Under the pieces are notes generated by a model. The model saw nothing but the letters and a program-made list of their open reading frames with translations, did no database searches and was not told the DNA's origin. Shown piece by piece: positions 1 to 64,000 of a DNA stretch of 64,000 nucleotides (its first letter is position 1; the number at the start of each line of letters is the position of its first letter). This stretch comes from Fervidibacillus halotolerans (lineage in GTDB: Bacteria > Bacillota > Bacilli > Bacillales > Caldibacillaceae): the NCBI RefSeq assembly GCF_026547205.1, contig NZ_CP106877.1, positions 1,452,771 to 1,516,770 on the forward strand, written 5' to 3'. A program made the translations under genes and the position numbers.

Positions 1-353
1 GCTGTTAGAAGCGATCCGAACCCGCATTATAACAGTCGAGGATTTGAAAAAATGTAAAAAAATACAGGTTAGGTTTACATATACCTAACAATTCTATTAT
101 AGCAGAAGGGTGTGATGAATAGGGAGTAAAAAGCAAGTTATCCACAACTTTATAGAAAAATCGCATTAATAGGACTAGTTTTTAAAAATTTTAGAAGGAA
201 AGTAACTGGAAAATTTTACCAACTGTGGATAATTTGAAAATCCCTATTTTGACGAAAAACTTTGAAATATACTCTTCATAGCTGTGTACGGGTATTCCGT
301 ATTGCGGTTTCCTAAACGTTCATCATACAATAAAAAAAGGAGGTGTGTTGCGA
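1..353. other. Upstream non-coding stretch with a small inverted repeat
   Basis: I see no complete gene here. Frame 2 is open from the window edge to a stop at 86-88 (about 28 codons), so the first 88 bases could be the end of an upstream gene, but I do not recognise the residues. GTTAGGT (68-74) and ACCTAAC (83-89) form a perfect 7-bp inverted repeat with an 8-base spacer, with no T run behind it, so an operator is as likely as a terminator. The rest is AT-rich leader of the next gene, whose ribosome binding site is AAGGAGG at 337-343. Confidence 0.4.
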
Positions 354-1280
354 TTGGAAAAGAGAAAATTAGGGAACACAGATCTGTTCGTATCAAAAGT
401 CGGTCTCGGTTGCATGTCCCTTGGAACCGACGAAAAAAAAGCGAGGGAAATCATCGCCTATGCCCTCGATTCAGGGATTAATTTTTTCGATACGGCAGAT
501 TTGTACGATTACGGAATAAACGAAAAGATCGTCGGTAAAGCGTTAAAAGATGTGCGGGATCGGGTGATTATTGCTACAAAGGTTGGAAACCGGTGGAATA
601 AAAACAAAGATGGTTGGTTTTGGGGGCCTTCAAAAACGTATATAAAGGAGGCGGTCAAAAACAGTTTACAACGACTCGGAATCGATTATATCGATCTATA
701 TCAACTTCACGGTGGTACATTAGAAGATCCGATGGATGAGATTATCCAAGCCTTCGAAGAATTAAAGGAAGAAGGAATGATTCGTCATTATGGAATCTCT
801 TCGATTCGTCCGAATGTCATTCAACAATATGCGGAAAAATCAAAGATCGTCTCTGTGATGATGCAATATAATATGTTTGACCGTCGACCTGAAGAACAGG
901 CGATTCCGTTATTAGTAGAAAAAGGAATTTCCCTTCTCGCCCGTGGACCGTTAGCCAAAGGGTTACTTACAGATCGGTTTTTCGAAAAAGTGAGCGAAGG
1001 AATTAAGAAAAACGGCTATATCAATTACCGTTATGAAGAACTAGAAGCTATTTATCATCGATTAAAAGAAACTTTTGGACCGAATCGTTCAATGACGGAA
1101 GTAAGCCTTCAGTTTGTCCTTGCAAATCCTGCCATTGCATCCGTCGTCGTCGGTGCAAGTTCCGTTGAACAATTAATCGAAAACGTAAAGGCAAGCAAAA
1201 CAAAACCGTTAACGGATAAAGAGTTAGAGCAAATTTTATCAGTGACGAAGAAAAACACGTACGAAAAACATCGAATATAA
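354..1280 (+). CDS. yqkF: Aldo/keto reductase, YqkF family
   Basis: NAD(P)H-dependent oxidoreductase of the aldo/keto reductase superfamily, cytosolic, physiological substrate unknown. The protein shows the family order: N-terminal RKLG...VGLGCMSLG strand, the NFFDTADLYD segment carrying the catalytic Asp and Tyr, then TKVGNRW, YQLHGG and IRHYGISS. About 308 residues, the usual length. The frame is open from a GTG at 345, but AAGGAGG at 337-343 is far too close to it. The TTG at 354 (MEKRKLG) has a 10-base spacing and matches the start of B. subtilis YqkF as I remember it. TTG at 348 is a second possibility. The downstream opposite-strand yqkE supports the assignment because the two genes are neighbours in B. 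subtilis. Confidence 0.85.
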   Translation: MEKRKLGNTDLFVSKVGLGCMSLGTDEKKAREIIAYALDSGINFFDTADLYDYGINEKIVGKALKDVRDRVIIATKVGNRWNKNKDGWFWGPSKTYIKEAVKNSLQRLGIDYIDLYQLHGGTLEDPMDEIIQAFEELKEEGMIRHYGISSIRPNVIQQYAEKSKIVSVMMQYNMFDRRPEEQAIPLLVEKGISLLARGPLAKGLLTDRFFEKVSEGIKKNGYINYRYEELEAIYHRLKETFGPNRSMTEVSLQFVLANPAIASVVVGASSVEQLIENVKASKTKPLTDKELEQILSVTKKNTYEKHRI

Positions 1281-1310
1281 AAAAAAAAGAGAGGCTGGTT
1301 CCGCTTCTCT
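1281..1310 (-). terminator. Rho-independent terminator for the CPBP protease gene
   Basis: On the minus strand GAGAAGC (1309-1303) and GCCTCTC (1295-1289) form a 7-bp stem with one G-U pair, followed by about ten T (1288-1279). It lies some 60 bases after the CPBP stop codon. On the plus strand there is no T run, so it does not serve yqkF. Confidence 0.6.
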
Positions 1311-1371
1311 CCTTAGGTAAGAACAATCGATTTTTTCGTGCGGTGGCGATGAATGGAAATATACCATTCAT

Positions 1372-2064
1372 TTAAAAAAAACCAAATAAATAAAATCCGA
1401 TGATCATTACCCCGATATCAGCTAGTATATGCAAGATCCACGAATTCAAAAAATGATCTGATTTTGCATTCAACCAATTAAATAACATCCCGATGATCCA
1501 TAGTCCGATTAAAGCGAGTACAATGAGCCAAAAATCGAACCAAAGGGCAAAAATGGCTACGTGGTACACGGAAAATAATATGGAAGAATAAAGATAAGCA
1601 AATACTTTTCGATTCTCCCTATAAAAATTCAAAAATAGAAATCCACGAAAATAAAACTCTTCTAAAAGGGAATTTCCGAACGTAATATACAATGCAACCA
1701 ACAGGAAACCTTTTGGCGTAATTTCCAGACGCGTCATTAAATCATTTAAAATCGCATCCAATGCAATCCATGGAAGAAAGAGGAAAAAAGCAGAAAGGAC
1801 AATTCCTATGGATAACAGACCGAGGGAAAAACTAATACCTAATTGTTTCCGATCGATCCCTTTTACATTTAAAAATTCCTTCAGTGGCTTTTTCATGATG
1901 AATGTAATATAAAATAGCGGGATAAGGAGAAATAAAATGATTTTCGATCCCGTTTTGACGATATAAGATGCACCGATTAATTGTTCGACAACCAACAGCA
2001 TTCCACAACTCGCTAAACTCAGTATTACGATAATGGGAAGATGCGATCTTTTTAATCGACTCAT
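1372..2064 (-). CDS. CPBP (Abi/CAAX) family intramembrane metalloprotease
   Basis: Polytopic membrane protein of 230 residues. The family motifs are present: EExxxR at E135, E136 and R140 (LLEEFYFRG), and the second motif FSVYH with H168, which together form the presumed metal-binding catalytic site. Hydrophobic segments lie near residues 10-30, 41-57, 78-100, 120-135 and 160-225. Members process prenylated or small peptides or act in bacteriocin immunity; the substrate here cannot be inferred. Its ATG overlaps the yqkE stop by 4 bases (ATGA), so the two are translationally coupled. Confidence 0.8.
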   Translation of the reverse strand: MSRLKRSHLPIIVILSLASCGMLLVVEQLIGASYIVKTGSKIILFLLIPLFYITFIMKKPLKEFLNVKGIDRKQLGISFSLGLLSIGIVLSAFFLFLPWIALDAILNDLMTRLEITPKGFLLVALYITFGNSLLEEFYFRGFLFLNFYRENRKVFAYLYSSILFSVYHVAIFALWFDFWLIVLALIGLWIIGMLFNWLNAKSDHFLNSWILHILADIGVMIIGFYLFGFF

Positions 2065-2279
2065 TTAAATTGTTTCCAATCCAAGTTGCTTTCATCTAAT
2101 AGCTGTTCGAAGGTTTTGGATTGTTCGCGTCTTTTTCGCTCTTCCCTAATTCGCATTTCTTCCTGCTTCCTCTTCTGTTCTTCCAGTGCCTTTAGTTCCT
2201 TCTTTTTTTGTTGTAGACGTGACAATACATTCGAATCGAGCGTCTCTTTGATTGACACTTTGTTTTCCTTTTTGTCCAT
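2061..2279 (-). CDS. yqkE: YqkE family small charged protein (DUF3886)
   Basis: 72-residue hydrophilic protein, more than a third Lys, Arg and Glu between residues 20 and 55, predicted as one long helix or coiled coil (LQQKKKELKALEEQKRKQEE). It resembles YqkE of B. subtilis, which has no established function. The start is supported by TAGGAGGC about 10 bases upstream. It is the first gene of a two-gene operon with the CPBP protease, and it stands divergent from the HMG-CoA lyase gene. Confidence 0.7.
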   Translation of the reverse strand: MDKKENKVSIKETLDSNVLSRLQQKKKELKALEEQKRKQEEMRIREERKRREQSKTFEQLLDESNLDWKQFK

Positions 2280-2388
2280 CGTCCGATGCCTCCTATTAAA
2301 ATAGAACGATTGTTATATTTTAAATTTTTCGTAATTATTGTATTTTTGTTCGATTATTTTTACAATAAACAGAAAAGGGGATGGTATG

Positions 2389-3288
2389 ATGATTTTACCA
2401 AAAAAAGTGACGATTATTGAAGTGGGACCGAGGGACGGTTTACAAAATGAGAAAGCATTTATTCCAACCGATGAAAAAAAGGCATTTATCACCGCTTTAA
2501 AAAAGGCCGGATTTAAAGAAATGGAACTCACTTCCCTCGTCTCACCAAAATGGGTACCTCAACTGGCCGATGCGGAAGAAATTATCGAATCTTGCGTCGA
2601 TGTGGCAACGCGAAATTTCGTTCTCGTTCCCAATGAAAAGGGGGCAAAACGGTTGTATGCATCTAGAGCGAATGCGGTAGCCGTGTTTGTCGGTACAAGC
2701 GATACGTTTAACAAAAAAAACATTAATAAAATGACAAAAGAAAGTTTGCGAGAATTAAAACCGCTAATTAGTGATTTCAAAAGGAAAGGTTATTTCGTAC
2801 GGGCATCGATCTCCACCGCCTTCCACTGTCCTTATGAAGGAAAAATTTCCGAAGAGAAAACCCTCTCCCTTTGTAACCAATTTGTCGACTACGGTGTCGA
2901 TGAACTTTGTGTAGCTGATACGATCGGGATGGCGACCCCGACGGAAGTTTATTCCCTTTTTACGAAATTAAAGGCGACCTTTCCTAATATTTTGATTTCC
3001 GCCCATTTCCACGATACGAGAAAAATGGGACTGGCTAACGTCTTTGCCGCTCTTCAAGCAGGAATTGACCGTTTTGACAGTTCCGCTGGTGGTTTAGGTG
3101 GTTGCCCCTTTGCCCCCGGTGCGTCGGGGAATGTGGCGACGGAAGATGTCGTATATATGTTGGAACAAATGGGAATTTCAACGGGCATTCATTTAGACGA
3201 ATTGACAAAGGCGCTGGCCATCATTCGACCATACCTTTCCCGACCATTGGATTCCGCTTATTTAAAAACAACGGGGCAGTTGTCCTAG
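2389..3288 (+). CDS. mvaB: Hydroxymethylglutaryl-CoA lyase
   Basis: Cleaves 3-hydroxy-3-methylglutaryl-CoA into acetoacetate and acetyl-CoA, the last step of leucine breakdown. It is a DRE-TIM metallolyase: EVGPRDGLQNEK holds the catalytic Arg and metal-binding Asp, HFHDTR the metal-binding His pair, and GGLGGCPFAPGASGN the catalytic Cys signature. About 299 residues, normal for the bacterial enzyme. The open frame begins further upstream, but AAGGGG at 2375-2380 fixes the start at ATG 2389 or the adjacent ATG 2386. It stands alone on the plus strand, some 30 kb from the leucine dehydrogenase and bkd genes that feed the same pathway. Confidence 0.9.
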   Translation: MILPKKVTIIEVGPRDGLQNEKAFIPTDEKKAFITALKKAGFKEMELTSLVSPKWVPQLADAEEIIESCVDVATRNFVLVPNEKGAKRLYASRANAVAVFVGTSDTFNKKNINKMTKESLRELKPLISDFKRKGYFVRASISTAFHCPYEGKISEEKTLSLCNQFVDYGVDELCVADTIGMATPTEVYSLFTKLKATFPNILISAHFHDTRKMGLANVFAALQAGIDRFDSSAGGLGGCPFAPGASGNVATEDVVYMLEQMGISTGIHLDELTKALAIIRPYLSRPLDSAYLKTTGQLS

Positions 3289-3303
3289 CAAATTTATAAA
3301 AAA

Positions 3304-3324
3304 TCCCCTCGATGATAGAGGGGA
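3304..3324 (-). terminator. Terminator of tRNA-Ser
   Basis: CCCCTC (3305-3310) and GAGGGG (3318-3323) pair across a 7-base loop, extended by one T-A pair. On the minus strand six T follow, directly after the tRNA 3' end. The plus strand has A after the stem, so this is not the HMG-CoA lyase terminator. Confidence 0.75.
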
Positions 3325-3338
3325 AAAAACAAATGGAG

Positions 3339-3426
3339 CGGAGAAGGTGGGATTCGAACCCACGCAACGGTTGCCCGTCCTAGCGCATTTCGAGTGCGCC
3401 CCCTTAGACCACTTGGGTACTTCTCC
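3339..3426 (-). tRNA. tRNA-Ser, anticodon CGA
   Basis: Reading the minus strand, GGAGAAG at 3426-3420 pairs with CTTCTCC at 3346-3340, followed by discriminator G at 3339, typical of tRNA-Ser. The anticodon arm is GCGCA / CTCGAAA / TGCGC, giving anticodon CGA for UCG codons. A long variable arm and the T arm GTGGG TTCGAAT CCCAC are present. Length 88 as expected for a class II tRNA. CCA is not encoded. It is a single, isolated tRNA gene with its own promoter and terminator. Confidence 0.95.
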
Positions 3427-3464
3427 ATTCATATAATTTATATAAGGAATTCACAACATGAAAT

Positions 3465-3493
3465 ATTATACATAAAAAGTTTGCAGTTGTCAC
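3465..3493 (-). promoter_or_regulatory. Sigma-A promoter of tRNA-Ser
   Basis: On the minus strand GTGACA (3493-3488), 17-base spacer, TATAAT (3470-3465), a perfect -10. Predicted start of transcription is near 3458, leaving about 32 bases of leader before the mature tRNA. Confidence 0.7.
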
Positions 3494-3605
3494 TAGTTTT
3501 TTAAAAAAAATTTTTCCTAACGGGTTTTGTTTGTACGAGGTGATTGAATTTCTTCCCTTTCAGCGATACGATGAAAATATAGTATATACAATAGGAGGTT
3601 GTTTT

Positions 3606-3815
3606 ATGGAAAAGGTAACGATTAAAGTAAATGATAACGGTTCTTATCGGGTGTCTGGCGATGTAGAATTAATCGATGCAGAAGGAAATGTTTTCGAGAC
3701 GAAAAAAACCTTCTCCCTTTGTCGTTGTGGTTATTCGAAAAACAAACCTTTTTGTGACGGTAGTCATAAGGGGAAATTCGAATCGGTCGTACGCGCAGAA
3801 AAAGACGGGGAATAA
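3606..3815 (+). CDS. CDGSH iron-sulfur domain protein
   Basis: 69-residue protein carrying one zf-CDGSH domain that ligates a 2Fe-2S cluster through three Cys and one His. The pattern is complete: C39, C41, C50 and H54 in CRCGYSKNKPFCDGSHKG. The family includes mitoNEET; bacterial roles are thought to be redox or cluster transfer and are not settled. The start is ATG 3606 behind AGGAGG at 3593-3598; the longer open frame starting at 3531 has no ribosome site. Monocistronic, with its own terminator overlapping the stop codon. Confidence 0.88.
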   Translation: MEKVTIKVNDNGSYRVSGDVELIDAEGNVFETKKTFSLCRCGYSKNKPFCDGSHKGKFESVVRAEKDGE

Positions 3816-3830
3816 TTTCTCCGTCTTTTT
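3804..3830 (+). terminator. Terminator of the CDGSH gene
   Basis: GACGGGGA (3804-3811) and TCTCCGTC (3818-3825), one G-U pair, then five T. The stop codon lies in the loop. Confidence 0.8.
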
Positions 3831-3862
3831 CCTCGCCGATGACCATATGCAAAACGGCTAAG

Positions 3863-4195
3863 CTACCCATCCAATTCAATCCGATCGATCGCCGCAATCG
3901 GAATACAATAGATTCGATTACATTCATCCTTCATCCGCAAACATTTTGAAACGATATCGAAGGAATCGATCCTACCTGTAATCCTTTCATAGCGATGATC
4001 TTCATAATAACGTACGGTTACGACTTCTCCCGTCATCCGAGCCCGTTGGACAATTTGATCCATCTGCTCCAACATTTGTCCATCCGGTTCACTTCTTTTT
4101 TCCCACTCATCTTCCTTCGTCCATTCCCGCAACAGTTTTACATGTTCAGGGAGCATCATCGCCGTCCATTTTATTCGACCACGGTCGCGAATCAT
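3863..4195 (-). CDS. yqjX: YolD-like family protein
   Basis: 110 residues, cytosolic. The sequence has the YolD pattern: DRGRIKWTAMMLPEHVKLL at the N terminus, then an acidic helix and a C-terminal beta region with VVTVRYYEDHRYERITGRI. Proteins of this family are encoded with UvrX-type Y-family polymerases and are presumed accessory factors; the biochemical role is unproven. The ATG follows AAGGGGGGTGG. It lies about 210 bases after uvrX, probably in the same SOS-controlled unit. Confidence 0.8.
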   Translation of the reverse strand: MIRDRGRIKWTAMMLPEHVKLLREWTKEDEWEKRSEPDGQMLEQMDQIVQRARMTGEVVTVRYYEDHRYERITGRIDSFDIVSKCLRMKDECNRIYCIPIAAIDRIELDG

Positions 4196-4316
4196 CTACC
4201 CACCCCCCTTCATCGCCAACATTCACTCTGGGCAGATCCCTTAAAGGAAAATCGTGGAATTGATTTGCTACATGTAAGATCCCAATATTTTTTACCCAAT
4301 TTTTTCCGATACGCAC
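4146..4316 (-). CDS. Possible small ORF between uvrX and the YolD gene
   Basis: A 56-codon frame starting at GTG 4316 (MRIGKNWVKN) and ending inside the YolD gene, overlapping it by 50 bases. It is preceded by GAGGG with about 10 bases of spacing. I do not recognise the residues. The 212-base gap between uvrX and the YolD gene is long for this operon, which is the main reason to list it. It may be spurious. Confidence 0.22.
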   Translation of the reverse strand: MRIGKNWVKNIGILHVANQFHDFPLRDLPRVNVGDEGGWVDDSRPWSNKMDGDDAP

Positions 4317-4407
4317 ACGGAATCGACCCTCAGCACTTTAACTGAATATCAACAGCCACGATTTTTGTGCACGGGACTTCTTTTTGGACAATAAGATACT
4401 TGAAACA

Positions 4408-5667
4408 TTACGCTTTATGTCCACCGACGAGTTTCGCACGGATTCTCTCCGTCCCCCCTTCCGCATAGGATACGGCCCGAAGGAGGGATGTGGAACCGAA
4501 ACGGTAACGAATACGATCCATCGTGTAGCCGAGTTCCCGCTTTTTCCATCGGTCCGGTTCGAACAAATCCAGTTGCATCCATCGATCAGGAACGACGTTA
4601 GAGATTGAAATCGATATTTGACGAACGGTGCGTCCGTCGTAATGATTATAAAAAAGTTCCAAACAAACCCGATACACGTCCATCGTAATGTTCGTCGGCC
4701 TATCAATCGTCTTCGAACGGTAAAAACCACCGCCCATCTCCTCATAGCTGTATCCGATGCCGAGGCTAATCGTCCGTCCTGCCATTTCATGGGAACGGGC
4801 TCGCCGTGCGACTTCTTCACTCATTTCTAAAATAACACGTCGAATCTCCTCTTCCTTTTTATAGTCACGGAGAAGGATTTGACTTTTTCCGAAACTAATT
4901 TGTCCGTCCATAATGGGGGCACCGATTTCCGATAAATCAACTCCCCAAGCATGGTAATAGAGCTGATTTCCGATGATCCCAAATTTCCCTTCAAGTGTTG
5001 CCAAATCATAATGGGCGAGCTGACCGACGGAAAAAATTCCTAATCCATTTAATCGTTTTTCTAGCCTTTTTCCGATTCCCCACATTCGATGTAATGGAGT
5101 GATCGGCCAAAGCTTTTCCGGAACATCCCGATAGGACCAATAGGCGATTCCCGATTGTTTCGCTTCTAAATCGAGGGCTAATTTTGCTAGCAACATATTC
5201 GGACCGATACCAATAGCACAGGGGAGCTGAAATTGCCGCTGGATCTCATCGCGAATTTTTTCAGCAATCGTATAGGCATCCCCCCAAAGATAACGGGTAC
5301 CGTCAATTTTAATAAAACTTTCATCGACACTATAAACATGGATGGCTTCTTTTGGAACATAACGGTAAAGGAGTCGGGTAATTTCCGTTGAAACCCGTAA
5401 ATACGTCGCCATTTTCGGTTCGACAATATGGATGCGAGGATCATCCGGCACTTCAAACAGACGAGAGCCGGTTTTAATTCCGAATTCCTTTTTCATTTTT
5501 GGAGAAGCAGCTAAGACGACGCTTCCTTCCCGATCATGATTCCCCGCGACAACGACATAACTATCCAAAGGGTCAAGCCCTAACATAACTGCTGAACAGC
5601 TTGCGTAAAAACTTTTCATATCGATACATAAAATATGTTGGTGGGGCAGTTTACTGTAATCGACCAT
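4408..5667 (-). CDS. uvrX: Y-family DNA polymerase, UvrX/YqjW type
   Basis: Translesion DNA polymerase of 419 residues related to B. subtilis UvrX and YqjW and to UmuC. Family signatures are present: ILCIDMKSFYASCSAV with the first catalytic Asp and steric-gate Tyr, SVDESFIKIDG with the second catalytic Asp-Glu pair, a helix-hairpin-helix MWGIGKRLEKRLNGLGI, and a C-terminal little-finger domain. The QLDLFEPD segment near residue 375 resembles a beta-clamp binding motif. Control by LexA is indicated by two boxes upstream. The YolD gene follows. Confidence 0.9.
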   Translation of the reverse strand: MVDYSKLPHQHILCIDMKSFYASCSAVMLGLDPLDSYVVVAGNHDREGSVVLAASPKMKKEFGIKTGSRLFEVPDDPRIHIVEPKMATYLRVSTEITRLLYRYVPKEAIHVYSVDESFIKIDGTRYLWGDAYTIAEKIRDEIQRQFQLPCAIGIGPNMLLAKLALDLEAKQSGIAYWSYRDVPEKLWPITPLHRMWGIGKRLEKRLNGLGIFSVGQLAHYDLATLEGKFGIIGNQLYYHAWGVDLSEIGAPIMDGQISFGKSQILLRDYKKEEEIRRVILEMSEEVARRARSHEMAGRTISLGIGYSYEEMGGGFYRSKTIDRPTNITMDVYRVCLELFYNHYDGRTVRQISISISNVVPDRWMQLDLFEPDRWKKRELGYTMDRIRYRFGSTSLLRAVSYAEGGTERIRAKLVGGHKA

Positions 5668-5681
5668 TCACTTCACTCCTA

Positions 5682-5695
5682 CAAACATATGTTTG
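5682..5695. promoter_or_regulatory. Second LexA-like box in the uvrX leader
   Basis: CAAACATATGTTTG is a perfect palindrome, extended to 16 bases with flanking A and T. It fits the core AAC-N4-GTT of the Bacillus SOS box but has A and T instead of G and C at the second outer pair, so it should bind more weakly than the box at 5721. It lies between the predicted transcription start and the ribosome site. Confidence 0.55.
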
Positions 5696-5712
5696 TATTT
5701 ATTCTATACCTT

Positions 5713-5741
5713 ATAGTACACGAATATACGTTCGATTTCAA
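5713..5741 (-). promoter_or_regulatory. uvrX promoter
   Basis: On the minus strand TTGAAA (5741-5736), 17-base spacer, TACTAT (5718-5713). The whole spacer is nearly filled by a LexA box, so repressor binding would block RNA polymerase directly. Confidence 0.7.
5721..5734. promoter_or_regulatory. LexA (DinR) SOS box in the uvrX promoter
   Basis: On the minus strand CGAACGTATATTCG, matching the Bacillus consensus CGAACRNRYGTTCG at every fixed position but one. Its position between -35 and -10 is that of a classic SOS operator. Confidence 0.75.
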
Positions 5742-5823
5742 TGGATGGTTATTCCAGCCCTACTTCTTATTACGCTGAATCGCCAATCGGAGGGATCCTT
5801 CCTTTTCTTCAAAAATGGGAAAA

Positions 5824-5853
5824 ACAAAAAAACCCGCAACGATAGGCGGGTTT
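5824..5853 (-). terminator. Terminator after the thioredoxin-like gene
   Basis: AAACCCGC (5830-5837) and GCGGGTTT (5846-5853) form a perfect 8-bp stem; T-rich on the minus side. It ends the SDR-ALDH-thioredoxin group. Confidence 0.8.
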
Positions 5854-5862
5854 AAAAAAAAA

Positions 5863-6189
5863 CTAACTATAAAACAGACGGTATAATTTCGAAATTTCAT
5901 ATTCCAGCTCGTCCATACTGACGAAACGGGCTTTTCGCAACATTTCCTTTCCTTCCACATAAAGGAGTAGTACCGGGATCGTAAACACGGAAAATTTTTC
6001 TGCTACTTCAGGAATCAAGTCTGTATTTACGTAGGCACTTTTTATTTTCGGATAATCTTTTAATAAATCCTTCACTTTTGGTAACAGCGCACGGCAAACA
6101 CCACAATTAGGTTGGGATACGTAAAAAAATGCCAATTCATTTTCATCGATAAACGAATCGATTTCTTCAATTTTTTCAATGTTAATCAT
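5863..6189 (-). CDS. Thioredoxin-family protein
   Basis: 108 residues with a thioredoxin fold and a CGVC active site (C29, C32) in QPNCGVCRAL, plus the cis-Pro region FTIPVLLLYV. The dipeptide between the cysteines is GV rather than the GP of classic thioredoxin, so its redox potential and partner may differ. No signal peptide, so cytosolic. It starts behind AAGGAGATCGAAAC and follows the aldehyde dehydrogenase by 30 bases, so the two are probably cotranscribed. Confidence 0.82.
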   Translation of the reverse strand: MINIEKIEEIDSFIDENELAFFYVSQPNCGVCRALLPKVKDLLKDYPKIKSAYVNTDLIPEVAEKFSVFTIPVLLLYVEGKEMLRKARFVSMDELEYEISKLYRLFYS

Positions 6190-6219
6190 GTTTCGATCTC
6201 CTTTCTATGAGATCGGGGA

Positions 6220-7743
6220 CTATTTTCGAAGTAAATTCCAGTAACTTTTCAGAAAGGTAAACCAATTTTTTCGCTCCGAAAAATAACTACGAAATAAGCG
6301 TAAAAATTCTGGATACTTTCCTTTATACGGATACCATTGAATTTCCCGATTCCTTTTCCCCCGATCAATAACAATTGCTTTTTCATGACAAAAAATCGTT
6401 AAACCTTGTGCACCGTGGTACCGACCGATTCCACTTTCCTTCGTTCCTCCAAAGGGAAGGTAATGATTGGCGACAGATACGATCACATCATTAATATTAA
6501 CCGCACCGGATACGAGTTTCGATGCTACCCTTTTCGCCCTGTTCATATCCGAGGTCCAAACGCTGGCGTTCAATCCGTATTTGGAATCGTTCGCTAAACG
6601 AATTGCCTCTTCCTCTGTATCAAAGGGAAGGACGGACAATACCGGGCCAAAGGTTTCTTCACAAACTAATTCCGTCTCTGGATCGACGTTTGCAATGACC
6701 ATCGGATCGATAAACATCGTATCATCCCATTGTTTCGGCAATGTTCCTGTTTTCAACTCGGCTCCCTTTTCCAATGCTTCTTCCACTTGCCTTTTTACAA
6801 TATCCTTTTGAATGCTATACGTCATCGAGCCGATATCCGCATCCATATCAGATCCTTGGACGAGCTTTTCCGTCTCTTCCTTCAATAATTTAAGAAACGG
6901 TTCGTATACGCTCCGCTCCACATACAACCGTTCAGCACTCATACAAACTTGACCAGCGTTTGTAAAGGCTGCCCAAACGACACCGCGAGCAGCACGGCGC
7001 AAATTCGCATCGGAAAAGATGATGACCGGATCCTTTCCACCGAGTTCTAACGTGGTTGGAATCAGTTTTTCGGCAGCAATCTTTTGAATGATTTTTCCCG
7101 TTTTTACCGAACCGGTGAAAAAAATATAATCCGGATCCCCCTCGGTAAAGGCCGCACCGATTTCCTTTCCTCCATGGCCTACTTGAATCGTACCTTCTGG
7201 AAGATTCGCCTTTTGGAATAGTTCGTCGATCCATTTTCCAACGAGGGGAGTCACTTCGGACGGTTTTAAAATGACCGCATTTCCCGCAGCTAAAGCACTT
7301 AATGCCGGAACGAGGGATAGTTGGAAAGGATAGTTCCACGGGGAAATCACGAGGACAACTCCCCTTGGCATATATTCCACATACGATTTTTTCCCAAACA
7401 ATAACAAAGGGGTTTTCACCTTTTTCGGCGATAGGACGTGTGGAGCATGTTTAACGATATGATCAATAGCGTCCAAAACAGGCATCACATCGGAAACGAG
7501 AGCATCTGTCGGAACTTTCCCTGTATCTGTTGCAATCGTTTCAACAATCGTATCTAAATTGTCTACAATAATCGACTTTACGTTTTTCAAATAGGAAAGT
7601 CTTCGTTCGATGGGAAGGTCGCTCCAAGAAATGAATGCCTGTCGAGCCCTTTTATAAAAAATAGGAATTTCTTCTATTTTCGTTTCCGGAATCTCCCCAA
7701 CCTTTTTCCCAGTTGCAGGATTGATCACCGGTAAATGCGACAT
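6220..7743 (-). CDS. Aldehyde dehydrogenase family protein
   Basis: 507-residue NAD(P)-dependent aldehyde dehydrogenase. Visible motifs are SPWNYPF near 134-140, the general-base Glu in LELGGKDP (E233), the catalytic Cys in GQVCMS (C267), and EETFGPVL. The C terminus carries a basic and aromatic tail (FLRLFRSYFSERKNWFTFLKSYW), as in class 3-like fatty aldehyde dehydrogenases; this may allow membrane association, which is inference. Directly upstream is a male-sterility-type reductase, which suggests that the pair handles long-chain aldehydes. RBS AAGGGGA. Confidence 0.88.
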   Translation of the reverse strand: MSHLPVINPATGKKVGEIPETKIEEIPIFYKRARQAFISWSDLPIERRLSYLKNVKSIIVDNLDTIVETIATDTGKVPTDALVSDVMPVLDAIDHIVKHAPHVLSPKKVKTPLLLFGKKSYVEYMPRGVVLVISPWNYPFQLSLVPALSALAAGNAVILKPSEVTPLVGKWIDELFQKANLPEGTIQVGHGGKEIGAAFTEGDPDYIFFTGSVKTGKIIQKIAAEKLIPTTLELGGKDPVIIFSDANLRRAARGVVWAAFTNAGQVCMSAERLYVERSVYEPFLKLLKEETEKLVQGSDMDADIGSMTYSIQKDIVKRQVEEALEKGAELKTGTLPKQWDDTMFIDPMVIANVDPETELVCEETFGPVLSVLPFDTEEEAIRLANDSKYGLNASVWTSDMNRAKRVASKLVSGAVNINDVIVSVANHYLPFGGTKESGIGRYHGAQGLTIFCHEKAIVIDRGKRNREIQWYPYKGKYPEFLRLFRSYFSERKNWFTFLKSYWNLLRK

Positions 7744-7816
7744 AACCGTCCGTCCCCTTTCCTTTTTATTCTCATCATAGGCCGTTCAACGAATAATGGC
7801 AACTGATTCACATCGG

Positions 7817-8914
7817 TTAACGAATCTTTATATGAAAACGTTGATCTTCTCTATGGCGTAGGTAAAAATCGATCATCGAAGGCAGTTGTTCCTTTAAGTC
7901 TGGGCAAGAAATTCCTCCCTCAAGTAAATCCCTTTGGGCGATTGTCGAGTCAAATGTGCCTTGCCAAATGAAATAATCCGTAATCTCCTTTTCAACATGT
8001 AAGGTACGACGAATGGACGGAAAAGAAAGGAGAAAATTGACAAGTGATAATGGAATCCTTCCCTTCGGTGACCGACCGAGCATTTCCTTTAACATCATTT
8101 CATACAGTTCTTCCGCCGTATACGGGTTCGGATCGGTCAAATGATACGTCTTTTTCTCCCCTTTCTTTTCATGGCTTAAATAAATTACAGCATCGACGAT
8201 AAAATCGATTGGAACGAGATTCACTTTCCCATTTAATTTGCCGACTTTCGGGAAAAATGGAGCGTGTTTTAGACGATAAATGGCGTTTAAAAATAAGTAG
8301 GGACCATCAAATTTCGATGTTTCACCGGTTTTCGAATGTCCCTTTATGATTCCCGGTCGAATAATTGTAACAGGTCGTTTTTCCATCACGTCTTTAACGA
8401 GTATTTCTGCTTCAAATTTCGTTTCCTCATAATAATTTTTAAATGAGGGCGGACGAACGAGCTCATCTTCCCTCAAGATTCCCTCACGTTTTCCAGCGAC
8501 ATACGCGGTGGAAAAATACACATATCGCTGTAATTCGGATAGATTTAAAACGAATTGATTCATATTTTTCGTTCCGATGACGTTTACCCGATAAGCCACA
8601 TCCTTAGGAACTGCTAGATCATAAATGGCAGCTAAATGGAACACATGGCTAACCGAGCCTTGCAACTCCTTTACGGTTTCCCGTTCCAATCCAAGATCCC
8701 TTTCCGTAATATCCCCGGAAAGAATTTGAAAACGGTCTTCTAAAAGTCCATATTTTTCCATCCATTCCCCTCGAATCGCCTCCGCCTGTTCCTTAAGGGA
8801 AGGTAAAACGAGGACATACATTCGTTTAAATTCCATTCCTTTTTCCAGTAAACCGACAATGATTTGATTCGCAACAAACCCAGGAAACCCGGTGAAAAAA
8901 TAAACCGGTGTCAT
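7817..8914 (-). CDS. NAD-dependent SDR, fatty acyl-CoA reductase-like (male sterility domain)
   Basis: 365 residues of the extended short-chain reductase type (NAD_binding_4). The nucleotide site is TGFPGFVANQI at the N terminus; YFSTAYVAG follows, and YYEETKFEAE supplies the Tyr-x-x-x-Lys catalytic pair. Then RPGIIKGHSKTGET. Related domains reduce acyl-CoA or acyl-carrier thioesters to aldehyde, but other members are sugar or sterol dehydrogenases, so the substrate is uncertain. The gene begins behind GAGGAGGGGAG and lies 73 bases ahead of an aldehyde dehydrogenase. Confidence 0.75.
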   Translation of the reverse strand: MTPVYFFTGFPGFVANQIIVGLLEKGMEFKRMYVLVLPSLKEQAEAIRGEWMEKYGLLEDRFQILSGDITERDLGLERETVKELQGSVSHVFHLAAIYDLAVPKDVAYRVNVIGTKNMNQFVLNLSELQRYVYFSTAYVAGKREGILREDELVRPPSFKNYYEETKFEAEILVKDVMEKRPVTIIRPGIIKGHSKTGETSKFDGPYLFLNAIYRLKHAPFFPKVGKLNGKVNLVPIDFIVDAVIYLSHEKKGEKKTYHLTDPNPYTAEELYEMMLKEMLGRSPKGRIPLSLVNFLLSFPSIRRTLHVEKEITDYFIWQGTFDSTIAQRDLLEGGISCPDLKEQLPSMIDFYLRHREDQRFHIKIR

Positions 8915-9049
8915 TTTCTCCCCTCCTCTAAATCCATATCATAACTCCCATTGTCCCCTTGGCAATCCATATAAATTTCCCTTCATTTCCCAAAACCGTG
9001 TAGATTTTTCCATCCGATCCGTCGAATGAATGGAAAAAGTTTTCCTCCA

Positions 9050-9841
9050 CTACTTTTTATAAAAAAATGGTTTCCCGATGCGCTCAACGAGTCCCGGAAA
9101 AAGGGCATATATTTTACTTGCCGTATTCATAAGAAAGGGCATATTAATTTCCCTTACATCGGAAAACATTTTTGATACAATCTGTTTTGCCACATCTTCT
9201 GGATCAAGTACCCAAGAACTAATGGATTGTAAATATTGACCAGATTCATCGGCGGTCGCAAAAAAATTCGTCGCGATGGGACCAGGATTCACCGTTGTAA
9301 CAAATATACCGAAATCCTTTACTTCCATACGCAAACTGTCGGAAAAGCCGATGACTGCCTTTTTCGTCGCCGAATATACGGCCGACTTCGGAGTTGCGAT
9401 TTTCCCAGCTTGGGATGCGATATTAATGATATGGCCTGAACGACGTTTTATCATAGATGGTAATACTTCTTTTGTTAACCCAATTAAGCCGAGTACATTG
9501 ACGTCAAACATTTTTTTCGCCTCACTCACGTCTGTCGTCAATACGTCTTTAAAAAGTCCGACGCCGGCGTTATTTACTAACACATCGATCGATTCATTTT
9601 GTAGACGAGTTCGAAAGGTGGTCTCGATTTCTACAAAATTTCCGATATCCATCGGAAATATTTCACAGGAAACGGAATATGTACTTTGTAGTTCTTGGCA
9701 AAGATTTGCCAATTTTTCTTCGTTTCTTGCAACTAATAAAAGGCGTGCACCACTTTTTGCACTAAGACGAGCGATTTTTTCACCGAGTCCACTTGAGGCA
9801 CCGGTGATCAACACCGTTTTCCCTTTTAATTTCTCGTTCAT
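9050..9841 (-). CDS. yqjQ: Short-chain dehydrogenase/reductase YqjQ
   Basis: 263-residue classical SDR. The cofactor site is TGASSGLGEK near residue 14, NNAG near 90, and the catalytic Ser-Tyr-Lys triad lies in NIASQAGKIATPKSAVYSATKKA. The C-terminal region FPGLVERIGKPFF is hydrophobic, as in membrane-associated DhrS7-like members. Substrate unknown. It follows yqjP by 28 bases on the same strand, the arrangement seen in B. subtilis. Confidence 0.85.
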   Translation of the reverse strand: MNEKLKGKTVLITGASSGLGEKIARLSAKSGARLLLVARNEEKLANLCQELQSTYSVSCEIFPMDIGNFVEIETTFRTRLQNESIDVLVNNAGVGLFKDVLTTDVSEAKKMFDVNVLGLIGLTKEVLPSMIKRRSGHIINIASQAGKIATPKSAVYSATKKAVIGFSDSLRMEVKDFGIFVTTVNPGPIATNFFATADESGQYLQSISSWVLDPEDVAKQIVSKMFSDVREINMPFLMNTASKIYALFPGLVERIGKPFFYKK

Positions 9842-9869
9842 CTATATCACTCCATAACATAATTTTCCT

Positions 9870-10832
9870 TTAAGCAACCGTGTAGCGAATCGTTCCATCA
9901 TAATCGATGGCCGTTACAATTTCGCCCAAAGAAGTTAAATAATCCAGTTGACCGACCGTTTCAGAAATGGCTAAATTTAATTCCGATTCACAAGCCTTTG
10001 GAAATAGCCGGCTGCATATTTCAAAACCGGTCAATGCCTTTTTATCGAGCATCTCCTTAACTTTCATCGCCCGTTCATGTTGGCGCAAAAGCCGATAGGA
10101 AACTAATTCGGAAACGTTAAATATTTCCTTACCGTGACCTGTATATAATGTATGAATCGAAAATTCCTTTATTTTTTTCAACGAATCATTGTATTGGAGT
10201 TGGGGCTTCGGCCGATCTGTACCAGGAATGATCGGAGGCTCTAAAATCGGATTGGAAGAAATCGTTGCCAACAAGTGGTCCCCACCGATCATGACACCTC
10301 GTTTCTCGTTATATAAACTAATATGACTTTGAGCATGTCCCAAAGTTTCAACAACGAACCATCCGGGTAATCCTGGTATCTCCATTCCTTCTTTCAAATC
10401 GTATGCTAACTTCCTTTGGGCTCCAAATTCCAGTATCGCTTCCGATTTTTTCAACACTTTTTCCAATTTTTTCGGAACAGCTAACTCATGGAACATCCTT
10501 AGATAAAAGGATCGATATTCCTGTAAAAATGATTGATCCCGAATGAGCCAACGCTCTGCATTCCGATGTCCGAAAACCGGAATATTTTTTAAATGGTCGA
10601 GAAAACCGATATGGTCTGGGTGGTGATGGGTCAATACAACCTGTTCAATATCGGACGGTTGTAATTGTAACGATTGAAGTTCATTTAAAAACTTTTCCCA
10701 AGCTTCCTGCGTTTTCACACCTGCATCAATCAGTGTTAACATCTCTCCTTTGATTAAATAAACATTCACATCTCCGACTGGAAAAGGGGTCGGTAACGTG
10801 ATTTTGCTAACATCTCCAATCCATTCTGCCAT
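9870..10832 (-). CDS. yqjP: Metallo-beta-lactamase-fold hydrolase YqjP
   Basis: 320 residues. The metal-binding motif HHHPDH (in LTHHHPDHIGF) is complete, with further ligands in GHAQSH and TGHGKE. Related proteins include glyoxalase II-like and lactonase-like hydrolases; the C-terminal helical part resembles LACTB2-type winged-helix extensions. Substrate unknown. First gene of the yqjP-yqjQ unit and divergent from namA. Confidence 0.82.
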   Translation of the reverse strand: MAEWIGDVSKITLPTPFPVGDVNVYLIKGEMLTLIDAGVKTQEAWEKFLNELQSLQLQPSDIEQVVLTHHHPDHIGFLDHLKNIPVFGHRNAERWLIRDQSFLQEYRSFYLRMFHELAVPKKLEKVLKKSEAILEFGAQRKLAYDLKEGMEIPGLPGWFVVETLGHAQSHISLYNEKRGVMIGGDHLLATISSNPILEPPIIPGTDRPKPQLQYNDSLKKIKEFSIHTLYTGHGKEIFNVSELVSYRLLRQHERAMKVKEMLDKKALTGFEICSRLFPKACESELNLAISETVGQLDYLTSLGEIVTAIDYDGTIRYTVA

Positions 10833-10917
10833 GAAATAATCCCGTCCTTTTTTGTCAATTTGTTCCCTTCCTTTAGTTTACAAACCCCTTTTTCTTTTGT
10901 CACCTTTACAATCCTAG

Positions 10918-10947
10918 TTAGAAAAGAATGGAATTTACTGGTATACT
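10918..10947 (+). promoter_or_regulatory. Possible namA promoter
   Basis: TTAGAA (10918-10923), 18-base spacer, TATACT (10942-10947). The -10 is good and the -35 weak. In B. subtilis yqjM responds to electrophiles and peroxide, but I cannot identify an operator. Confidence 0.35.
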
Positions 10948-10981
10948 AATGATAAGAAAAATCGTAATAAGGGGTGATCGT

Positions 10982-12004
10982 ATGGGTGTAAAACTGTTTG
11001 AACCATATAGTATTCGACAGGTTACATTCCCGAACCGAATCGTGATGAGCCCGATGTGTATGTATGCATCCGAAAAGGAAGACGGTACGGTTCAAAATTG
11101 GCATATTACCCACTATGTAAGTAGAGCCGTCGGACAAACCGGTCTGATCATTCTCGAAGCGACGGCAGTCACACCAGAAGGGCGAATTTCTTCAAAGGAT
11201 TTAGGCATTTGGGATGATCAACAGATAGATGGATTAAAAAATCTCGTTCAACAAATGAAAACATACGGGGTGAAAACGGGAATTCAGCTAGCCCATGCGG
11301 GAAGAAAGGCAACTGTGGCCGGTAATATCGTCGCACCGAGTCCGATTTCCTATAACGAAAAATTTCAAACACCGAAGGAATTAACGAAAAAGGAGATTGC
11401 CGATCTTGTTCAAGCTTTTAAAAAAGGTGCCATGCGAGCAAAAGAAGCTGGATTTGATGTCATCGAAATTCATGCAGCCCACGGATATTTAATTCATCAG
11501 TTCCTTTCCCCATTAACAAATAAGCGAACCGATGAATATGGCAACACCGAGAAAAATCGGACTCGCTTTTTACGTGAAATCGTCCAAGAGGTAAGGAAAA
11601 TATGGGAAGGGCCCCTATTTGTCCGCGTTTCAGCCACGGACTATCACCCAGAGGGGTTAAAGGTTCATGATTATATCGCCCTTGCGAAAGAATTAAAAAT
11701 GGCAGGGGTGGATTTAATCGATGTTAGTTCTGGTGGGATTGTTACAGGAATCAAATACGACACCTATCCTGGATATCAAGTTCCCTTTGCGGAGAAAATT
11801 AAACACGGGGCAAATATTCCTGTCGGTGCCGTCGGATTGATCACATCTCCAGAACATGCGGAAGAAATTTTGCAAAACAATCGGGCAGATCTCGTCTTTA
11901 TCGGTCGAGAGCTCCTACGAAATCCGTACTGGCCATATTATGCAGCGAAAAAATTAGGGGTAGAGATCCCAACTCCAATTCCATACAAACGGGGATGGAT
12001 ATAA
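10982..12004 (+). CDS. namA: NADPH dehydrogenase NamA (YqjM, old yellow enzyme family)
   Basis: FMN-dependent ene-reductase that reduces activated C=C bonds of enones, nitro-esters and nitroaromatics with NADPH. 340 residues. Motifs: MSPMCMYA with the flavin-tuning Cys, QLAHAGRKA, the substrate-binding pair in [16 protein letters not shown], and the FMN phosphate region GAVGLITS...FIGRELL. The start at ATG 10982 is set by AAGGGGTGATC; the longer open frame is leader. It is divergent from yqjP and convergent with rnz, exactly as in B. subtilis. Confidence 0.93.
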
Positions 12005-12028
12005 CATAACAGCTTATATTAAAATGGA

Positions 12029-12053
12029 AAAACCGCTTTCGTAGCGGTTTTTT
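12029..12053. terminator. Bidirectional terminator between namA and rnz
   Basis: AAAACCGCT (12029-12037), loop TTCGT, AGCGGTTTT (12043-12051). T runs on both strands serve the two convergent genes; the rnz stop codon lies in it. Confidence 0.85.
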
Positions 12054-12963
12054 AAATGCGAACGACTTTAAAATCGTGAGCGATTTCCGTATTCGGAAAA
12101 ATTTCTTTCGCTTCCTTTTCCAATTCTGGCCAATCTTTTTTTTCATACCGCGAACTAATATGGGTAATATAGAGCTTTTTCACTCCTGCTCGTTTCGCCA
12201 CCTCTGCCGCTTGCACCGTCGTTGAATGGTAATATTGATTGGCGATCTCCGCCGAATTTTTATCAAAGGTCGCTTCATGAATAAGAAGGTCCGCATCCTT
12301 TGCTAAAGATATACTGCTTTCACAAATCCTTGTATCACCTAAGATCGTAACGATTCTTCCCTTTTTATTCGGACCGAGGTAGTCACGGCCGGAAATTTTT
12401 CGACCATCTTCCAATTGAACCGTTTCACCATTTTTTAATTGTTTATAGATCGGCCCAGGCATAATCCCATCCCGTTTCAATTTTTCCACAAGCAAAGATC
12501 CCGGTTTATCCTTTTCGACCACTCGATAGCCGAAGGACATAACGACGTGATCGAGCTTTTTCGCACAAATATATAGCCGATCATCCTCATAAATAATTCC
12601 CTCTTCGATTTCATGAATTTCCAAATCGTATTTCAAATGGGTTTCGCTTACTTTTAAGGATGTTTCAATAAAATCCCGAATCCCTGCCGGACCGAAAACG
12701 TGCAGAGGCTCCGTCCCCTCCAAAAAGGATCGACTTCCTAATAAACCGGGCAAACCAAAGATATGATCTCCATGTAAATGGGTAATAAATATTTTATTAA
12801 TTTTTCTCGGCTTAATAGATGTATGTAAAATTTGGTGTTGCGTCGCTTCACCACAATCGAATAGCCAAACGGAACCATCATACAAATGTTTTAGCGCAAT
12901 CGATGTAACATTCCTGTGTTTCGCAGGCATCCCTGCACCTGTACCTAGAAATGTAAGTTCCAA
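12052..12963 (-). CDS. rnz: Ribonuclease Z
   Basis: Endonuclease that removes 3' trailers from tRNA precursors lacking an encoded CCA. 303 residues, metallo-beta-lactamase fold with the catalytic motif H62-x-H64-x-D66-H67 (THLHGDH), a [16 protein letters not shown] segment, and the long exosite insertion. The open frame extends five codons upstream, but the only good Shine-Dalgarno, GGAGG, sits 8 bases before TTG 12963, giving [11 protein letters not shown], which matches the known N terminus of the family. The isolated tRNA-Ser in this window, which lacks CCA, is the type of substrate it handles. Confidence 0.93.
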
Positions 12964-13232
12964 CTGATTTTCCTCCAATTCTTCATCAACGTTAAACGAT
13001 TAGTTTTATTATCTTTCTTTTCCCGCCCGTTTGCAACCATAAACGTTATTTTTGTCTTCTTCAATCATTCCCCACGAAAAACAATTTTTTATAAAAAACT
13101 AGTATTTTACAAATAATATGATTAAACGGAAAAAGGGGAGCCCGTATCGTACTATTTGCTATCTGAATTTTTTACTGATAAAATTTGAATAAGATTTCAC
13201 AGTACTATGTTAAAGCAAAGCGAGGGTGAAAG

Positions 13233-14732
13233 GTGATAGAAAATAAAGCTCCTGCATCATTGATTTTACTTTTTGGCGCAACTGGTGACTTGGCAAAGCG
13301 AAAATTATATCCATCACTTTTTAGCTTATATGAAAAGGGATGGCTATCCAATCGATTTGCCGTCGTCGGTGTCGCTCGTCGGTTAAAAGGGGATGAAGAT
13401 TTCCGCCATTGGGTGAAAGACTCGATTAGAACATTTGGAAAACCGTCCGCCCGTTTGGAAGAATTTATTTCCCATTTTTATTATCAATCCCACGACGTTT
13501 CCGATTCGTCTTCTTATATACAATTAAAAAAATTGGTAGACCGATTGGATGAAACATACAGTTTAGAAGGAAATCGGGTTTTTTACTTAGCGATGTCTCC
13601 GGAATTTTTCGGAACGGTCGCAACCCATTTGAAGGAGGACGGTTTAACCGAAACGAAAGGATTTAAACGGCTCGTTATTGAAAAACCGTTCGGACATGAT
13701 CTTCAATCGGCGATTAAATTAAACAATCAAATTCGCAAAGCATTTTTGGAAGAGGAAATTTATCGTATCGATCATTATTTAGGTAAAGAAATGGTGCAAA
13801 ACATCGAGGTAATTCGTTTTGCCAACGCGATTTTCGAACCGTTGTGGAACAATCGGTATATATCGAATATTCAAGTGACATCTAGTGAAATTCTCGGAGT
13901 CGAAGACCGGGCGAGATATTATGATAAAAACGGTGCTTTAAGGGACATGGTTCAAAATCATATGATGCAAATCGTTTCCTTACTGGCTATGGAGCCACCA
14001 ATTCGGTTAACAACTGATGAAATCCGTAGTGAAAAGGTGAAAGTCCTAAGGGCTTTGCGTAAAATTAAACCGGAAGAAGTTCATCGATTTTTCGTTCGCG
14101 GTCAGTATGATAAAGGAAGGATCAATGGGAAGGAAGTCCCTGCATATCGAGACGAATTAAATGTTGCACCCGATTCGAATACCGAAACATTTGTCGCTGG
14201 AAAATTATTAATCGATAATTTCCGTTGGGCGGGTGTCCCCTTTTATATTCGAACTGGAAAACGGATGCGAAAAAAATCAACCGAAATCGTCGTTCAATTT
14301 AAAGATATTCCGATGAATTTATATTATAAAAACGGTTCCCATCTCAATCCAAATTTACTCGTCATCAACGTTCAGCCGGAAGAGGAAATCACCCTTCACT
14401 TAAATGTGAAAAAAACAGGGAAAATTATGGAAACGACACCGATCAAATTAAATTTTTCAACGCGAAATATCGATGGAATGAATACACCCGAAGCGTATGA
14501 AACATTATTATCCGATTGTTTGCGTGGGGACGCTACAAACTTTACCCATTGGGATGAAGTAGCATTGTCTTGGAAGTTTATCGATACGATATCCAAGGTT
14601 TGGGAAAAGGAAAAGGGAGAATTTCCAAACTATGAAGCCGGTTCAACGGGACCGAAAGCTTCCGATGAACTTTTGGCAAAGGACGGATTTTGCTGGTGGT
14701 CAGATACAGAATTAAACGGAAAAAATTGTTAA
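13233..14732 (+). CDS. zwf: Glucose-6-phosphate 1-dehydrogenase
   Basis: First enzyme of the oxidative pentose phosphate pathway; oxidises glucose 6-phosphate and makes NADPH. 499 residues. Motifs: GATGDLAKRKLYPSL nucleotide-binding loop, EKPFGHDL with the substrate Lys, RIDHYLGKEMVQN with the catalytic His, and WNNRYI. The start is GTG 13233 behind GAGGGTGAAAG. In B. subtilis a 6-phosphogluconate dehydrogenase gene lies next to it; that gene is absent here, and dinB follows convergently. Confidence 0.95.
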   Translation: MIENKAPASLILLFGATGDLAKRKLYPSLFSLYEKGWLSNRFAVVGVARRLKGDEDFRHWVKDSIRTFGKPSARLEEFISHFYYQSHDVSDSSSYIQLKKLVDRLDETYSLEGNRVFYLAMSPEFFGTVATHLKEDGLTETKGFKRLVIEKPFGHDLQSAIKLNNQIRKAFLEEEIYRIDHYLGKEMVQNIEVIRFANAIFEPLWNNRYISNIQVTSSEILGVEDRARYYDKNGALRDMVQNHMMQIVSLLAMEPPIRLTTDEIRSEKVKVLRALRKIKPEEVHRFFVRGQYDKGRINGKEVPAYRDELNVAPDSNTETFVAGKLLIDNFRWAGVPFYIRTGKRMRKKSTEIVVQFKDIPMNLYYKNGSHLNPNLLVINVQPEEEITLHLNVKKTGKIMETTPIKLNFSTRNIDGMNTPEAYETLLSDCLRGDATNFTHWDEVALSWKFIDTISKVWEKEKGEFPNYEAGSTGPKASDELLAKDGFCWWSDTELNGKNC

Positions 14733-14739
14733 AAAATAT

Positions 14740-14778
14740 ACGAGGGGCGGTAACATCCATACCCCTCGTTTTTTTTTT
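14740..14778 (+). terminator. Terminator of zwf
   Basis: ACGAGGGG (14740-14747) pairs perfectly with CCCCTCGT (14762-14769), followed by ten T. Confidence 0.88.
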
Positions 14779-14810
14779 CGAAAATCGATAGAATGACTAT
14801 GAAAAATGAA

Positions 14811-16067
14811 TTAATCCCTTTCCCTTTTTACCGAATCGAGTAAAAAATCTTTACTGAAACTCGTATTTGCCAGATTATCCTTCTTCTGACCTGTTATTCC
14901 CTTTTGTATGGCATTTTCCCCAAATTTTTCTTTCAATTGTTCTAACGTTTGAAGCAAAGGTTCTTCCTCTGCGTCTTTTTCGTAAGAAAATAAATCCAAC
15001 TGTTTATACGCATGCCCTTGATCTACGAGTTCGTTGCCGGTTATGCCGAGTAACCGAACGGGCTTTTTCGTCCAATGTTTTGTAAATAACTTTTTTGCTT
15101 CTTGGAAGATTTCCTCACGATTTTGCGTCGGGTTTTCTAATTTTTTACTTCTCGTATGTGTCTTCCAATCATGATATCGAATCATCACCGAAAGACTGCT
15201 TGCAAAAACCGATTTATTTTTTAAACGGGCGGAAACTTTATCGGCCAACATTCGTAATGTCGAAAGTAACTCTTCTTCCGATGTTGTATCTTCCCTTAAT
15301 GTCGTTGAGTTTCCGACGCTCTTATAGTCGTAAATGGAATCGGGATCGACGATACGGGGATCGATTCCATTTGCTCGCTCCTTTAATCGGATCCCGTTAA
15401 TACCTAATAAGCTCTTCAACTGAATGTCATTTGCTTGAGCCAAATCTTTAATCGTAAACACCCCGATGGTTCGGAGTTTTTCCGCAGTTTTCATGCCGAT
15501 CCCGTGCATCTGTTCAATCGGTAGCGGCCAAAGTTTTGTAGGGATTTCCCGTTTTCGTAATAAAGTAATTCCCATCGGTTTTTTCATATTTGATGCGGTT
15601 TTTGCTAAAAATTTGTTCGGTGCAATACCGATACTCGAAGGCAGATCCAAATCATGCAGCAACCGGGATTGGATGATTTTCGCAAGCTGCAACGGATGAA
15701 TACTTTGTTCCGTCACATCCATATACCCTTCATCGATTGATACCGGTTCAACCATAGGGGTATACTCCCTTAACAAATCGAACATTTGTCGGGACGTTTT
15801 TCGATATAAATCAAAATTCGGTCTTCTCACAATTAATTTTGGACAGATCCGTTTTGCTTCCCATAACGGCATCGTCGTCTTTACACCGTATTTTCTCGCT
15901 TCATAACTGCACGTTACGATAATCCCTTTTCGCTGTTCTGGATTCCCGCAGATAGCAAGAGGTTTCCCTTTCAATTCAGGGTTCTTAGCCATTTCCACGG
16001 ACGCATAGAAACTATTCATATCCACATGAAAGATAATCCTCGGTTTTCTCTCCTGCTTTGTTTTCAT
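14811..16067 (-). CDS. dinB: DNA polymerase IV (PolY1)
   Basis: Error-prone Y-family polymerase for lesion bypass, 418 residues. FHVDMNSFYASVEMA has the first catalytic Asp and the steric gate, PVSIDEGYMDVT the second Asp-Glu pair, and MHGIGMKTAEKLRTIGV the helix-hairpin-helix; KQLDLFSYE near the C terminus is the clamp-binding motif. The open frame runs back to 16169 into the cheW-like gene, but ATG 16067 (MKTKQERKP) has GCGAGG with 8 bases of spacing and fits the family length. The second Y-family polymerase in this window is the SOS-controlled uvrX; no SOS box is visible here. Confidence 0.92.
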   Translation of the reverse strand: MKTKQERKPRIIFHVDMNSFYASVEMAKNPELKGKPLAICGNPEQRKGIIVTCSYEARKYGVKTTMPLWEAKRICPKLIVRRPNFDLYRKTSRQMFDLLREYTPMVEPVSIDEGYMDVTEQSIHPLQLAKIIQSRLLHDLDLPSSIGIAPNKFLAKTASNMKKPMGITLLRKREIPTKLWPLPIEQMHGIGMKTAEKLRTIGVFTIKDLAQANDIQLKSLLGINGIRLKERANGIDPRIVDPDSIYDYKSVGNSTTLREDTTSEEELLSTLRMLADKVSARLKNKSVFASSLSVMIRYHDWKTHTRSKKLENPTQNREEIFQEAKKLFTKHWTKKPVRLLGITGNELVDQGHAYKQLDLFSYEKDAEEEPLLQTLEQLKEKFGENAIQKGITGQKKDNLANTSFSKDFLLDSVKRERD

Positions 16068-16107
16068 CGAATCTGCCTCGCTTTTTTGAAAATCGGCACC
16101 CGTTTTC

Positions 16108-16590
16108 TTATTCCACCACCGATTCCTTTTTCCGCTCTTCCATATAGTCATAAATCTCTCGAATTCCATCGAGCGATTCGATCAGTTGATTCGGATCGAT
16201 TACGGTAATTAACCGATCGTTCATTTGAATGACATGTTCAAAAAACGATGTTTGCTTGTAATTGATCAATCCAACTTGTTTGACATTTTCCTCATCGGTC
16301 TCGATTAATTCCTTTGCCTCTTTCACGAGAAGCGCCATCGGCATGTGTTTCGTTTTCAACACGATCACCCGAACCGTTTCATTGAGTACCTCTTCCTTTT
16401 CATATAACACTTGTCGTAGATCGACGACGGGAACGAGATCATCCCGTACGTTCATAATCCCCTTGACATAATTCGGTAACTGTGGGATTGGTGTTAATTG
16501 TTCCATCCGCTCAATCGATATAACATGACTGACTTCAATCGCATACTCTTCCTTTTCGACTAAGAAAACAACCCATTTTCTCCGTTCCAT
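16108..16590 (-). CDS. CheW-domain protein
   Basis: 160 residues consisting of a single CheW domain: VVFLVEKEEYAIEVSHVISIERM, IPQLPNYVKGIMNVRDDLVPVVDLR and the C-terminal VIQMNDRLITVIDPNQLI. CheW couples chemoreceptors to the CheA kinase. There is no receiver domain, so it is not CheV. No other chemotaxis gene is in the window, which makes its place between a peptidase and dinB unusual. Starts behind GAGGTGGACAA; 17 bases after yqjE and about 40 bases before dinB on the same strand. Confidence 0.82.
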   Translation of the reverse strand: MERRKWVVFLVEKEEYAIEVSHVISIERMEQLTPIPQLPNYVKGIMNVRDDLVPVVDLRQVLYEKEEVLNETVRVIVLKTKHMPMALLVKEAKELIETDEENVKQVGLINYKQTSFFEHVIQMNDRLITVIDPNQLIESLDGIREIYDYMEERKKESVVE

Positions 16591-16607
16591 TTGTCCACCT
16601 CGTACTG

Positions 16608-17738
16608 TTATTTTTCGTTTCTCCTATTGACCGTTTGAATAATGGACAGTACATATTCAGCTAGCCGATTCAATTGTTCGATCGGCATCCGTTCCTTCGT
16701 CGTATGGATTTCTTCATACCCAACACCTAAAACAACCGTTGGGATCCCCATGCCAGCAAATATATTTCCGTCACTTCCTCCACCGCTTTTTTTCAAATGA
16801 CTTTTTAATCCGATGGTTTCCGCGGCTTGTTGAGCTACTTGAACGACTAAATCATCTTCGTCAAATTGGAAGGAAGGATACATGACTTGTACATCAATTT
16901 CAGCTTTCGCACCCATTTCCGAAGCTGTTTCCTCAAAGACTCTTTTCATCGTTTCAACTTGGCGATCCAATTTTTCTTTAACGAGGGATCGGGCTTCTGC
17001 CAATATCTCTACCCGATCGCATACGATATTTGTCGCTCTTCCTCCTTCAAAGCGCCCGATATTGGCCGTCGTCTCCTCATCAATTCGACCGAGGGGCATT
17101 TTGGAAATTGCCTTGGCACTAACGGTGATAGCGGAGATGCCTTTTTCTGGAGCAACCCCCGCATGGGCGCTTTTTCCGATAATCGTCGCATGAATTTTCG
17201 CTTGTGTCGGTGCAGCCGTTACGATCGTTCCGACTTGTCCGTCGCTATCGAGGGCAAAACCGTATTTAGCACGAATTAGTTCCGGATTGATCGCCTTCGC
17301 ACCAACGAGCCCCGATTCTTCTCCAACGGTAATAATCCACTGAATGTCCCCATGTTGGATGTTTTTTTCCTTTAATACTCGGACCACTTCTAACATAACG
17401 GCTAGACCCGCCTTATCATCTGCCCCTAAAATCGTCGTCCCATCCGATACGATATAACCATCCTTTACAGAAGGTTTAATATTTTTTCCAGGGGCTACCG
17501 TATCCATATGGGATGTGAAATAAATGGGATCTGCCGACGGATTGTTCCCTTTCAACGTACAAATTAAATTTCCCGCTCCGTGTCCGGTGATCTCCTTCGT
17601 ATCATCTTCGACTACTTCCAATCCGAGATTTGAAAATTTTTCCTTTAATACAGCGGCAATATGCCCTTCATCTTTTGTTTCTGAATCAATTTGAACAAGT
17701 TCGAGAAACTCGTCTAACAGTCGTTTTTGATTAATCAC
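16608..17738 (-). CDS. yqjE: M20 family metallopeptidase YqjE (PepT-like)
   Basis: Cytosolic zinc aminopeptidase or tripeptidase of about 376 residues. Zinc ligands and catalytic residues are seen in TSHMDTVAPG, LGADDKAGLAVMLE, GEESGLVGAK and ALDSDGQVG, with the dimerisation domain between. The start is GTG 17738 (MINQKRLLDEF) behind GGAGGTGCGAT; the longer frame to 17765 has no ribosome site. The B. subtilis homologue lies in the same place next to yqjD and yqjC. Confidence 0.85.
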   Translation of the reverse strand: MINQKRLLDEFLELVQIDSETKDEGHIAAVLKEKFSNLGLEVVEDDTKEITGHGAGNLICTLKGNNPSADPIYFTSHMDTVAPGKNIKPSVKDGYIVSDGTTILGADDKAGLAVMLEVVRVLKEKNIQHGDIQWIITVGEESGLVGAKAINPELIRAKYGFALDSDGQVGTIVTAAPTQAKIHATIIGKSAHAGVAPEKGISAITVSAKAISKMPLGRIDEETTANIGRFEGGRATNIVCDRVEILAEARSLVKEKLDRQVETMKRVFEETASEMGAKAEIDVQVMYPSFQFDEDDLVVQVAQQAAETIGLKSHLKKSGGGSDGNIFAGMGIPTVVLGVGYEEIHTTKERMPIEQLNRLAEYVLSIIQTVNRRNEK

Positions 17739-17844
17739 ATCGCACCTCCAAAATGATATTACCAAAATAAGTATACCGTTCCATCCCCAATCGAATCAAA
17801 TATCCCTTTTGTCCGATATTTTTTGAAAAAATCTAAACCCCAAT

Positions 17845-19395
17845 CTATAAAGGGATATTCCCATGCTTTTTCGCCGGTCTCGTTTCCTTTTTCGTTTTCA
17901 ACATATCGAGGGCTTGGATCAGTTTTATCCGTGTTTCCCGTGGATCAATCACATCATCGACCATTCCCATTTTTGCGGCGACATATGGATTTGCAAATTT
18001 TTCCCGATATTCCTTAATCTTCTGCATCCGAACTTGTTCAGGATTGTCACTATTTTGGATTTCCTTTGCGAAAATAATATTTGCAGCTCCTTCAGGCCCC
18101 ATCACCGCAATTTCCGCATTTGGCCATGCGAAAACTAAGTCGGCTCCGATCGCTTTACTATTTAATGCAACGTAAGCTCCACCATAAGCTTTTCTTAAAA
18201 TGACGGTAATTTTCGGCACGGTCGCTTCTGAATAGGCATATAAAATTTTTGCACCGTGACGAATGATCCCTCCGTGTTCTTGTTTTACGCCTGGGAAAAA
18301 TCCAGTCACATCTTCGAAAGTAATAATCGGGATGTTAAAGGCATCGCAAAAACGGATAAAACGAGCAGCCTTATCGGAGGAATCGATATCTAGCCCCCCT
18401 GCCATCCATTTCGGCTGATTGGAAACGATTCCGACAACATTCCCTTTAATCCTTCCAAAACCGACGACGATATTTTTTGCAAAATCAGCGTGAATTTCTA
18501 AAAAGGATTGGGGATCTACCACTTCATTAATCACGTTTTTCACATCGTACGGCCGAACGGAATCAAAGGGAACGATATCGGGTAAGTCTGGTCGATAGTC
18601 CGCTTCCCCTTGATCGTCCATTGTCGGCGGTGTTTCTTGGTTATTGGAAGGTAAATAGCTTAATAGTTTGCGCACAAATAAAAGGGCATCTTCCTCATCG
18701 GCAGCTCGATAATGGGCATTGCCGCTGATTGAACTATGTACACGTGCACCGCCTAAGTTCTCACTGTTTATTTTTTCCCCCGTAACGGTTTCAATTACCT
18801 TCGGACCAGTAATAAACATTTGACTCGTCCGATCAACCATAATAACAAAATCCGTAATCGCAGGTGAATATACAGCGCCACCAGCACAAGGACCCATAAT
18901 CACAGATATTTGTGGAATGACCCCAGAATAAATCGAGTTCCGATAAAATACGTGACCGTAACCATCCAAGGAAATGACGCCTTCTTGAATTCTGGCACCA
19001 CCCGAATCATTTAATCCGATAATAGGAACGCCCGCTTTGGCTGCCAAATCCATAACATTCGCAATTTTTTTCGCATGCATCTCCCCAAGGGCACCACCGA
19101 AAACGGTAAAATCTTGAGAAAATAAATAGACCGGTCGCCCATTTATTTTTCCAAACCCTGTGACAACCCCATCTCCAGGCCCTTTAGGTTCATTGAATCG
19201 ATGTTCAATAAACGGATTCAATTCGACGAATGTGCCTGGATCGACTAGCAGATCGATTCGTTCCCTCGCTGTCAATTTTCCCTTTGCATGTTGCTTATCT
19301 ATTTTCTCCGGGCCACCCCCCATTTCAATTTCACTTCGTTTATCGTATAATTCGTGAATTTTATCGTAAATATCCCCTTGTTTTGTTTCTTGCAT
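17845..19395 (-). CDS. yqjD: Acyl-CoA carboxylase beta subunit (propionyl-CoA carboxylase, YqjD)
   Basis: Carboxyltransferase subunit, 516 residues, that moves CO2 from biotin to an acyl-CoA, most likely propionyl-CoA to make methylmalonyl-CoA. It has the two crotonase-like halves: FGGALGEMHAKKIA and DSGGARIQEGV in the first; GIIRHGAKILYAYSEATVPK and RKAYGGAYVAL in the second. No biotin carboxylase alpha gene is adjacent; the AccC and AccB of this window or an alpha subunit elsewhere must supply biotin. It follows the epimerase by 39 bases, which supports the propionyl-CoA role over a decarboxylase role. Confidence 0.88.
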   Translation of the reverse strand: MQETKQGDIYDKIHELYDKRSEIEMGGGPEKIDKQHAKGKLTARERIDLLVDPGTFVELNPFIEHRFNEPKGPGDGVVTGFGKINGRPVYLFSQDFTVFGGALGEMHAKKIANVMDLAAKAGVPIIGLNDSGGARIQEGVISLDGYGHVFYRNSIYSGVIPQISVIMGPCAGGAVYSPAITDFVIMVDRTSQMFITGPKVIETVTGEKINSENLGGARVHSSISGNAHYRAADEEDALLFVRKLLSYLPSNNQETPPTMDDQGEADYRPDLPDIVPFDSVRPYDVKNVINEVVDPQSFLEIHADFAKNIVVGFGRIKGNVVGIVSNQPKWMAGGLDIDSSDKAARFIRFCDAFNIPIITFEDVTGFFPGVKQEHGGIIRHGAKILYAYSEATVPKITVILRKAYGGAYVALNSKAIGADLVFAWPNAEIAVMGPEGAANIIFAKEIQNSDNPEQVRMQKIKEYREKFANPYVAAKMGMVDDVIDPRETRIKLIQALDMLKTKKETRPAKKHGNIPL

Positions 19396-19434
19396 TTTTT
19401 CATCTCCCCTTTTCTCCCATTTGTCGCTTATTTT

Positions 19435-19845
19435 TCAATGTTCTTTGTTCTTTTTTTGGCAAATTTCATATAGAACACCATAGGTCGATTTCGGATGGAC
19501 AAATCCAACTAACGCATCCCCTGCCCCTTTTTTCGGTGTTTTATTAATCAGACGAATTTGTTGATCTTCTAAAAATGCCAAATCCCGTTCGATATCATCT
19601 GTCTTTAATGCAATATGGTGAATTCCTTCCCCTCGCTTTTCCAAAAACGTATGAATCGGGCTATCGGTATGTAACGGTTCTAGCAATTCTATTTTCACAT
19701 TTCCTGTATCAAGAAAAGCGACTTTTACCCCTTCACTTTCGACAATTTCCGATTTTACATAGGTGAATTGCAAAATATCTGTATAAAAGGGCAATGTTTT
19801 GTCAATGGAGTAAACCGCAATTCCGATATGATCAATTCCATGCAT
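19435..19845 (-). CDS. mce: Methylmalonyl-CoA epimerase
   Basis: Interconverts (S)- and (R)-methylmalonyl-CoA. 136 residues of the vicinal oxygen chelate fold with two beta-alpha-beta-beta-beta repeats. Metal ligands are visible in MHGIDHIGIAVYS, KIELLEPL and GIHHIALKTDDIE. Called YqjC in B. subtilis. Together with the carboxylase beta gene downstream and the mutase genes some 2 kb upstream it completes propionyl-CoA to succinyl-CoA. RBS GAGGGGG. Confidence 0.92.
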   Translation of the reverse strand: MHGIDHIGIAVYSIDKTLPFYTDILQFTYVKSEIVESEGVKVAFLDTGNVKIELLEPLHTDSPIHTFLEKRGEGIHHIALKTDDIERDLAFLEDQQIRLINKTPKKGAGDALVGFVHPKSTYGVLYEICQKKNKEH

Positions 19846-19989
19846 TTCGATTCCCCCTCGTATCCCTTTGTCTAATATGCTTTCTTTTTTATCATATATG
19901 AATTTTTTTTATTTTTCATCGATTACGTTTTGTATTCGGTTATTTCCGTGGAATCTGTATATTTTAAAAAGGGATTGAAAAAATTTCTC

Positions 19990-20019
19990 TTGAAAGGTAA
20001 ATCGATGAACAGGTAAAAT
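19990..20019 (+). promoter_or_regulatory. Predicted prli42 promoter
   Basis: TTGAAA (19990-19995), 18-base spacer, TAAAAT (20014-20019), some 40 bases before the small gene. Confidence 0.45.
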
Positions 20020-20057
20020 AAAACTAACGAGATTGATAGAAAGCGGGGAATCGTACG

Positions 20058-20153
20058 TTGAGAAATAAACGGGTACGGAAAATCGTCGTATACTTAATGC
20101 TTATAGCCATGCTAGCATCAACTTTAATGGCTGGCCTATCCTTTCTATTTTAA
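20058..20153 (+). CDS. prli42: Stressosome-associated microprotein Prli42
   Basis: A 31-residue membrane miniprotein. The N terminus is strongly basic (MRNKRVRKIVVY) and is followed by one hydrophobic helix (LMLIAMLASTLMAGLSFLF) running to the C terminus. This is the pattern of Prli42, which in Listeria anchors the stressosome to the membrane and relays oxidative stress to sigma-B. The start is TTG 20058 with a GCGGGGA ribosome site about 9 bases upstream. It has its own promoter and shares a bidirectional terminator with the convergent L,D-transpeptidase gene. Confidence 0.8.
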   Translation: MRNKRVRKIVVYLMLIAMLASTLMAGLSFLF

Positions 20154-20168
20154 TCCTCCATTTAAAAT

Positions 20169-20202
20169 AAAGGGGGATCCATCTATTGGATCGCCCCTTT
20201 TT
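20169..20202. terminator. Bidirectional terminator, prli42 and L,D-transpeptidase
   Basis: AAAGGGG-GATCCA (from 20169) pairs with TGGATC-GCCCCTTT (20187-20200) with a small bulge; T run on the plus side and AAAATAAA on the other gives a usable T-rich tail on the minus strand. Confidence 0.7.
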
Positions 20203-20707
20203 CTTTTCCAATTTCCTCAAAACTATCGGTGGAATTCGTAATAAAAATTTTTGTCCCTAAAGGAATTTGTTCATATAAACGGATGATATCATCATTGGTC
20301 AATCGAATGCACCCTTCAGAAACATAATGACCGATTGAAGAAGGGGTGTTCGTTCCGTGTAGCCCGTAGATTCTCCCGTTTGAATTCATTGCATCAAAAC
20401 CGATCCATCGAGCTCCTAATGGATTTTTAGGAGAACCACCAGGTATATTTTTCCTCCGATAATAAGGGTTCACCGCTTTGACGGTCACGGTAAACATTCC
20501 CTCGGGTGTTAATTGGGGTGTTTTTCCCGTTGCAGCTGGGAAAATTTCTTGAATTCGTCCCTCATGGATAAAAGCGACTTCATTCGTTCGCTTATTAACG
20601 ATTAAAAAAGGATCTCCGGGAAGGGGATTTTCCCCAAGGGGCCACAAGGGAGATAAGGTGAGTGCAAGGAAAATCTTTAACATTCGCTCCACAAAAAACA
20701 CCACCAT
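20183..20707 (-). CDS. L,D-transpeptidase, YkuD family
   Basis: Cell-wall enzyme that makes 3-3 cross-links or attaches groups to meso-diaminopimelate; resists most penicillins. 174 residues. The YkuD catalytic motif is complete: H117 in GLHGTNTPSSIG and the nucleophile C133 in SEGCIRL. An N-terminal hydrophobic stretch (MLKIFLALTLSPLWPLG) is a signal sequence or anchor, and there is no LysM domain. The start is uncertain: ATG 20707 or ATG 20683, the latter preceded by GTGGAGCGA. About 108 bases after meaB, so it may be read with the mutase operon. Confidence 0.85.
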   Translation of the reverse strand: MVVFFVERMLKIFLALTLSPLWPLGENPLPGDPFLIVNKRTNEVAFIHEGRIQEIFPAATGKTPQLTPEGMFTVTVKAVNPYYRRKNIPGGSPKNPLGARWIGFDAMNSNGRIYGLHGTNTPSSIGHYVSEGCIRLTNDDIIRLYEQIPLGTKIFITNSTDSFEEIGKEKGAIQ

Positions 20708-20815
20708 TTTTTATTATTTTTACCCTTTCCGAATCGATTATGTAACAAAATCGTTCGGAACGAGTAGTTCGTTTTACCTTATCTCCCAAGGGAATAGGAA
20801 AGTTGACTTTCTATA

Positions 20816-21829
20816 CTACTTTCGATAAAGGGATAGCATTTTTTCCACCGCAGTAGATACAGGAACTTCCCCTTCGGTTACTTGTTCGATAATGGAAGGT
20901 AATTTTTCTTTAATTTCTTCATGTTCAAAAAACGATTGGCGCAGTCGTTCAGTGATCGATGATAAAAGCCAATCCTTCAGTTGCTTTTTTCTCTGTTCAT
21001 GAAAAAGATGATTTTCTTGTAGATGATGATTAAATTGTTCGATGAATGCCCATATTTCTTCAATTCCTTCACCGGTCAAGGAAGAACATGTGAATGCCTT
21101 CGGTTCCCAAAGATCCGTATTTGGACGGATGAATTTTAAAAATTGATTGTACTCATTTTTCGTCTTTATCGCCAATTTTCGATTTTCCCCGTCCGCCTTC
21201 GTCACAATTACCCCATCAGCCAATTCAACGATCCCCTTTTTTATCCCTTGTAGTTCATCGCCTGCACCGGTGATCGTCAGCAATAAAAACATATCGACCA
21301 TCGTTCGTACGTGTACTTCATTTTGTCCAACACCAACCGTTTCAACAAAAATAATTTCATAACCGGCCGCTTCACATAATAAGATCGATTCTCGCGTTTT
21401 TCGATGTACGCCGCCCAATGTTCCAGCAGATGGGGAAGGTCGAATAAAGGCGTTTGGCTCCTTCGATAATTGTTCCATCCGCGTTTTATCCCCTAAAATA
21501 CTCCCGTGGGTAACGGTAGAAGACGGATCGATGGCTAACACGGCTACTTTCTTTCCCATTTGGCATAAATAGGTGCCTAACTTTTCAATAAAGGTGCTTT
21601 TTCCTGCACCAGGGACGCCTGTGATCCCGATGCGAATCGATCGACCTGTATAGGGCATTAATAATTTTAATAGTTCCTGCCCTTTATGAAAATCTTCTAA
21701 TCGATTACTTTCAATTAACGTAATCCCCTTCGCTAAATGGACTCGACTCCCTTTTCGAATCAACTCCGCCATTTGTTCGATGGAAAAATCGTCTCGTCTC
21801 AATTTTCGATAACGAATTTTTTTCTCCAT
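20816..21829 (-). CDS. meaB: Methylmalonyl-CoA mutase-associated GTPase MeaB
   Basis: G3E-family P-loop GTPase that gates cobalamin loading and protects methylmalonyl-CoA mutase from inactivation. 337 residues. Walker A GVPGAGKST near 82, Walker B region IFVETVGVGQNE, and the base-recognition motif VTKADGEN. Formerly annotated as ArgK. It begins two bases after the mutB stop codon and is surely cotranscribed with the mutase subunits. Confidence 0.92.
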   Translation of the reverse strand: MEKKIRYRKLRRDDFSIEQMAELIRKGSRVHLAKGITLIESNRLEDFHKGQELLKLLMPYTGRSIRIGITGVPGAGKSTFIEKLGTYLCQMGKKVAVLAIDPSSTVTHGSILGDKTRMEQLSKEPNAFIRPSPSAGTLGGVHRKTRESILLCEAAGYEIIFVETVGVGQNEVHVRTMVDMFLLLTITGAGDELQGIKKGIVELADGVIVTKADGENRKLAIKTKNEYNQFLKFIRPNTDLWEPKAFTCSSLTGEGIEEIWAFIEQFNHHLQENHLFHEQRKKQLKDWLLSSITERLRQSFFEHEEIKEKLPSIIEQVTEGEVPVSTAVEKMLSLYRK

Positions 21830-21831
21830 CT

Positions 21832-23979
21832 TTACACTTCCTCATAACCGAGCTGTTTATAAATTTCTTCCAACACCTTTTTCGCCGCTTCGACAATATT
21901 CGTTCCGGGTCCGAATACGGCACAAGCCCCTTCCTTCAATAAAAAGGGATAATCCTTTTTCGGAATAACGCCGCCGACGATAATGACGATATCCTCTCGA
22001 CCGTATTTCCTTAATTGTTCCTTTAGCTCAGGCAAAAAGGTTTTATGCCCGCCAGCCAACGTACTCATTCCAATGGCATGTACATCGTTTTCGACCGCTT
22101 GACGGGCTGTCTCTTCCGGTGTTTGGAAAAGGGGACCGATATCCACGTCAAAACCCATATCACTAAAGGCGGTCGCAATCACCTTCGCTCCCCGATCGTG
22201 ACCGTCTTGACCCATTTTTGCGATTAACAAACGTGGTCTTCTTCCTTCCAAATTTAAAAATTCATCGGTCATCTGTTGGACTTCTTCCACACGGTGGTCG
22301 TTACCGAAGGCTTTTTGATACACCCCTTGAATTCGTTGAACATTTGCCCGATGTCTACCTGATGCCCGTTCGATGGCAGTCGAAATTTCCCCTAAAGTTG
22401 CTCGCCTTCTTGCCGCTTCGACGGACAGTTCCAATAAATTCCCATGCCCGGTTTTAGCCGCCTCATAAATTTTTTCTAAAATGTCATCTACCTTCCGTTG
22501 ATCCCGATTTTCTTTTAATTCTCTTAATCTTTCCATCTGTTTTTCCCGAACCTTTGTATTATCGATATCCAATATATCTAACGGATCTTGTTCATCGGTA
22601 CGATATTTATTCACACCGATAATAACCTCTTTTCCAGAATCGATGAGCCCTTGTCGTTTTGCCGCTGCTTCTTCGATTTTTCTTTTCGGCAAGCCTTGTT
22701 CGATCGCCTTCGTCATGCCACCTAATTTTTCAATCTCATCCAGATGGCTCCAAGCCCGATCGATTAAATTTTTCGTCAATGTTTCAACATAATACGATCC
22801 TGCCCATGGATCAATAGTCGTTGTTAAATCCGTTTCCTCTTGTAAGTACAGTTGGGTGTTTCTTGCAATTCTTGCGGAAAACTCGGTTGGAAGGGCGATC
22901 GCTTCATCCAATGCGTTCGTATGTAACGACTGGGTATGCCCCATAACTGCCGCATGGGCTTCGATCAATGTGCGAACGACATTATTGTACGGATCTTGCT
23001 CGGTTAAACTCCAGCCAGATGTTTGAGAATGGGTACGTAACATGAGAGATTTCGGATTTTTCGGATGAAATTGAGCCATGAGCTTTGCCCAAATAAAACG
23101 GGCTGCTCGAAGTTTCGCCACTTCCATAAAATAATTCATCCCGATTCCCCAAAAGAAACTGAGACGGGGTGCAAAGGAATCGATGCTAATCCCCGCTTTT
23201 AATCCAGTGCGCACATATTCCAATCCATTGGCAAGAGTGTAGGCAAGCTCCAAATCCGCAGGGGCACCAGCTTCCTGCATATGATAACCGGAAATACTAA
23301 TACTATTAAACTTCGGCATATATTTCGCTGTATAGGCAAAAATATCGGCGATAATTCTCATGGACATTTCCGGTGGATAAATATACGTATTCCGAACCAT
23401 ATATTCTTTTAAAATATCATTTTGAATCGTACCGGATAATTTTTCCTTCTGTACACCTTGTTCCTCAGCCGCAACGATATAAAACGCCATAATTGGCAAA
23501 ACTGCTCCATTCATCGTCATGGAAACGGACATTTCATCTAGAGGAATACCTTGGAAAAGCCGTTTCATGTCCAATACGGAATCGATGGCCACACCAGCCT
23601 TCCCCACATCTCCTGCCACCCGTGGATGGTCGGAATCATATCCCCGGTGTGTTGGCAAATCAAAAGCGACAGAAAGACCCTTTTGTCCCATTTTTAAATT
23701 TTTCAAATAAAAGGCATTGCTCTCTTCTGCTGTGGAAAATCCAGCATATTGGCGAATCGTCCACGGTCGGTTTACATACATCAACGGATACGGTCCCCGG
23801 GTAAATGGCGGAATACCTGGAAATCCATCCAATTGGGGAGCATCTTCACAATCCTTTTCCGAATAGTGGGTTCGAATCGGAATTTGTTCATACGTTTCAT
23901 ATACTTGATCTTCATCACATCGATTCGTTTTTTCCCCTTTTCCTTTAAATAAAGGGATGCTATTAAAATCTGGTCTCAT
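21832..23979 (-). CDS. mutB: Methylmalonyl-CoA mutase large (catalytic) subunit
   Basis: Adenosylcobalamin-dependent isomerase converting (R)-methylmalonyl-CoA to succinyl-CoA. 715 residues: N-terminal TIM barrel ([37 protein letters not shown]) for substrate, C-terminal B12-binding domain with the cobalt-binding motif D-G-H-D-R-G in [15 protein letters not shown] and the SMSTLAGGH-like loop (MSTLAGGHK). Both substrate and cofactor sites are intact. It overlaps the small-subunit stop by 4 bases and precedes meaB by 2. Confidence 0.95.
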
Positions 23980-25886
23980 TTCTTTCCCCCCAAAATATCG
24001 ATCATCTCGTTGAAAAAGGAAATTTGATCGATCCCAGGATAGAGAAATAAATTTTCCCCTTGACGAATCGATCCATTGTCTTCCACTCCGATCGATTGTT
24101 CATGAACGTAAAACACCGGTCGTTCATCTACGTACGGATGAGTGTCTTTTTCAGCATATAAATAACCGAGTAAGACCGGATTTGTTTCTTTCAAAAATCG
24201 TTTCACTTTCTCCGGATTCTCTCCTTCAGTACAAATGGAAAGCTCGAGTCCTACTGAAGCAAAAACATTAGAAGTAAAATCGATGATTCGCTTATGGGTT
24301 ATGTAATCACCTTGTATGATCAACGCAACGTTCCGATTGTTCCCCTTTACTTGTCGTTCGATTTTCATACGACATTGCTCGAAGGGTTCACTGAGACGAA
24401 ACCGTTGTACCTGCTGTCTTTCTTCCTTCAATGATACCGATTTCACACAGTCTTTTAATGAATATCCTTCCGCCAATTTTATTTGCATATCAACCAACGG
24501 CATCATTATATCGGTTTGTTGCCAAGTTTCGCCCGTTTCCATATTAAAGGATATTTGATCTTTCGGATTCGCATAGCGATTCGTTCCTACAAGTACTTTC
24601 TTTTCCTTGTTATAATCCCTTTGGCGTACTTCCCGCATTTTGTTTAATTCCTTTTGTATTACACCTTTTGATAGGGCAAAGAGAAATCCTCCCAACTTAT
24701 CTAACTCGACAAAATACGCCCAAGACCGCTCGATCAACGATTTCGTCAAATGTTCAATAAAATAAGAACCAGCTCCTGGGTCACAAACTTTTGCAAGATT
24801 CGCTTCCTCTTTTAAAATATGGTGGGTATTTATACTGAGACGTATCCCCTTTTCACTCGACTGGCCGAGTACTTCATCAAAGGGACTAATATATAAATAA
24901 TCGACTTGACCGACGACAGATGAAAATGCTTCACTACCACTTCGAATCAAGTTCATGTACGGATCTGTTTTTGTTTTATTTACAAACGATGTACGTGCAA
25001 ATATTGTCGCATCGATCGGTTTATCAACTCCGTAAGCTTCAAGGAGTTTTTTCCATAAATAACGAAATGCTCGAAGTTTTGCAATTTCCATAAAAAAGTC
25101 GGAACTGATGGAAAATCCGACGACGATTTTTTGAAAAATTTCCTTTTCTTCCAACCCTTTTTTACGGAAATGTTCCACATATTCAACAATCTCCAACAAT
25201 GAATAGGCCAATTGCTGAACCGAATGAGCCCCGTCTTGTTCAAATATGGATGAATTGACAAAAATTGTTTTTAAGTTAGGAAATTGATCTTTCCCATATA
25301 AAACCCCGTCTGACCAATTGGCAAAAAGATTATCCCATTCTTTATGCTTTGGATTTTCCATTAACAACTGAAAAGGATCCGTACCGATAAAACCGGATAC
25401 AGTACGATGATCCAATTTCTTTTTTTTCAACCAATCCGCAAGCAAAACGTAAAAACCGACCGTATATATTTTCCCATCGATAAAAAATGGGATTCGATTG
25501 ATCGGAATATTTTTCAAAAAATCTTCCATTTTTTCCTTTGTCAAACTTGGCAAAATCGGTAGGGAAATGACGTTTGTTCCCATTTGAAGGACCTTTACCA
25601 TTCGTTCGTTTATTTCTTCTACCGATTTTCCAGTAACCTTATGCACGATCGACCAGGACGGATTTTTCTTCATACTATTTTGGATTTCTTTCACTTCATC
25701 TGGAAGATCATTTTTCGTATACAACGGTTGAATATCGATCTGTTCATACGTTTTTGTCTGATAATCAGACACGGATTTCCCCTTTAATGTTTTTTTTGCA
25801 GCTTCGACCCACTCGGAATAGGAAGCTTTGGGAAATGAATGATCCTGCGTCCTTCGAATATTCAATGTTGATTCAAAGTCTTTCAC
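23976..25886 (-). CDS. mutA: Methylmalonyl-CoA mutase small subunit
   Basis: 636 residues, homologous to MutB but catalytically inactive, as is normal: in the C-terminal flavodoxin-like domain the DxHxxG cobalt motif is missing ([15 protein letters not shown] region). It stabilises the heterodimer. The barrel is recognised from [33 protein letters not shown] and [15 protein letters not shown]. Start GTG 25886 behind AGGGGGATTAG. First gene of mutA-mutB-meaB, with a promoter that overlaps the bkdB terminator. Confidence 0.9.
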
Positions 25887-25926
25887 CCTAATCCCCCTGT
25901 TTCAATTTTTTCGGAATTCTAATGAT

Positions 25927-25955
25927 ATTGTATATTAAAAAATTAGCCGTTGCAA
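25927..25955 (-). promoter_or_regulatory. Predicted mutA promoter inside the bkdB terminator
   Basis: On the minus strand TTGCAA (25955-25950), 17 bases, TACAAT (25932-25927). The -35 lies in the 3' arm of the upstream terminator hairpin. The match is moderate. No cobalamin riboswitch is visible in the short leader. Confidence 0.45.
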
Positions 25956-25972
25956 AAAGAAGGCAACGGCTA
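25937..25972 (-). terminator. Terminator of the bkd operon
   Basis: TAGCCGTTGC (25944-25953) and GCAACGGCTA (25963-25972) form a perfect 10-bp stem with a 9-base loop; six T follow on the minus strand. Confidence 0.9.
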
Positions 25973-26013
25973 CGTATTTCGACGATTCATTTTTTCATCG
26001 TTCTTCAAGCTAT

Positions 26014-27270
26014 TTAGTAAATAGAAATCGTGTCTTTATTCATATTTTCGACAATTTCCTTCACCCGGTTTAAAAATCGACCGGCGACAAGTCCATCAAT
26101 TACTCGGTGGTCAAGGGACAAACATAGATTTACCATATCACGAATGGCAATCATTCCCCCATCTTTTATGACAGGGCGTTTGACGATTGATTCTACTTGT
26201 AAAATCGCAGCCTGTGGATAATTAATGATGCCCATCGATTGGACCGACCCGAAAGAACCGGTGTTATTTACGGTAAACGTTCCTCCTTGCGAATCTTCAG
26301 GACGTAGTTGATTGTTTCTCACCTTTTCCGATAGTTCGGCAATATCCCTTGCAATCCCTTTTATTGATTTTTCATCCGCATGCTTTATAACTGGAACAAA
26401 CAGTGCATCGTCTGTTGCTACGGCGATGGATATATGGATATCTTTGCGACGGATGATTTTATCTCCTGCCCAAGTGGCATTCATTTCCGGAAATTCGATC
26501 AATGCTTGGGCAACAGCTTTTACAAAGAAAGCAAAATATGTTAAGTTAAAACCTTCTTTTCGTTTAAACTGGTCTTTTAGAGAATCCCGATACTGGACTA
26601 ATCCGGTCACATCCGCTTCCATCATCGTCCAAGCATGGGGGATTTCCCTCTTACTTCGGACCATATTTTCAGCAATGACTTTTCGCACACCGGTTACCGG
26701 AATTTCCGTATCACCGACATTTGCCTTAACAGGTTCACGCTTTTCCTCTTTTACAGCACTTCCTGTCATTTTTTCAAGTGTGCGTTCTTTACTTTCAACT
26801 GTTAATTCTTCTTTTGATTTCGATTGGGATTGTATAAAGGCAAGGACATCTTTCCGAGTAATCCGCCCGCCTTTCCCCGTACCTTTCACCATGGAAAGAT
26901 CGATATTGTGCTGTTGGGAAAGTTTCAAAACAGCCGGTGAATATCGGTATTTGTTGTTTTGTAAAATCTTCTCATCCTCGCGAGGTTTTTCTTCCTTTGT
27001 TACCGTTTTTTCCGTTTGGGGGCGTTCTTCTTCTGTTTCTATCTTGCAAATCACTTCACCCACTTTTAATGTACTTCCTTCCTCGGCGACAATTTCTGAA
27101 ATTACACCGGTAAAAGAAGATGGAATTTCTGCATTTACTTTATCCGTCACCACTTCTGCAATCGGATCATATTTATTTACTTTATCCCCTTTCGAAACGA
27201 GCCATTTACTAATCGTTCCTTCCGTTACACTCTCGCCTAATTGGGGCATTGTAATCGCTTCAATTGCCAT
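26014..27270 (-). CDS. bkdB: Branched-chain keto acid dehydrogenase E2 (lipoyl acyltransferase)
   Basis: Core of the branched-chain 2-oxo acid dehydrogenase complex; carries the acyl group on lipoate and passes it to CoA. 418 residues: lipoyl domain with the modified Lys in VVTDKVNAEIPS, a flexible linker rich in Glu and Lys, the peripheral subunit-binding domain (YRYSPAVLKLSQQHNIDLSMVKGTGKGGRITRKDV), and the catalytic domain ending in LCLSLDHRVIDGLVAGRFL with the active-site His-Asp. Last gene of bcd-lpdV-bkdAA-bkdAB-bkdB. Confidence 0.95.
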   Translation of the reverse strand: MAIEAITMPQLGESVTEGTISKWLVSKGDKVNKYDPIAEVVTDKVNAEIPSSFTGVISEIVAEEGSTLKVGEVICKIETEEERPQTEKTVTKEEKPREDEKILQNNKYRYSPAVLKLSQQHNIDLSMVKGTGKGGRITRKDVLAFIQSQSKSKEELTVESKERTLEKMTGSAVKEEKREPVKANVGDTEIPVTGVRKVIAENMVRSKREIPHAWTMMEADVTGLVQYRDSLKDQFKRKEGFNLTYFAFFVKAVAQALIEFPEMNATWAGDKIIRRKDIHISIAVATDDALFVPVIKHADEKSIKGIARDIAELSEKVRNNQLRPEDSQGGTFTVNNTGSFGSVQSMGIINYPQAAILQVESIVKRPVIKDGGMIAIRDMVNLCLSLDHRVIDGLVAGRFLNRVKEIVENMNKDTISIY

Positions 27271-27281
27271 ATTCTCCCTCC

Positions 27282-28262
27282 TTAATATTCTGCCAATTCC
27301 CTCATCGCTTTTTCAATTTTTTCCGGATTCATCATAAAATACTTTTCCATCGGTGGGGCAAAAGGCATAGCGGGAACATCAGGTCCTGCCAATCGCATAA
27401 TCGGTGCATCTAAATCATAAAGGCAATATTCAGATATAATGGCTGCAACTTCGCTAATAATACTTCCTTCCTTATTGTCTTCAGTAATAAGAAGTACTTT
27501 TCCCGTTTTTTGTGCCGCTTCGATAATCCCTTCCTGATCCAAAGGATATACGGTACGCAGGTCGAGAAGGTGGACGCTAATGCCATCTTCGGCTAATTTT
27601 TCTGCTGCTTGTAGGGCGAAGTGGACATTCAATCCGTACGTAATAACTGTAATATCTTCTCCTTCCCTTTTCACATCCGCTTTTCCGATCGGTAAAACGT
27701 AATCATCTGTAGGGACTTCTCCTTTAATTAATCGATATGCCTTTTTATGTTCAAAAAAGAGGACCGGATCATCATCCCGAATGGCAGCTTTTAACAATCC
27801 TTTTACATCATAAGGAGTTGAAGGCATAACAATTTTTAATCCCGGCTGGTTGGCAAATATCGCTTCCACTGATTGGGAATGGTACAAACCACCATGTACC
27901 CCTCCACCGTAGGGGGCACGGATCACGACTGGGCATTGCCAATCGTTATTGGAACGATATCGAATCCTCGCCGCTTCCGATATAATTTGGTTAACGGCGG
28001 GCATGATAAAATCAGCAAATTGAATTTCTCCAATTGGTCTAAACCCGTACATTGCAGCTCCGATGGCCACTCCGGCAATCGCGGATTCGGTCAGGGGCGT
28101 ATCGAGTACTCGCTGTTCACCAAACTGCTCGTAAAGTCCTTCCGTCGCCTTGAATACGCCACCTTTTTTTCCAACATCTTCCCCTAAAACAAAGACTTTC
28201 GGATCTCGTTCCATTTCTTCACGAATTGCCATTTTCACCGCTTCTATATATGATACGATCAT
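27282..28262 (-). CDS. bkdAB: Branched-chain keto acid dehydrogenase E1 beta
   Basis: 326 residues, the beta subunit of the thiamine diphosphate-dependent decarboxylase. Motifs: GEDVGKKGGVFKATEGL, DTPLTESAIAGVAIGAAMYGFRPI and APYGGGVHGGLYHSQSVEA. It follows bkdAA and precedes bkdB with gaps of 11 bases, so translation is probably coupled. Produces isobutyryl-, isovaleryl- and 2-methylbutyryl groups from the keto acids of Val, Leu and Ile, which also prime branched fatty acid synthesis. Confidence 0.95.
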   Translation of the reverse strand: MIVSYIEAVKMAIREEMERDPKVFVLGEDVGKKGGVFKATEGLYEQFGEQRVLDTPLTESAIAGVAIGAAMYGFRPIGEIQFADFIMPAVNQIISEAARIRYRSNNDWQCPVVIRAPYGGGVHGGLYHSQSVEAIFANQPGLKIVMPSTPYDVKGLLKAAIRDDDPVLFFEHKKAYRLIKGEVPTDDYVLPIGKADVKREGEDITVITYGLNVHFALQAAEKLAEDGISVHLLDLRTVYPLDQEGIIEAAQKTGKVLLITEDNKEGSIISEVAAIISEYCLYDLDAPIMRLAGPDVPAMPFAPPMEKYFMMNPEKIEKAMRELAEY

Positions 28263-28273
28263 ACCCTTCCCTC

Positions 28274-29266
28274 CTATTCTTTATATACGTATTTTAAGGC
28301 ATCTTCCGGTTTTGGATACGGCGCCTTTTCTGCATAATCGGTTGCGTCATTTACGATGTCAGTAATTTTTTTTGATATTTCTTCCGTTTTCTTCTCATCC
28401 AAAATGCCGACATCTTTTAAATACGTTTCTAAAAGTAGAAGGGGATCTTTTTTCTTCGCATCTTCCACTTCTTTTCGATCCCGATACGCCCGATCATCAT
28501 CATCACTGGAATGGGCGGTAAAACGATTCGTCATCGCTTCAATTAATGTAGGTCCCTCTCCACGGCGAGCACGATCGGCGGCTTCTTTAACGACCCGATA
28601 AACTTCAAGCACATCATTTCCATCCACGGTAACCCCTGGAATTCCGTAACCTTCTGCTCGTTTTGCCACACTTCCGCCAGCCAATTGCTTGGATAAAGGA
28701 ACGGAAATCGCATATTTATTATTTTCAACCATAATAATCACCGGAAGTTGATGGACACCGGCGAAATTCAATCCTTCATGGAAATCACCTTGATTCGAAG
28801 AACCTTCTCCAAGTGTAACGAAGGAAACGAAGTCTTTCTTTTCCATTTTCGCTGCCAAAGCAAAGCCAACCGCATGGAGCACTTGCGTCGTCACAGGAGA
28901 AGAGCCGGTGACGATTCGATTTTTTCGTTGACTGAAATGGTTAGGCATCTGTTTACCACCGGAATTCGGATCTTCCGCTTTTCCAAAGGATGCGAGCATC
29001 ACATCCCTCGCCGTCATTCCAAAGGCTAATACGACACCCAAATCCCGATAATACGGAAGACAATAATCCTTTGTCCGATCCAAGGCGAAAGCAGCACCGA
29101 TTTGTGCACCTTCCTGTCCTTGTCCCGATATGACGAAAGGAATTTTTCCGGAACGGTTTAATAGCCATAACCGTTCATCTAAACGCCTTGTCAACAGCAT
29201 TTTTTCATACATTTCTAAAAGGGTCTCATCGGATAAACCTAATTTTTCATGACGATGTTCCATCAT
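28274..29266 (-). CDS. bkdAA: Branched-chain keto acid dehydrogenase E1 alpha
   Basis: 330 residues, TDP-binding subunit. The TDP motif region is GEGSSNQGDFHEGLNFAGVHQLPVIIMVENNKYAIS, and the phosphorylation-loop region TNRFTAHSSDDDDRAYR is like that of other E1 alpha proteins. Starts behind AGGAGGTATATG. Placed directly after lpdV in the operon. Confidence 0.95.
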   Translation of the reverse strand: MMEHRHEKLGLSDETLLEMYEKMLLTRRLDERLWLLNRSGKIPFVISGQGQEGAQIGAAFALDRTKDYCLPYYRDLGVVLAFGMTARDVMLASFGKAEDPNSGGKQMPNHFSQRKNRIVTGSSPVTTQVLHAVGFALAAKMEKKDFVSFVTLGEGSSNQGDFHEGLNFAGVHQLPVIIMVENNKYAISVPLSKQLAGGSVAKRAEGYGIPGVTVDGNDVLEVYRVVKEAADRARRGEGPTLIEAMTNRFTAHSSDDDDRAYRDRKEVEDAKKKDPLLLLETYLKDVGILDEKKTEEISKKITDIVNDATDYAEKAPYPKPEDALKYVYKE

Positions 29267-29323
29267 ATACCTCCTTTATTTGCTAAAATTTTATTAAAAT
29301 ATTATTCAAAACGGAGCAATCAT

Positions 29324-30745
29324 TTAACCATGAATCGCCTTCCCATCGACGGATAAACTTAATTCTGCAAAGATTTCTGAAAGGGACGGATGGGGATGAA
29401 TTGTTTGATTGATTTCCCATGGAATGGCATTTAAAAAGAGTGAAAGACTAGCTTCTGAAATTAGTTCGGTCGCCTTTGGACCGATGATATGAATTCCTAA
29501 TAAATCATCCGTTGCCTCGTCCACAATCATCTTCGCAAATCCATCGGTTTCCCCTTGAATCAACGCTTTTCCAATTCCTTTAAAAGGGAATTTCCCCATT
29601 TTAATTTTATAACCTTTTTCAATTGCTTCCTCAGTTGTAAAACCGATACTGGCTGCTTCGGGATTCGAATAAATCGCTTTCGGGACGAGACGGTAATCGA
29701 GGGGATCAGGATTTAACCCTTTCATATGTTCCACTGCGATGATTCCTTCTCTGGAAGCCACATGGGCAAGTTGCATTCCCCCAATACAATCCCCGATGGC
29801 ATATATATGCTTTTCCTCTGTTTGACAAAATGGATTGACTTCGATAAATCCATCTCCGGTTCGAATGGCTGTATTTTCCAATCCGATTCCTTCGATATTC
29901 GCTTCTCTCCCGATGGAGACGAGCATTTGATCAGCTTGAAGTTCTTCCAATTCACCATTTCGCTCCATTTGAACCGTTACACGGGAATCCTTTTTGAGGG
30001 AATCCGGTATAATTTTTGCTCCTGTAAAAATTTGAATCCCTTTTTTCTTAAGCTGTCTCGTCATTTCTTTACTAATTTCTTCATCTTCCGTTGGTAAGAT
30101 TCGTTTCGCATATTCCACAATCGTGACCTTCACGTCGAAATCTGCTAACATGGAAGCCCATTCTACACCGATTACTCCTCCTCCGATAATCAACATCGAC
30201 TTGGGCAATTGTTCTAAACGAAGGGCGTCATCTGATGTTAAAATCATTTTTCCATCAGCTTCTAATCCAGGCAATTGCTTCGGTCTAGATCCTGTCGCAA
30301 CTAATACGTATTGGGGGATCAATAGCTCGTTGTCTTCTCCATTTCCTTTTTCAACCGAGACCGTACCAGGAAGAGGAGAAAAAATGGAAGGACCGAGGAT
30401 CCGACCGGTTCCATAATAAATATCAATCTTTCCCCTTTGCATTAAAAATTGGACACCTTTATGTAACGTTTCTACAACATATTGTTTTCTCTCTTGAACC
30501 TTTTCAAAATCGAGGGCTACTTTTTCTACCTTCATACCGAATTCTCGACTTCGTTTCACCGTTTGATACACTTCCGCACTTTTCAACAACGTTTTCGTCG
30601 GAATACATCCTGCGTGTAAACAAGTACCTCCAAGTTTCTCTTTTTCTACAATTGCCGTTTTCAAACCGAGCTGACTTGCTCGAATGGCAGCAACATACCC
30701 CCCAGTTCCCCCTCCTATTATGACCAGATCATATTCTTTAGCCAA
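29324..30745 (-). CDS. lpdV: Dihydrolipoyl dehydrogenase (E3)
   Basis: 473-residue flavoprotein that reoxidises dihydrolipoamide with NAD. FAD site GGGTGGYVAAIRASQLG, redox disulfide GGTCLHAGCIP, NAD site IGGGVIGVEWASMLADF, second FAD motif YAIGDCIGG, and the C-terminal His-Glu pair in NQTIHPHPSLSEI. Operon position shows that it is dedicated to the Bkd complex. Confidence 0.95.
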   Translation of the reverse strand: MAKEYDLVIIGGGTGGYVAAIRASQLGLKTAIVEKEKLGGTCLHAGCIPTKTLLKSAEVYQTVKRSREFGMKVEKVALDFEKVQERKQYVVETLHKGVQFLMQRGKIDIYYGTGRILGPSIFSPLPGTVSVEKGNGEDNELLIPQYVLVATGSRPKQLPGLEADGKMILTSDDALRLEQLPKSMLIIGGGVIGVEWASMLADFDVKVTIVEYAKRILPTEDEEISKEMTRQLKKKGIQIFTGAKIIPDSLKKDSRVTVQMERNGELEELQADQMLVSIGREANIEGIGLENTAIRTGDGFIEVNPFCQTEEKHIYAIGDCIGGMQLAHVASREGIIAVEHMKGLNPDPLDYRLVPKAIYSNPEAASIGFTTEEAIEKGYKIKMGKFPFKGIGKALIQGETDGFAKMIVDEATDDLLGIHIIGPKATELISEASLSLFLNAIPWEINQTIHPHPSLSEIFAELSLSVDGKAIHG

Positions 30746-30820
30746 AAAAAATCACTCCTTTCCCTATCGATCATTCTTATAATCTCTTTTTTTCGGAATC
30801 TTTTTGTATGAGCGATGGGA

Positions 30821-31921
30821 TTATTTTAAACGATTTCGTAAAATATGCTTTTCATTCGGAAGAAAAGTACTTTTCGTTTGACGCATCCGTTCGATTCTCT
30901 CTTCTGCCATTCGGTCGGCAGCCAAATAAGTCGGTATTTGGTCTCGTTTTGAAATTTCAAATACCTTTTCCAAATTTGTATAAATTTGTTCGACTTTTTT
31001 CATCGCCCGTTCACGCTTATAACCGTATAATTCATCCGCCACATTAATGACCCCACCTGCATTGATCACATAATCAGGGGCATAAACAATTCCCATATCA
31101 AAAAGCATGTCACCGTGACGATTTTCCTTCAATTGATTATTGGCAGAACCGGCGATTACCTTTGCCTTTAATTTAGGGATCGTTTCATCATTTAAGACAG
31201 CACCTAATGCACAAGGGGAAAATACATCGCTTTCGACTTCATAAATCTCCTTCGGGTCAACCGCCTTTGCACCGAATTCCTCCACGGCTCTTTTCACCGG
31301 TTCTTTATGAATATCCGTAACAATTAAAGACGCACCTTCTTCATGTAAATATTTACAAAGATGATAGGCGACATTCCCAACGCCCTGTATGGCTATGACC
31401 TTTCCCTCTAAACTTTCCGACCCGAAATATTCCTTTACCGCCGCCTTCATTCCTTTATATACACCGTAAGCTGTTACAGGCGATGGATTCCCAGAAGAAC
31501 CAAAAGCCGGTGAAATTCCCGTTACGAAATCCGTTTCTTCATGGATGAGATCCATGTCTTCAACGGAAGTGCCGACATCTTCTGCAGTGATATATCTTCC
31601 ATTTAATCCTTGGATAAAACGACCGAAGGCACGAAATTTTTCTTCGTTTTTATCCTTGCGCGGATCCCCGATAATAACCGCTTTTCCGCCACCGAGATTC
31701 AGACCAGCTGCTGCATTTTTATAAGTCATTCCTCGAGCGAGGCGGAGGACATCGTCAATGGCTTCCTCCTCAGATTTATACGCCCACATCCTTGTTCCTC
31801 CTAAGGCGGGACCTAACGTCGTATCATGGATGGCGATGATTCCCTTTAAACCAGATTGTTTGTCTTGCACAAAATGGAGTTCTTCGTAATCATATTTTTC
31901 CATATATTTTAATATTTCCAT
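30821..31921 (-). CDS. bcd: Leucine dehydrogenase
   Basis: NAD-dependent oxidative deamination of Leu, Val and Ile to the 2-keto acids used by Bkd. 366 residues. [10 protein letters not shown], catalytic Lys in [22 protein letters not shown], and the Rossmann motif [15 protein letters not shown]. In B. subtilis the gene lies between ptb and buk; both are absent here and bcd is the first gene after the sigma-54 promoter. The 75-base gap to lpdV holds no visible terminator. Confidence 0.96.
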
Positions 31922-31990
31922 CGGTATCTCTCCTTCCTAGATGTACCTTTATTAACAATATAGTGAATAGAGCGTTCCGTCAAATGATAA

Positions 31991-32007
31991 TGCAAAAAGT
32001 GTGCCAA
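31991..32007 (-). promoter_or_regulatory. Sigma-54 (SigL) promoter of the bkd operon
   Basis: On the minus strand TTGGCAC-ACTTT-TTGCA, a perfect match to the -24/-12 consensus TGGCAC-N5-TTGCW. It lies 70 bases before the bcd start, and the sigma-54 activator gene bkdR is immediately upstream. Confidence 0.93.
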
Positions 32008-32015
32008 CGAAGATA

Positions 32016-32030
32016 TGTAAGCGCTTTACG
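32016..32030. promoter_or_regulatory. cre-like palindrome upstream of the bkd promoter
   Basis: TGTAAGCGCTTTACG matches 8 of 10 fixed positions of the CcpA consensus TGNAANCGNTNNCA in either orientation and lies 9 bases upstream of the -24 element. It could give carbon catabolite control, or instead be part of the BkdR enhancer region. A second palindrome, TTGCATGCAA at 32078-32087, is another enhancer candidate. Confidence 0.4.
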
Positions 32031-32103
32031 TTTTTTTGAATACGAAACTTGAAAAAAATTGCATTTCCTACAATTTTTTGCATGCAATATTTTTCATGAA
32101 TTG

Positions 32104-34146
32104 TTAAAGGGAGTACTTTTCTAACTTATAATACAAATTCCGAATGGAAACACCGAGTTCCTCTGCTGCCCTTGTTTTATTTCCCCCGTGCTTTTTTAAG
32201 ATTTCAGTAATCACTCGTTTTTCGTATTCTTCTACTAATTCTGGGAGGGACTTTCCTTGATGAAATGAATTTTCCTTCGTTGGATAGGATTGATCAAAAT
32301 CATTTAATCTCGGTAAATGGGATGTATCGATGTAACTTTCATTATATTCCATAAAAATAATCGCCCTTCCTAGAATGTTTTCCAATTCCCGAACATTTCC
32401 AGGCCAATGGTAAGAGGATAAATAATCGATCGCTGCTTTTGTAATTCCTTTTACCTTGCGACCGTAATCCCGATTAATTTTTTCGATAATTTTATCGCAT
32501 AATGCCGGTAAATCTTCCTTTCTATCTCTTAAAGGTGGGATGTGGATCGGGATTCGATTTAATCGATAATATAAATCTTCCCGAAAATTACCTTTAGCAA
32601 CTTCCTTTTCTAAATTTTTATTTGTAGCAGCGATAATTCGAACATTGATTGGAATCGGCTTCGTTCCACCTACCTTAATAATTTCCTTTTCTTGAAGGAC
32701 ACGGAGAAGTTTGGCTTGCGTACTTAACTGCATCTCTCCGATTTCGTCGAGAAAAATACTCCCGTTATTCGCTTCTTCAAAAAACCCTTTTTTCCCTCCC
32801 CGTTTCGCACCAGAGAAGGCTCCTTCTTCATAACCGAATAATTCACTTTCCAAAAGGGTATCGGAAATAGCGGCACAATTGACGCGAACGAATTTATTAT
32901 ATTTCCGATCGCTTTCATTATGTATAGCGTGGGCAAACAATTCCTTCCCCGTACCGGACTCTCCTTGCAAAAGGACGGTGGCAGGAGTTTTTGCGCCTAT
33001 TTTTGCTTGTTCTTTTGCAATCATCATTTCTTCAGAATGACCGATAATATCATCAAATGTATATTTCGCTTCCAAAGATCGAATGCGTTCCTTCGCCTTT
33101 TCCAATTCTGCCATTAAAGATTTGATTTCCGACATATCGTGAATAACACCGACACTCCCCTTTAATTGGTTGTCGACGATAATCGGTGCAACGTTAACGA
33201 TGACTTCCCGTTTTTTCGGACCGACCTTCATTTTCACACCGCGAACGGGTTTTTTCGTTTTCAAAACATGGTAATGCATACTTTCCCCTTCAGAAATATC
33301 GATTGTCGCTGGTTGTCCATAAACGTCCGACTCCGTTAAACCAGTCAATCGGGTGTAGGCGGGATTGATTAACAATCCCCTTCCATTTTCGTCAACGACA
33401 GAAATGGCATCATTGCTAGAATAAATAATCGCTTCAAGCATCGTTTGAATTTCTTTCAAATTCGTTATTTCACTCGCTAGTTGAACGACTTCCGTTATAT
33501 CCTTAAATACAGCAAAAGCCCCGTGACATTGATTTTTTTCATCGATAATCGGAATTCGGGTTGTAATAACCTTCTTTCCATTTGGAAAAATAAGTTCTTT
33601 ATTTATCTCCGTCTTTCTTGTTTTTAATGTATCGATCAATTTGGATGTTGGAATCATTTTCTGGACAGGCTTACCAACCGCATCCGTTGTTGATATTCCG
33701 GTAATTTTTTCCGCCGCCTTATTGAAGGTCGTAATCGTTCCGTTTTTATCGACGATAATCATTCCATCGTGGATCGAATTGAAAATCAAGTCGTCTCGAA
33801 CCGTTTTATTTTTTAATTTTTGAATGAGCATTTCTTTTTCTTTCATTAATTGCACGACGATTAAAGCAATGGAACCGGGGATAATCGTATAATCCTTTTT
33901 CAACTTTTCCAGCTGGGTGTAAACGGTTGGATCACCCGTTACATCGATGATAATATCGATTGAATCATTTAAATATTTTTTCCAATCGGTACCCCGTTCA
34001 ATCCCCTCTTTTTCAGCTAATTGCATCCCTTTTGCATTCGGATCTTTATCGATTACAATCTGAACTTTTAATGATTCCATCTCTTTTAAAAGATGTAAAA
34101 TCGCCTGTCCACCACGCCCCGCCCCGATTACCATGACATTTTGCAC
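32104..34146 (-). CDS. bkdR: Sigma-54-dependent transcriptional activator BkdR
   Basis: Activator of the bkd operon, 680 residues. Order: N-terminal Rossmann-like region ([12 protein letters not shown]), two PAS domains (around 115-220 and 235-345), a short coiled coil, AAA+ domain with Walker A GESGTGKE, sigma-54 contact loop [10 protein letters not shown] and Walker B FLDEIGEM, and a C-terminal Fis-type helix-turn-helix ([20 protein letters not shown]). The contact loop reads GAFSGA instead of the usual GAFTGA. The start is GTG 34146 behind AAAGGGGTGG, not the TTG ten codons upstream. Confidence 0.93.
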
Positions 34147-34168
34147 GTTTGTCCACCCCTTTAATACG

Positions 34169-34185
34169 AAAGACAATTCGTCTTT
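34169..34185. promoter_or_regulatory. Inverted repeat in the bkdR leader
   Basis: AAAGAC-AATTC-GTCTTT, perfect 6-bp arms, just downstream of the bkdR -10 and ahead of the ribosome site. It could be an operator or a leader hairpin. Confidence 0.35.
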
Positions 34186-34190
34186 AAGAC

Positions 34191-34219
34191 ATTTTAACGA
34201 AAATCAACTTTCTTGACAA
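34191..34219 (-). promoter_or_regulatory. bkdR promoter
   Basis: On the minus strand TTGTCA (34219-34214), 17 bases, TAAAAT (34196-34191). The -35 is overlaid on the -35 of the divergent yqzF promoter. Confidence 0.65.
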
Positions 34220-34240
34220 ATTTCCATATTTTAATAATAT
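34213..34240 (+). promoter_or_regulatory. yqzF promoter
   Basis: TTGACA (34213-34218), 16 bases, TAATAT (34235-34240). It shares its -35 bases with the bkdR promoter on the other strand, so the two promoters should compete for polymerase. Confidence 0.65.
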
Positions 34241-34276
34241 TTTTGTAAACATTCCATTTTAGAAAGGACATGGTTT

Positions 34277-34531
34277 ATGACTCGATTAATCGCTTTGATT
34301 ATCCTCGTCATTCCAGGAATCGTCTCAGCCTATGGAGTAAAGTTAATGAGGGATGCGATATTTTCCGAATTGTCCAATCCCTTTTCTTCCATATGGATAC
34401 AATTTCTCTTTGGTTTCCTCATCTTTTTAGCCGGTGTCTTCTTTATCGGCGGTTTCATTTATCGAAGAGATAAAAAAAGGAAAAAAGTGACAAAACGCCT
34501 CGGGAGAAAGCGGTGTACCGATTACAATTGA
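34277..34531 (+). CDS. yqzF: Small membrane protein YqzF (DUF2627)
   Basis: 84 residues with two predicted membrane helices (LIALIILVIPGIVSAYGV and IWIQFLFGFLIFLAGVFFIGGFIY) and a strongly basic cytosolic tail (RRDKKRKKVTKRLGRKR). Function unknown. Conserved in this position next to the bkd region of bacilli. ATG 34277 follows AAAGGACA. The last 10 bases overlap the convergent yqiK gene. Confidence 0.8.
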   Translation: MTRLIALIILVIPGIVSAYGVKLMRDAIFSELSNPFSSIWIQFLFGFLIFLAGVFFIGGFIYRRDKKRKKVTKRLGRKRCTDYN

Positions 34532-35247
34532 TCCTTTACTTTCCTTGCTAATGCAGGATAATCGCTAATAACCGCAGATGCCCCTATTTCCATGTACATT
34601 TTTAAATCTTTTTCTTTGTTTACCGTAAAGGGGCGTACTTTAATGCCTTCTTTTTCTGATATTTGAATCAATTCCTTCGGGGCTACTTTATAATGCGGGT
34701 GGATTGCCTTTGCTTTAATCGATTCGGCATAAACCCAAGGCATATATAAGCCTTCCATAAAAAGGGGAGCTGTTTCAATATGGGGGGCTAATCGATAACT
34801 ATAGACAATCGCATAATGGTTGAAGGAAGAAATAATGATTCGGTCATCTAAATCATATTTTTGAATGAGACCGATTACTTTTTCTTCCAATTCATGATTA
34901 GTAACCGAGGTCGTTTTCAATTCGATATTACATATCATCTCCGTTCTTTTAAACCAAGATAAAAATTGTTCCAATGTCGGTATTTTTGCCGGGTATTTGC
35001 CAGACTGAAAACGATATCCGGCGTCTAATTTTTGTAATTCGTCTAATGTAAAATCCTTAACAAACCCTTTACCATCGGTCGTTCGGTCGACCTTTTGATC
35101 GTGAATAATGACAATCTTCCCATCCTTCGATAATTGGACATCCAATTCAATCCCATCCGCCATGTTTTTCTCAGCTTCGTAAAAGGCAATCATCGTGTTT
35201 TCCGGTCGGGTCCCGCTCGATCCCCGATGGGCAAATATTTGAGTCAT
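34522..35247 (-). CDS. yqiK: Glycerophosphodiester phosphodiesterase YqiK
   Basis: 241-residue cytosolic GDPD-family enzyme that cleaves glycerophosphodiesters to glycerol 3-phosphate and an alcohol. FAHRGSSGTRPENTMIAFYEA has the catalytic His-Arg and Glu, ELDVQLSKDGKIVIIHDQKVDRTT the metal ligands and second His. No signal peptide. The open frame runs further up to 35379, but AAGAAGGTGATATTT places the start at ATG 35247, which matches family length. Confidence 0.92.
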   Translation of the reverse strand: MTQIFAHRGSSGTRPENTMIAFYEAEKNMADGIELDVQLSKDGKIVIIHDQKVDRTTDGKGFVKDFTLDELQKLDAGYRFQSGKYPAKIPTLEQFLSWFKRTEMICNIELKTTSVTNHELEEKVIGLIQKYDLDDRIIISSFNHYAIVYSYRLAPHIETAPLFMEGLYMPWVYAESIKAKAIHPHYKVAPKELIQISEKEGIKVRPFTVNKEKDLKMYMEIGASAVISDYPALARKVKDQL

Positions 35248-35360
35248 AAATATCACCTTCTTTATTGTCTCCTTCAAGTATATGCGAAAACATTTCGAAA
35301 GGGAAAAATAATACACCGATTTCCGAATACACGCCCTTTTGCGGAATGGGAAATATTTAC

Positions 35361-35389
35361 TAAAAAAAACCAGGAACAAATCGTCCTGA
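35361..35389 (-). terminator. Terminator downstream of spo0A
   Basis: On the minus strand CAGGA (35388-35384) and TCCTG (35375-35371) around a short loop, followed by GTTTTTTTT. Confidence 0.65.
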
Positions 35390-35404
35390 TCCGTTTAAAA
35401 CCCA

Positions 35405-35500
35405 TTAAATTTTTCCTATCCAAATCACCATGATCACAGAAATAGCAATCGGAATACCGTCGAAAAAAATCATGGAAATAGGATCGAATCCTTCTGTCAA
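35405..35500 (-). CDS. Possible 31-residue hydrophobic ORF after spo0A
   Basis: A TTG-initiated frame between the spo0A stop and its terminator, with a hydrophobic C-terminal half (IPIAISVIMVIWIGKI). AGAAGG lies directly against the TTG, too close to work as a ribosome site, and the frame is open upstream without a start codon. It may be the remnant of a small membrane protein gene or chance. Confidence 0.2.
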   Translation of the reverse strand: MTEGFDPISMIFFDGIPIAISVIMVIWIGKI

Positions 35501-35540
35501 ACCTTCTATTGTCGGGCCAAAATTCCTGCAAAACCCACGT

Positions 35541-36323
35541 CTATGACGCCTGATGTTCCAAACGCAACTTATCTGCTACCATCGCGATGAATTCACTATT
35601 CGTTGGTTTTGCCCTTGACATGGAAACGGTATAGCCGAACAAATTGGAAATGGATTCGATGTTTCCCCTACTCCACGCAACTTCGATGGCATGACGAATC
35701 GCCCGTTCGACTCGACTCGGGGTCGTATTGTATTTTTTTGCAATATCCGGATATAACACTTTCGTAATCGAACCGAGGAGTTCGACATCGTGATAAACCA
35801 TAGCAATCGCTTCTCTTAAATACAAATATCCCTTAATATGAGCCGGGACACCGATTTCATGAATAATATTTGTAATGCTCGCATCCAAGGTCTTCGGTTT
35901 CTGTTTTACGCTTCCCATTTTATATTTCGTCGTACTTTTTCCCTTCGATGTAGTTATACCACTTACTTGCTGAATTTGATGAATTAATTGTTGCATATCA
36001 AAGGGTTTTAAAACGAAGTAAGAAGCTCCTAATTCTACTGCCTTTTTCGTCACATCTTCCTGCCCGAAAGCCGTTAACATAATCACCTTCGGAGGTGATT
36101 CTTGAGTCCGTATCTCCTCCAGTACGGCCAAACCATCCAAATGGGGCATAATAATATCTAAAAGTAGCACGTCCGGCTTTTGTTTTTCCAAAAGATTTAA
36201 GCACTCCTGCCCGTTATTTGCGATTCCGATCACTTCCATATTTTCCTGTTCGTCTATGTAATTTTTGAGCAATGTGGTTAATTCTTTATTATCATCTGCG
36301 ATACAAACCTTTATTTTCTCCAC
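35541..36323 (-). CDS. spo0A: Sporulation master regulator Spo0A
   Basis: Response regulator at the end of the sporulation phosphorelay. 260 residues: receiver domain ([11 protein letters not shown]; phosphoacceptor Asp in [13 protein letters not shown]; switch Thr in MLTAFG; Lys in VLKPFD) and the DNA-binding effector domain with [21 protein letters not shown] as recognition helix and the C-terminal [18 protein letters not shown] start behind AGAGGGGGAAAG, as in B. subtilis. The coding region is intact, but an insertion sequence begins about 85 bases upstream and separates it from its likely sigma-H promoter. Confidence 0.97.
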
Positions 36324-36408
36324 AAAACTTTCCCCCTCTTATGAATACTTAACATGAGCATTTTGCAGATTTTTTAACCCAAGAGTTACAAGGTTTTTAA
36401 CGAAATAA

Positions 36409-37742
36409 AAAAGGACTTCACCCCTTATTTATAGAATTTTGAAGTGACCCAAAAACAAAATTCATAAGGAGGAAGTCACTTTGTATATTCTACAAGAAAG
36501 TCTATTTTCCTTTGAAGAATTGCAAATTTTAGAGTCAAAAGAGAAATTACCGATCTTTTTTAGTGCTCTAGATTTGCGTCCTTATGCTAAACAATTGAAA
36601 AGTTCTTCACCCCAAGGGGCTGAAGGCTATTGTAGAGAGGGGATATTAAGGGCTCTTATCGCCGCCCCATTAGAAAAAATTGATACCTTCACTGAACTTC
36701 ACAATCGTTTAAAAAATGATGTGCGCTTTCGATACCAATGTGGATTAGATATTAGTCGTCCTGCACCGTCTATTTCTACGCTAAGTCGGGTGTTTTCAGA
36801 TCTAACTCGAAAAGGTCTGGCAAAACAGATTTTTCATGATCTCGTCTCAATTGCTCAAGATGAAGGAATAATCGATGGAAGCCATCAAGCCATTGATAGT
36901 GCTGCCATCGATGCTTATGAAAAGAAACGACCTAAGAAAAGATGTGAGCATACAGGCAATGCAAATTGGGGTGCTAAGTTTGATTCATTTGGCAATAAAA
37001 TTACTTGGTTTGGTTATAAGATGCACCTTTCAGTTGATACCAAAAGCGAATTGCCGATGGCAATTGAAGTAACCCCCGCTCATATGAATGACGGAGATGT
37101 TGCCCCACAATTAATTGAGCAAGTCAACCAATGTGTAAAAACGAAAATCGAATATTTGATTATGGATGCAGGCTATGACCAACTGAAAAATTACGAATCC
37201 GCCAAGAACATTGGGGCACAAGCAATTATCCCATTGAATTTGCGTAATGAAAAAGAACCTCCAGCAGGAATCGCTTCAAATGGAACCCCACGTTGTTCTA
37301 TGGGATATCATATGACTTATTGGGGATCCGAAAAGAATCAACTTAAGTTTAGGTGTCCCCATGCTACTGGAAAAGTTGATTGCCCTTTGGGCATGACTGC
37401 ATGTTCTTCTTCCAACTATGGGATGGTTGTAAAAGTAAACACTCTTAAAGATTTACGAAGATATTCGATTCCTCATCGTGATACAAAGCGTTGGAAAGAA
37501 CTATATAATGAACGAACGAGTGTAGAACGCTGTAATTCAAGAATGAAAAGTTATTTAACCGCAAATTCTTTACACATAAGAGGAATTGAAAAAGTAAAAA
37601 CCCATATCTATTTAAATGCAATTGTGTTAATAGCTTCAGCACTAGCAATGAACAAGCAAAGTAGAAAGCAAATTGCTATTTAAAAATAATAAAAATTCAT
37701 AAATTCTGTAAGTATGCTCAAATTTGTGGATTGATCCCTTTC
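36409..37742 (+). mobile_element. Insertion sequence, IS5/IS1182-like, between spo0A and spoIVB
   Basis: One complete transposase gene on the plus strand, opposite to both flanking genes. Ends are approximate: the left end AAAAGGACTTCACCCC (from 36409) and the right end, read on the minus strand, GAAAGGGATCAATCC (from 37742) can be aligned as a poorly conserved inverted repeat (about half the first 24 positions). I could not settle a target duplication. The left end also holds an ACTTCA/TGAAGT inverted repeat that may block read-in transcription. Confidence 0.7.
36481..37683 (+). CDS. DDE transposase, IS5/IS1182 family (DUF772 N-terminal domain)
   Basis: 400 residues and apparently intact. 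N-terminal helical DUF772-like region (LRALIAAPLEKIDTFTELHNRLKNDVRF), then the DDE catalytic core with D139 in AIDSAAID, D229 in LIMDAGYD and E369 in SVERCNSRMK. Four cysteines between 292 and 327 (CSMG, CPHA, CPLG, CSS) form a possible zinc site. The start (TTG 36481) follows AAGGAGGAAGTCAC. Exact IS name not determined. Confidence 0.88.
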   Translation: MYILQESLFSFEELQILESKEKLPIFFSALDLRPYAKQLKSSSPQGAEGYCREGILRALIAAPLEKIDTFTELHNRLKNDVRFRYQCGLDISRPAPSISTLSRVFSDLTRKGLAKQIFHDLVSIAQDEGIIDGSHQAIDSAAIDAYEKKRPKKRCEHTGNANWGAKFDSFGNKITWFGYKMHLSVDTKSELPMAIEVTPAHMNDGDVAPQLIEQVNQCVKTKIEYLIMDAGYDQLKNYESAKNIGAQAIIPLNLRNEKEPPAGIASNGTPRCSMGYHMTYWGSEKNQLKFRCPHATGKVDCPLGMTACSSSNYGMVVKVNTLKDLRRYSIPHRDTKRWKELYNERTSVERCNSRMKSYLTANSLHIRGIEKVKTHIYLNAIVLIASALAMNKQSRKQIAI

Positions 37743-37860
37743 TAAACTTTATCAAAATTATTGTAATAAAACATCTGATTATAATCAGCATTTTTTAAAC
37801 GCTTTTTTTGTAGAAAATCAAATTTTGCAAAACACTCAACATAAAAACATCGTATTTAAA

Positions 37861-37889
37861 CTTTTCGACAAAACGAAAAAAATTCCTTT
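37861..37889 (-). promoter_or_regulatory. Sigma-H promoter with 0A box, probably the original spo0A promoter
   Basis: On the minus strand AAAGGAATT (37889-37881), 11 bases, GTCGAAAAG (37869-37861): an exact sigma-H -35 (RnAGGAwww) and a -10 one base off RnnGAATww. Overlapping it, TTTTGTCGAAAA (37873-37862) is a Spo0A-binding box with the full TGTCGAA core. Both point toward spo0A but now end in the insertion sequence. Confidence 0.6.
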
Positions 37890-37947
37890 TTATTTTTAAA
37901 AATATGACCTTTTTCCTATTTCTTTCTTTACAAAAATCGATCATTTT

Positions 37948-37983
37948 GAAAAAAAGGCAAGGGAATAAACGCTCCCTTGCCTT
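37948..37983 (-). terminator. Terminator of spoIVB
   Basis: AAGGCAAGGGA (37954-37964) and TCCCTTGCCTT (37973-37983), perfect 11-bp stem, T run on the minus strand. Confidence 0.9.
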
Positions 37984-39275
37984 TAACTTGCCTTTTCCAA
38001 ATGATTTTTACCGATATCAATTCCCGCTTCATTTAACATCCATTCGATATGGACCCCGTAACCACTTGTTGGATCATTGACGAAAACATGGGTAATAGCT
38101 CCGACAAGTTTTCCGTTTTGAATGATCGGGCTTCCACTCATTCCTTGGACAATGCCCCCCGTTTTTTTCAATAATTCCGGGTCGGTAATTTTAACAACCA
38201 TTCCTTTAGTTGCAGGGAATTTTTGTGGAATGGAGCTGACGATTTCGATATCGAACTGTTCCACCTCATCATTTTCTACTACGGTTAAAATTTTCGCTGG
38301 TCCCTTTTTTACCTCCCTGGAAAAAGCGATCGGAATAGGCTGATCCATTAAACCGTTTCGGATATTTTTCCTTAACGTACCATATATGCCGAATTGGTTG
38401 TTTTTGTCGATATCGCCTACAATATGTTTTTCCGACAAAAACTTTGCTAATTTTTCACCTGGCGCACCGTTTGTTCCCTTTTGAATCGAAGTAACAGTCG
38501 ACGGGACGATATAACCTTCTTTAACGATAATCGGCGATTTCGTGTCCATATCGGAAATAACATGGCCTAAAGCGCCGTACTTTTTCGATTTCGGATCATA
38601 AAATGTTAACGTCCCAATCCCCGCTGCCGAATCCCGAATAAAAAGACCGAGTTTAAATTTGCCATCGCTTTCATCTTTTTTTGGCGTTATTTCCGTTTTG
38701 ATCTTCTGCCCTTTTCGTTCAAGGAGAATCGTTAGCTTTTCTCCCTTTTTTCCAGCATTTTGAACGACCGGACCGATTTCATTAACCGTTTCAATGGCAT
38801 GACCATCGATTTCGACGATAAGATCACCGGCGTGAATGCCCGCCTTTTCTCCAGGTGATAATTTTCCCTTCCCTGTTGAAACTTGGTGAAACCCAACGAC
38901 GAGCACGCCCTTCGACTGAATTTTTACGCCGATTGATTGTCCACCAGGAATGACTTTTAAATCCTTTAACACATTTACATTGAGCTTTTTTACCGGAATC
39001 CCTGCGATATCAAAAATAATTTCGCTTTTTCCGAAGTCTTTCGCTTCTAGGGATAACGCCTCTCCCTTTTCATACACATCGATTGAGTCATTTTCCTTCG
39101 ACACAGTCGCAACCGCCGCATAAGGTAATTCCATTCTTTGCCCTTCAAATATTGAAATTTCTCGAGGCATATTTAATAATTGTCCGAGTGGAGAAAATAA
39201 GCCGACGAAAACAAAAGAAACAAGGAGAATCCAACCGATTATTTTTCGAATACACTCAATTCTCAACCTTTTCAC
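37983..39275 (-). CDS. spoIVB: SpoIVB signalling peptidase (S55)
   Basis: Serine peptidase secreted from the forespore that cleaves SpoIVFA and so triggers pro-sigma-K processing in the mother cell. 430 residues: N-terminal membrane anchor ([16 protein letters not shown]), PDZ domain ([37 protein letters not shown]), and the S55 peptidase domain with the catalytic His in [12 protein letters not shown] and Ser in [14 protein letters not shown] 39275 or the in-frame TTG 39266 may be the start; AGGAG fits the TTG better. Confidence 0.95.
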
Positions 39276-39394
39276 TCTCCTCGCTTCTTATCCACAAAAA
39301 AGAACTTACAACTTACAGTAATAATGTAGCCTACGATCCATTGAAATATAATTGCTGTCTGAAAAAAAATACTGTATACACTGGGAAGGTTTGT

Positions 39395-41098
39395 CTATTT
39401 TTCCGCCTTGGGCACTGAGTTGGATTTTTTCTTCCGGGCAATATCCAACATTTCCTTCGCGTGAGTAATCGTTGCTTCCGTTATACTGCTTCCAGAAATC
39501 ATTCGGGCAATTTCGGTAGTTCTTTCTTCTTCGTTCAAAGTACGGATCGAAGTGACGGTACGGTCCCCTTTCATTTCCTTCGTTATAAAATAATGGTGAT
39601 CTCCCATGCTGGCAACTTGAGGCAAATGGGTAATGGATAAAACTTGCGAGCCGATGGAAATATGAAAGATTTTTTCACCTATAGATTGGGCGACCCGTCC
39701 GCTAACACCTGTATCCACCTCATCAAAAATAATTGAAGTAACCCCTTGATGGGTGGAAAAAATCGTTTTTAGCGCTAACATGATTCTCGAGAGTTCTCCA
39801 CCAGATGCGATTTTCGCAAGAGGTTTTTTCGGCTCTCCAGGATTCGTACTAATTAAAAATTCTACCTCGTCGATTCCGTCCGGTTTAAAATCCGACCCAG
39901 TGTCAAAGTGGACTTCAAATTCGGTCTTTTCCATATATAGATCTTTCAATTCCTTTTGGATCGCTTTCGTTAATTGTTTGGCCATCCGTTTTCGCAAATT
40001 GGATAGATGGTTTCCTTCAACGAGTAAATCCTTTTCTACAGAACGTAATTTACTCGTCATCTTTTCAATATAGCTTTCCCGGTTCGTAATTAACTCGATC
40101 TCCTCTTCAATTTTTGCTGCATATTCTAAAATTTCTTCGATCGATTTTCCGTATTTTCGTTTCAACTGATGAATTTCACTTAATCGTTCTTCCACCTGAT
40201 TAATTTTTTCCGGGTCAAATTCGAATTGGTCCAAATATTGCCTTAATTCACCGGTCACATCTTCCAATTGATAATAAAAATTGCTAACTAAATCGTATAG
40301 GGATTTAAACTGTTCATCAATTTGTGCAGCATCTTCCAAATGGTTCATGGCCAAACCTAGCCAGTCGAGGCCCTTTTGTTCTCCTTGAAGGGCATCGTAT
40401 CCCATTTGTATTGCATTATATAGTTGTTCATAATTCATTAATTTTTTCTTTTCTTTAAGGAGCGTATCATCTTCCCCAATCTGTAAATTAGCACCTAATA
40501 TTTCTTGATGTTGGAAAGAAAGGAGGTCTAATTTTTGTGCCATCTGTTGTTCGTTTTCGGTTAATTTCTGTAATTCCTTTTTTAGTTTTTCGTATTCCCT
40601 GAAAATTAATGCGTATTCCTTTAACGTCTTTTTCACTTCATCTCCGCCAAATTCATCCAACAATCGCAAATGGGACGTACGATCCATCAACTCTTGATGT
40701 TCATGTTGACCGTGGATATCCACAAGAGTACTTCCTAACTCCCGCAATGAAGAAATGGTAACGAGCTTTCCGTTAATTCGACAAACGCTTTTTCCTGATA
40801 CATGGATATCCCGTTTTAATACGACCATTCCTTCTTCCACATCAATTCCAATTTCACGCAGTTTCCAAATGGCAGGATGATCATCTTCAATTAAAAAAAG
40901 ACCTTCGATTTCCGCTTTCGTTGTTCCGTGACGGACAAAATCAACCGAACCCCTTCCACCGACGAGTAAATGAATCGCATCGATAATAATGGATTTTCCA
41001 GCACCTGTTTCACCGGTTAGTACGGTAAACCCTTTTTGAAAGGAGACGGTGAGTTCATCGATGATGGCGAAATTTTTTATCGATAATTCGGCTAACAT
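39395..41098 (-). CDS. recN: DNA repair protein RecN
   Basis: SMC-like ATPase acting early in double-strand break repair. 567 residues: Walker A VLTGETGAGKSIIIDA, long coiled coils between about 160 and 380, ABC signature LASGGELSRIMLALK and Walker B TSIIFDEVDTGVSG. ATG 41098 (MLAELSIKNFAI) follows GGGGGGAAG; the longer frame is not needed. Last gene of the ispA-dxs-yqxC-argR-recN run. Confidence 0.95.
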   Translation of the reverse strand: MLAELSIKNFAIIDELTVSFQKGFTVLTGETGAGKSIIIDAIHLLVGGRGSVDFVRHGTTKAEIEGLFLIEDDHPAIWKLREIGIDVEEGMVVLKRDIHVSGKSVCRINGKLVTISSLRELGSTLVDIHGQHEHQELMDRTSHLRLLDEFGGDEVKKTLKEYALIFREYEKLKKELQKLTENEQQMAQKLDLLSFQHQEILGANLQIGEDDTLLKEKKKLMNYEQLYNAIQMGYDALQGEQKGLDWLGLAMNHLEDAAQIDEQFKSLYDLVSNFYYQLEDVTGELRQYLDQFEFDPEKINQVEERLSEIHQLKRKYGKSIEEILEYAAKIEEEIELITNRESYIEKMTSKLRSVEKDLLVEGNHLSNLRKRMAKQLTKAIQKELKDLYMEKTEFEVHFDTGSDFKPDGIDEVEFLISTNPGEPKKPLAKIASGGELSRIMLALKTIFSTHQGVTSIIFDEVDTGVSGRVAQSIGEKIFHISIGSQVLSITHLPQVASMGDHHYFITKEMKGDRTVTSIRTLNEEERTTEIARMISGSSITEATITHAKEMLDIARKKKSNSVPKAEK

Positions 41099-41118
41099 CA
41101 GCTTCCCCCCAACTGATT

Positions 41119-41571
41119 TCATGATAGCATATCTAATATTTTATTTTTGAAAGTTTCCGCATCCCTTTCGCTTCGCATGATGATCAAACACGTATCATCA
41201 CCACAAATCGATCCGACGATTTCCGACCATTCAAGCTGATCGATCAGGGCGCCAATTGCTTGGGCATTTCCTGGAATCGTTTTTAATACGATGAATTGAT
41301 TGACCATATCAATTTTTACAAAAACATCGAAAAGGCTTTTTCTTAATTTTTCCAACGGATTAAATCGTCGTTCAACCGGTAGACTATATTTATATCTGCC
41401 ATTTTTCGAAGGAATTTTTACTAAATGCAACTCCTTTATGTCTCGGGAGACGGTTGCTTGAGTAACGGGAAATCCCTCTTTATGTAAAAGAGCGACAAGC
41501 TCATCTTGCGTTTCAATATCGAATTTCGATACAATTTCTGTAATTTTTAAATGCCTTTTTTCTTTGCTCAT
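41119..41571 (-). CDS. argR: Arginine repressor ArgR (AhrC)
   Basis: Hexameric arginine-responsive regulator of arginine synthesis and catabolism. 150 residues: winged helix with [18 protein letters not shown] and the C-terminal arginine-binding domain ([23 protein letters not shown]). Start ATG 41571 (MSKEKRHLK) behind GGGGTGTGAAAG. Some 20 bases before recN. Confidence 0.95.
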
Positions 41572-41682
41572 TTCTTTCACACCCCAAATTTTATCGTAGA
41601 ACGTCGGTTCAATTCTCTCTTTTCCATTCACTTTTATTTTACACGAAAACCTTTGCAAAGGAGAATAAATTCAACGAAAATC

Positions 41683-41718
41683 AAAAAAGGGAGAAGGTAT
41701 TTTCTTCACCTCTCCCTT
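41683..41718 (-). terminator. Terminator after yqxC
   Basis: AAGGGAGAAGGT (41687-41698) with ACCTCTCCCTT (41708-41718), one bulge; T run on the minus strand. argR therefore probably has its own promoter as well. Confidence 0.75.
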
Positions 41719-41724
41719 CTTTCT

Positions 41725-42543
41725 TTAAAAATGTTCATGGGCTTGTCGAACTAATTCGTCGATATCTTGATTCCAAAAGTTTTCTCCTTGTTTATTCGTT
41801 CCCGACCATTTAATGTGCAATAAAAATTCAATATTTCCATCCCCACCAGTAATCGGAGAAAAGGTAATATTGTAAAGATCAAATCCCTCTTTTAAGGAAA
41901 AGTCGACAATCTCTTCAATTACGAACCTGTGGGTTTTTGGATCACGAACAATTCCTTTCTTTCCTACGAATTCTTTTCCGGCTTCAAATTGGGGTTTAAT
42001 TAAAGCAATGACATCACTATCCGGTCTAAGTAGTTCTTTTAAAGGAGGCAAGATCAACTTTAAAGAAATAAAAGATACATCAATACAGGCAAATTGCGGG
42101 CGTTCACCTTTTAAGTTCTCCGGTTTCATATACCGGAAATTCGTTCGTTCCATAACCTTTACCCGTGGATCCTGCCTTAATTTCCATGCTAGTTGATTGT
42201 AGCCAACATCGATTGCGTAAGAATATTTCGCACCATTTTGCAAGGCACAATCGGTAAAACCGCCCGTCGATGCACCGATATCAATGATCACTTTATCCTT
42301 AACCGAGATATTAAATTCCTTTAACGCTTTTTCTAATTTATATCCGCCTCTTGAAACATAAGGCATTTGTTTCCCTTTAATTGTAAGAGGAATCGAAGGA
42401 GAAACCTTTTGGCCTGGCTTATCCAATCGTTCTTCATTGGAAAAAACAATACCGGCCATTATGGCACGCTTTGCCTTTTCCCTCGATTCTGCCAAACCCT
42501 TTTCAACGAGTAAGTTGTCTAAACGTACCTTTTGTTCTTTCAT
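41725..42543 (-). CDS. yqxC: TlyA family rRNA methyltransferase YqxC
   Basis: 272 residues: N-terminal S4 RNA-binding domain (RLDNLLVEKGLAESREKAKRAIMAGIV) and a C-terminal FtsJ-type methyltransferase fold with the AdoMet site IDIGASTGGFTDCAL. Relatives 2'-O-methylate rRNA, or are described as haemolysins. Starts 3 bases after dxs. Confidence 0.9.
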   Translation of the reverse strand: MKEQKVRLDNLLVEKGLAESREKAKRAIMAGIVFSNEERLDKPGQKVSPSIPLTIKGKQMPYVSRGGYKLEKALKEFNISVKDKVIIDIGASTGGFTDCALQNGAKYSYAIDVGYNQLAWKLRQDPRVKVMERTNFRYMKPENLKGERPQFACIDVSFISLKLILPPLKELLRPDSDVIALIKPQFEAGKEFVGKKGIVRDPKTHRFVIEEIVDFSLKEGFDLYNITFSPITGGDGNIEFLLHIKWSGTNKQGENFWNQDIDELVRQAHEHF

Positions 42544-42546
42544 ACA

Positions 42547-44439
42547 TCATGCCCTTTTTTTCTTATTTTGATATTGTTCGATCATCGTTTGGGTGATATT
42601 TTCGACAGTTAATCCGACTTCTTTTTGCAAGCTTTTCACATCACCTTGTTCAATAAATCGATCCGGTATACCCATTCGGATAATTTCCGCCGAATGGAAT
42701 TTATGAACACTGGCAAATTCCAATACAGCACTTCCAAAGCCGCCCTGTAAAACGGCCTCCTCAACGGTAACAATGGGGATGTTTTGCATCAAAAGATTTT
42801 TTAACATCTGTTCATCAAGAGGCTTAATGAAACGGGCGTTAATGACTTTGACATAAATACCGTATTTTTCCAACTGTTGAGCTGCTTTCATTGCCATCGG
42901 AATCGTCGTACCAAATGTCAGAATGGCACCATCAGCACCTTCCCTTAACACTTCCCAAGAACCAATTGGTATTTTTTGCCATTTTTCATCCAAAGGTACC
43001 CCTAATCCGTTTCCTCGAGGAAAACGCATCGCAATAGGGCCGTCATCGTATTTTAAAGCGGTATAAATCATATGTTGAGCTTCATTTTCGTCCTTCGGCA
43101 TCATCAATACCATATTCGGCAAATGGCGTAAAAAGGCAATATCAAAAACACCTTGATGGGTTTCTCCATCCGCTCCAACGAGTCCAGCCCGATCAATGCC
43201 GATAAATACGTTCAAATTTTGACGGCATATGTCATGAACAATTTGGTCATAGGCCCGTTGGAGAAAAGTAGAGTAAATGGTCAAATACGGTTTCATCCCT
43301 TCGATGGCAAGTCCCGCTGCCATTGTCGTCGCATGCTGCTCGGCAATACCGACATCGATCACTCGATCCGGAAATTCATTTTGAAACCCTTCCAATTTGC
43401 TTCCAACGGTCATCGCTGGAGTAATGGCAACGATTCGAGAATCCTCCCGAGCAAGCTTTCTCACCGTTTCACTAACGATTTTACTCCATGATGGGGGAGA
43501 ATTGACTGGTTTTACGAAATCCCCTGTCTCAATTTTGTACGGACCGGTACCGTGCCAATTTCCCGTTTTATCACTTTCTGCTGGATAATATCCCTTTCCT
43601 TTCTTCGTAATGACGTGAAGCAATACAGGGCCTTCGGTTTTTTTCGCATACTTTAAGCTCTCAAATAACTCATCAAATTGATGCCCGTCTACCGGACCTA
43701 AATACGTAAAGCCAAGTTCTTCAAAAAACATTCCTGGGACGAGAAAATATTTGAAACTATCCTTTAATCGTTCAGCAGTGGATGCCATCATATTACCAAC
43801 GGCAGGAATCTTTTTAAATAAAGATTCGATTTCATCCTTCGCCCGATTATACTTACCTGCTGTACGAATTCTACCTAATAGATTATGGAGAGCACCGACA
43901 TTCGGAGCAATGGACATTTCATTATCGTTTAAAATAACGATCATATTCTTTTTCTCATGGCCGATATGATTTAAAGCTTCCAAAGCCATTCCACCGGTTA
44001 ATGCTCCATCACCTATAACGGGGACAACGTAGTACTTTTCACCCCTTAAATCCCTAGCTGTAACCATTCCCATAGCCGCAGACAAACTTGTCGAACTATG
44101 CCCCGTTTCCCATACGTCATGCTCACTTTCCGACCTTTTTGGAAACCCGCTTAAACCTTTATATTGCCTTAACGTATCAAATTCCTTCGCCCGTCCCGTC
44201 AAAATTTTATGCACGTAAGTTTGATGTCCGACATCCCATACGATTTTATCCCTCGGGCTATCAAACATACGGTGAAGAGCAATCGTCAATTCAACAACAC
44301 CGAGATTCGGTCCGATATGACCGCCTGTGATCGATAGTTTTTCCACGAGGAATTTTCGTATATCACTACTGAGTTTCTCCAATTCTTTTATAGACAAATT
44401 GCGTAAAAAGGACGGGTCCTCGATCGATAGCAAATCCAC
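42547..44439 (-). CDS. dxs: 1-deoxy-D-xylulose-5-phosphate synthase
   Basis: Thiamine diphosphate enzyme that condenses pyruvate and glyceraldehyde 3-phosphate, the first step of the non-mevalonate isoprenoid pathway. 630 residues. [12 protein letters not shown] motif [31 protein letters not shown] (in segments), and the transketolase core [15 protein letters not shown]. The start is placed at GTG 44439 ([11 protein letters not shown]), which matches family N termini; TTG 44463 is also possible because it follows AGGAAACGATAA. Directly downstream of the putative oapA. Confidence 0.94.
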
Positions 44440-44463
44440 GTAGGAACACCCACTTTCATTCAA

Positions 44464-45126
44464 TTATCGTTTCCTGTTTTCTTTAATTATAACGATATGA
44501 AATTTTTCATCAAGAAATTGAAATAATTTTCCGGCTTGTAAAATGATTTGCTTCGAATAATTGATGGCAAATGTTTTTCCGAACGCTTTACCTCCAACGG
44601 TGAATGCAGCGATAAAGCTAGTAAAAAGTACTGAGATGACATATTCCTTAACAGAGCCACTACCGATGGAAAACTGGATTGCCAATTGTACGATGACGAT
44701 GGCAGAGGCTGTTCCACTGACGATTCCAGCGATATCGCCGATGACATCATTGCAAAATGAAGCCACTTTATCTGCATTTCGAACGATTCGAATCGCATAT
44801 TTCGATCCGTACACTTTATTTGCCGCCATCGAGTGGAAAGGGATTTCATCGGCAGAAGTTGAGGCAATACCGATCATATCGAATACGATTCCAATGAAAA
44901 CGATGGTGAAAACAACGATGATTCCTAAAATCCATGTAAGACCATCTAAAATATAATTAGAAAAGATTGAAAAAATAGCCGCTAACACAAATGTGATAAC
45001 GGCGATCGAAACACTCCATTTTAACGAATTTTTAAAAGTTTTCCTCATCATTCGACTCACTTTGCCTAATAATATGTAAAAAGAGGCGTATAGCCCCTCG
45101 CTTGTGATCATGGATAAAATCAACAT
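44464..45126 (-). CDS. oapA: OLE RNA-associated membrane protein OapA
   Basis: 220-residue membrane protein with about four hydrophobic helices (ISIAVITF...IFSIF; LGIIVVFTIVFIGIVFDMIGIA; SAIVIVQLAIQF; VISVLFTSFIAAFTVGG). Charged conserved-looking segments are ANKVYGSKYAIRIVRNADKVASFCNDVIGDI and the basic tail HIVIIKENRKR. It matches my memory of OapA (BH2780) of B. halodurans, which binds OLE RNA and brings it to the membrane. The position just downstream of the RNA and upstream of dxs is that of the known OLE locus. The start is ATG 45126 or ATG 45111; neither has a clear Shine-Dalgarno. Confidence 0.8.
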   Translation of the reverse strand: MLILSMITSEGLYASFYILLGKVSRMMRKTFKNSLKWSVSIAVITFVLAAIFSIFSNYILDGLTWILGIIVVFTIVFIGIVFDMIGIASTSADEIPFHSMAANKVYGSKYAIRIVRNADKVASFCNDVIGDIAGIVSGTASAIVIVQLAIQFSIGSGSVKEYVISVLFTSFIAAFTVGGKAFGKTFAINYSKQIILQAGKLFQFLDEKFHIVIIKENRKR

Positions 45127-45129
45127 TGC

Positions 45130-45675
45130 GGCTTAGGTCCAGTAGGTTTTCCCAAGCAAATACCCGGTGTCGCCAACCAGGCGGTTTCCCTTTAAAATTG
45201 CCTTAACCGTGTCGCCATCGATTAGACTGGATTACCACTTAGTCCGCACTCTAATCCTTTATCCACGTTCGTTACGAAACAGTCTAGGAGTTTCCTCGAA
45301 CAGTTCGAACTAAACCTTAGCCTCTTTTGCAAAGCAGATTTCATACGGACGGAAGAATACGTACTAGCGGCCAACTTTCCGTACCTTTTAACCGTAATCC
45401 CCTCGTACTTCACGCAAGGCAGGCTACACTGCCTGTGGCTTTCCCACAAAGACAGGGTTTCACTTTGCAACGGTTGCCCAATTGCAAAGCCTCCGCGGTC
45501 AAAGGGTCTACGCCCGCATGCCATTGCGGATCGCCCTTTAACCTTACTCCCAAAAATGACCCAGGGCTGGGCGCCCCAAGCCAAATTCAGAAACTTCATC
45601 GATGTGCCCTTTAGTGGATTTTTAGCCCCACCTTCAAGTTCAGTGAACTGACTAGAATACTGCATCACATGAACG
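45130..45675 (-). ncRNA. ole: OLE RNA (ornate large extremophilic RNA)
   Basis: The gap between ispA and the membrane protein gene is 630 bases, far richer in G and C than the intergenic DNA around it, without a credible gene. It has its own sigma-A promoter. Strong pairings are visible: CTTTGCAA (45463-45470) with TTGCAAAG (45482-45489), GGCAG with CTGCC at 45418-45433, and the palindrome GGGCGCCC near 45570. TGGCGACAC occurs twice near the 3' end (45167-45175 and 45209-45217). Size, location among ispA, dxs and xse, and the following OapA-like gene are those of OLE RNA. Ends are approximate. Confidence 0.82.
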
Positions 45676-45681
45676 CTTTCC

Positions 45682-45710
45682 ATTATATCACAAAGTATTG
45701 ACATCATCAA
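45682..45710 (-). promoter_or_regulatory. Promoter of OLE RNA
   Basis: On the minus strand TTGATG (45710-45705), 17 bases, TATAAT (45687-45682). Transcription should start near 45675. It lies just beyond the ispA stop codon, so the RNA can be made both from here and by read-through. Confidence 0.75.
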
Positions 45711-45756
45711 TACAACTTCAAACAGTAGCGAATCATTCCCTTTCTAAAAGGGAGCA

Positions 45757-46644
45757 TTAATGATCCCGTGAACCGATCAAATCGGTAATCATTTCGAGTT
45801 TTTTCGTATGTAAAGGGAGTTCTGCAAGCAATCGTTTCGCTTCAGTTACGTGTCCATTCAATTTTTCTTTCGCTCCATTCAATGTCAATAAACTAGGATA
45901 TGTGCTTTTATTTTTATTTTTATCACTACCCGTTTGTTTTCCAATTTTTTCTGGTTCTCCTTCGATGTCTAAAATATCATCTTGAATTTGGAACGCTAAA
46001 CCGATATGGTAGGCAAATTGTTCTAATTTTTCCGTCGTTTCCTGATCTGCATCCGCCAAAATCGCTCCGGCTTTGACACAGAACGTAAGTAATTTTCCCG
46101 TTTTGTTGGCATGGATCTTTTGCAATTGATGGATCGAAAGTTGTTGATTTTCCCCCTCCAGATCGGCAACTTGTCCCCCAACCATTCCTTCTGGACCGCT
46201 TGCTTTAGCCAACTCTCGAATCAAAACTATTTTTTTTTCACAAGGGAGAACGGAAGATGGAATTTCCGATAATAATTGAAAACTGTATGTGAGTAATCCG
46301 TCGCCAGCCAATATGGCCATCGCTTCACCAAATACTTTATGATTCGTCGGTTTTCCCCTGCGCAAATCATCATTATCCATACTCGGTAAATCATCATGGA
46401 TTAAGGAATACGTATGGATCATTTCAACGCTTATGGCAACTGGAAGGCCATAGGTACCGTCCATCCCAAAAGCGTCTAAAGTTGCGAAAATGAGAAGCGG
46501 GCGAATGCGTTTTCCTCCTGCTTCCAAAGAATAGATCATGGATTGTTTTAATGTATCCGGCATATGTAAGTTTTGAATATTTTTCGACAATTCCTCATTT
46601 AATAACGTGATGAGTGGCTTCATTTCTCTTTGAAAATCGGTCAA
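45757..46644 (-). CDS. ispA: Polyprenyl (farnesyl/geranyl) diphosphate synthase IspA
   Basis: Condenses isopentenyl diphosphate with allylic diphosphates. 295 residues. EAGGKRIRPLL, the first aspartate motif in LIHDDLPSMDNDDLRRGKPTNHK, and the second in FQIQDDILDIEGEPEKIGKQTGSDKN. The start is TTG 46644 (MTDFQREMKPL) behind AGAGGAGG with 9 bases of spacing; it lies 5 bases after the xseB stop. Followed by the OLE RNA promoter. Confidence 0.93.
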   Translation of the reverse strand: MTDFQREMKPLITLLNEELSKNIQNLHMPDTLKQSMIYSLEAGGKRIRPLLIFATLDAFGMDGTYGLPVAISVEMIHTYSLIHDDLPSMDNDDLRRGKPTNHKVFGEAMAILAGDGLLTYSFQLLSEIPSSVLPCEKKIVLIRELAKASGPEGMVGGQVADLEGENQQLSIHQLQKIHANKTGKLLTFCVKAGAILADADQETTEKLEQFAYHIGLAFQIQDDILDIEGEPEKIGKQTGSDKNKNKSTYPSLLTLNGAKEKLNGHVTEAKRLLAELPLHTKKLEMITDLIGSRDH

Positions 46645-46648
46645 TCGG

Positions 46649-46879
46649 TTATTCCTCCTCTTGTATAACAAAGGTTTCCATTTCCCCTGTTTCCTTGATC
46701 ACTTTCACCATTTGTTCCTCTGCACTTTTCAATTTCTTTGAACAGATTTTTGCCAATTCCATTCCTTCTTTATATTTGTCAATTGCTTTTTCCAATGGAA
46801 CATCCCCTTCTTCCAAGGACTCCACAATGGCTTCTAATTTTTCCATCGCCTCTTCGAAGGTGATTGTTTTTTCATCCAT
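46649..46879 (-). CDS. xseB: Exonuclease VII small subunit
   Basis: 76 residues; single helical-hairpin protein with TFEEAMEKLEAIVESLEEGDVPLEKAIDKYKEGMELAK pattern. Binds XseA in several copies to form the single-strand exonuclease. Overlaps the end of xseA by 8 bases. Confidence 0.95.
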   Translation of the reverse strand: MDEKTITFEEAMEKLEAIVESLEEGDVPLEKAIDKYKEGMELAKICSKKLKSAEEQMVKVIKETGEMETFVIQEEE

Positions 46880-48233
46880 TCTCCTTTTCCTCCCCTTTTA
46901 TTTTTCCAGTTACTTTGGCGTGGATCTGACCATCATTTACTGTAATACGTAACGAGTCATCGATTTGGACATGATCGACACTTTTGATGATATTTCCCCT
47001 TTCTCCGTAAGTAATACTGTACCCCCGATCCATAATTTTCAATGGATTTAAGGCTTCCAACGTTCGAATCATACGTTTAAATTCTCCCTCTTTCAATTGA
47101 AAGATGGATTCTGCTTGAAATGTTAAACGTTTTCGGGCGTTTATATATTTTTCCTTCGCAAGCAGTAATTTTTGTTCCGGATGATGACGCAAAAGGAGTC
47201 GGTTCACATGTTTTAATGTTTGCTGTCGATTCGAAAGTAGTAGTTTCATCGATCGATTCATTCTCTCGAAGGTACGATCGAGCATTTCCATTTTTTGTTC
47301 GTACAATTTCTGCGGATTCCGAAAAACATAGGAATGTTTCAATCGGTTCAATTCTCGTTTATTTTCTTCAATGGAATTTTTTATCGTTTTTATTAATCGG
47401 ATTTTACGATTGTTAATCTTTTCCATTAATTCATTCACACTCGGTACGGCTAGTTCTGCAGCACCGGTGGGAGTGGGTGCACGGAGATCAGCAACGAAAT
47501 CGCTAATCGTTACATCCGTCTCATGTCCGACGGCAGAAATAATCGGAATCGTCGATGAATCAATCGCCCTTGCCACGATTTCCTCATTAAAAGGCCATAA
47601 TTCTTCGATCGATCCCCCACCCCTACCGACAATTAAAACGTCCACTTCTTTTCGTTCATTCGCCAGATGAATCGCTTTAACGATAGACTGGGCAGCATCC
47701 TTTCCTTGTACGAGGGCAGGGTAAATAAAAATTCGACCTAAAGGATATCGCCGTTTAATCGTTGTAATAATATCCCGAATGGCCGCTCCGGTAGGTGATG
47801 TGACTACTCCAATGGAATGTGGATACAGGGGGATGGGCCTTTTTCGTTCTTTTTTAAAAAGCCCTTCCTTTTCTAATTTTTTCTTTAATTGTTCAAAGGC
47901 CAAATACAATTCTCCAATCCCATCCGGTTGCATTTCTTTCACATATAGCTGGTATTGACCGTTTGGCTCATATACGGTAACTTCACCTCGAACGAATACG
48001 TTCATTCCATCTCCGGGAAAAAAGCGCAATTGGCGGGCATAGTTAGAAAACATAACGGCAGATATCCGAGCATTCTCATCCTTTAATGTAAAATATATAT
48101 TACCGTTAGAATGTCTTTTAAAATTAGAGATTTCTCCCTTTACAAAAATATTTTGAAGATGGGGATCGAAGTCAAATTTGCGTTTAATATATTTTGTTAA
48201 GGCTTTTACCGTCAAATACTGTATTTCATCCAT
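46872..48233 (-). CDS. xseA: Exonuclease VII large subunit
   Basis: Single-strand DNA exonuclease catalytic subunit, 453 residues. N-terminal OB fold (FVKGEISNFKRHSNGNIYFTLKDENARI), catalytic region GVVTSPTGAAIRDIITTIKRRYP with VGRGGGSIEELWPFNEE, and a long C-terminal coiled coil (280-400). Start ATG 48233 behind GGGGGAGGA. Confidence 0.95.
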   Translation of the reverse strand: MDEIQYLTVKALTKYIKRKFDFDPHLQNIFVKGEISNFKRHSNGNIYFTLKDENARISAVMFSNYARQLRFFPGDGMNVFVRGEVTVYEPNGQYQLYVKEMQPDGIGELYLAFEQLKKKLEKEGLFKKERKRPIPLYPHSIGVVTSPTGAAIRDIITTIKRRYPLGRIFIYPALVQGKDAAQSIVKAIHLANERKEVDVLIVGRGGGSIEELWPFNEEIVARAIDSSTIPIISAVGHETDVTISDFVADLRAPTPTGAAELAVPSVNELMEKINNRKIRLIKTIKNSIEENKRELNRLKHSYVFRNPQKLYEQKMEMLDRTFERMNRSMKLLLSNRQQTLKHVNRLLLRHHPEQKLLLAKEKYINARKRLTFQAESIFQLKEGEFKRMIRTLEALNPLKIMDRGYSITYGERGNIIKSVDHVQIDDSLRITVNDGQIHAKVTGKIKGEEKENG

Positions 48234-48276
48234 TTTCCTCCCCCTTTATTCGAACGAATTAGCGGTGATGGCGATT

Positions 48277-49140
48277 TCAATCGGAAAATTCATCCACATT
48301 CATTGTTGCCGCCTGAATCGTGTTAGCGAGCAACATCGTTATCGTCATCGGACCAACGCCTCCGGGAACAGGTGTAATCTGTGAGACTTTTGGAAGTACA
48401 TCAACGGTATCCACATCCCCACATAATTTCCCATTTTCATCCCGGTTTATTCCCACATCAAACACAACGGCCCCTTCCTTCACATCTTCAGCCCTAATGA
48501 ATCGAGGTTTACCAACAGCGACGATTAAAATATCCGCCTGAAGGGTATATTTTCTTAAATTTTCCGTTTTGGAATGGCAAAAGGTAACGGTCGCATCGTT
48601 GTCTAATAAAAGTTGCCCGATCGGTTTCCCGACAATATTGCTTCGACCAACAATCACCGCATGCTTGCCTCGAATGGAAACGCCTGCTTCTTCTAACATA
48701 ACCATGATTCCTAAAGGTGTGCAGGGAACGAGACTTCTTTCCCCTAATACTCTTTTTCCAATATTGATCGGATGAAAACCGTCGACATCCTTATTTGGAT
48801 CGATCGCTAAAATTACCTTTTTCGAATCGATATGTTTCGGCAAAGGGAGTTGAACTAATATTCCGTGAACACTAGGATTTTGATTTAGTTGTTCCACCTT
48901 TTGTAAAATCGTTTCTTCATCTGTTTCAGCTTCATAATGGTAAACATCTGATTCAATCCCTATTTCTTCGCAAGCTTTCTGTTTATTTCTTACATACGTC
49001 ATCGAGGCCGAATCATCACCGACGAGGATTACTGCGAGACGGGGGTAAATTCCCATCCCTTTCAACTGAATTACCCGTTTTTCCAACTCTTTTCGTTTTT
49101 TTCTTGCGATTTCTTTACCATCGATCAACTTCGTATGCAT
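48277..49140 (-). CDS. folD: Bifunctional methylenetetrahydrofolate dehydrogenase/cyclohydrolase FolD
   Basis: Interconverts methylene-, methenyl- and 10-formyl-tetrahydrofolate. 287 residues. Catalytic Lys region SMTYVRNKQKACEEIGI, GILVQLPLPKH, NADP site VGRSNIVGKPIGQLLL, and TPVPGGVGPMTITMLL. Follows nusB by 16 bases. Confidence 0.95.
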   Translation of the reverse strand: MHTKLIDGKEIARKKRKELEKRVIQLKGMGIYPRLAVILVGDDSASMTYVRNKQKACEEIGIESDVYHYEAETDEETILQKVEQLNQNPSVHGILVQLPLPKHIDSKKVILAIDPNKDVDGFHPINIGKRVLGERSLVPCTPLGIMVMLEEAGVSIRGKHAVIVGRSNIVGKPIGQLLLDNDATVTFCHSKTENLRKYTLQADILIVAVGKPRFIRAEDVKEGAVVFDVGINRDENGKLCGDVDTVDVLPKVSQITPVPGGVGPMTITMLLANTIQAATMNVDEFSD

Positions 49141-49156
49141 AATCCCGCCCCTTTTA

Positions 49157-49552
49157 TCACTCAGACTCTAAATGATTTTTGATTTTCGATAAAACGCCGT
49201 TGATAAATTTTGGAGACTCCTCATCCCCATACTTTTTTGCAATTTCCACCGCTTCATTGATCGATACGGAATAAGGAATATCCTTTTCAAAAACCATTTC
49301 ATACGTGGCAATGCGTAACAAATTTCGATCGACGCGCCCTAACCGATCGAGCGTCCAATTTTCCAAATGATTTCCAATCAATTCATCTAATTCCGTTAAG
49401 TGATCGATCGTTCCAAAAAATAATGTTTTTAAAAACCCGTCATCTTCCCCTTGTTTTACGATCGATAAAAAGGCCTCGTTCGGTTCGATATTTCCCACAT
49501 CTACTTGAAAGATTCCTTGTAACACTTTTTCCCTTGCTGTTCTTCGTTTCAT
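49157..49552 (-). CDS. nusB: Transcription antitermination factor NusB
   Basis: 131-residue all-helical protein that binds boxA RNA with S10 in rRNA antitermination. RRTAREKVLQGIFQ at the N terminus and VSINEAVEIAKKYGDEESPKFINGVL at the C terminus are diagnostic. First gene of the folD-xse-ispA run, separated from yqhY by a 340-base gap with a terminator. Confidence 0.95.
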   Translation of the reverse strand: MKRRTAREKVLQGIFQVDVGNIEPNEAFLSIVKQGEDDGFLKTLFFGTIDHLTELDELIGNHLENWTLDRLGRVDRNLLRIATYEMVFEKDIPYSVSINEAVEIAKKYGDEESPKFINGVLSKIKNHLESE

Positions 49553-49851
49553 ATGTTTAATGACTCCTTTAATTGTTTCAAATTTGGCTACAAAAATTTT
49601 AGCACAGTTTATCTGAAAAATAAAAGGGCGTAGAAACCCTTTTGGGGCTGTTTAAAAAGTACAGCCCCTTTCACAAAATACACATGATGAATTTTTGGTG
49701 GCGGCGCTTTTCGCTTACACGGCACAGCCTTTTCGACTCGCAAGCTCCTCTATCGGTGTCTTCGAATCTTACTGTTTCATAATTAATAGCCAGACACCTT
49801 CCCTTTTAGGGACAAATCGGACAGCCGCGCCTTCCCCGTTTTCAAACGAAT
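49553..49851. other. Gap between yqhY and nusB, possible remnant repeat
   Basis: No gene in either strand. The middle (about 49690-49830) is more GC-rich than its surroundings and contains GGTGTC (49756) and GACACC (49793) as distant inverted arms, plus GCGGCGCTTTTCGC-like and TTTTCGACTCGCAAGC stretches of the kind found in dispersed intergenic repeats of thermophilic bacilli. Only one copy occurs in this window, so repeat nature is a guess. No nusB promoter could be assigned with confidence. Confidence 0.35.
49622..49668 (-). repeat. Two adjacent hairpins upstream of nusB
   Basis: AAAAGGG (49622-49628) with CCCTTTT (49637-49643), and GGGGCTGT (49644-49651) with ACAGCCCC (49661-49668), both perfect. 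On the minus strand the first is followed by ATTTTTC. They may be a terminator or attenuator ahead of nusB, or an insertion-sequence end. Confidence 0.5.
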
Positions 49852-49878
49852 AAAAAAAGCAGGAGCGTTTTCCTGCTT
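49852..49878 (-). terminator. Terminator after yqhY (accB-accC-yqhY operon)
   Basis: AAGCAGGA (49857-49864) and TCCTGCTT (49871-49878), perfect stem, seven T on the minus strand. Confidence 0.88.
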
Positions 49879-49893
49879 ACAAGTGGCTAGAGG

Positions 49894-50289
49894 CTATTCT
49901 TCTTCCTTTTCCGAATCTTTTTTTGACGATTCAATATACATATTTACGACATGAATATTGATTTCATCAGTTTCTAATCCGGTCATATTTAAAAGGGCTT
50001 GATAAATATTATCCTGCATTTTTTGAGCAATTTTCGGAATGGATACGCCAAAATTCAGAACGCAATATACGTCGATCTTTATTTTATTATCGGATAAGTC
50101 GACGCGAACGCCCCTTCCGTGGGATTTTTTCCCTAACAGTTCAGCGACACCCGTGGTAAAATTCCCCCTCATCATTGCAACGCCGTCAATTTCAGATGCT
50201 GCGATTCCCGCAATGACTTCAATCACTTCAGGTGCAATTTCAATTTTTCCGAGACCGCCCTCACTCATTTCTAATACATTTTCGGCCAT
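49894..50289 (-). CDS. yqhY: Asp23/Gls24 family protein YqhY
   Basis: 131 residues, DUF322 fold. IEIAPEVIEVIAGIAASEIDGVAMMRGNF is the conserved core, with an acidic tail (SSKKDSEKEEE). Paralogues anchor envelope-stress complexes; YqhY is linked with control of acetyl-CoA carboxylase because it is always encoded with accB and accC and its loss is suppressed there. 4 bases after accC. Confidence 0.9.
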   Translation of the reverse strand: MAENVLEMSEGGLGKIEIAPEVIEVIAGIAASEIDGVAMMRGNFTTGVAELLGKKSHGRGVRVDLSDNKIKIDVYCVLNFGVSIPKIAQKMQDNIYQALLNMTGLETDEINIHVVNMYIESSKKDSEKEEE

Positions 50290-50292
50290 CGT

Positions 50293-51660
50293 CTATGCCT
50301 CCTTATTATTTAACTTTAAAACATCATATTCCTCTAAAAATTTCGTGTTAAACTGACCATTGACAAAGGCTTCGTGTTCCATTAATTGTAAATGGAACGG
50401 AATCGTCGTGCTAATCCCTTCAATCACATATTCGCTTAATGCCCGTTTCATCCTTTCGATCGCTTCCTTTCGAGTTGGAGCGTGGACGATGAGCTTTGCA
50501 ATCATCGAATCGTAAAAGGGAGGAATCGTATATCCGGGATAAACAGCGGAATCAACACGTACTCCGAGACCTCCAGGAGGTAAATACATGCCGATTTTTC
50601 CAGGAGAAGGTAAGAAATTCTTTTCCGGATTTTCCGCATTAATCCGGCATTCGATTGACCATCCTTGTAAACGAACGTCTTCTTGCTTCAATCGTAACGG
50701 TTCCCCCGATGCGATTAAAATCTGTTCTTTCACAAGGTCAACACCTGTAACGAGTTCAGTAACCGGATGCTCGACTTGAATTCGCGTATTCATTTCCATA
50801 AAGTAAAATTGTTCATTTCGATAATCATAAATAAATTCAATTGTTCCTGCACCCGTATAATTGACAGCCTTTGCAGCTTTGACAGCAGCTTCACCCATTT
50901 TTTTTCGAATTTCTTCAGTTAAGGCAGGAGAAGGGGCTTCTTCTACCAATTTTTGCAATCGACGTTGGATCGTACAGTCTCTCTCACCGAGATGAATTGT
51001 GTGACCATATTGATCAGCTAATACTTGAATTTCCACGTGGCGGAAATCCTCGATATACTTTTCAATATACACCCCAGGATTGCCGAAAGCCTTTTCTGCT
51101 TCCTCTTGGGTAATTCGAATTCCGCTTTCGAGCTCTTCTTTATTTTTCGCAACGCGAATGCCCTTTCCTCCACCACCTGCTGTCGCCTTTATAATAACAG
51201 GATACCCTATTTTTTCCGCAATGTTAAGTGCTTCATTAATATTTTCGATAATTCCATCCGAGCCGGGAACGATCGGTACACCGGCTTTTTTCATCGTTTC
51301 CCTCGCCACGTCCTTCGCGCCCATTTTCCCAATTGCTTCAGCACTCGGACCGACGAAGATTAATTGACATTCGTCTACTAGGGAGGCAAAATTTTCGTTT
51401 TCCGCTAAGAAACCGTAACCGGGATGAATCGCGTCACAACCGGTCATTTTTGCAATTCCGAGGATATTGGCCATATTTAAGTAGCTATCTTTCGAAAGAT
51501 TGGGACCGATACAGTACGCTTCATCTGCCATTTGGACATGCAATGCATCCCGATCCGCTTCCGAATAAACGGCAACGGTCTGTATATTTAATTCTTTACA
51601 AGCTCGAATAATTCGAACGGCGATTTCTCCTCGATTGGCAATCAATAATTTTTTAATCAC
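50293..51660 (-). CDS. accC: Biotin carboxylase subunit of acetyl-CoA carboxylase
   Basis: ATP-grasp enzyme that carboxylates biotin on AccB, the first step of fatty acid synthesis. 455 residues. [31 protein letters not shown] phosphate loop, HIEIQ-like [13 protein letters not shown], and [15 protein letters not shown]. The start is GTG 51660 behind AAGAGGTGGGA; the upstream extension to 51738 overlaps accB and is not real. It might also serve the propionyl-CoA carboxylase beta subunit of this window. Confidence 0.96.
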
Positions 51661-51671
51661 ATTCCCACCTC

Positions 51672-52202
51672 TTATTCCGTTTTTACTAAAAAGAGTGGTT
51701 GTCCATATTCCACTAATTGTCCGTCTTCTACTAAACAATCGACGATTTCGCCCTTTACGTCCGCTTCAATTTCGTTAAATAACTTCATCGCTTCGACAAT
51801 GCATACGATCGTTTTTTCCGTCACCTTCGAACCGACTTTTACATACGGTTCTGCTCCCGGCGAAGGAGCTCGATAAAAGGTGCCGACCATCGGAGAAACG
51901 ATTTTATGGTAATCCCCATCATTTGTTTCAACCTGCTGTTTTTCCTTTTCCCGATTCTGTTGTTCCTCCTGTGGTGACACTTTTACGGATTGTTTGTCGT
52001 TCATCCTTTGTTCCGGTTTTTCTTCTACTGGCTTCTTCGGTGCTTCTATAACTGTCGGTTGCTGATTACGACTGATTTTCGATTCAACCATTTGATTTTT
52101 TTTCATAACGAGTTTCGTTCCGTTACTTTCATACGTAAATTCATCGATTCCTGATTGATCAATGAGTCGAATCAATTCCCGGATCTCTTGTACTTTTAGC
52201 AT
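51672..52202 (-). CDS. accB: Biotin carboxyl carrier protein
   Basis: 176 residues: N-terminal [21 protein letters not shown], a variable linker rich in Gln, Lys and Pro (70-95), and a biotinyl domain with the acceptor Lys in [16 protein letters not shown] (Leu in place of the usual second Met, as in B. subtilis). ATG 52202 follows AAGGGG with 8 bases. First gene of accB-accC-yqhY. Confidence 0.95.
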
Positions 52203-52252
52203 CGTATACACCCCTTAAAAGTTATGACTAGCTACTAATACTATACGATAAA

Positions 52253-52281
52253 ATTTTACTTTACTTTAAATCGAATGACAA
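52253..52281 (-). promoter_or_regulatory. accB promoter
   Basis: On the minus strand TTGTCA (52281-52276), 17 bases, TAAAAT (52258-52253), about 50 bases before the accB start. The remaining gap up to the spoIIIAH terminator shows nothing else. Confidence 0.6.
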
Positions 52282-52372
52282 GCTATTGAATTTACCTTTC
52301 TTTTTTAGCATGGTACAACCATTTTTAAACGATCGAATGCCAACATTCATTTATGGAATGGAATATATGCAT

Positions 52373-52402
52373 AAAAAAGCGTCCTGCAAATGATTGCCGG
52401 AC
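52373..52402 (-). terminator. Terminator of the spoIIIA operon
   Basis: GTCC..CAA (52381-52389) pairs with TTG..GGAC (52395-52402) with an internal mismatch of two bases; six T follow on the minus strand after GC. Confidence 0.65.
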
Positions 52403-52418
52403 AACTTTTTAACCCCTT

Positions 52419-52964
52419 TTATTTGGTTTCATTTTCCGTTTGAAAAGCGACGGTGACAAAGGTTGTACCTAGTTCTTTTTTCACCAATTGAATGATTTCA
52501 TTCGCCTTCGTTTTTGAAGGTTCTCCCCCTTTTACTGTAATACTCACTTCCTTGCCATCGGTCCGTACTAGGGCATCCTCGTAACCTAATGTATTGATGA
52601 TTAAAGTTTCGAGCAATTGCTCTTTCTCTGTCATTTTATGGAGCCGGTCCATTTCATCCTTCGCCTCACTTCTTTCTTGAGCAGTTAAATCCGTGGAAGC
52701 GGCGATTTCCGCTAATTCTTCCATTTTTTTACTCCGTTCATCTTGTAGTTGCATCCGAATTGCTTCAAATGCTTCATCACGGGTAATTTCTGTAATATTT
52801 GCCGTAATTTCATCTTCTCCCTCGGTCTGGTCTAAATTGATCCCTTCTCCTGCATTTGTCCATTCTGTTTCATCATCAAAATCTGAGTTTAAATAATAAA
52901 CAGATAAAACGACGACGAGACTTAACATGGTTAATAACCATACGGTTTGTTTTTTTAGCATCAT
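52419..52964 (-). CDS. spoIIIAH: SpoIIIAH, stage III sporulation protein
   Basis: Mother-cell protein that meets SpoIIQ across the engulfment space to form the feeding channel. 181 residues: one N-terminal membrane helix (TVWLLTMLSLVVVLSVYYL), a helical stalk, and a YscJ/FliF-like ring-building domain at the C terminus (LETLIINTLGYEDALVRTDGKEVSITVKG). RBS GGAGG; start ATG 52964 or the next codon. Confidence 0.95.
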   Translation of the reverse strand: MMLKKQTVWLLTMLSLVVVLSVYYLNSDFDDETEWTNAGEGINLDQTEGEDEITANITEITRDEAFEAIRMQLQDERSKKMEELAEIAASTDLTAQERSEAKDEMDRLHKMTEKEQLLETLIINTLGYEDALVRTDGKEVSITVKGGEPSKTKANEIIQLVKKELGTTFVTVAFQTENETK

Positions 52965-52987
52965 TTATTGATCCTCCTTCGATCACC

Positions 52988-53638
52988 TTATTTTTTTGCT
53001 AACACCGACACGCGATGACTAGGAACATCCAATGTTCGCATCACAGCCTCTTTAATCCATTTCTGTACTTGGATGTTTTCAGCCCCTTTTGCAACGACTA
53101 ATACTCCCTCAATATCCGGCTTTTCTGTTTGAGATACAAGGGGAATTTCCTTATCACCTTCACGGATAAACACGAGCTGCTCTTCCATCGAATAATCTTC
53201 CACCTTTCGTTTTCCCCCGTTTGCATCGGTTTCATCTGTAATTTGCCGTTTATTTATCGTATTTTTTTCATATATTTTTTTTTCGGATGTACTAACATTG
53301 ACGACAATGATTACGTCTCGAACTCCGAGAATGTTTTCCAATGCTTCCTTCAGTTCCTTTTCATAGTACTCCTCGTATTCTGCCATCGTTTTTGGATGTC
53401 GACTAGAATCGTTCCCGAACGTCTCCACTTCCTTTTCTTCGCCATTTTCGATTGAGGTCGGGATCGAATTCGTTATTTCATTTCCGTTTTTTGAAAGAAA
53501 ATTGCTAAAGAGCATAATCGCAATGCCTAGGATGAGCAAAAGAATTAAATATTGATTTTTCGATAACGACTGTTTATCGGTTCCCTTTTTATCATTCAAC
53601 CAATCTTTCAAAGATGACAGCATCCATTTATTTTTCAA
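52988..53638 (-). CDS. spoIIIAG: SpoIIIAG, stage III sporulation protein
   Basis: 216 residues, one membrane helix (YLILLLILGIAIMLF) and a ring-building motif domain interrupted by a long beta region (IIVVNVSTSEKKIYEKNTINKRQITDET). Homologues form a 30-fold ring in the channel. Overlaps spoIIIAF by 4 bases. Confidence 0.95.
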   Translation of the reverse strand: MKNKWMLSSLKDWLNDKKGTDKQSLSKNQYLILLLILGIAIMLFSNFLSKNGNEITNSIPTSIENGEEKEVETFGNDSSRHPKTMAEYEEYYEKELKEALENILGVRDVIIVVNVSTSEKKIYEKNTINKRQITDETDANGGKRKVEDYSMEEQLVFIREGDKEIPLVSQTEKPDIEGVLVVAKGAENIQVQKWIKEAVMRTLDVPSHRVSVLAKK

Positions 53639-54273
53639 TTCCCCCCGTTTCCTCCTTCAACTTGTATTTCAATTTTTTCTTTATCGATTCCCCAACGTTG
53701 CGAAAGAAACTGAATGATTTGTTCACCATTAAATTCATCGTATTCATTTGAACGGACCGGTTGAACGACAACTTCCCGAACCGGTTCCACATCCCCTTTT
53801 TCCCCCGCTTCAAGTATGACGACGATCCGTTTCATTTGTTCCATTAGTCGATCATATTCCATCGGGAGCTCCAATTGGTCCTCTTCAAAATCGAACCGGA
53901 TTTCCCCGATTGCATAACCGAATGAGTTCATCAGCTCCTTTTCCACATATTTTTCCATTTGGACAGCCGTTTGTTCTAAAATATATGCACGTTGTTGGGC
54001 TTGTATTTCTATTTTCTTTTCTTTCAAGGAATTTTGTGTATCGGCATGTGCGTAAAGGGACTCATTTTCAAATTCTTTAATTATTTCTTTTGGATCGAGG
54101 GAAATGAATTTAAAAATTGGTGTTAAGATAATTACGATCATAAACAATCCGAGAACCAATTTTACATACTTTTGCATCGACGATTGGGGAAGCAGTAATT
54201 CAACTACAGCAGCGAGCATAATGAACAAAATAATATTGGCGATCCAACTAGATATAAATTCCATATCAAACAC
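53635..54273 (-). CDS. spoIIIAF: SpoIIIAF, stage III sporulation protein
   Basis: 212 residues; two N-terminal membrane helices (ISSWIANIILFIMLAAVVELLL; LVLGLFMIVIILTPIFKF), then a soluble domain. Part of the mother-cell channel complex. Follows spoIIIAE by 3 bases. Confidence 0.93.
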   Translation of the reverse strand: MFDMEFISSWIANIILFIMLAAVVELLLPQSSMQKYVKLVLGLFMIVIILTPIFKFISLDPKEIIKEFENESLYAHADTQNSLKEKKIEIQAQQRAYILEQTAVQMEKYVEKELMNSFGYAIGEIRFDFEEDQLELPMEYDRLMEQMKRIVVILEAGEKGDVEPVREVVVQPVRSNEYDEFNGEQIIQFLSQRWGIDKEKIEIQVEGGNGGN

Positions 54274-54276
54274 CGC

Positions 54277-55458
54277 CTAATGAACCATCAATGTCAAATT
54301 CCCTGCTAAAATAATGACGGTTAAACTTAAAAAAAACATGATGGCAACGATTCCTAAGGCAGCAAATAAATAAATCACGCTCTTCGATATCACATCTAAA
54401 CATGTAATAATAGCACCGCCTCCAAGGGGTTGTAAAAGAGCCGCCGATAATTTATAAATGAATGCGACGAGTAAAATTTTGATTGCAGGAAAAAGAATAA
54501 TTAATAACATGACGCTTACACCAGCAATTCCTATCGTATTTTTCAAGATCGCTGTTGCACTGATCACCGTATCCGTGGCATCGGTAAACATACGTCCGAC
54601 AACTGGTATAAAATTTCCAGTCATAAATTTTATCGTTTTCACCGCAACCCCATCTGCTACAGCAACCGCAGTCCCTTGAACGGAGACAACCGCTAAAAAA
54701 ACCGTCATAAAAAGACCTAAAAGACCAATACTCCAATTGCGTAAAAGGGAAGCTAATTGGGTCGCTTTATAATGTTCTGTTAAAGTGCTGACAATGCTTA
54801 ACAAAACTGAAAGGAATAATAGGGGGAGGACGATTTTATTGACAAAAATGCCACTGATGTTCGTTAAAAATAGTAATATTGGATGGAAAAATCCAGCAGA
54901 AATCGCTCCACCACCTGTCGCAACAAGCGCTAATAAAAGGGGAATAAAAGCGATCGTAAAATGGATCATTTGGTCAATTGTTGAACTAACATATTCCATC
55001 GCTATATGGAAACTGTTTAATGCGATGATTAATAAAACGATAAAGACGATGGAATAGGCAATTTTACTCACGATACCTTGCTCGAACGTATTTTGTAACG
55101 ATTGAAGAAACATGCTGAAAATCGTCAACATCATTAACGTACCCAAAAGTTTTCCATTCGCTACGAGCTCAAAAAAGATAAAATGAAGAATGCCACGAAT
55201 CCATTCCTTTACGGAAAACTGATCCGTGTTTTTTACGAAATCGGAGAAACTTCCCTTCGCTCCTTCTGGCAAAAATCCACCGTATTCAGTGACGATCATC
55301 TCCCAATATTGTTGGATATCACTTAAATCCATCCGGTCAATTTGATCATCAACCAAATCGGTAACATCATCTTTTGTTTCCGCACACACTTCACTTCTAC
55401 TTGTCCAAATAAACAGCATCGAACAGAGGACGAAAAACCAGATCGGAAATCGCTTCAA
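54277..55458 (-). CDS. spoIIIAE: SpoIIIAE, stage III sporulation protein
   Basis: 393 residues with an N-terminal signal peptide (FPIWFFVLCSMLFIWTSRSEVCA) and seven or more membrane helices; TGGGAISAGFFHPILLF and MTGNFIPVVGRMFTDATDTVISA are conserved. Proposed membrane core of the channel. Last base pairs lie 31 bases after spoIIIAD. Confidence 0.94.
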   Translation of the reverse strand: MKRFPIWFFVLCSMLFIWTSRSEVCAETKDDVTDLVDDQIDRMDLSDIQQYWEMIVTEYGGFLPEGAKGSFSDFVKNTDQFSVKEWIRGILHFIFFELVANGKLLGTLMMLTIFSMFLQSLQNTFEQGIVSKIAYSIVFIVLLIIALNSFHIAMEYVSSTIDQMIHFTIAFIPLLLALVATGGGAISAGFFHPILLFLTNISGIFVNKIVLPLLFLSVLLSIVSTLTEHYKATQLASLLRNWSIGLLGLFMTVFLAVVSVQGTAVAVADGVAVKTIKFMTGNFIPVVGRMFTDATDTVISATAILKNTIGIAGVSVMLLIILFPAIKILLVAFIYKLSAALLQPLGGGAIITCLDVISKSVIYLFAALGIVAIMFFLSLTVIILAGNLTLMVH

Positions 55459-55489
55459 TCATTTCACCCCGTATTTTTTCAAGATCCTT

Positions 55490-55879
55490 TTATGATGGAA
55501 TCATTTGTAGGATCATTTCAATTAATGTTGTAATAATCGGTACAGCCATTGCTAAAATAATGATTTTTCCAGCCATTTCAATTTTCGATGCAATCGTACC
55601 TTGACCTGCATCCTTCGTAATTTGGGATGCAAATTCAACGATATATGCAATACCGATAATTTTTAAAATCGTATCCACATATATTTGATTTACTTTGGCA
55701 TTCCTCGCGATTTCTTCAATCATCCGGATGATTTCATAAATTTGATCGATGAGAAAGAGGAAGATGGCGCTACCGGTAAATATCGTCAATAAAAAGGCAA
55801 TATTCGGTTTCTGTTCCTTTACGATTAAGGCAAGTAAGCTAGCGATCAGTGCTGTCCCAGTGATTTGAAGGATATCAAT
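55490..55879 (-). CDS. spoIIIAD: SpoIIIAD, stage III sporulation protein, with a probable ATT start
   Basis: 129 residues, four hydrophobic segments. The core (FLIDQIYEIIRMIEEIARNA, IVEFASQITKDAGQGTIASKIEMAGK) matches SpoIIIAD. The first in-frame ATG, GTG or TTG is codon 31, which would delete the first membrane helix. Upstream codons read DILQITGTALIASLLALIVKEQKP, clearly the family N terminus. AAAGGAGG ends 8 bases before an in-frame ATT at 55879, so initiation at ATT is the simplest reading. An ATG 8 bases further up is out of frame. A sequencing or real frameshift is the alternative. Confidence 0.85.
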   Translation of the reverse strand: MDILQITGTALIASLLALIVKEQKPNIAFLLTIFTGSAIFLFLIDQIYEIIRMIEEIARNAKVNQIYVDTILKIIGIAYIVEFASQITKDAGQGTIASKIEMAGKIIILAMAVPIITTLIEMILQMIPS

Positions 55880-55893
55880 AGAACATTCCTCCT

Positions 55894-56100
55894 TTAATTA
55901 TGGAATAGGAATACGGACTTAATTTTTTGAAACAAATCATCGACGATGGAAGCTACTTGATACAAAATATATATAAATCCGAATAACGTAACCCATTGGG
56001 CATATTCCTTCTTTCCAACTTGATCTAAAATCGTGTGCAAAAATGCCACGACAATTCCTACCCCAGCAATCTTAAATATCACTTCCACATCAATGCCCAT
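55894..56100 (-). CDS. spoIIIAC: SpoIIIAC, stage III sporulation protein
   Basis: 68 residues, two membrane helices (IFKIAGVGIVVAFLHTIL and WVTLFGFIYILYQVASIV). Small homologue of the N-terminal half of SpoIIIAD. Full family length. Confidence 0.93.
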   Translation of the reverse strand: MGIDVEVIFKIAGVGIVVAFLHTILDQVGKKEYAQWVTLFGFIYILYQVASIVDDLFQKIKSVFLFHN

Positions 56101-56174
56101 ACTAACGAATCCTCCCTAATGGCTGTTCGATCACGTCGCATCCGTTCAGTGATGTCGAATGATTGAAAAACTGT

Positions 56175-56687
56175 TCAAATCAAAATAATGATGATGAACA
56201 GACCCGATAATACCCCAAGGCTTTTTACCATTTTCCCGTACGTTTGTTGTTTTTCTGTCGCTTCCCGTTCCACCCTTTCCAAATAGGTCAATGTAAGTTG
56301 AATTTGTTTTTGTTGTTGGACGAGGTCATGTCTTCCAAGGGTCTCTCCAAATTGGAGTAATATTTCCAACTCCGAATTTTTCATTGCTGTTTTCGGCCAA
56401 ATTTCTTTGAGACTTTCTTCCCATGCCTGTTTCGCGGTAATTTCCCTTTCGATCAGTTTATTTGAAAAACAATCGAAAAGAATTTGGATTGGTACTACAA
56501 ACTGTTTAGAAATTTTCCTAGACGCTTCATGTAATGGTGTGTGACCGTACATAATTTCCGCTTCTAAACTTTGTAACGCGCTTTTCATCATTCGTAATTG
56601 GCGGATTCGTTCAGAATAGGATCTGGACACTTCCAATCCGATCCAACTTGAAGCGGCAAGAATAAGAAGTGCACCGATCAGTTTCAT
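56175..56687 (-). CDS. spoIIIAB: SpoIIIAB, stage III sporulation protein
   Basis: 170 residues with membrane helices at both ends (LIGALLILAASSWIGLEVS; SLGVLSGLFIIIILI) and a helical middle related to type II secretion protein GspF. Overlaps spoIIIAA by 4 bases. Confidence 0.94.
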   Translation of the reverse strand: MKLIGALLILAASSWIGLEVSRSYSERIRQLRMMKSALQSLEAEIMYGHTPLHEASRKISKQFVVPIQILFDCFSNKLIEREITAKQAWEESLKEIWPKTAMKNSELEILLQFGETLGRHDLVQQQKQIQLTLTYLERVEREATEKQQTYGKMVKSLGVLSGLFIIIILI

Positions 56688-57610
56688 TTATATCCCCCTG
56701 TTTTACCGTAAATTTCCCTTCCGTTTTCATCCTTTAAGCTAACCACCTTCCCAGGTCCTTGTATTCGTTTTAATTCGAAATATCGTTGGAAGATTTTCTG
56801 TTCTAAAATTGGTTTTAAAGTTGGGCGATGCTGAATATCTTCAAAACTTTCACCGTGGGTTGTCATCATTAACCGAACACCGGCGTTCACCGCTTCTAAT
56901 ATTGCTTCCGTATCCTCCTTACGACCGATTTCATCGACTACGAGAATATCAGGGCTCATGGAACGAATCATCATCATCATTCCTTCTGCCTTTGGACAAG
57001 CATCCAGTACATCGAGCCGATGCCCGAAAGTCATTTGAGGTACTCCTTGAAAACAACCGGCAATTTCACTTCGTTCATCGACGATACCTACCTTTTGGGC
57101 AGGTATGTTCCATCGTTTTGATCCGGTGGACATGATTCTTGCAAAATCCCTTAACAAGGTTGTTTTTCCCGTTTGCGGTGGTCCGATGATCATCGTATGC
57201 TTCCAATTGGAGTCATATAGAAATGGAATCCATTTTTCTCCAATTCCGATTTTTTCCTTCGCAATTCGGATATTAAATGAACTAACGTGTCGAATGCCTT
57301 TCACTTTTCCATTTTCCAATATAACCTTTCCACCCAATCCGATTCGGTGTCCACCTTCGATCGTAATAAATCCCCTTTTCAATTCTTCCTCTAATGTGTA
57401 AAAGGAATGTTTTCCTAATTTTGAAATGAGTTTCTCCGCTTCCGACATGTCCACGAAGTAAGGAAGGAAAACGGTTTTAGTCCCTGTTAAAAGTTCTACC
57501 GGACGATTGACTCGAATTCGAATTTCTTCAATATCCTTTATATTCCCATTTGTTATTGCAATAATTTTTTCCTCAATGTCCTTCGGTAAAATCGATAGGA
57601 TCCCATTCAA
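56684..57610 (-). CDS. spoIIIAA: SpoIIIAA, ATPase of the stage III channel
   Basis: 308-residue AAA+/secretion-type ATPase. Walker A GPPQTGKTTLLRDFAR, Walker B DILVVDEIGRKEDTEAI, and TTHGESFED. Proposed to power transport through the SpoIIIA-SpoIIQ channel. Start codon is TTG 57610 behind GAGGT with 8 bases. First gene of the eight-gene operon. Confidence 0.95.
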   Translation of the reverse strand: MNGILSILPKDIEEKIIAITNGNIKDIEEIRIRVNRPVELLTGTKTVFLPYFVDMSEAEKLISKLGKHSFYTLEEELKRGFITIEGGHRIGLGGKVILENGKVKGIRHVSSFNIRIAKEKIGIGEKWIPFLYDSNWKHTMIIGPPQTGKTTLLRDFARIMSTGSKRWNIPAQKVGIVDERSEIAGCFQGVPQMTFGHRLDVLDACPKAEGMMMMIRSMSPDILVVDEIGRKEDTEAILEAVNAGVRLMMTTHGESFEDIQHRPTLKPILEQKIFQRYFELKRIQGPGKVVSLKDENGREIYGKTGGYK

Positions 57611-57654
57611 AGCGAACGACCTCTTTCGTCAGAATGAAAGTTCTTTCTTTTTTA

Positions 57655-57683
57655 AATGTATTGCCTAGTTGGACAAAGTATGA
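57655..57683 (-). promoter_or_regulatory. Sigma-E promoter of spoIIIAA
   Basis: On the minus strand TCATACT (57683-57677), 14 bases, AATACATT (57662-57655); close to the sigma-E consensus KMATATT-N14-CATACAMT. Predicted start near 57647. A mother-cell promoter is expected for this operon. Confidence 0.6.
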
Positions 57684-57733
57684 CTTGCTTTTTTCTCAAT
57701 TTCGTTCATTGACTGGAAAACCATTTAAAATAG

Positions 57734-57767
57734 AAAAACGCATCACCTTAACTACTACGGCGATACG
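57734..57767 (-). terminator. Terminator-like hairpin upstream of spoIIIAA
   Basis: On the minus strand CGTATCGCC (57767-57759) pairs with GGTGATGCG (57747-57739) with two G-U pairs, followed by TTTTTC. No gene precedes it on that strand within 440 bases, so it may be the leftover end of a lost yqhV. Confidence 0.55.
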
Positions 57768-58063
57768 TTGGGATCTTCCTACCGAGATCACTTCTCTTTT
57801 CTAGCTATATTAGACACATTTTCTTTCTTGAAAACCGACTGGTGAGTTTTCCTTTTTTTCTAAAGGCGATGTTTTTTTAAACGGAAAAAAATTTCGATTC
57901 TTTCATTTGAATAATTGGATATGGAAAAAAGAGAGATGTTAAAAAAAAACACTAGATTATGGAGGTCAGTCTAAAATATAATGGTCCATCGACTATTATA
58001 ATATTAGGAGTATTAAGTTTTTATTGGGAATTTGTATAAAAAACCATTGTATATAAAAAGCCG

Positions 58064-58086
58064 AGGTGGGAAATTACCACCTTTTT
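58064..58086. terminator. Hairpin between efp and spoIIIAA
   Basis: AGGTGG (58064-58069) and CCACCT (58077-58082) then TTTTT on the plus strand; on the minus strand CGGCTTTTT follows. Works as a second terminator for efp or for a small plus-strand transcript. Confidence 0.5.
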
Positions 58087-58177
58087 CATCCCTTGCTTGG
58101 TCGTTCGTATGAAATAACACCGACCCAATCCAAGTTTATGATTATCCAATATCGGGCGGGGGTATTTTTTGTCAAAG

Positions 58178-58202
58178 AAAAAAGGCCCCAAACTTTGGGA
58201 CC
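58178..58202 (-). terminator. Terminator of efp
   Basis: GGCCCCAAA (58184-58192) with TTTGGGACC (58194-58202), one G-U pair; six T on the minus strand. Confidence 0.75.
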
Positions 58203-58213
58203 TATGATGACCT

Positions 58214-58771
58214 TTACGCTCGAGACACATAACTTCCATCGACCGTATTAATGATTAAAACATCCCCTTCGTTTACGAAAAATGGAACTTGAACGACAAA
58301 ACCCGTTTCCAATTTCGCTGGTTTTGATCCTCCGGAAGCCGTATCCCCTTTTATTCCCGGTTCCGTTTCGACGACTTTTAGTTCGACAGTGTTCGGTAGT
58401 TCCACCCCGAGGGTTTCACCTTGATACATGATGATATGTACGATCATATTTTCCTTTAAAAAGTTCAATTCGTATTGGATTCGCGATGCAGGCAATTCCA
58501 CTTGTTCATAGTTTTCCGTATCCATGAAAACGTGGCTATCTCCGTTCGCATATAAATATTGCATCGTGCGGTTATCGATTTGAGCTTTCTCTACTTTTTC
58601 ACCGGCACGGAAGGTCTTTTCTTGGATGGCACCAGTTCGTAAATTTCTCAATTTTGAACGGACAAATGCCGCACCTTTCCCCGGTTTTACGTGTTGAAAT
58701 TCCAATACTCGGTAAATTTCACCGCCAACTTCGATCGTTAAGCCTGTCCGAAAATCATTTACAGAAATCAT
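58214..58771 (-). CDS. efp: Elongation factor P
   Basis: Rescues ribosomes stalled at polyproline. 185 residues in three beta-barrel domains; the tip loop with the modified Lys is [17 protein letters not shown], and the C-terminal signature [27 protein letters not shown] is complete (given here in full only as the diagnostic region). Start ATG 58771 behind AAGGAGGATC. 19 bases after papA. Confidence 0.96.
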
Positions 58772-58789
58772 GAATAGATCCTCCTTAAA

Positions 58790-59851
58790 TTACAAAATAA
58801 TAAGTTCCTTCGTTGAGTGGGTTAACCGTTCATTTCCGTCTTCTGTAATTAAAAGATCGTCTTCGATTCGAACACCCCCAAGATTTGGGATATAAATTCC
58901 CGGTTCAACGGTGACAACCATACCGGGAGCAAGAACCGTATCGGATTTCACCGATAAAGCGGGGCCTTCATGGACTTCCAAACCGATACCATGGCCGGTC
59001 GAATGACCAAAATATTCCCCGTATCCTTTTTCCGTTATGTAGTCCCTCGGAATAGCATCCGCTTGTTTCCCAGTCATCCCTGGTCCAATTTGTTCGACAC
59101 CTTTCAATTGGGCCTCGAGAACGATATTGTAAATTTCTTTTAATTCATCCTTCGGTTCCCCAATTGCCACGGTTCGAGTAATGTCGGATACGTAACCGTT
59201 ATAAATGGCTCCATAATCGAGCGTTACGAGATCTCCCTTTTCAATAGTTTTATTTGTTGCAACACCATGGGGAAGGGCAGAACGAACGCCTGATGCAACA
59301 ATCGTATCGAAGGATGAAGAAGTGGCACCGATCTTTCGCATGAAAAACTCAAGTTCATTGGATACTTCCAATTCCGTTTTCCCTGGACGGATAAACTCCA
59401 ATATATGTTTAAATGCTGCATCAGCAATATCCGCAGCTACCTTTAATATCTTAATCTCATCTTCCGATTTTATCAAGCGGATTTTTTCAACGACATTGGA
59501 GACAGGAATGAGGGAGGCAGACATTTGTTTTTCGTATCCTTTAAACGTTGCAACCGTCAAATGTTGTTCTTCAAAACCGACCTTCGAAATATTTTTTTCT
59601 TTACAAATGCGTTCGACTTCTTCGGCAATGGATCCACGATGTTGTACAATTTCATACCCAACGGCCTGTTTTTTCGCCTGTTGTACATAACGGAAATCTG
59701 TAATGATATATGCTTCCTCCTCTGTAATTAATACAACCCCAGCACTTCCAGTAAAATTGGTCATATAGCGCCGATTATACGGGTTTGTGATCAACATGGC
59801 TTCAATGCCAAAATGGGAAAATTGATTCCTTAACTTTTCTACTTTTTTCAT
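58790..59851 (-). CDS. papA: Xaa-Pro aminopeptidase YqhT (PapA)
   Basis: 353-residue M24 metallopeptidase that removes N-terminal residues before proline. Metal ligands: TLDYGAIYNGYVSDITRT (two Asp), STGHGIGLEVHEGP (His), VTVEPGIYI (Glu) and VRIEDDLLI (Glu). Together with efp it links proline-rich peptide synthesis and breakdown. Confidence 0.93.
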   Translation of the reverse strand: MKKVEKLRNQFSHFGIEAMLITNPYNRRYMTNFTGSAGVVLITEEEAYIITDFRYVQQAKKQAVGYEIVQHRGSIAEEVERICKEKNISKVGFEEQHLTVATFKGYEKQMSASLIPVSNVVEKIRLIKSEDEIKILKVAADIADAAFKHILEFIRPGKTELEVSNELEFFMRKIGATSSSFDTIVASGVRSALPHGVATNKTIEKGDLVTLDYGAIYNGYVSDITRTVAIGEPKDELKEIYNIVLEAQLKGVEQIGPGMTGKQADAIPRDYITEKGYGEYFGHSTGHGIGLEVHEGPALSVKSDTVLAPGMVVTVEPGIYIPNLGGVRIEDDLLITEDGNERLTHSTKELIIL

Positions 59852-59994
59852 TTTGTCCTCTCCTTATATGGATTTTTCTCATTTTACCCAATTACAGTGG
59901 TAAAAGGGCGATGTAGACGGAATGACCATCCTTTCATTTCTATTAATATCGATTGATACACATATTTTACCATATCGAGGAACAATTCCACTAC

Positions 59995-60519
59995 CTATTC
60001 CTCTCCTTTCCCTTCCATCGCTTGTCCTTTTTCCCTTAACATTTCATGATAATCGTAGGAAATCGAATAGCCGATGAAGACTCCGAACAAAACGAACAGA
60101 CAAAGGGTTGTGATAATCGTATTTTTCGTCAATTCTGTAATCGGATTTAAACTAGGAAATAACGGGTTGAGGATGAAAAATACGAAAAGAAAAAGGGCAA
60201 GTCCATAAAAAATACCGACCCAAAAATTTTCGAATTTTTTCAATGTAAAATAATAAATATATGCAGCAACGATTCCAAAAAGGCCTAGGAAGAAGATGGA
60301 AAGGGTTGTTCCGATCCAACCGGTTTTCCAATCGCCCAAAGACCATGGCTCCAATATGACGTTCGGATGAATATCTGTAAAGTGAAAAACATTTGCTAGA
60401 AATCCTAGTGTTCCCCAAAAGGCTCCACCGAAAAAGCCGGTAATAGCCGATGAGGTGACGACCGATAGCGATTTTTCCCGCGTCTGTTCTTCCAATTTCC
60501 GTTGACTCAAAATGATCAC
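59995..60519 (-). CDS. yqhR: Conserved membrane protein YqhR
   Basis: 174 residues with four predicted membrane helices (ITGFFGGAFWGTLGFLANVF; TLSIFFLGLFGIVAAYIYYF; GIFYGLALFLFVFFILNPLF; TIITTLCLFVLFGVFIGYSI). Function unknown. In B. subtilis yqhQ and aroQ lie beside it; neither is in this window. Confidence 0.85.
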   Translation of the reverse strand: MIILSQRKLEEQTREKSLSVVTSSAITGFFGGAFWGTLGFLANVFHFTDIHPNVILEPWSLGDWKTGWIGTTLSIFFLGLFGIVAAYIYYFTLKKFENFWVGIFYGLALFLFVFFILNPLFPSLNPITELTKNTIITTLCLFVLFGVFIGYSISYDYHEMLREKGQAMEGKGEE

Positions 60520-60790
60520 CTCCGACTATAGTATGACCGATTGGGCAAAAATTTTTTCCGTTTTTCGAATTTAATAGCGATTTTCGAATATCTTTTGTAA
60601 AATAGAATTAGGGACGCTTCGTCGGTATTTGATACATATGCGATTCACCATATTAAAGGAAAATCTTTTTTTACATTTAATCAATGATTGAAGCCTCTAT
60701 TTTCATCGATTATTTTAGAACGGATAATATATTGATCAAGTAGTTTAAAAGGGAGATTTTTTGCTAATGATGTGATTAGGAGGTGACGAT

Positions 60791-61147
60791 ATGAGAGCGA
60801 AGACTCCGATTTTTGTGTATATTCTGCTTCTCTTAGCACTCCTTGGATTTATCGCCCTTCTACAAACGAATCCACACGCACTCGTTCGCTATCTTTTAGG
60901 GACAGTGATTGTCATTTTCATCCTTTTGCTCTTATTTAAATATATATCCCCAACCAATATGACCCGTAGGGAAGAAGATCGGGCTTTTGCAAAAGCAGCA
61001 AAATATTCCAAAAAAAGGATGAAAAAACTTTCGACTAACAACAAAAAAAAGGCACATCGATCTAAACATGCACTTCGTAGAAATCGAAATCATTTAACGG
61101 TGATTGAAGGTAAAAAAGGAAAAAAGAAAAGTCGAGCACTCCATTGA
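60791..61147 (+). CDS. yqhP: SA1362/YqhP family membrane protein
   Basis: 118 residues: two membrane helices (IFVYILLLLALLGFIALL and YLLGTVIVIFILLLLFKYI) followed by a very basic tail with many Lys and Arg, probably cytosolic and possibly nucleic-acid or lipid binding. Function unknown. Start ATG 60791 behind AGGAGGTGACGAT. An IS200/IS605 element begins within 15 bases of its stop, so its own terminator may have been displaced. Confidence 0.82.
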   Translation: MRAKTPIFVYILLLLALLGFIALLQTNPHALVRYLLGTVIVIFILLLLFKYISPTNMTRREEDRAFAKAAKYSKKRMKKLSTNNKKKAHRSKHALRRNRNHLTVIEGKKGKKKSRALH

Positions 61148-61180
61148 CTGTCTACTTTTTAACATCTTTCCGAAAGAAGT

Positions 61181-61211
61181 CTCCCACTTCTAAACGAAGC
61201 GAAAGTGGGAG
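61181..61211 (+). repeat. Left-end hairpin of the IS200/IS605 element
   Basis: CTCCCACTT (61181-61189) with AAGTGGGAG (61203-61211); loop contains TCTAAACGAAGCG. Recognition site for TnpA in related elements. Confidence 0.75.
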
Positions 61212-61239
61212 ATGAATTTCGGTTAGGCGTAGGTATGAG

Positions 61240-61268
61240 TTGTCTCTTTTTTTGTGTTATGATATAAT
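61240..61268 (+). promoter_or_regulatory. Promoter of tnpA-tnpB
   Basis: TTGTCT (61240-61245), 17 bases, TATAAT (61263-61268). Confidence 0.65.
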
Positions 61269-61300
61269 CAGTCTTAGAAAAATGAAAGGTTGTTTTACCA

Positions 61301-61699
61301 ATGGAATTAGACAATAATAACCATTCAGTGTTCCCGTTGTATTATCATCTTGTTCTGGTTGTAAAATATCGCAGACAAGGGATTGATGATACCATATCTG
61401 ACTATGCAAAAGATATGTTTGTGAGACTGGGTAAAAATTACAATATTTCCTTGGTCGAATGGAATCACGATATGGACCATGTGCATATTTTGTTCAAAGC
61501 GCATCCGAATAGTGAACTGTCAAAGTTCATCAATGCCTGTAAAAGTGCAAGTTCTCGACTGATCAAAAAGCATTTTCCGCAAGTGAAAGGAAAACTGTGG
61601 AAAGAATATTTTTAGTCAAGAAGCTTTTGCCTGCTTACAACGGGTGGTGCACCCATTGAAGTCATAAAAAAATATATAGAAAATCAAGGTATGAAGTGA
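61301..61699 (+). pseudogene. tnpA: IS200-type transposase TnpA, interrupted by an amber codon
   Basis: Y1 HUH transposase. The first 104 residues are normal and include the HUH motif H60-x-H62 (MDHVHILF) and LWKEYF. Then TAG at 61613-61615 replaces the Trp (TGG) seen in family members, and the same frame continues SRSFCLLTTGGAPIEVIKKY to TGA at 61697. Restored length is 132 residues. The catalytic Tyr (Y125 in VIKKYIENQ) lies beyond the stop, so the truncated product cannot cut DNA. A one-base change is sufficient to explain it. Confidence 0.88.
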
Positions 61700-61711
61700 T
61701 GGGGTGTCGAT

Positions 61712-62821
61712 ATGGCAAACAAAGCCTATCAGTTCCGTCTGTACCCAACAAAAGAACAAGAACAACTGCTCACCAAAACCTTCGGTTGTGTCCGTTTCGT
61801 TTACAACAAAATGCTTGAAGAACGCATACAAATTTATGAAAAGTTCAAAGACGACAAAGAAGCTTTGAAAAAACAAACATTTTCGACCCCTGCCAAGTAC
61901 AAAAAGGAGTTTCCTTGGCTTAAAGAAGTGGATAGCCTTGCGCTGGCAAATGCCCAATTGAATTTGCAGAAAGCGTTTCAAAATTTCTTTTCCGGTCGTG
62001 CTGGATTTCCAAAGTTCAAAAACCGCAAGGCGAAACAGTCGTACACCACAAATGTGGTCAATGGCAACATTAAGCTTTCCGATGGCTATATCAAGTTACC
62101 CAAACTGAAATGGATCAAGTTCAAGCAACATCGAGAGATTCCTGCCCACCATATCATCAAAGCTTGTACGATCACGAAAACAAAAACAGGAAAATACGAT
62201 ATTTCTATTCTTACAGAGTACGAACATCAACCTGTACCAAAAGAAGTGCAAACGGTTGTTGGCTTAGATTTTTCCATGAACACGTTGTATGTCGATAGCG
62301 AGGGTAAGAGAGCCAATTATCCTCGATTCTATCGGCAAGCCTTAGAAAAACTAACCCGAGAGCAACGGGTGCTGTCACGCCGCAGGAAAGGTTCTAATCG
62401 TTGGCACAAACAGCGTCTGAAAGTTGCAAAGCTACATGAAAAAATTTCGAACCAACGAAAAGACTTTCTGCATAAGGAGTCGCACAAATTAGCGAAACTT
62501 TATGATTGCGTGGTCATCGAAGACCTCAACATGAAAGGGATGTCACAAGCCCTCCATTTCGGTCAAAGCGTTCATGACAACGGCTGGGGTATGTTCACCT
62601 CTTTCCTTCAGTACAAATTGGAAGAACAGGGGAAGAAACTGATCAAAATCGACAAATGGTTTCCCTCATCCAAAACGTGTTCATGTTGCGGTCAAGTCAA
62701 AGAGTCTCTATCGCTTTCTGAGCGTACATTCCGCTGTGAATGTGGATTCGAGAGCGACAGGGACGTCAATGCAGCAATCAATATCAAACATGAGGGCATG
62801 AAACGATTAGCGATAGCCTAA
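61712..62821 (+). CDS. tnpB: TnpB RNA-guided nuclease (IS605 OrfB)
   Basis: 369 residues, ancestor-type of Cas12. N-terminal REC/wedge region with AYQFRLYPTKEQ, RuvC motifs D186 (VGLDFSMN), E270 (VVIEDLNM) and D351 (SDRDVNAAINI), and the zinc ribbon C323-x2-C326 and C342-x-C344. All catalytic residues are present, so the gene looks functional although its tnpA partner is broken. Start ATG 61712 behind GGGGTGTCGAT. Confidence 0.92.
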   Translation: MANKAYQFRLYPTKEQEQLLTKTFGCVRFVYNKMLEERIQIYEKFKDDKEALKKQTFSTPAKYKKEFPWLKEVDSLALANAQLNLQKAFQNFFSGRAGFPKFKNRKAKQSYTTNVVNGNIKLSDGYIKLPKLKWIKFKQHREIPAHHIIKACTITKTKTGKYDISILTEYEHQPVPKEVQTVVGLDFSMNTLYVDSEGKRANYPRFYRQALEKLTREQRVLSRRRKGSNRWHKQRLKVAKLHEKISNQRKDFLHKESHKLAKLYDCVVIEDLNMKGMSQALHFGQSVHDNGWGMFTSFLQYKLEEQGKKLIKIDKWFPSSKTCSCCGQVKESLSLSERTFRCECGFESDRDVNAAINIKHEGMKRLAIA

Positions 62822-62936
62822 CTTGTCCTCGAACCGTGGGGCACATGGGGATCGCTCGGTCAACTTCCCATCATGAGATGGGATTACCCGAGAAGCCTCC
62901 ACCTCTAAGCGAAGCGTAGGTGGTGGGAGTATGTCA
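62690..62936 (+). ncRNA. Probable omega RNA of TnpB
   Basis: In this family the guide RNA scaffold spans the tnpB 3' end and the right end, and the guide is the flanking DNA. Here the right-end region after tnpB (62822-62936) is GC-rich with several pairings (CCCATCATGAGATGGG at 62868-62883 and the right-end hairpin). The 5' limit is a guess. The guide would derive from the first bases past 62936, inside the 3' end of yqhO. Confidence 0.4.
62899..62923 (+). repeat. Right-end hairpin of the IS200/IS605 element
   Basis: CCACCT (62899-62904) with AGGTGG (62918-62923); loop CTAAGCGAAGCGT, like that of the left end. Confidence 0.75.
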
Positions 62937-63824
62937 CTAGCTCCATCCTTTTAAAAATTTTTCCGCCTGCTCCCTTCCCAATTGAAGGAGAGCTTCTTTT
63001 TTTTCTTCTGTCAAAGAAAATTCGCTCGCCATAATTCCTTCAGTCGGGATAAAAATAATATTTTTTTTGTTCATTCCGGATATATATCTAGCATCGTGGG
63101 CATCTTTCATAGTCACGAATAAAGCTTCAAATAGTTTGAGGGCATTTTCAATTTTTCTCGGTTCCTGATCCTTTTCGTTTGCACTTAGCTTGATCCCAAT
63201 AACCGGACGTTTCAACTTCACTTGACTTTGATCGAATAACCACATTGGGAAATTACTTAATACACCACCATCGACGATAATAGCTTTCCCTTTCTTCGTT
63301 TTGATTCGAACCGGTTCGAAAAAAAAGGGTAAACTACAACTCATACGGACTGCTTTTGCTACGGAGAAGGTTTGAGGATGAATATGATAATTTCGTAAAT
63401 CATCCGGAAGAACGACGAGTCGGCCATTGGTCAAATCGGAGGCGATTAAACGTAATTTTCCTGGAGATAAATCGGAAAAAGTGAAGATCCCTTTCTTCTT
63501 TAATCGATCCTTAACCCATCCTTCCAATGCATCACCCTTGTACAATCCTAAACGCCAATAAATAGGAATCCATTTTAATATGGAAATAGGAGATTGAAAT
63601 CTCGGTTCATCCAACATATCTTTTAAATCGAGGGTATTTAATTCTTGGAAAATTTCCTGACTCGTATATCCCGCTGCGAGGAATGCGGCAAGTATTGCCC
63701 CAGCACTCGTACCTGCTACCCGTTTAAAACGGATCCCCCTTCGTTCTAATACTTCACACGCACCGATAAAAGCGAAGCCTTTCACTCCACCACCGGAAAA
63801 TACTCCATCGACATACATACCCAT
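62937..63824 (-). CDS. yqhO: Patatin-like phospholipase YqhO
   Basis: 295-residue lipid acyl hydrolase. Oxyanion loop GGGVKGFAFIGA, nucleophile Ser in AGTSAGAIL (GxSxG), and the dyad Asp in VDGGVLSNFP. No signal peptide. Lipid substrate unknown. The stop codon is directly next to the IS right end, so the last codons could have been altered by the insertion. Confidence 0.9.
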   Translation of the reverse strand: MGMYVDGVFSGGGVKGFAFIGACEVLERRGIRFKRVAGTSAGAILAAFLAAGYTSQEIFQELNTLDLKDMLDEPRFQSPISILKWIPIYWRLGLYKGDALEGWVKDRLKKKGIFTFSDLSPGKLRLIASDLTNGRLVVLPDDLRNYHIHPQTFSVAKAVRMSCSLPFFFEPVRIKTKKGKAIIVDGGVLSNFPMWLFDQSQVKLKRPVIGIKLSANEKDQEPRKIENALKLFEALFVTMKDAHDARYISGMNKKNIIFIPTEGIMASEFSLTEEKKEALLQLGREQAEKFLKGWS

Positions 63825-63874
63825 CCCTCCTCCTTATATATGTAAGCGAAAAGGTAAAGGATTAGTACAGATAT

Positions 63875-63905
63875 AAAAAAGCCGCCTCATCAAATTTGAG
63901 ACGAC
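63875..63905 (-). terminator. Terminator after the partial gene at the window end
   Basis: GCCGCCTCA (63881-63889) with TGAGACGAC (63897-63905), several G-U pairs; six T on the minus strand. Confidence 0.7.
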
Positions 63906-63923
63906 TTTGCCTAGGTTATATCA

Positions 63924-64000
63924 TTATAAACCGCACTTCAGTTGGGCTCCGCAGTTATCACACGTATTACACCCACCGTGTTCTTTAACTTTCCCCTTCC
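63924..64000 (-). CDS. nrdJ: 3' end of a probable B12-dependent ribonucleotide reductase
   Basis: Only the last 25 codons are in the window, ending KEHGGCNTCDNCGAQLKCGL and TAA. A Cys-rich tail of the form GGCxTCxxCGxxxC is typical of class II (adenosylcobalamin) ribonucleotide reductases, where it carries thiols and may bind zinc. It fits with the other B12 enzyme here. Identification rests on this short tail alone. Confidence 0.6.
   Translation of the reverse strand, partial: KGKVKEHGGCNTCDNCGAQLKCGL

Follow-up and report, generated by a model that had tools for sequence, protein, structure and literature searches.

A conserved RNA hairpin inside the oapA coding sequence is retained after loss of OLE RNA and OapA

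The beginning of oapA, the gene that follows ole in an isoprenoid operon of Fervidibacillus halotolerans, contains a conserved hairpin with a U-tract that does not belong to OapA and is kept in genomes that have lost both OLE RNA and OapA. Judged by its pairing pattern, the element is an RNA structure. It is probably a conserved intrinsic terminator or attenuator that stops OLE transcription and restricts read-through into dxs, the gene for the enzyme at the entry to the isoprenoid pathway, independently of the OapA protein. The locus lies in a window of 64,000 nucleotides, by which we mean the whole stretch of DNA that was analysed. Positions of all features in this window are listed in Table 1.

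On the minus strand of the window the gene order is xseA-xseB-ispA-ole-oapA-dxs-tlyA-argR-recN. Assignments were made with Pfam and NCBIfam except for the last gene, which we take to be recN from its sequence. The order from xseA to argR bears out the isoprenoid-locus synteny (ispA, xse and dxs nearby) that the initial annotation had put forward. The 630-base gap described there was also confirmed, extending between the ispA stop codon at 45757 and the start of a 220-aa open reading frame at 45126. The start assigned to this frame is too far upstream: homologues begin at ATG 45051 or 45048. A covariance-model search with cmscan returned a full-length match to OLE RNA on the minus strand of the gap (RF01071, model positions 1-616 of 616, 456.6 bits, E 8e-131; gathering cut-off 50 bits), and the identity of the RNA as OLE is beyond doubt. 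The annotated sigma-A promoter TTGATG-17-TATAAT was present, and the promoter type of ole is also kept in OLE-less relatives.

Compared with OLE RNAs described by RF01071, the F. halotolerans RNA shares the full-length model match, the tandem oapA gene, the location in the isoprenoid operon, a promoter of its own and candidates for OapB and OapC in the same genome. The OapB candidate matches OLE-associated protein B in PDB 7k9b (E 2.8e-30), and the OapC/YbxF candidate is encoded between rpoC and rpsL (match to 3v7e, E 5.5e-24). We found no essential difference; the score is among the lower ones in the order, and a stem region in the middle of the RNA is shorter than in the model. A GGCC occupies the counterpart of L9.3, described as the loop that makes the symmetric kissing contact in OLE dimers (PMC12286853). 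The duplication of TGGCGACAC noticed in the initial annotation is real, with one copy in the end loop of each of two 3′-side hairpins, but it is no new candidate for a protein-binding site, since both copies fall within P12.2/P13, the known OapB-binding region (PMC9723947). A search for the OLE-anticorrelated MpfA found two to three CNNM-domain proteins in each of the eight genomes of the F. halotolerans family.

The protein identity proposed for oapA stood, while the conserved hairpin inside the gene had been missed. Identity is supported by the tandem ole-oapA arrangement, by co-occurrence with OLE in the family, where both are present in exactly the same two of eight genomes, and by 55% identity to OapA of H. 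halodurans C-125, whose locus (L049) was recognised by its match to published primers. The protein aligns with 24 homologues at 52-75%, each of them encoded behind an OLE. Across the 25 sequences the D-x3-D motif (NDVIGD) is invariant or nearly so, and its positions are the residues changed in mutant PM1 (PMC9723947). OapA has no family model in Pfam or NCBIfam and no structure in PDB. OLE and OapA of F. halotolerans are the standard pair and an ordinary member of an already known class.

Table 1. Features of the ole-oapA locus of F. halotolerans in window coordinates.
Feature	Position	Strand	Basis or remark
ispA, farnesyl diphosphate synthase	45757..46671	-	operon neighbour
ole promoter, TTGATG-17-TATAAT, TG before -10	45682..45710	-	sequence and scan
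OLE RNA, full length	45088..45684	-	RF01071, 456.6 bits; sole copy in the genome
GGCC in loop corresponding to L9.3	45369..45372	-	sequence, placed via cmscan alignment
TGGCGACAC copy 1, end loop of first of two 3′-side hairpins	45209..45217	-	cmscan alignment
TGGCGACAC copy 2, end loop of second 3′-side hairpin	45167..45175	-	cmscan alignment
Weak hairpin (-6.2 kcal/mol) followed by T5, between OLE and oapA	45083..45097	-	probably not conserved
oapA, 195 aa from ATG 45051 (or 194 from 45048)	44464..45051	-	homologue starts
Conserved hairpin element in oapA	44968..45003	-	stem-loop 45003-44978; U6 44975-44970
dxs	42547..44463	-	directly downstream of the hairpin element in relatives without ole-oapA

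Alignment of oapA starts revealed an identical stretch of DNA despite proteins that are only about 50-75% alike. Codons 17-28 read GCCGTTATCAC-N4-GTGTTAGCGGC-NN-TTTTTTCA, which corresponds to a hairpin plus U6 with a calculated stability of -14.3 kcal/mol (z -5.7). When the codons were randomly replaced with preservation of the protein, the natural stability was reached in 35 of 21000 trials. Synonymous sites of the hairpin are constrained: among 71 dereplicated oapA sequences (<90% identity) its codons were 84-100% fixed, most of them 94-100%, including GCC (69/70), GTT (69/70), ATC (67/68), GTG (69/69), GCG (69/70), ATT (51/51), TTT (70/70) and TCA (62/66). Most other codons drift freely and follow pooled usage, and most residues that are equally conserved elsewhere in oapA are encoded by free codons; high-z serine columns in this analysis reflect the AGY/TCN split. 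The ten base pairs of the hairpin hold in 98.7% of cells, a value reached in none of 500 shuffles, and three pairs were changed on both sides, indicating covariation.

Scanning from the OLE 3′ end into oapA detected a terminator-like hairpin at this codon site in 64 of 67 OLE loci, as the sole such structure behind OLE. The hairpin at 45097-45083 was rejected as the OLE terminator; it is weak, and a terminator-like hairpin was scored in the gap between OLE and oapA in 1 of 67 OLE loci. A simple terminator scanner did not include the intragenic hairpin in its list, so a negative result in scans of this kind carries little weight here. Against R1, a covariance model of the hairpin, the element in oapA scored 59.3 bits. 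The next best match in the window (25970-25936, minus strand, 20.8 bits, GCCGTTG...CAACGGC plus a T run) looks like an ordinary terminator and was discarded as a second element.

Of 299 genomes sampled from the order, 173 contain OLE and 204 the strict hairpin pattern; the reversed-pattern control gave none among the matches listed. Comparison of the OLE list with the motif list by eye assigned the motif to 166 of 173 OLE-positive and 38 of 126 OLE-negative genomes, the latter including an incomplete genome (G210) with oapA still present at a contig edge. A further OLE-positive genome (G074) has a version of the hairpin with G.U pairs. The oapA hairpin is absent from the OLE-positive family f23 and from the OLE-positive genomes G032, G256 and G296. 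At three f23 loci (L227, L229 and L232 of G105, G029 and G072) a different hairpin, its tail rich in T, lies upstream of the oapA start at a distance of about 50 nt and is possibly a replacement terminator. In 20 loci with a clostridial-type oapA the hairpin was not found. Unrelated terminator-like hairpins with long T runs lie in the first 60 nt of four such genes (L182, L187, L188 and L192), and an analogous intragenic terminator may have arisen there independently. Outside the order, a model from 24 hairpins gave single strong matches in two families (f199 and f210), once more within oapA, and in the OLE-less genome G722 of this set the hairpin is located in the ispA-dxs gap. Two further loci are peculiar: oapA of L057 (genome G181) seems frameshifted behind the hairpin, owing to either pseudogene formation or a sequencing error, and a record named Pseudomonas sp. 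ISL-84 (L090), probably a mislabelled genome, carries a Bacillaceae-type oapA with the hairpin.

In the OLE-negative genomes examined the hairpin resides in the ispA-dxs gap, in most of them outside any long reading frame. Ten of 29 further OLE-negative genomes without a strict match have a variant that differs in its bases or in the length of the loop. A strong ole-type promoter was present 8-100 nt upstream of the hairpin in 17 of 35 OLE-negative gaps, compared with 1.2 expected; in L203 and L211 the hairpin directly adjoins the -10 box, and a transcript from that promoter may therefore lack the full stem. Five OLE-negative genomes from genera with OLE-positive members contain broken remnants of the oapA start, inside which the hairpin is unaltered. 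In G153 (L247), where no dxs was found, a paired and fully covaried variant lies between ispA and tlyA. At locus L170 (genome G230) the stretch from ispA to the hairpin is about 400 nt longer than in sister genomes, and the hairpin is unchanged. In a quick, single-gene IspA tree the hairpin-bearing OLE-negative genomes are scattered over many places, and the label 'OLE-less with hairpin' changes at least nine times on well-supported branches. Within the GTDB family of F. halotolerans, this species and Bacillus kwashiorkori keep OLE, oapA and the hairpin. The other six of the eight genomes in the family (L195-L200, G002-G007) have lost all three together and have ispA-dxs gaps of 88-223 nt.

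According to the terminator/attenuator model, RNA polymerase starting at the ole promoter would synthesize OLE and mostly stop within the first 80 nt of oapA. This stop would prevent the OLE transcript, which is very abundant, from swamping dxs and the genes beyond, and it would set a low ratio of OapA to OLE, leaving OLE in excess over OapA and dxs mRNA. Deletion of ole and oapA would leave the promoter and the hairpin ahead of dxs, where they would form a short leader attenuator. The hairpin resembles Bacillota intrinsic terminators and leader attenuators in its GC-rich stem, its short loop and the U6 tract within 2 nt and, in OLE-less genomes, in its site between a promoter and a biosynthetic gene. 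It differs from them in that it lies within a coding sequence in OLE-positive genomes, that its stem sequence is nearly invariant across families with a central mismatch retained, and that no alternative antiterminator stem was seen. In H. halodurans, the predicted transcript from the promoter to the U-tract comprises 755 nt, which would then have to be trimmed by about 118 nt to give the reported OLE of about 630-637 nt (PMC9723947).

Plain termination does not require a particular stem sequence, so the conservation of this sequence counts against simple termination. At the position 3 bp below the loop the two bases do not form a standard pair in 22 of 24 sequences, and this mismatch is kept although OLE-negative genomes are free of coding constraint at these bases. 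G044 has no U-tract, and the tract is short or broken in f199, f210 and several OLE-less genomes; the stem is retained, so that pure termination is not the whole explanation. The conserved stem sequence, the mismatch and the instances of a poor U-tract together point to an additional reader of the stem. It is conceivable, if clearly less likely than the terminator/attenuator function, that the hairpin is above all a binding site at which a protein would recognize the mismatched stem and control downstream antitermination, translation or decay. The operon itself encodes proteins with RNA- or nucleic acid-binding domains, TlyA (S4 domain) and ArgR. Hairpins in mRNAs that are read by dedicated antiterminator or autoregulator proteins form a general class, with which the element shares a conserved mismatched stem, a terminator-type tail and a single site per genome. 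It differs from members of this class by having no known binding protein and no Rfam match; comparison of three OLE-less leader loci with 4227 Rfam families gave no match up to E 1. Against this reading, the U-tract is well kept in most genomes, with at least six T within nine bases after the stem in 115 of 117 OLE-positive hairpins, so termination should be at least part of the function, and a single copy per genome provides no regulon for comparison. We infer that the hairpin terminates transcription and that a factor acting on the invariant stem may modulate this process.

An imperfect palindrome that abuts or follows a promoter in OLE-less genomes might also be a DNA operator for a transcription factor controlling the ole or dxs promoter. 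We regard this as improbable. Among OLE-negative genomes the arms are separated by loops of 3 to 6 nt, a variation in spacing that speaks against an operator, base changes preserve RNA pairs including G.U, the U-tract is strand-specific, and in OLE-positive genomes the element lies about 700 bp from the promoter. Even less credit is due to the view that the hairpin is merely a processing or 3′-protection signal for OLE. OLE is considered to arise by cleavage of a longer precursor transcript (PMC9723947), and in H. halodurans the hairpin follows the published OLE 3′ end by 83 nt, but it is kept in many genomes without any OLE. A role as part of the OLE structure or as a pairing partner of OLE was dropped because the hairpin is present in genomes without OLE. 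That there is nothing beyond OLE and OapA, with codon fixation resulting from protein constraint, codon bias or recent descent, is refuted despite the good conservation of the encoded peptide AVITFVLAAIFS itself, as equally conserved residues elsewhere in oapA have free codons, the hairpin persists outside any reading frame and in oapA remnants, and hairpin-bearing OLE-less genomes recur several times in the IspA tree.

OLE and OapA were already known, and priority for the hairpin is unproven. It is not described in the OLE literature searched, which was a partial selection that did not extend to the 2006 discovery paper, so that an earlier mention is possible; the literature search returned nothing relevant on a dxs leader or terminator. 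The hairpin offers a concrete account of how OLE may be released from the operon transcript; on this step the literature searched states only that the RNA is 'presumably posttranscriptionally processed'. The hairpin would also tie expression of OLE to the control of dxs. Recoding or deletion of the oapA start calls for caution, because it may alter OLE ends and dxs levels. Survival of the hairpin after several losses of ole and oapA represents a natural experiment, in which selection acts on an RNA element and not on a protein, and suggests that the isoprenoid operon has a control switch not yet described. More tentatively, and with considerable doubt, the hairpin could represent an undescribed class of cis-acting RNA regulators of the dxs segment, read by a factor, older than or independent of oapA and set free as a dxs leader switch at each loss of ole-oapA. 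If this is true, oapA of OLE-positive species codes across an older or independent hairpin.
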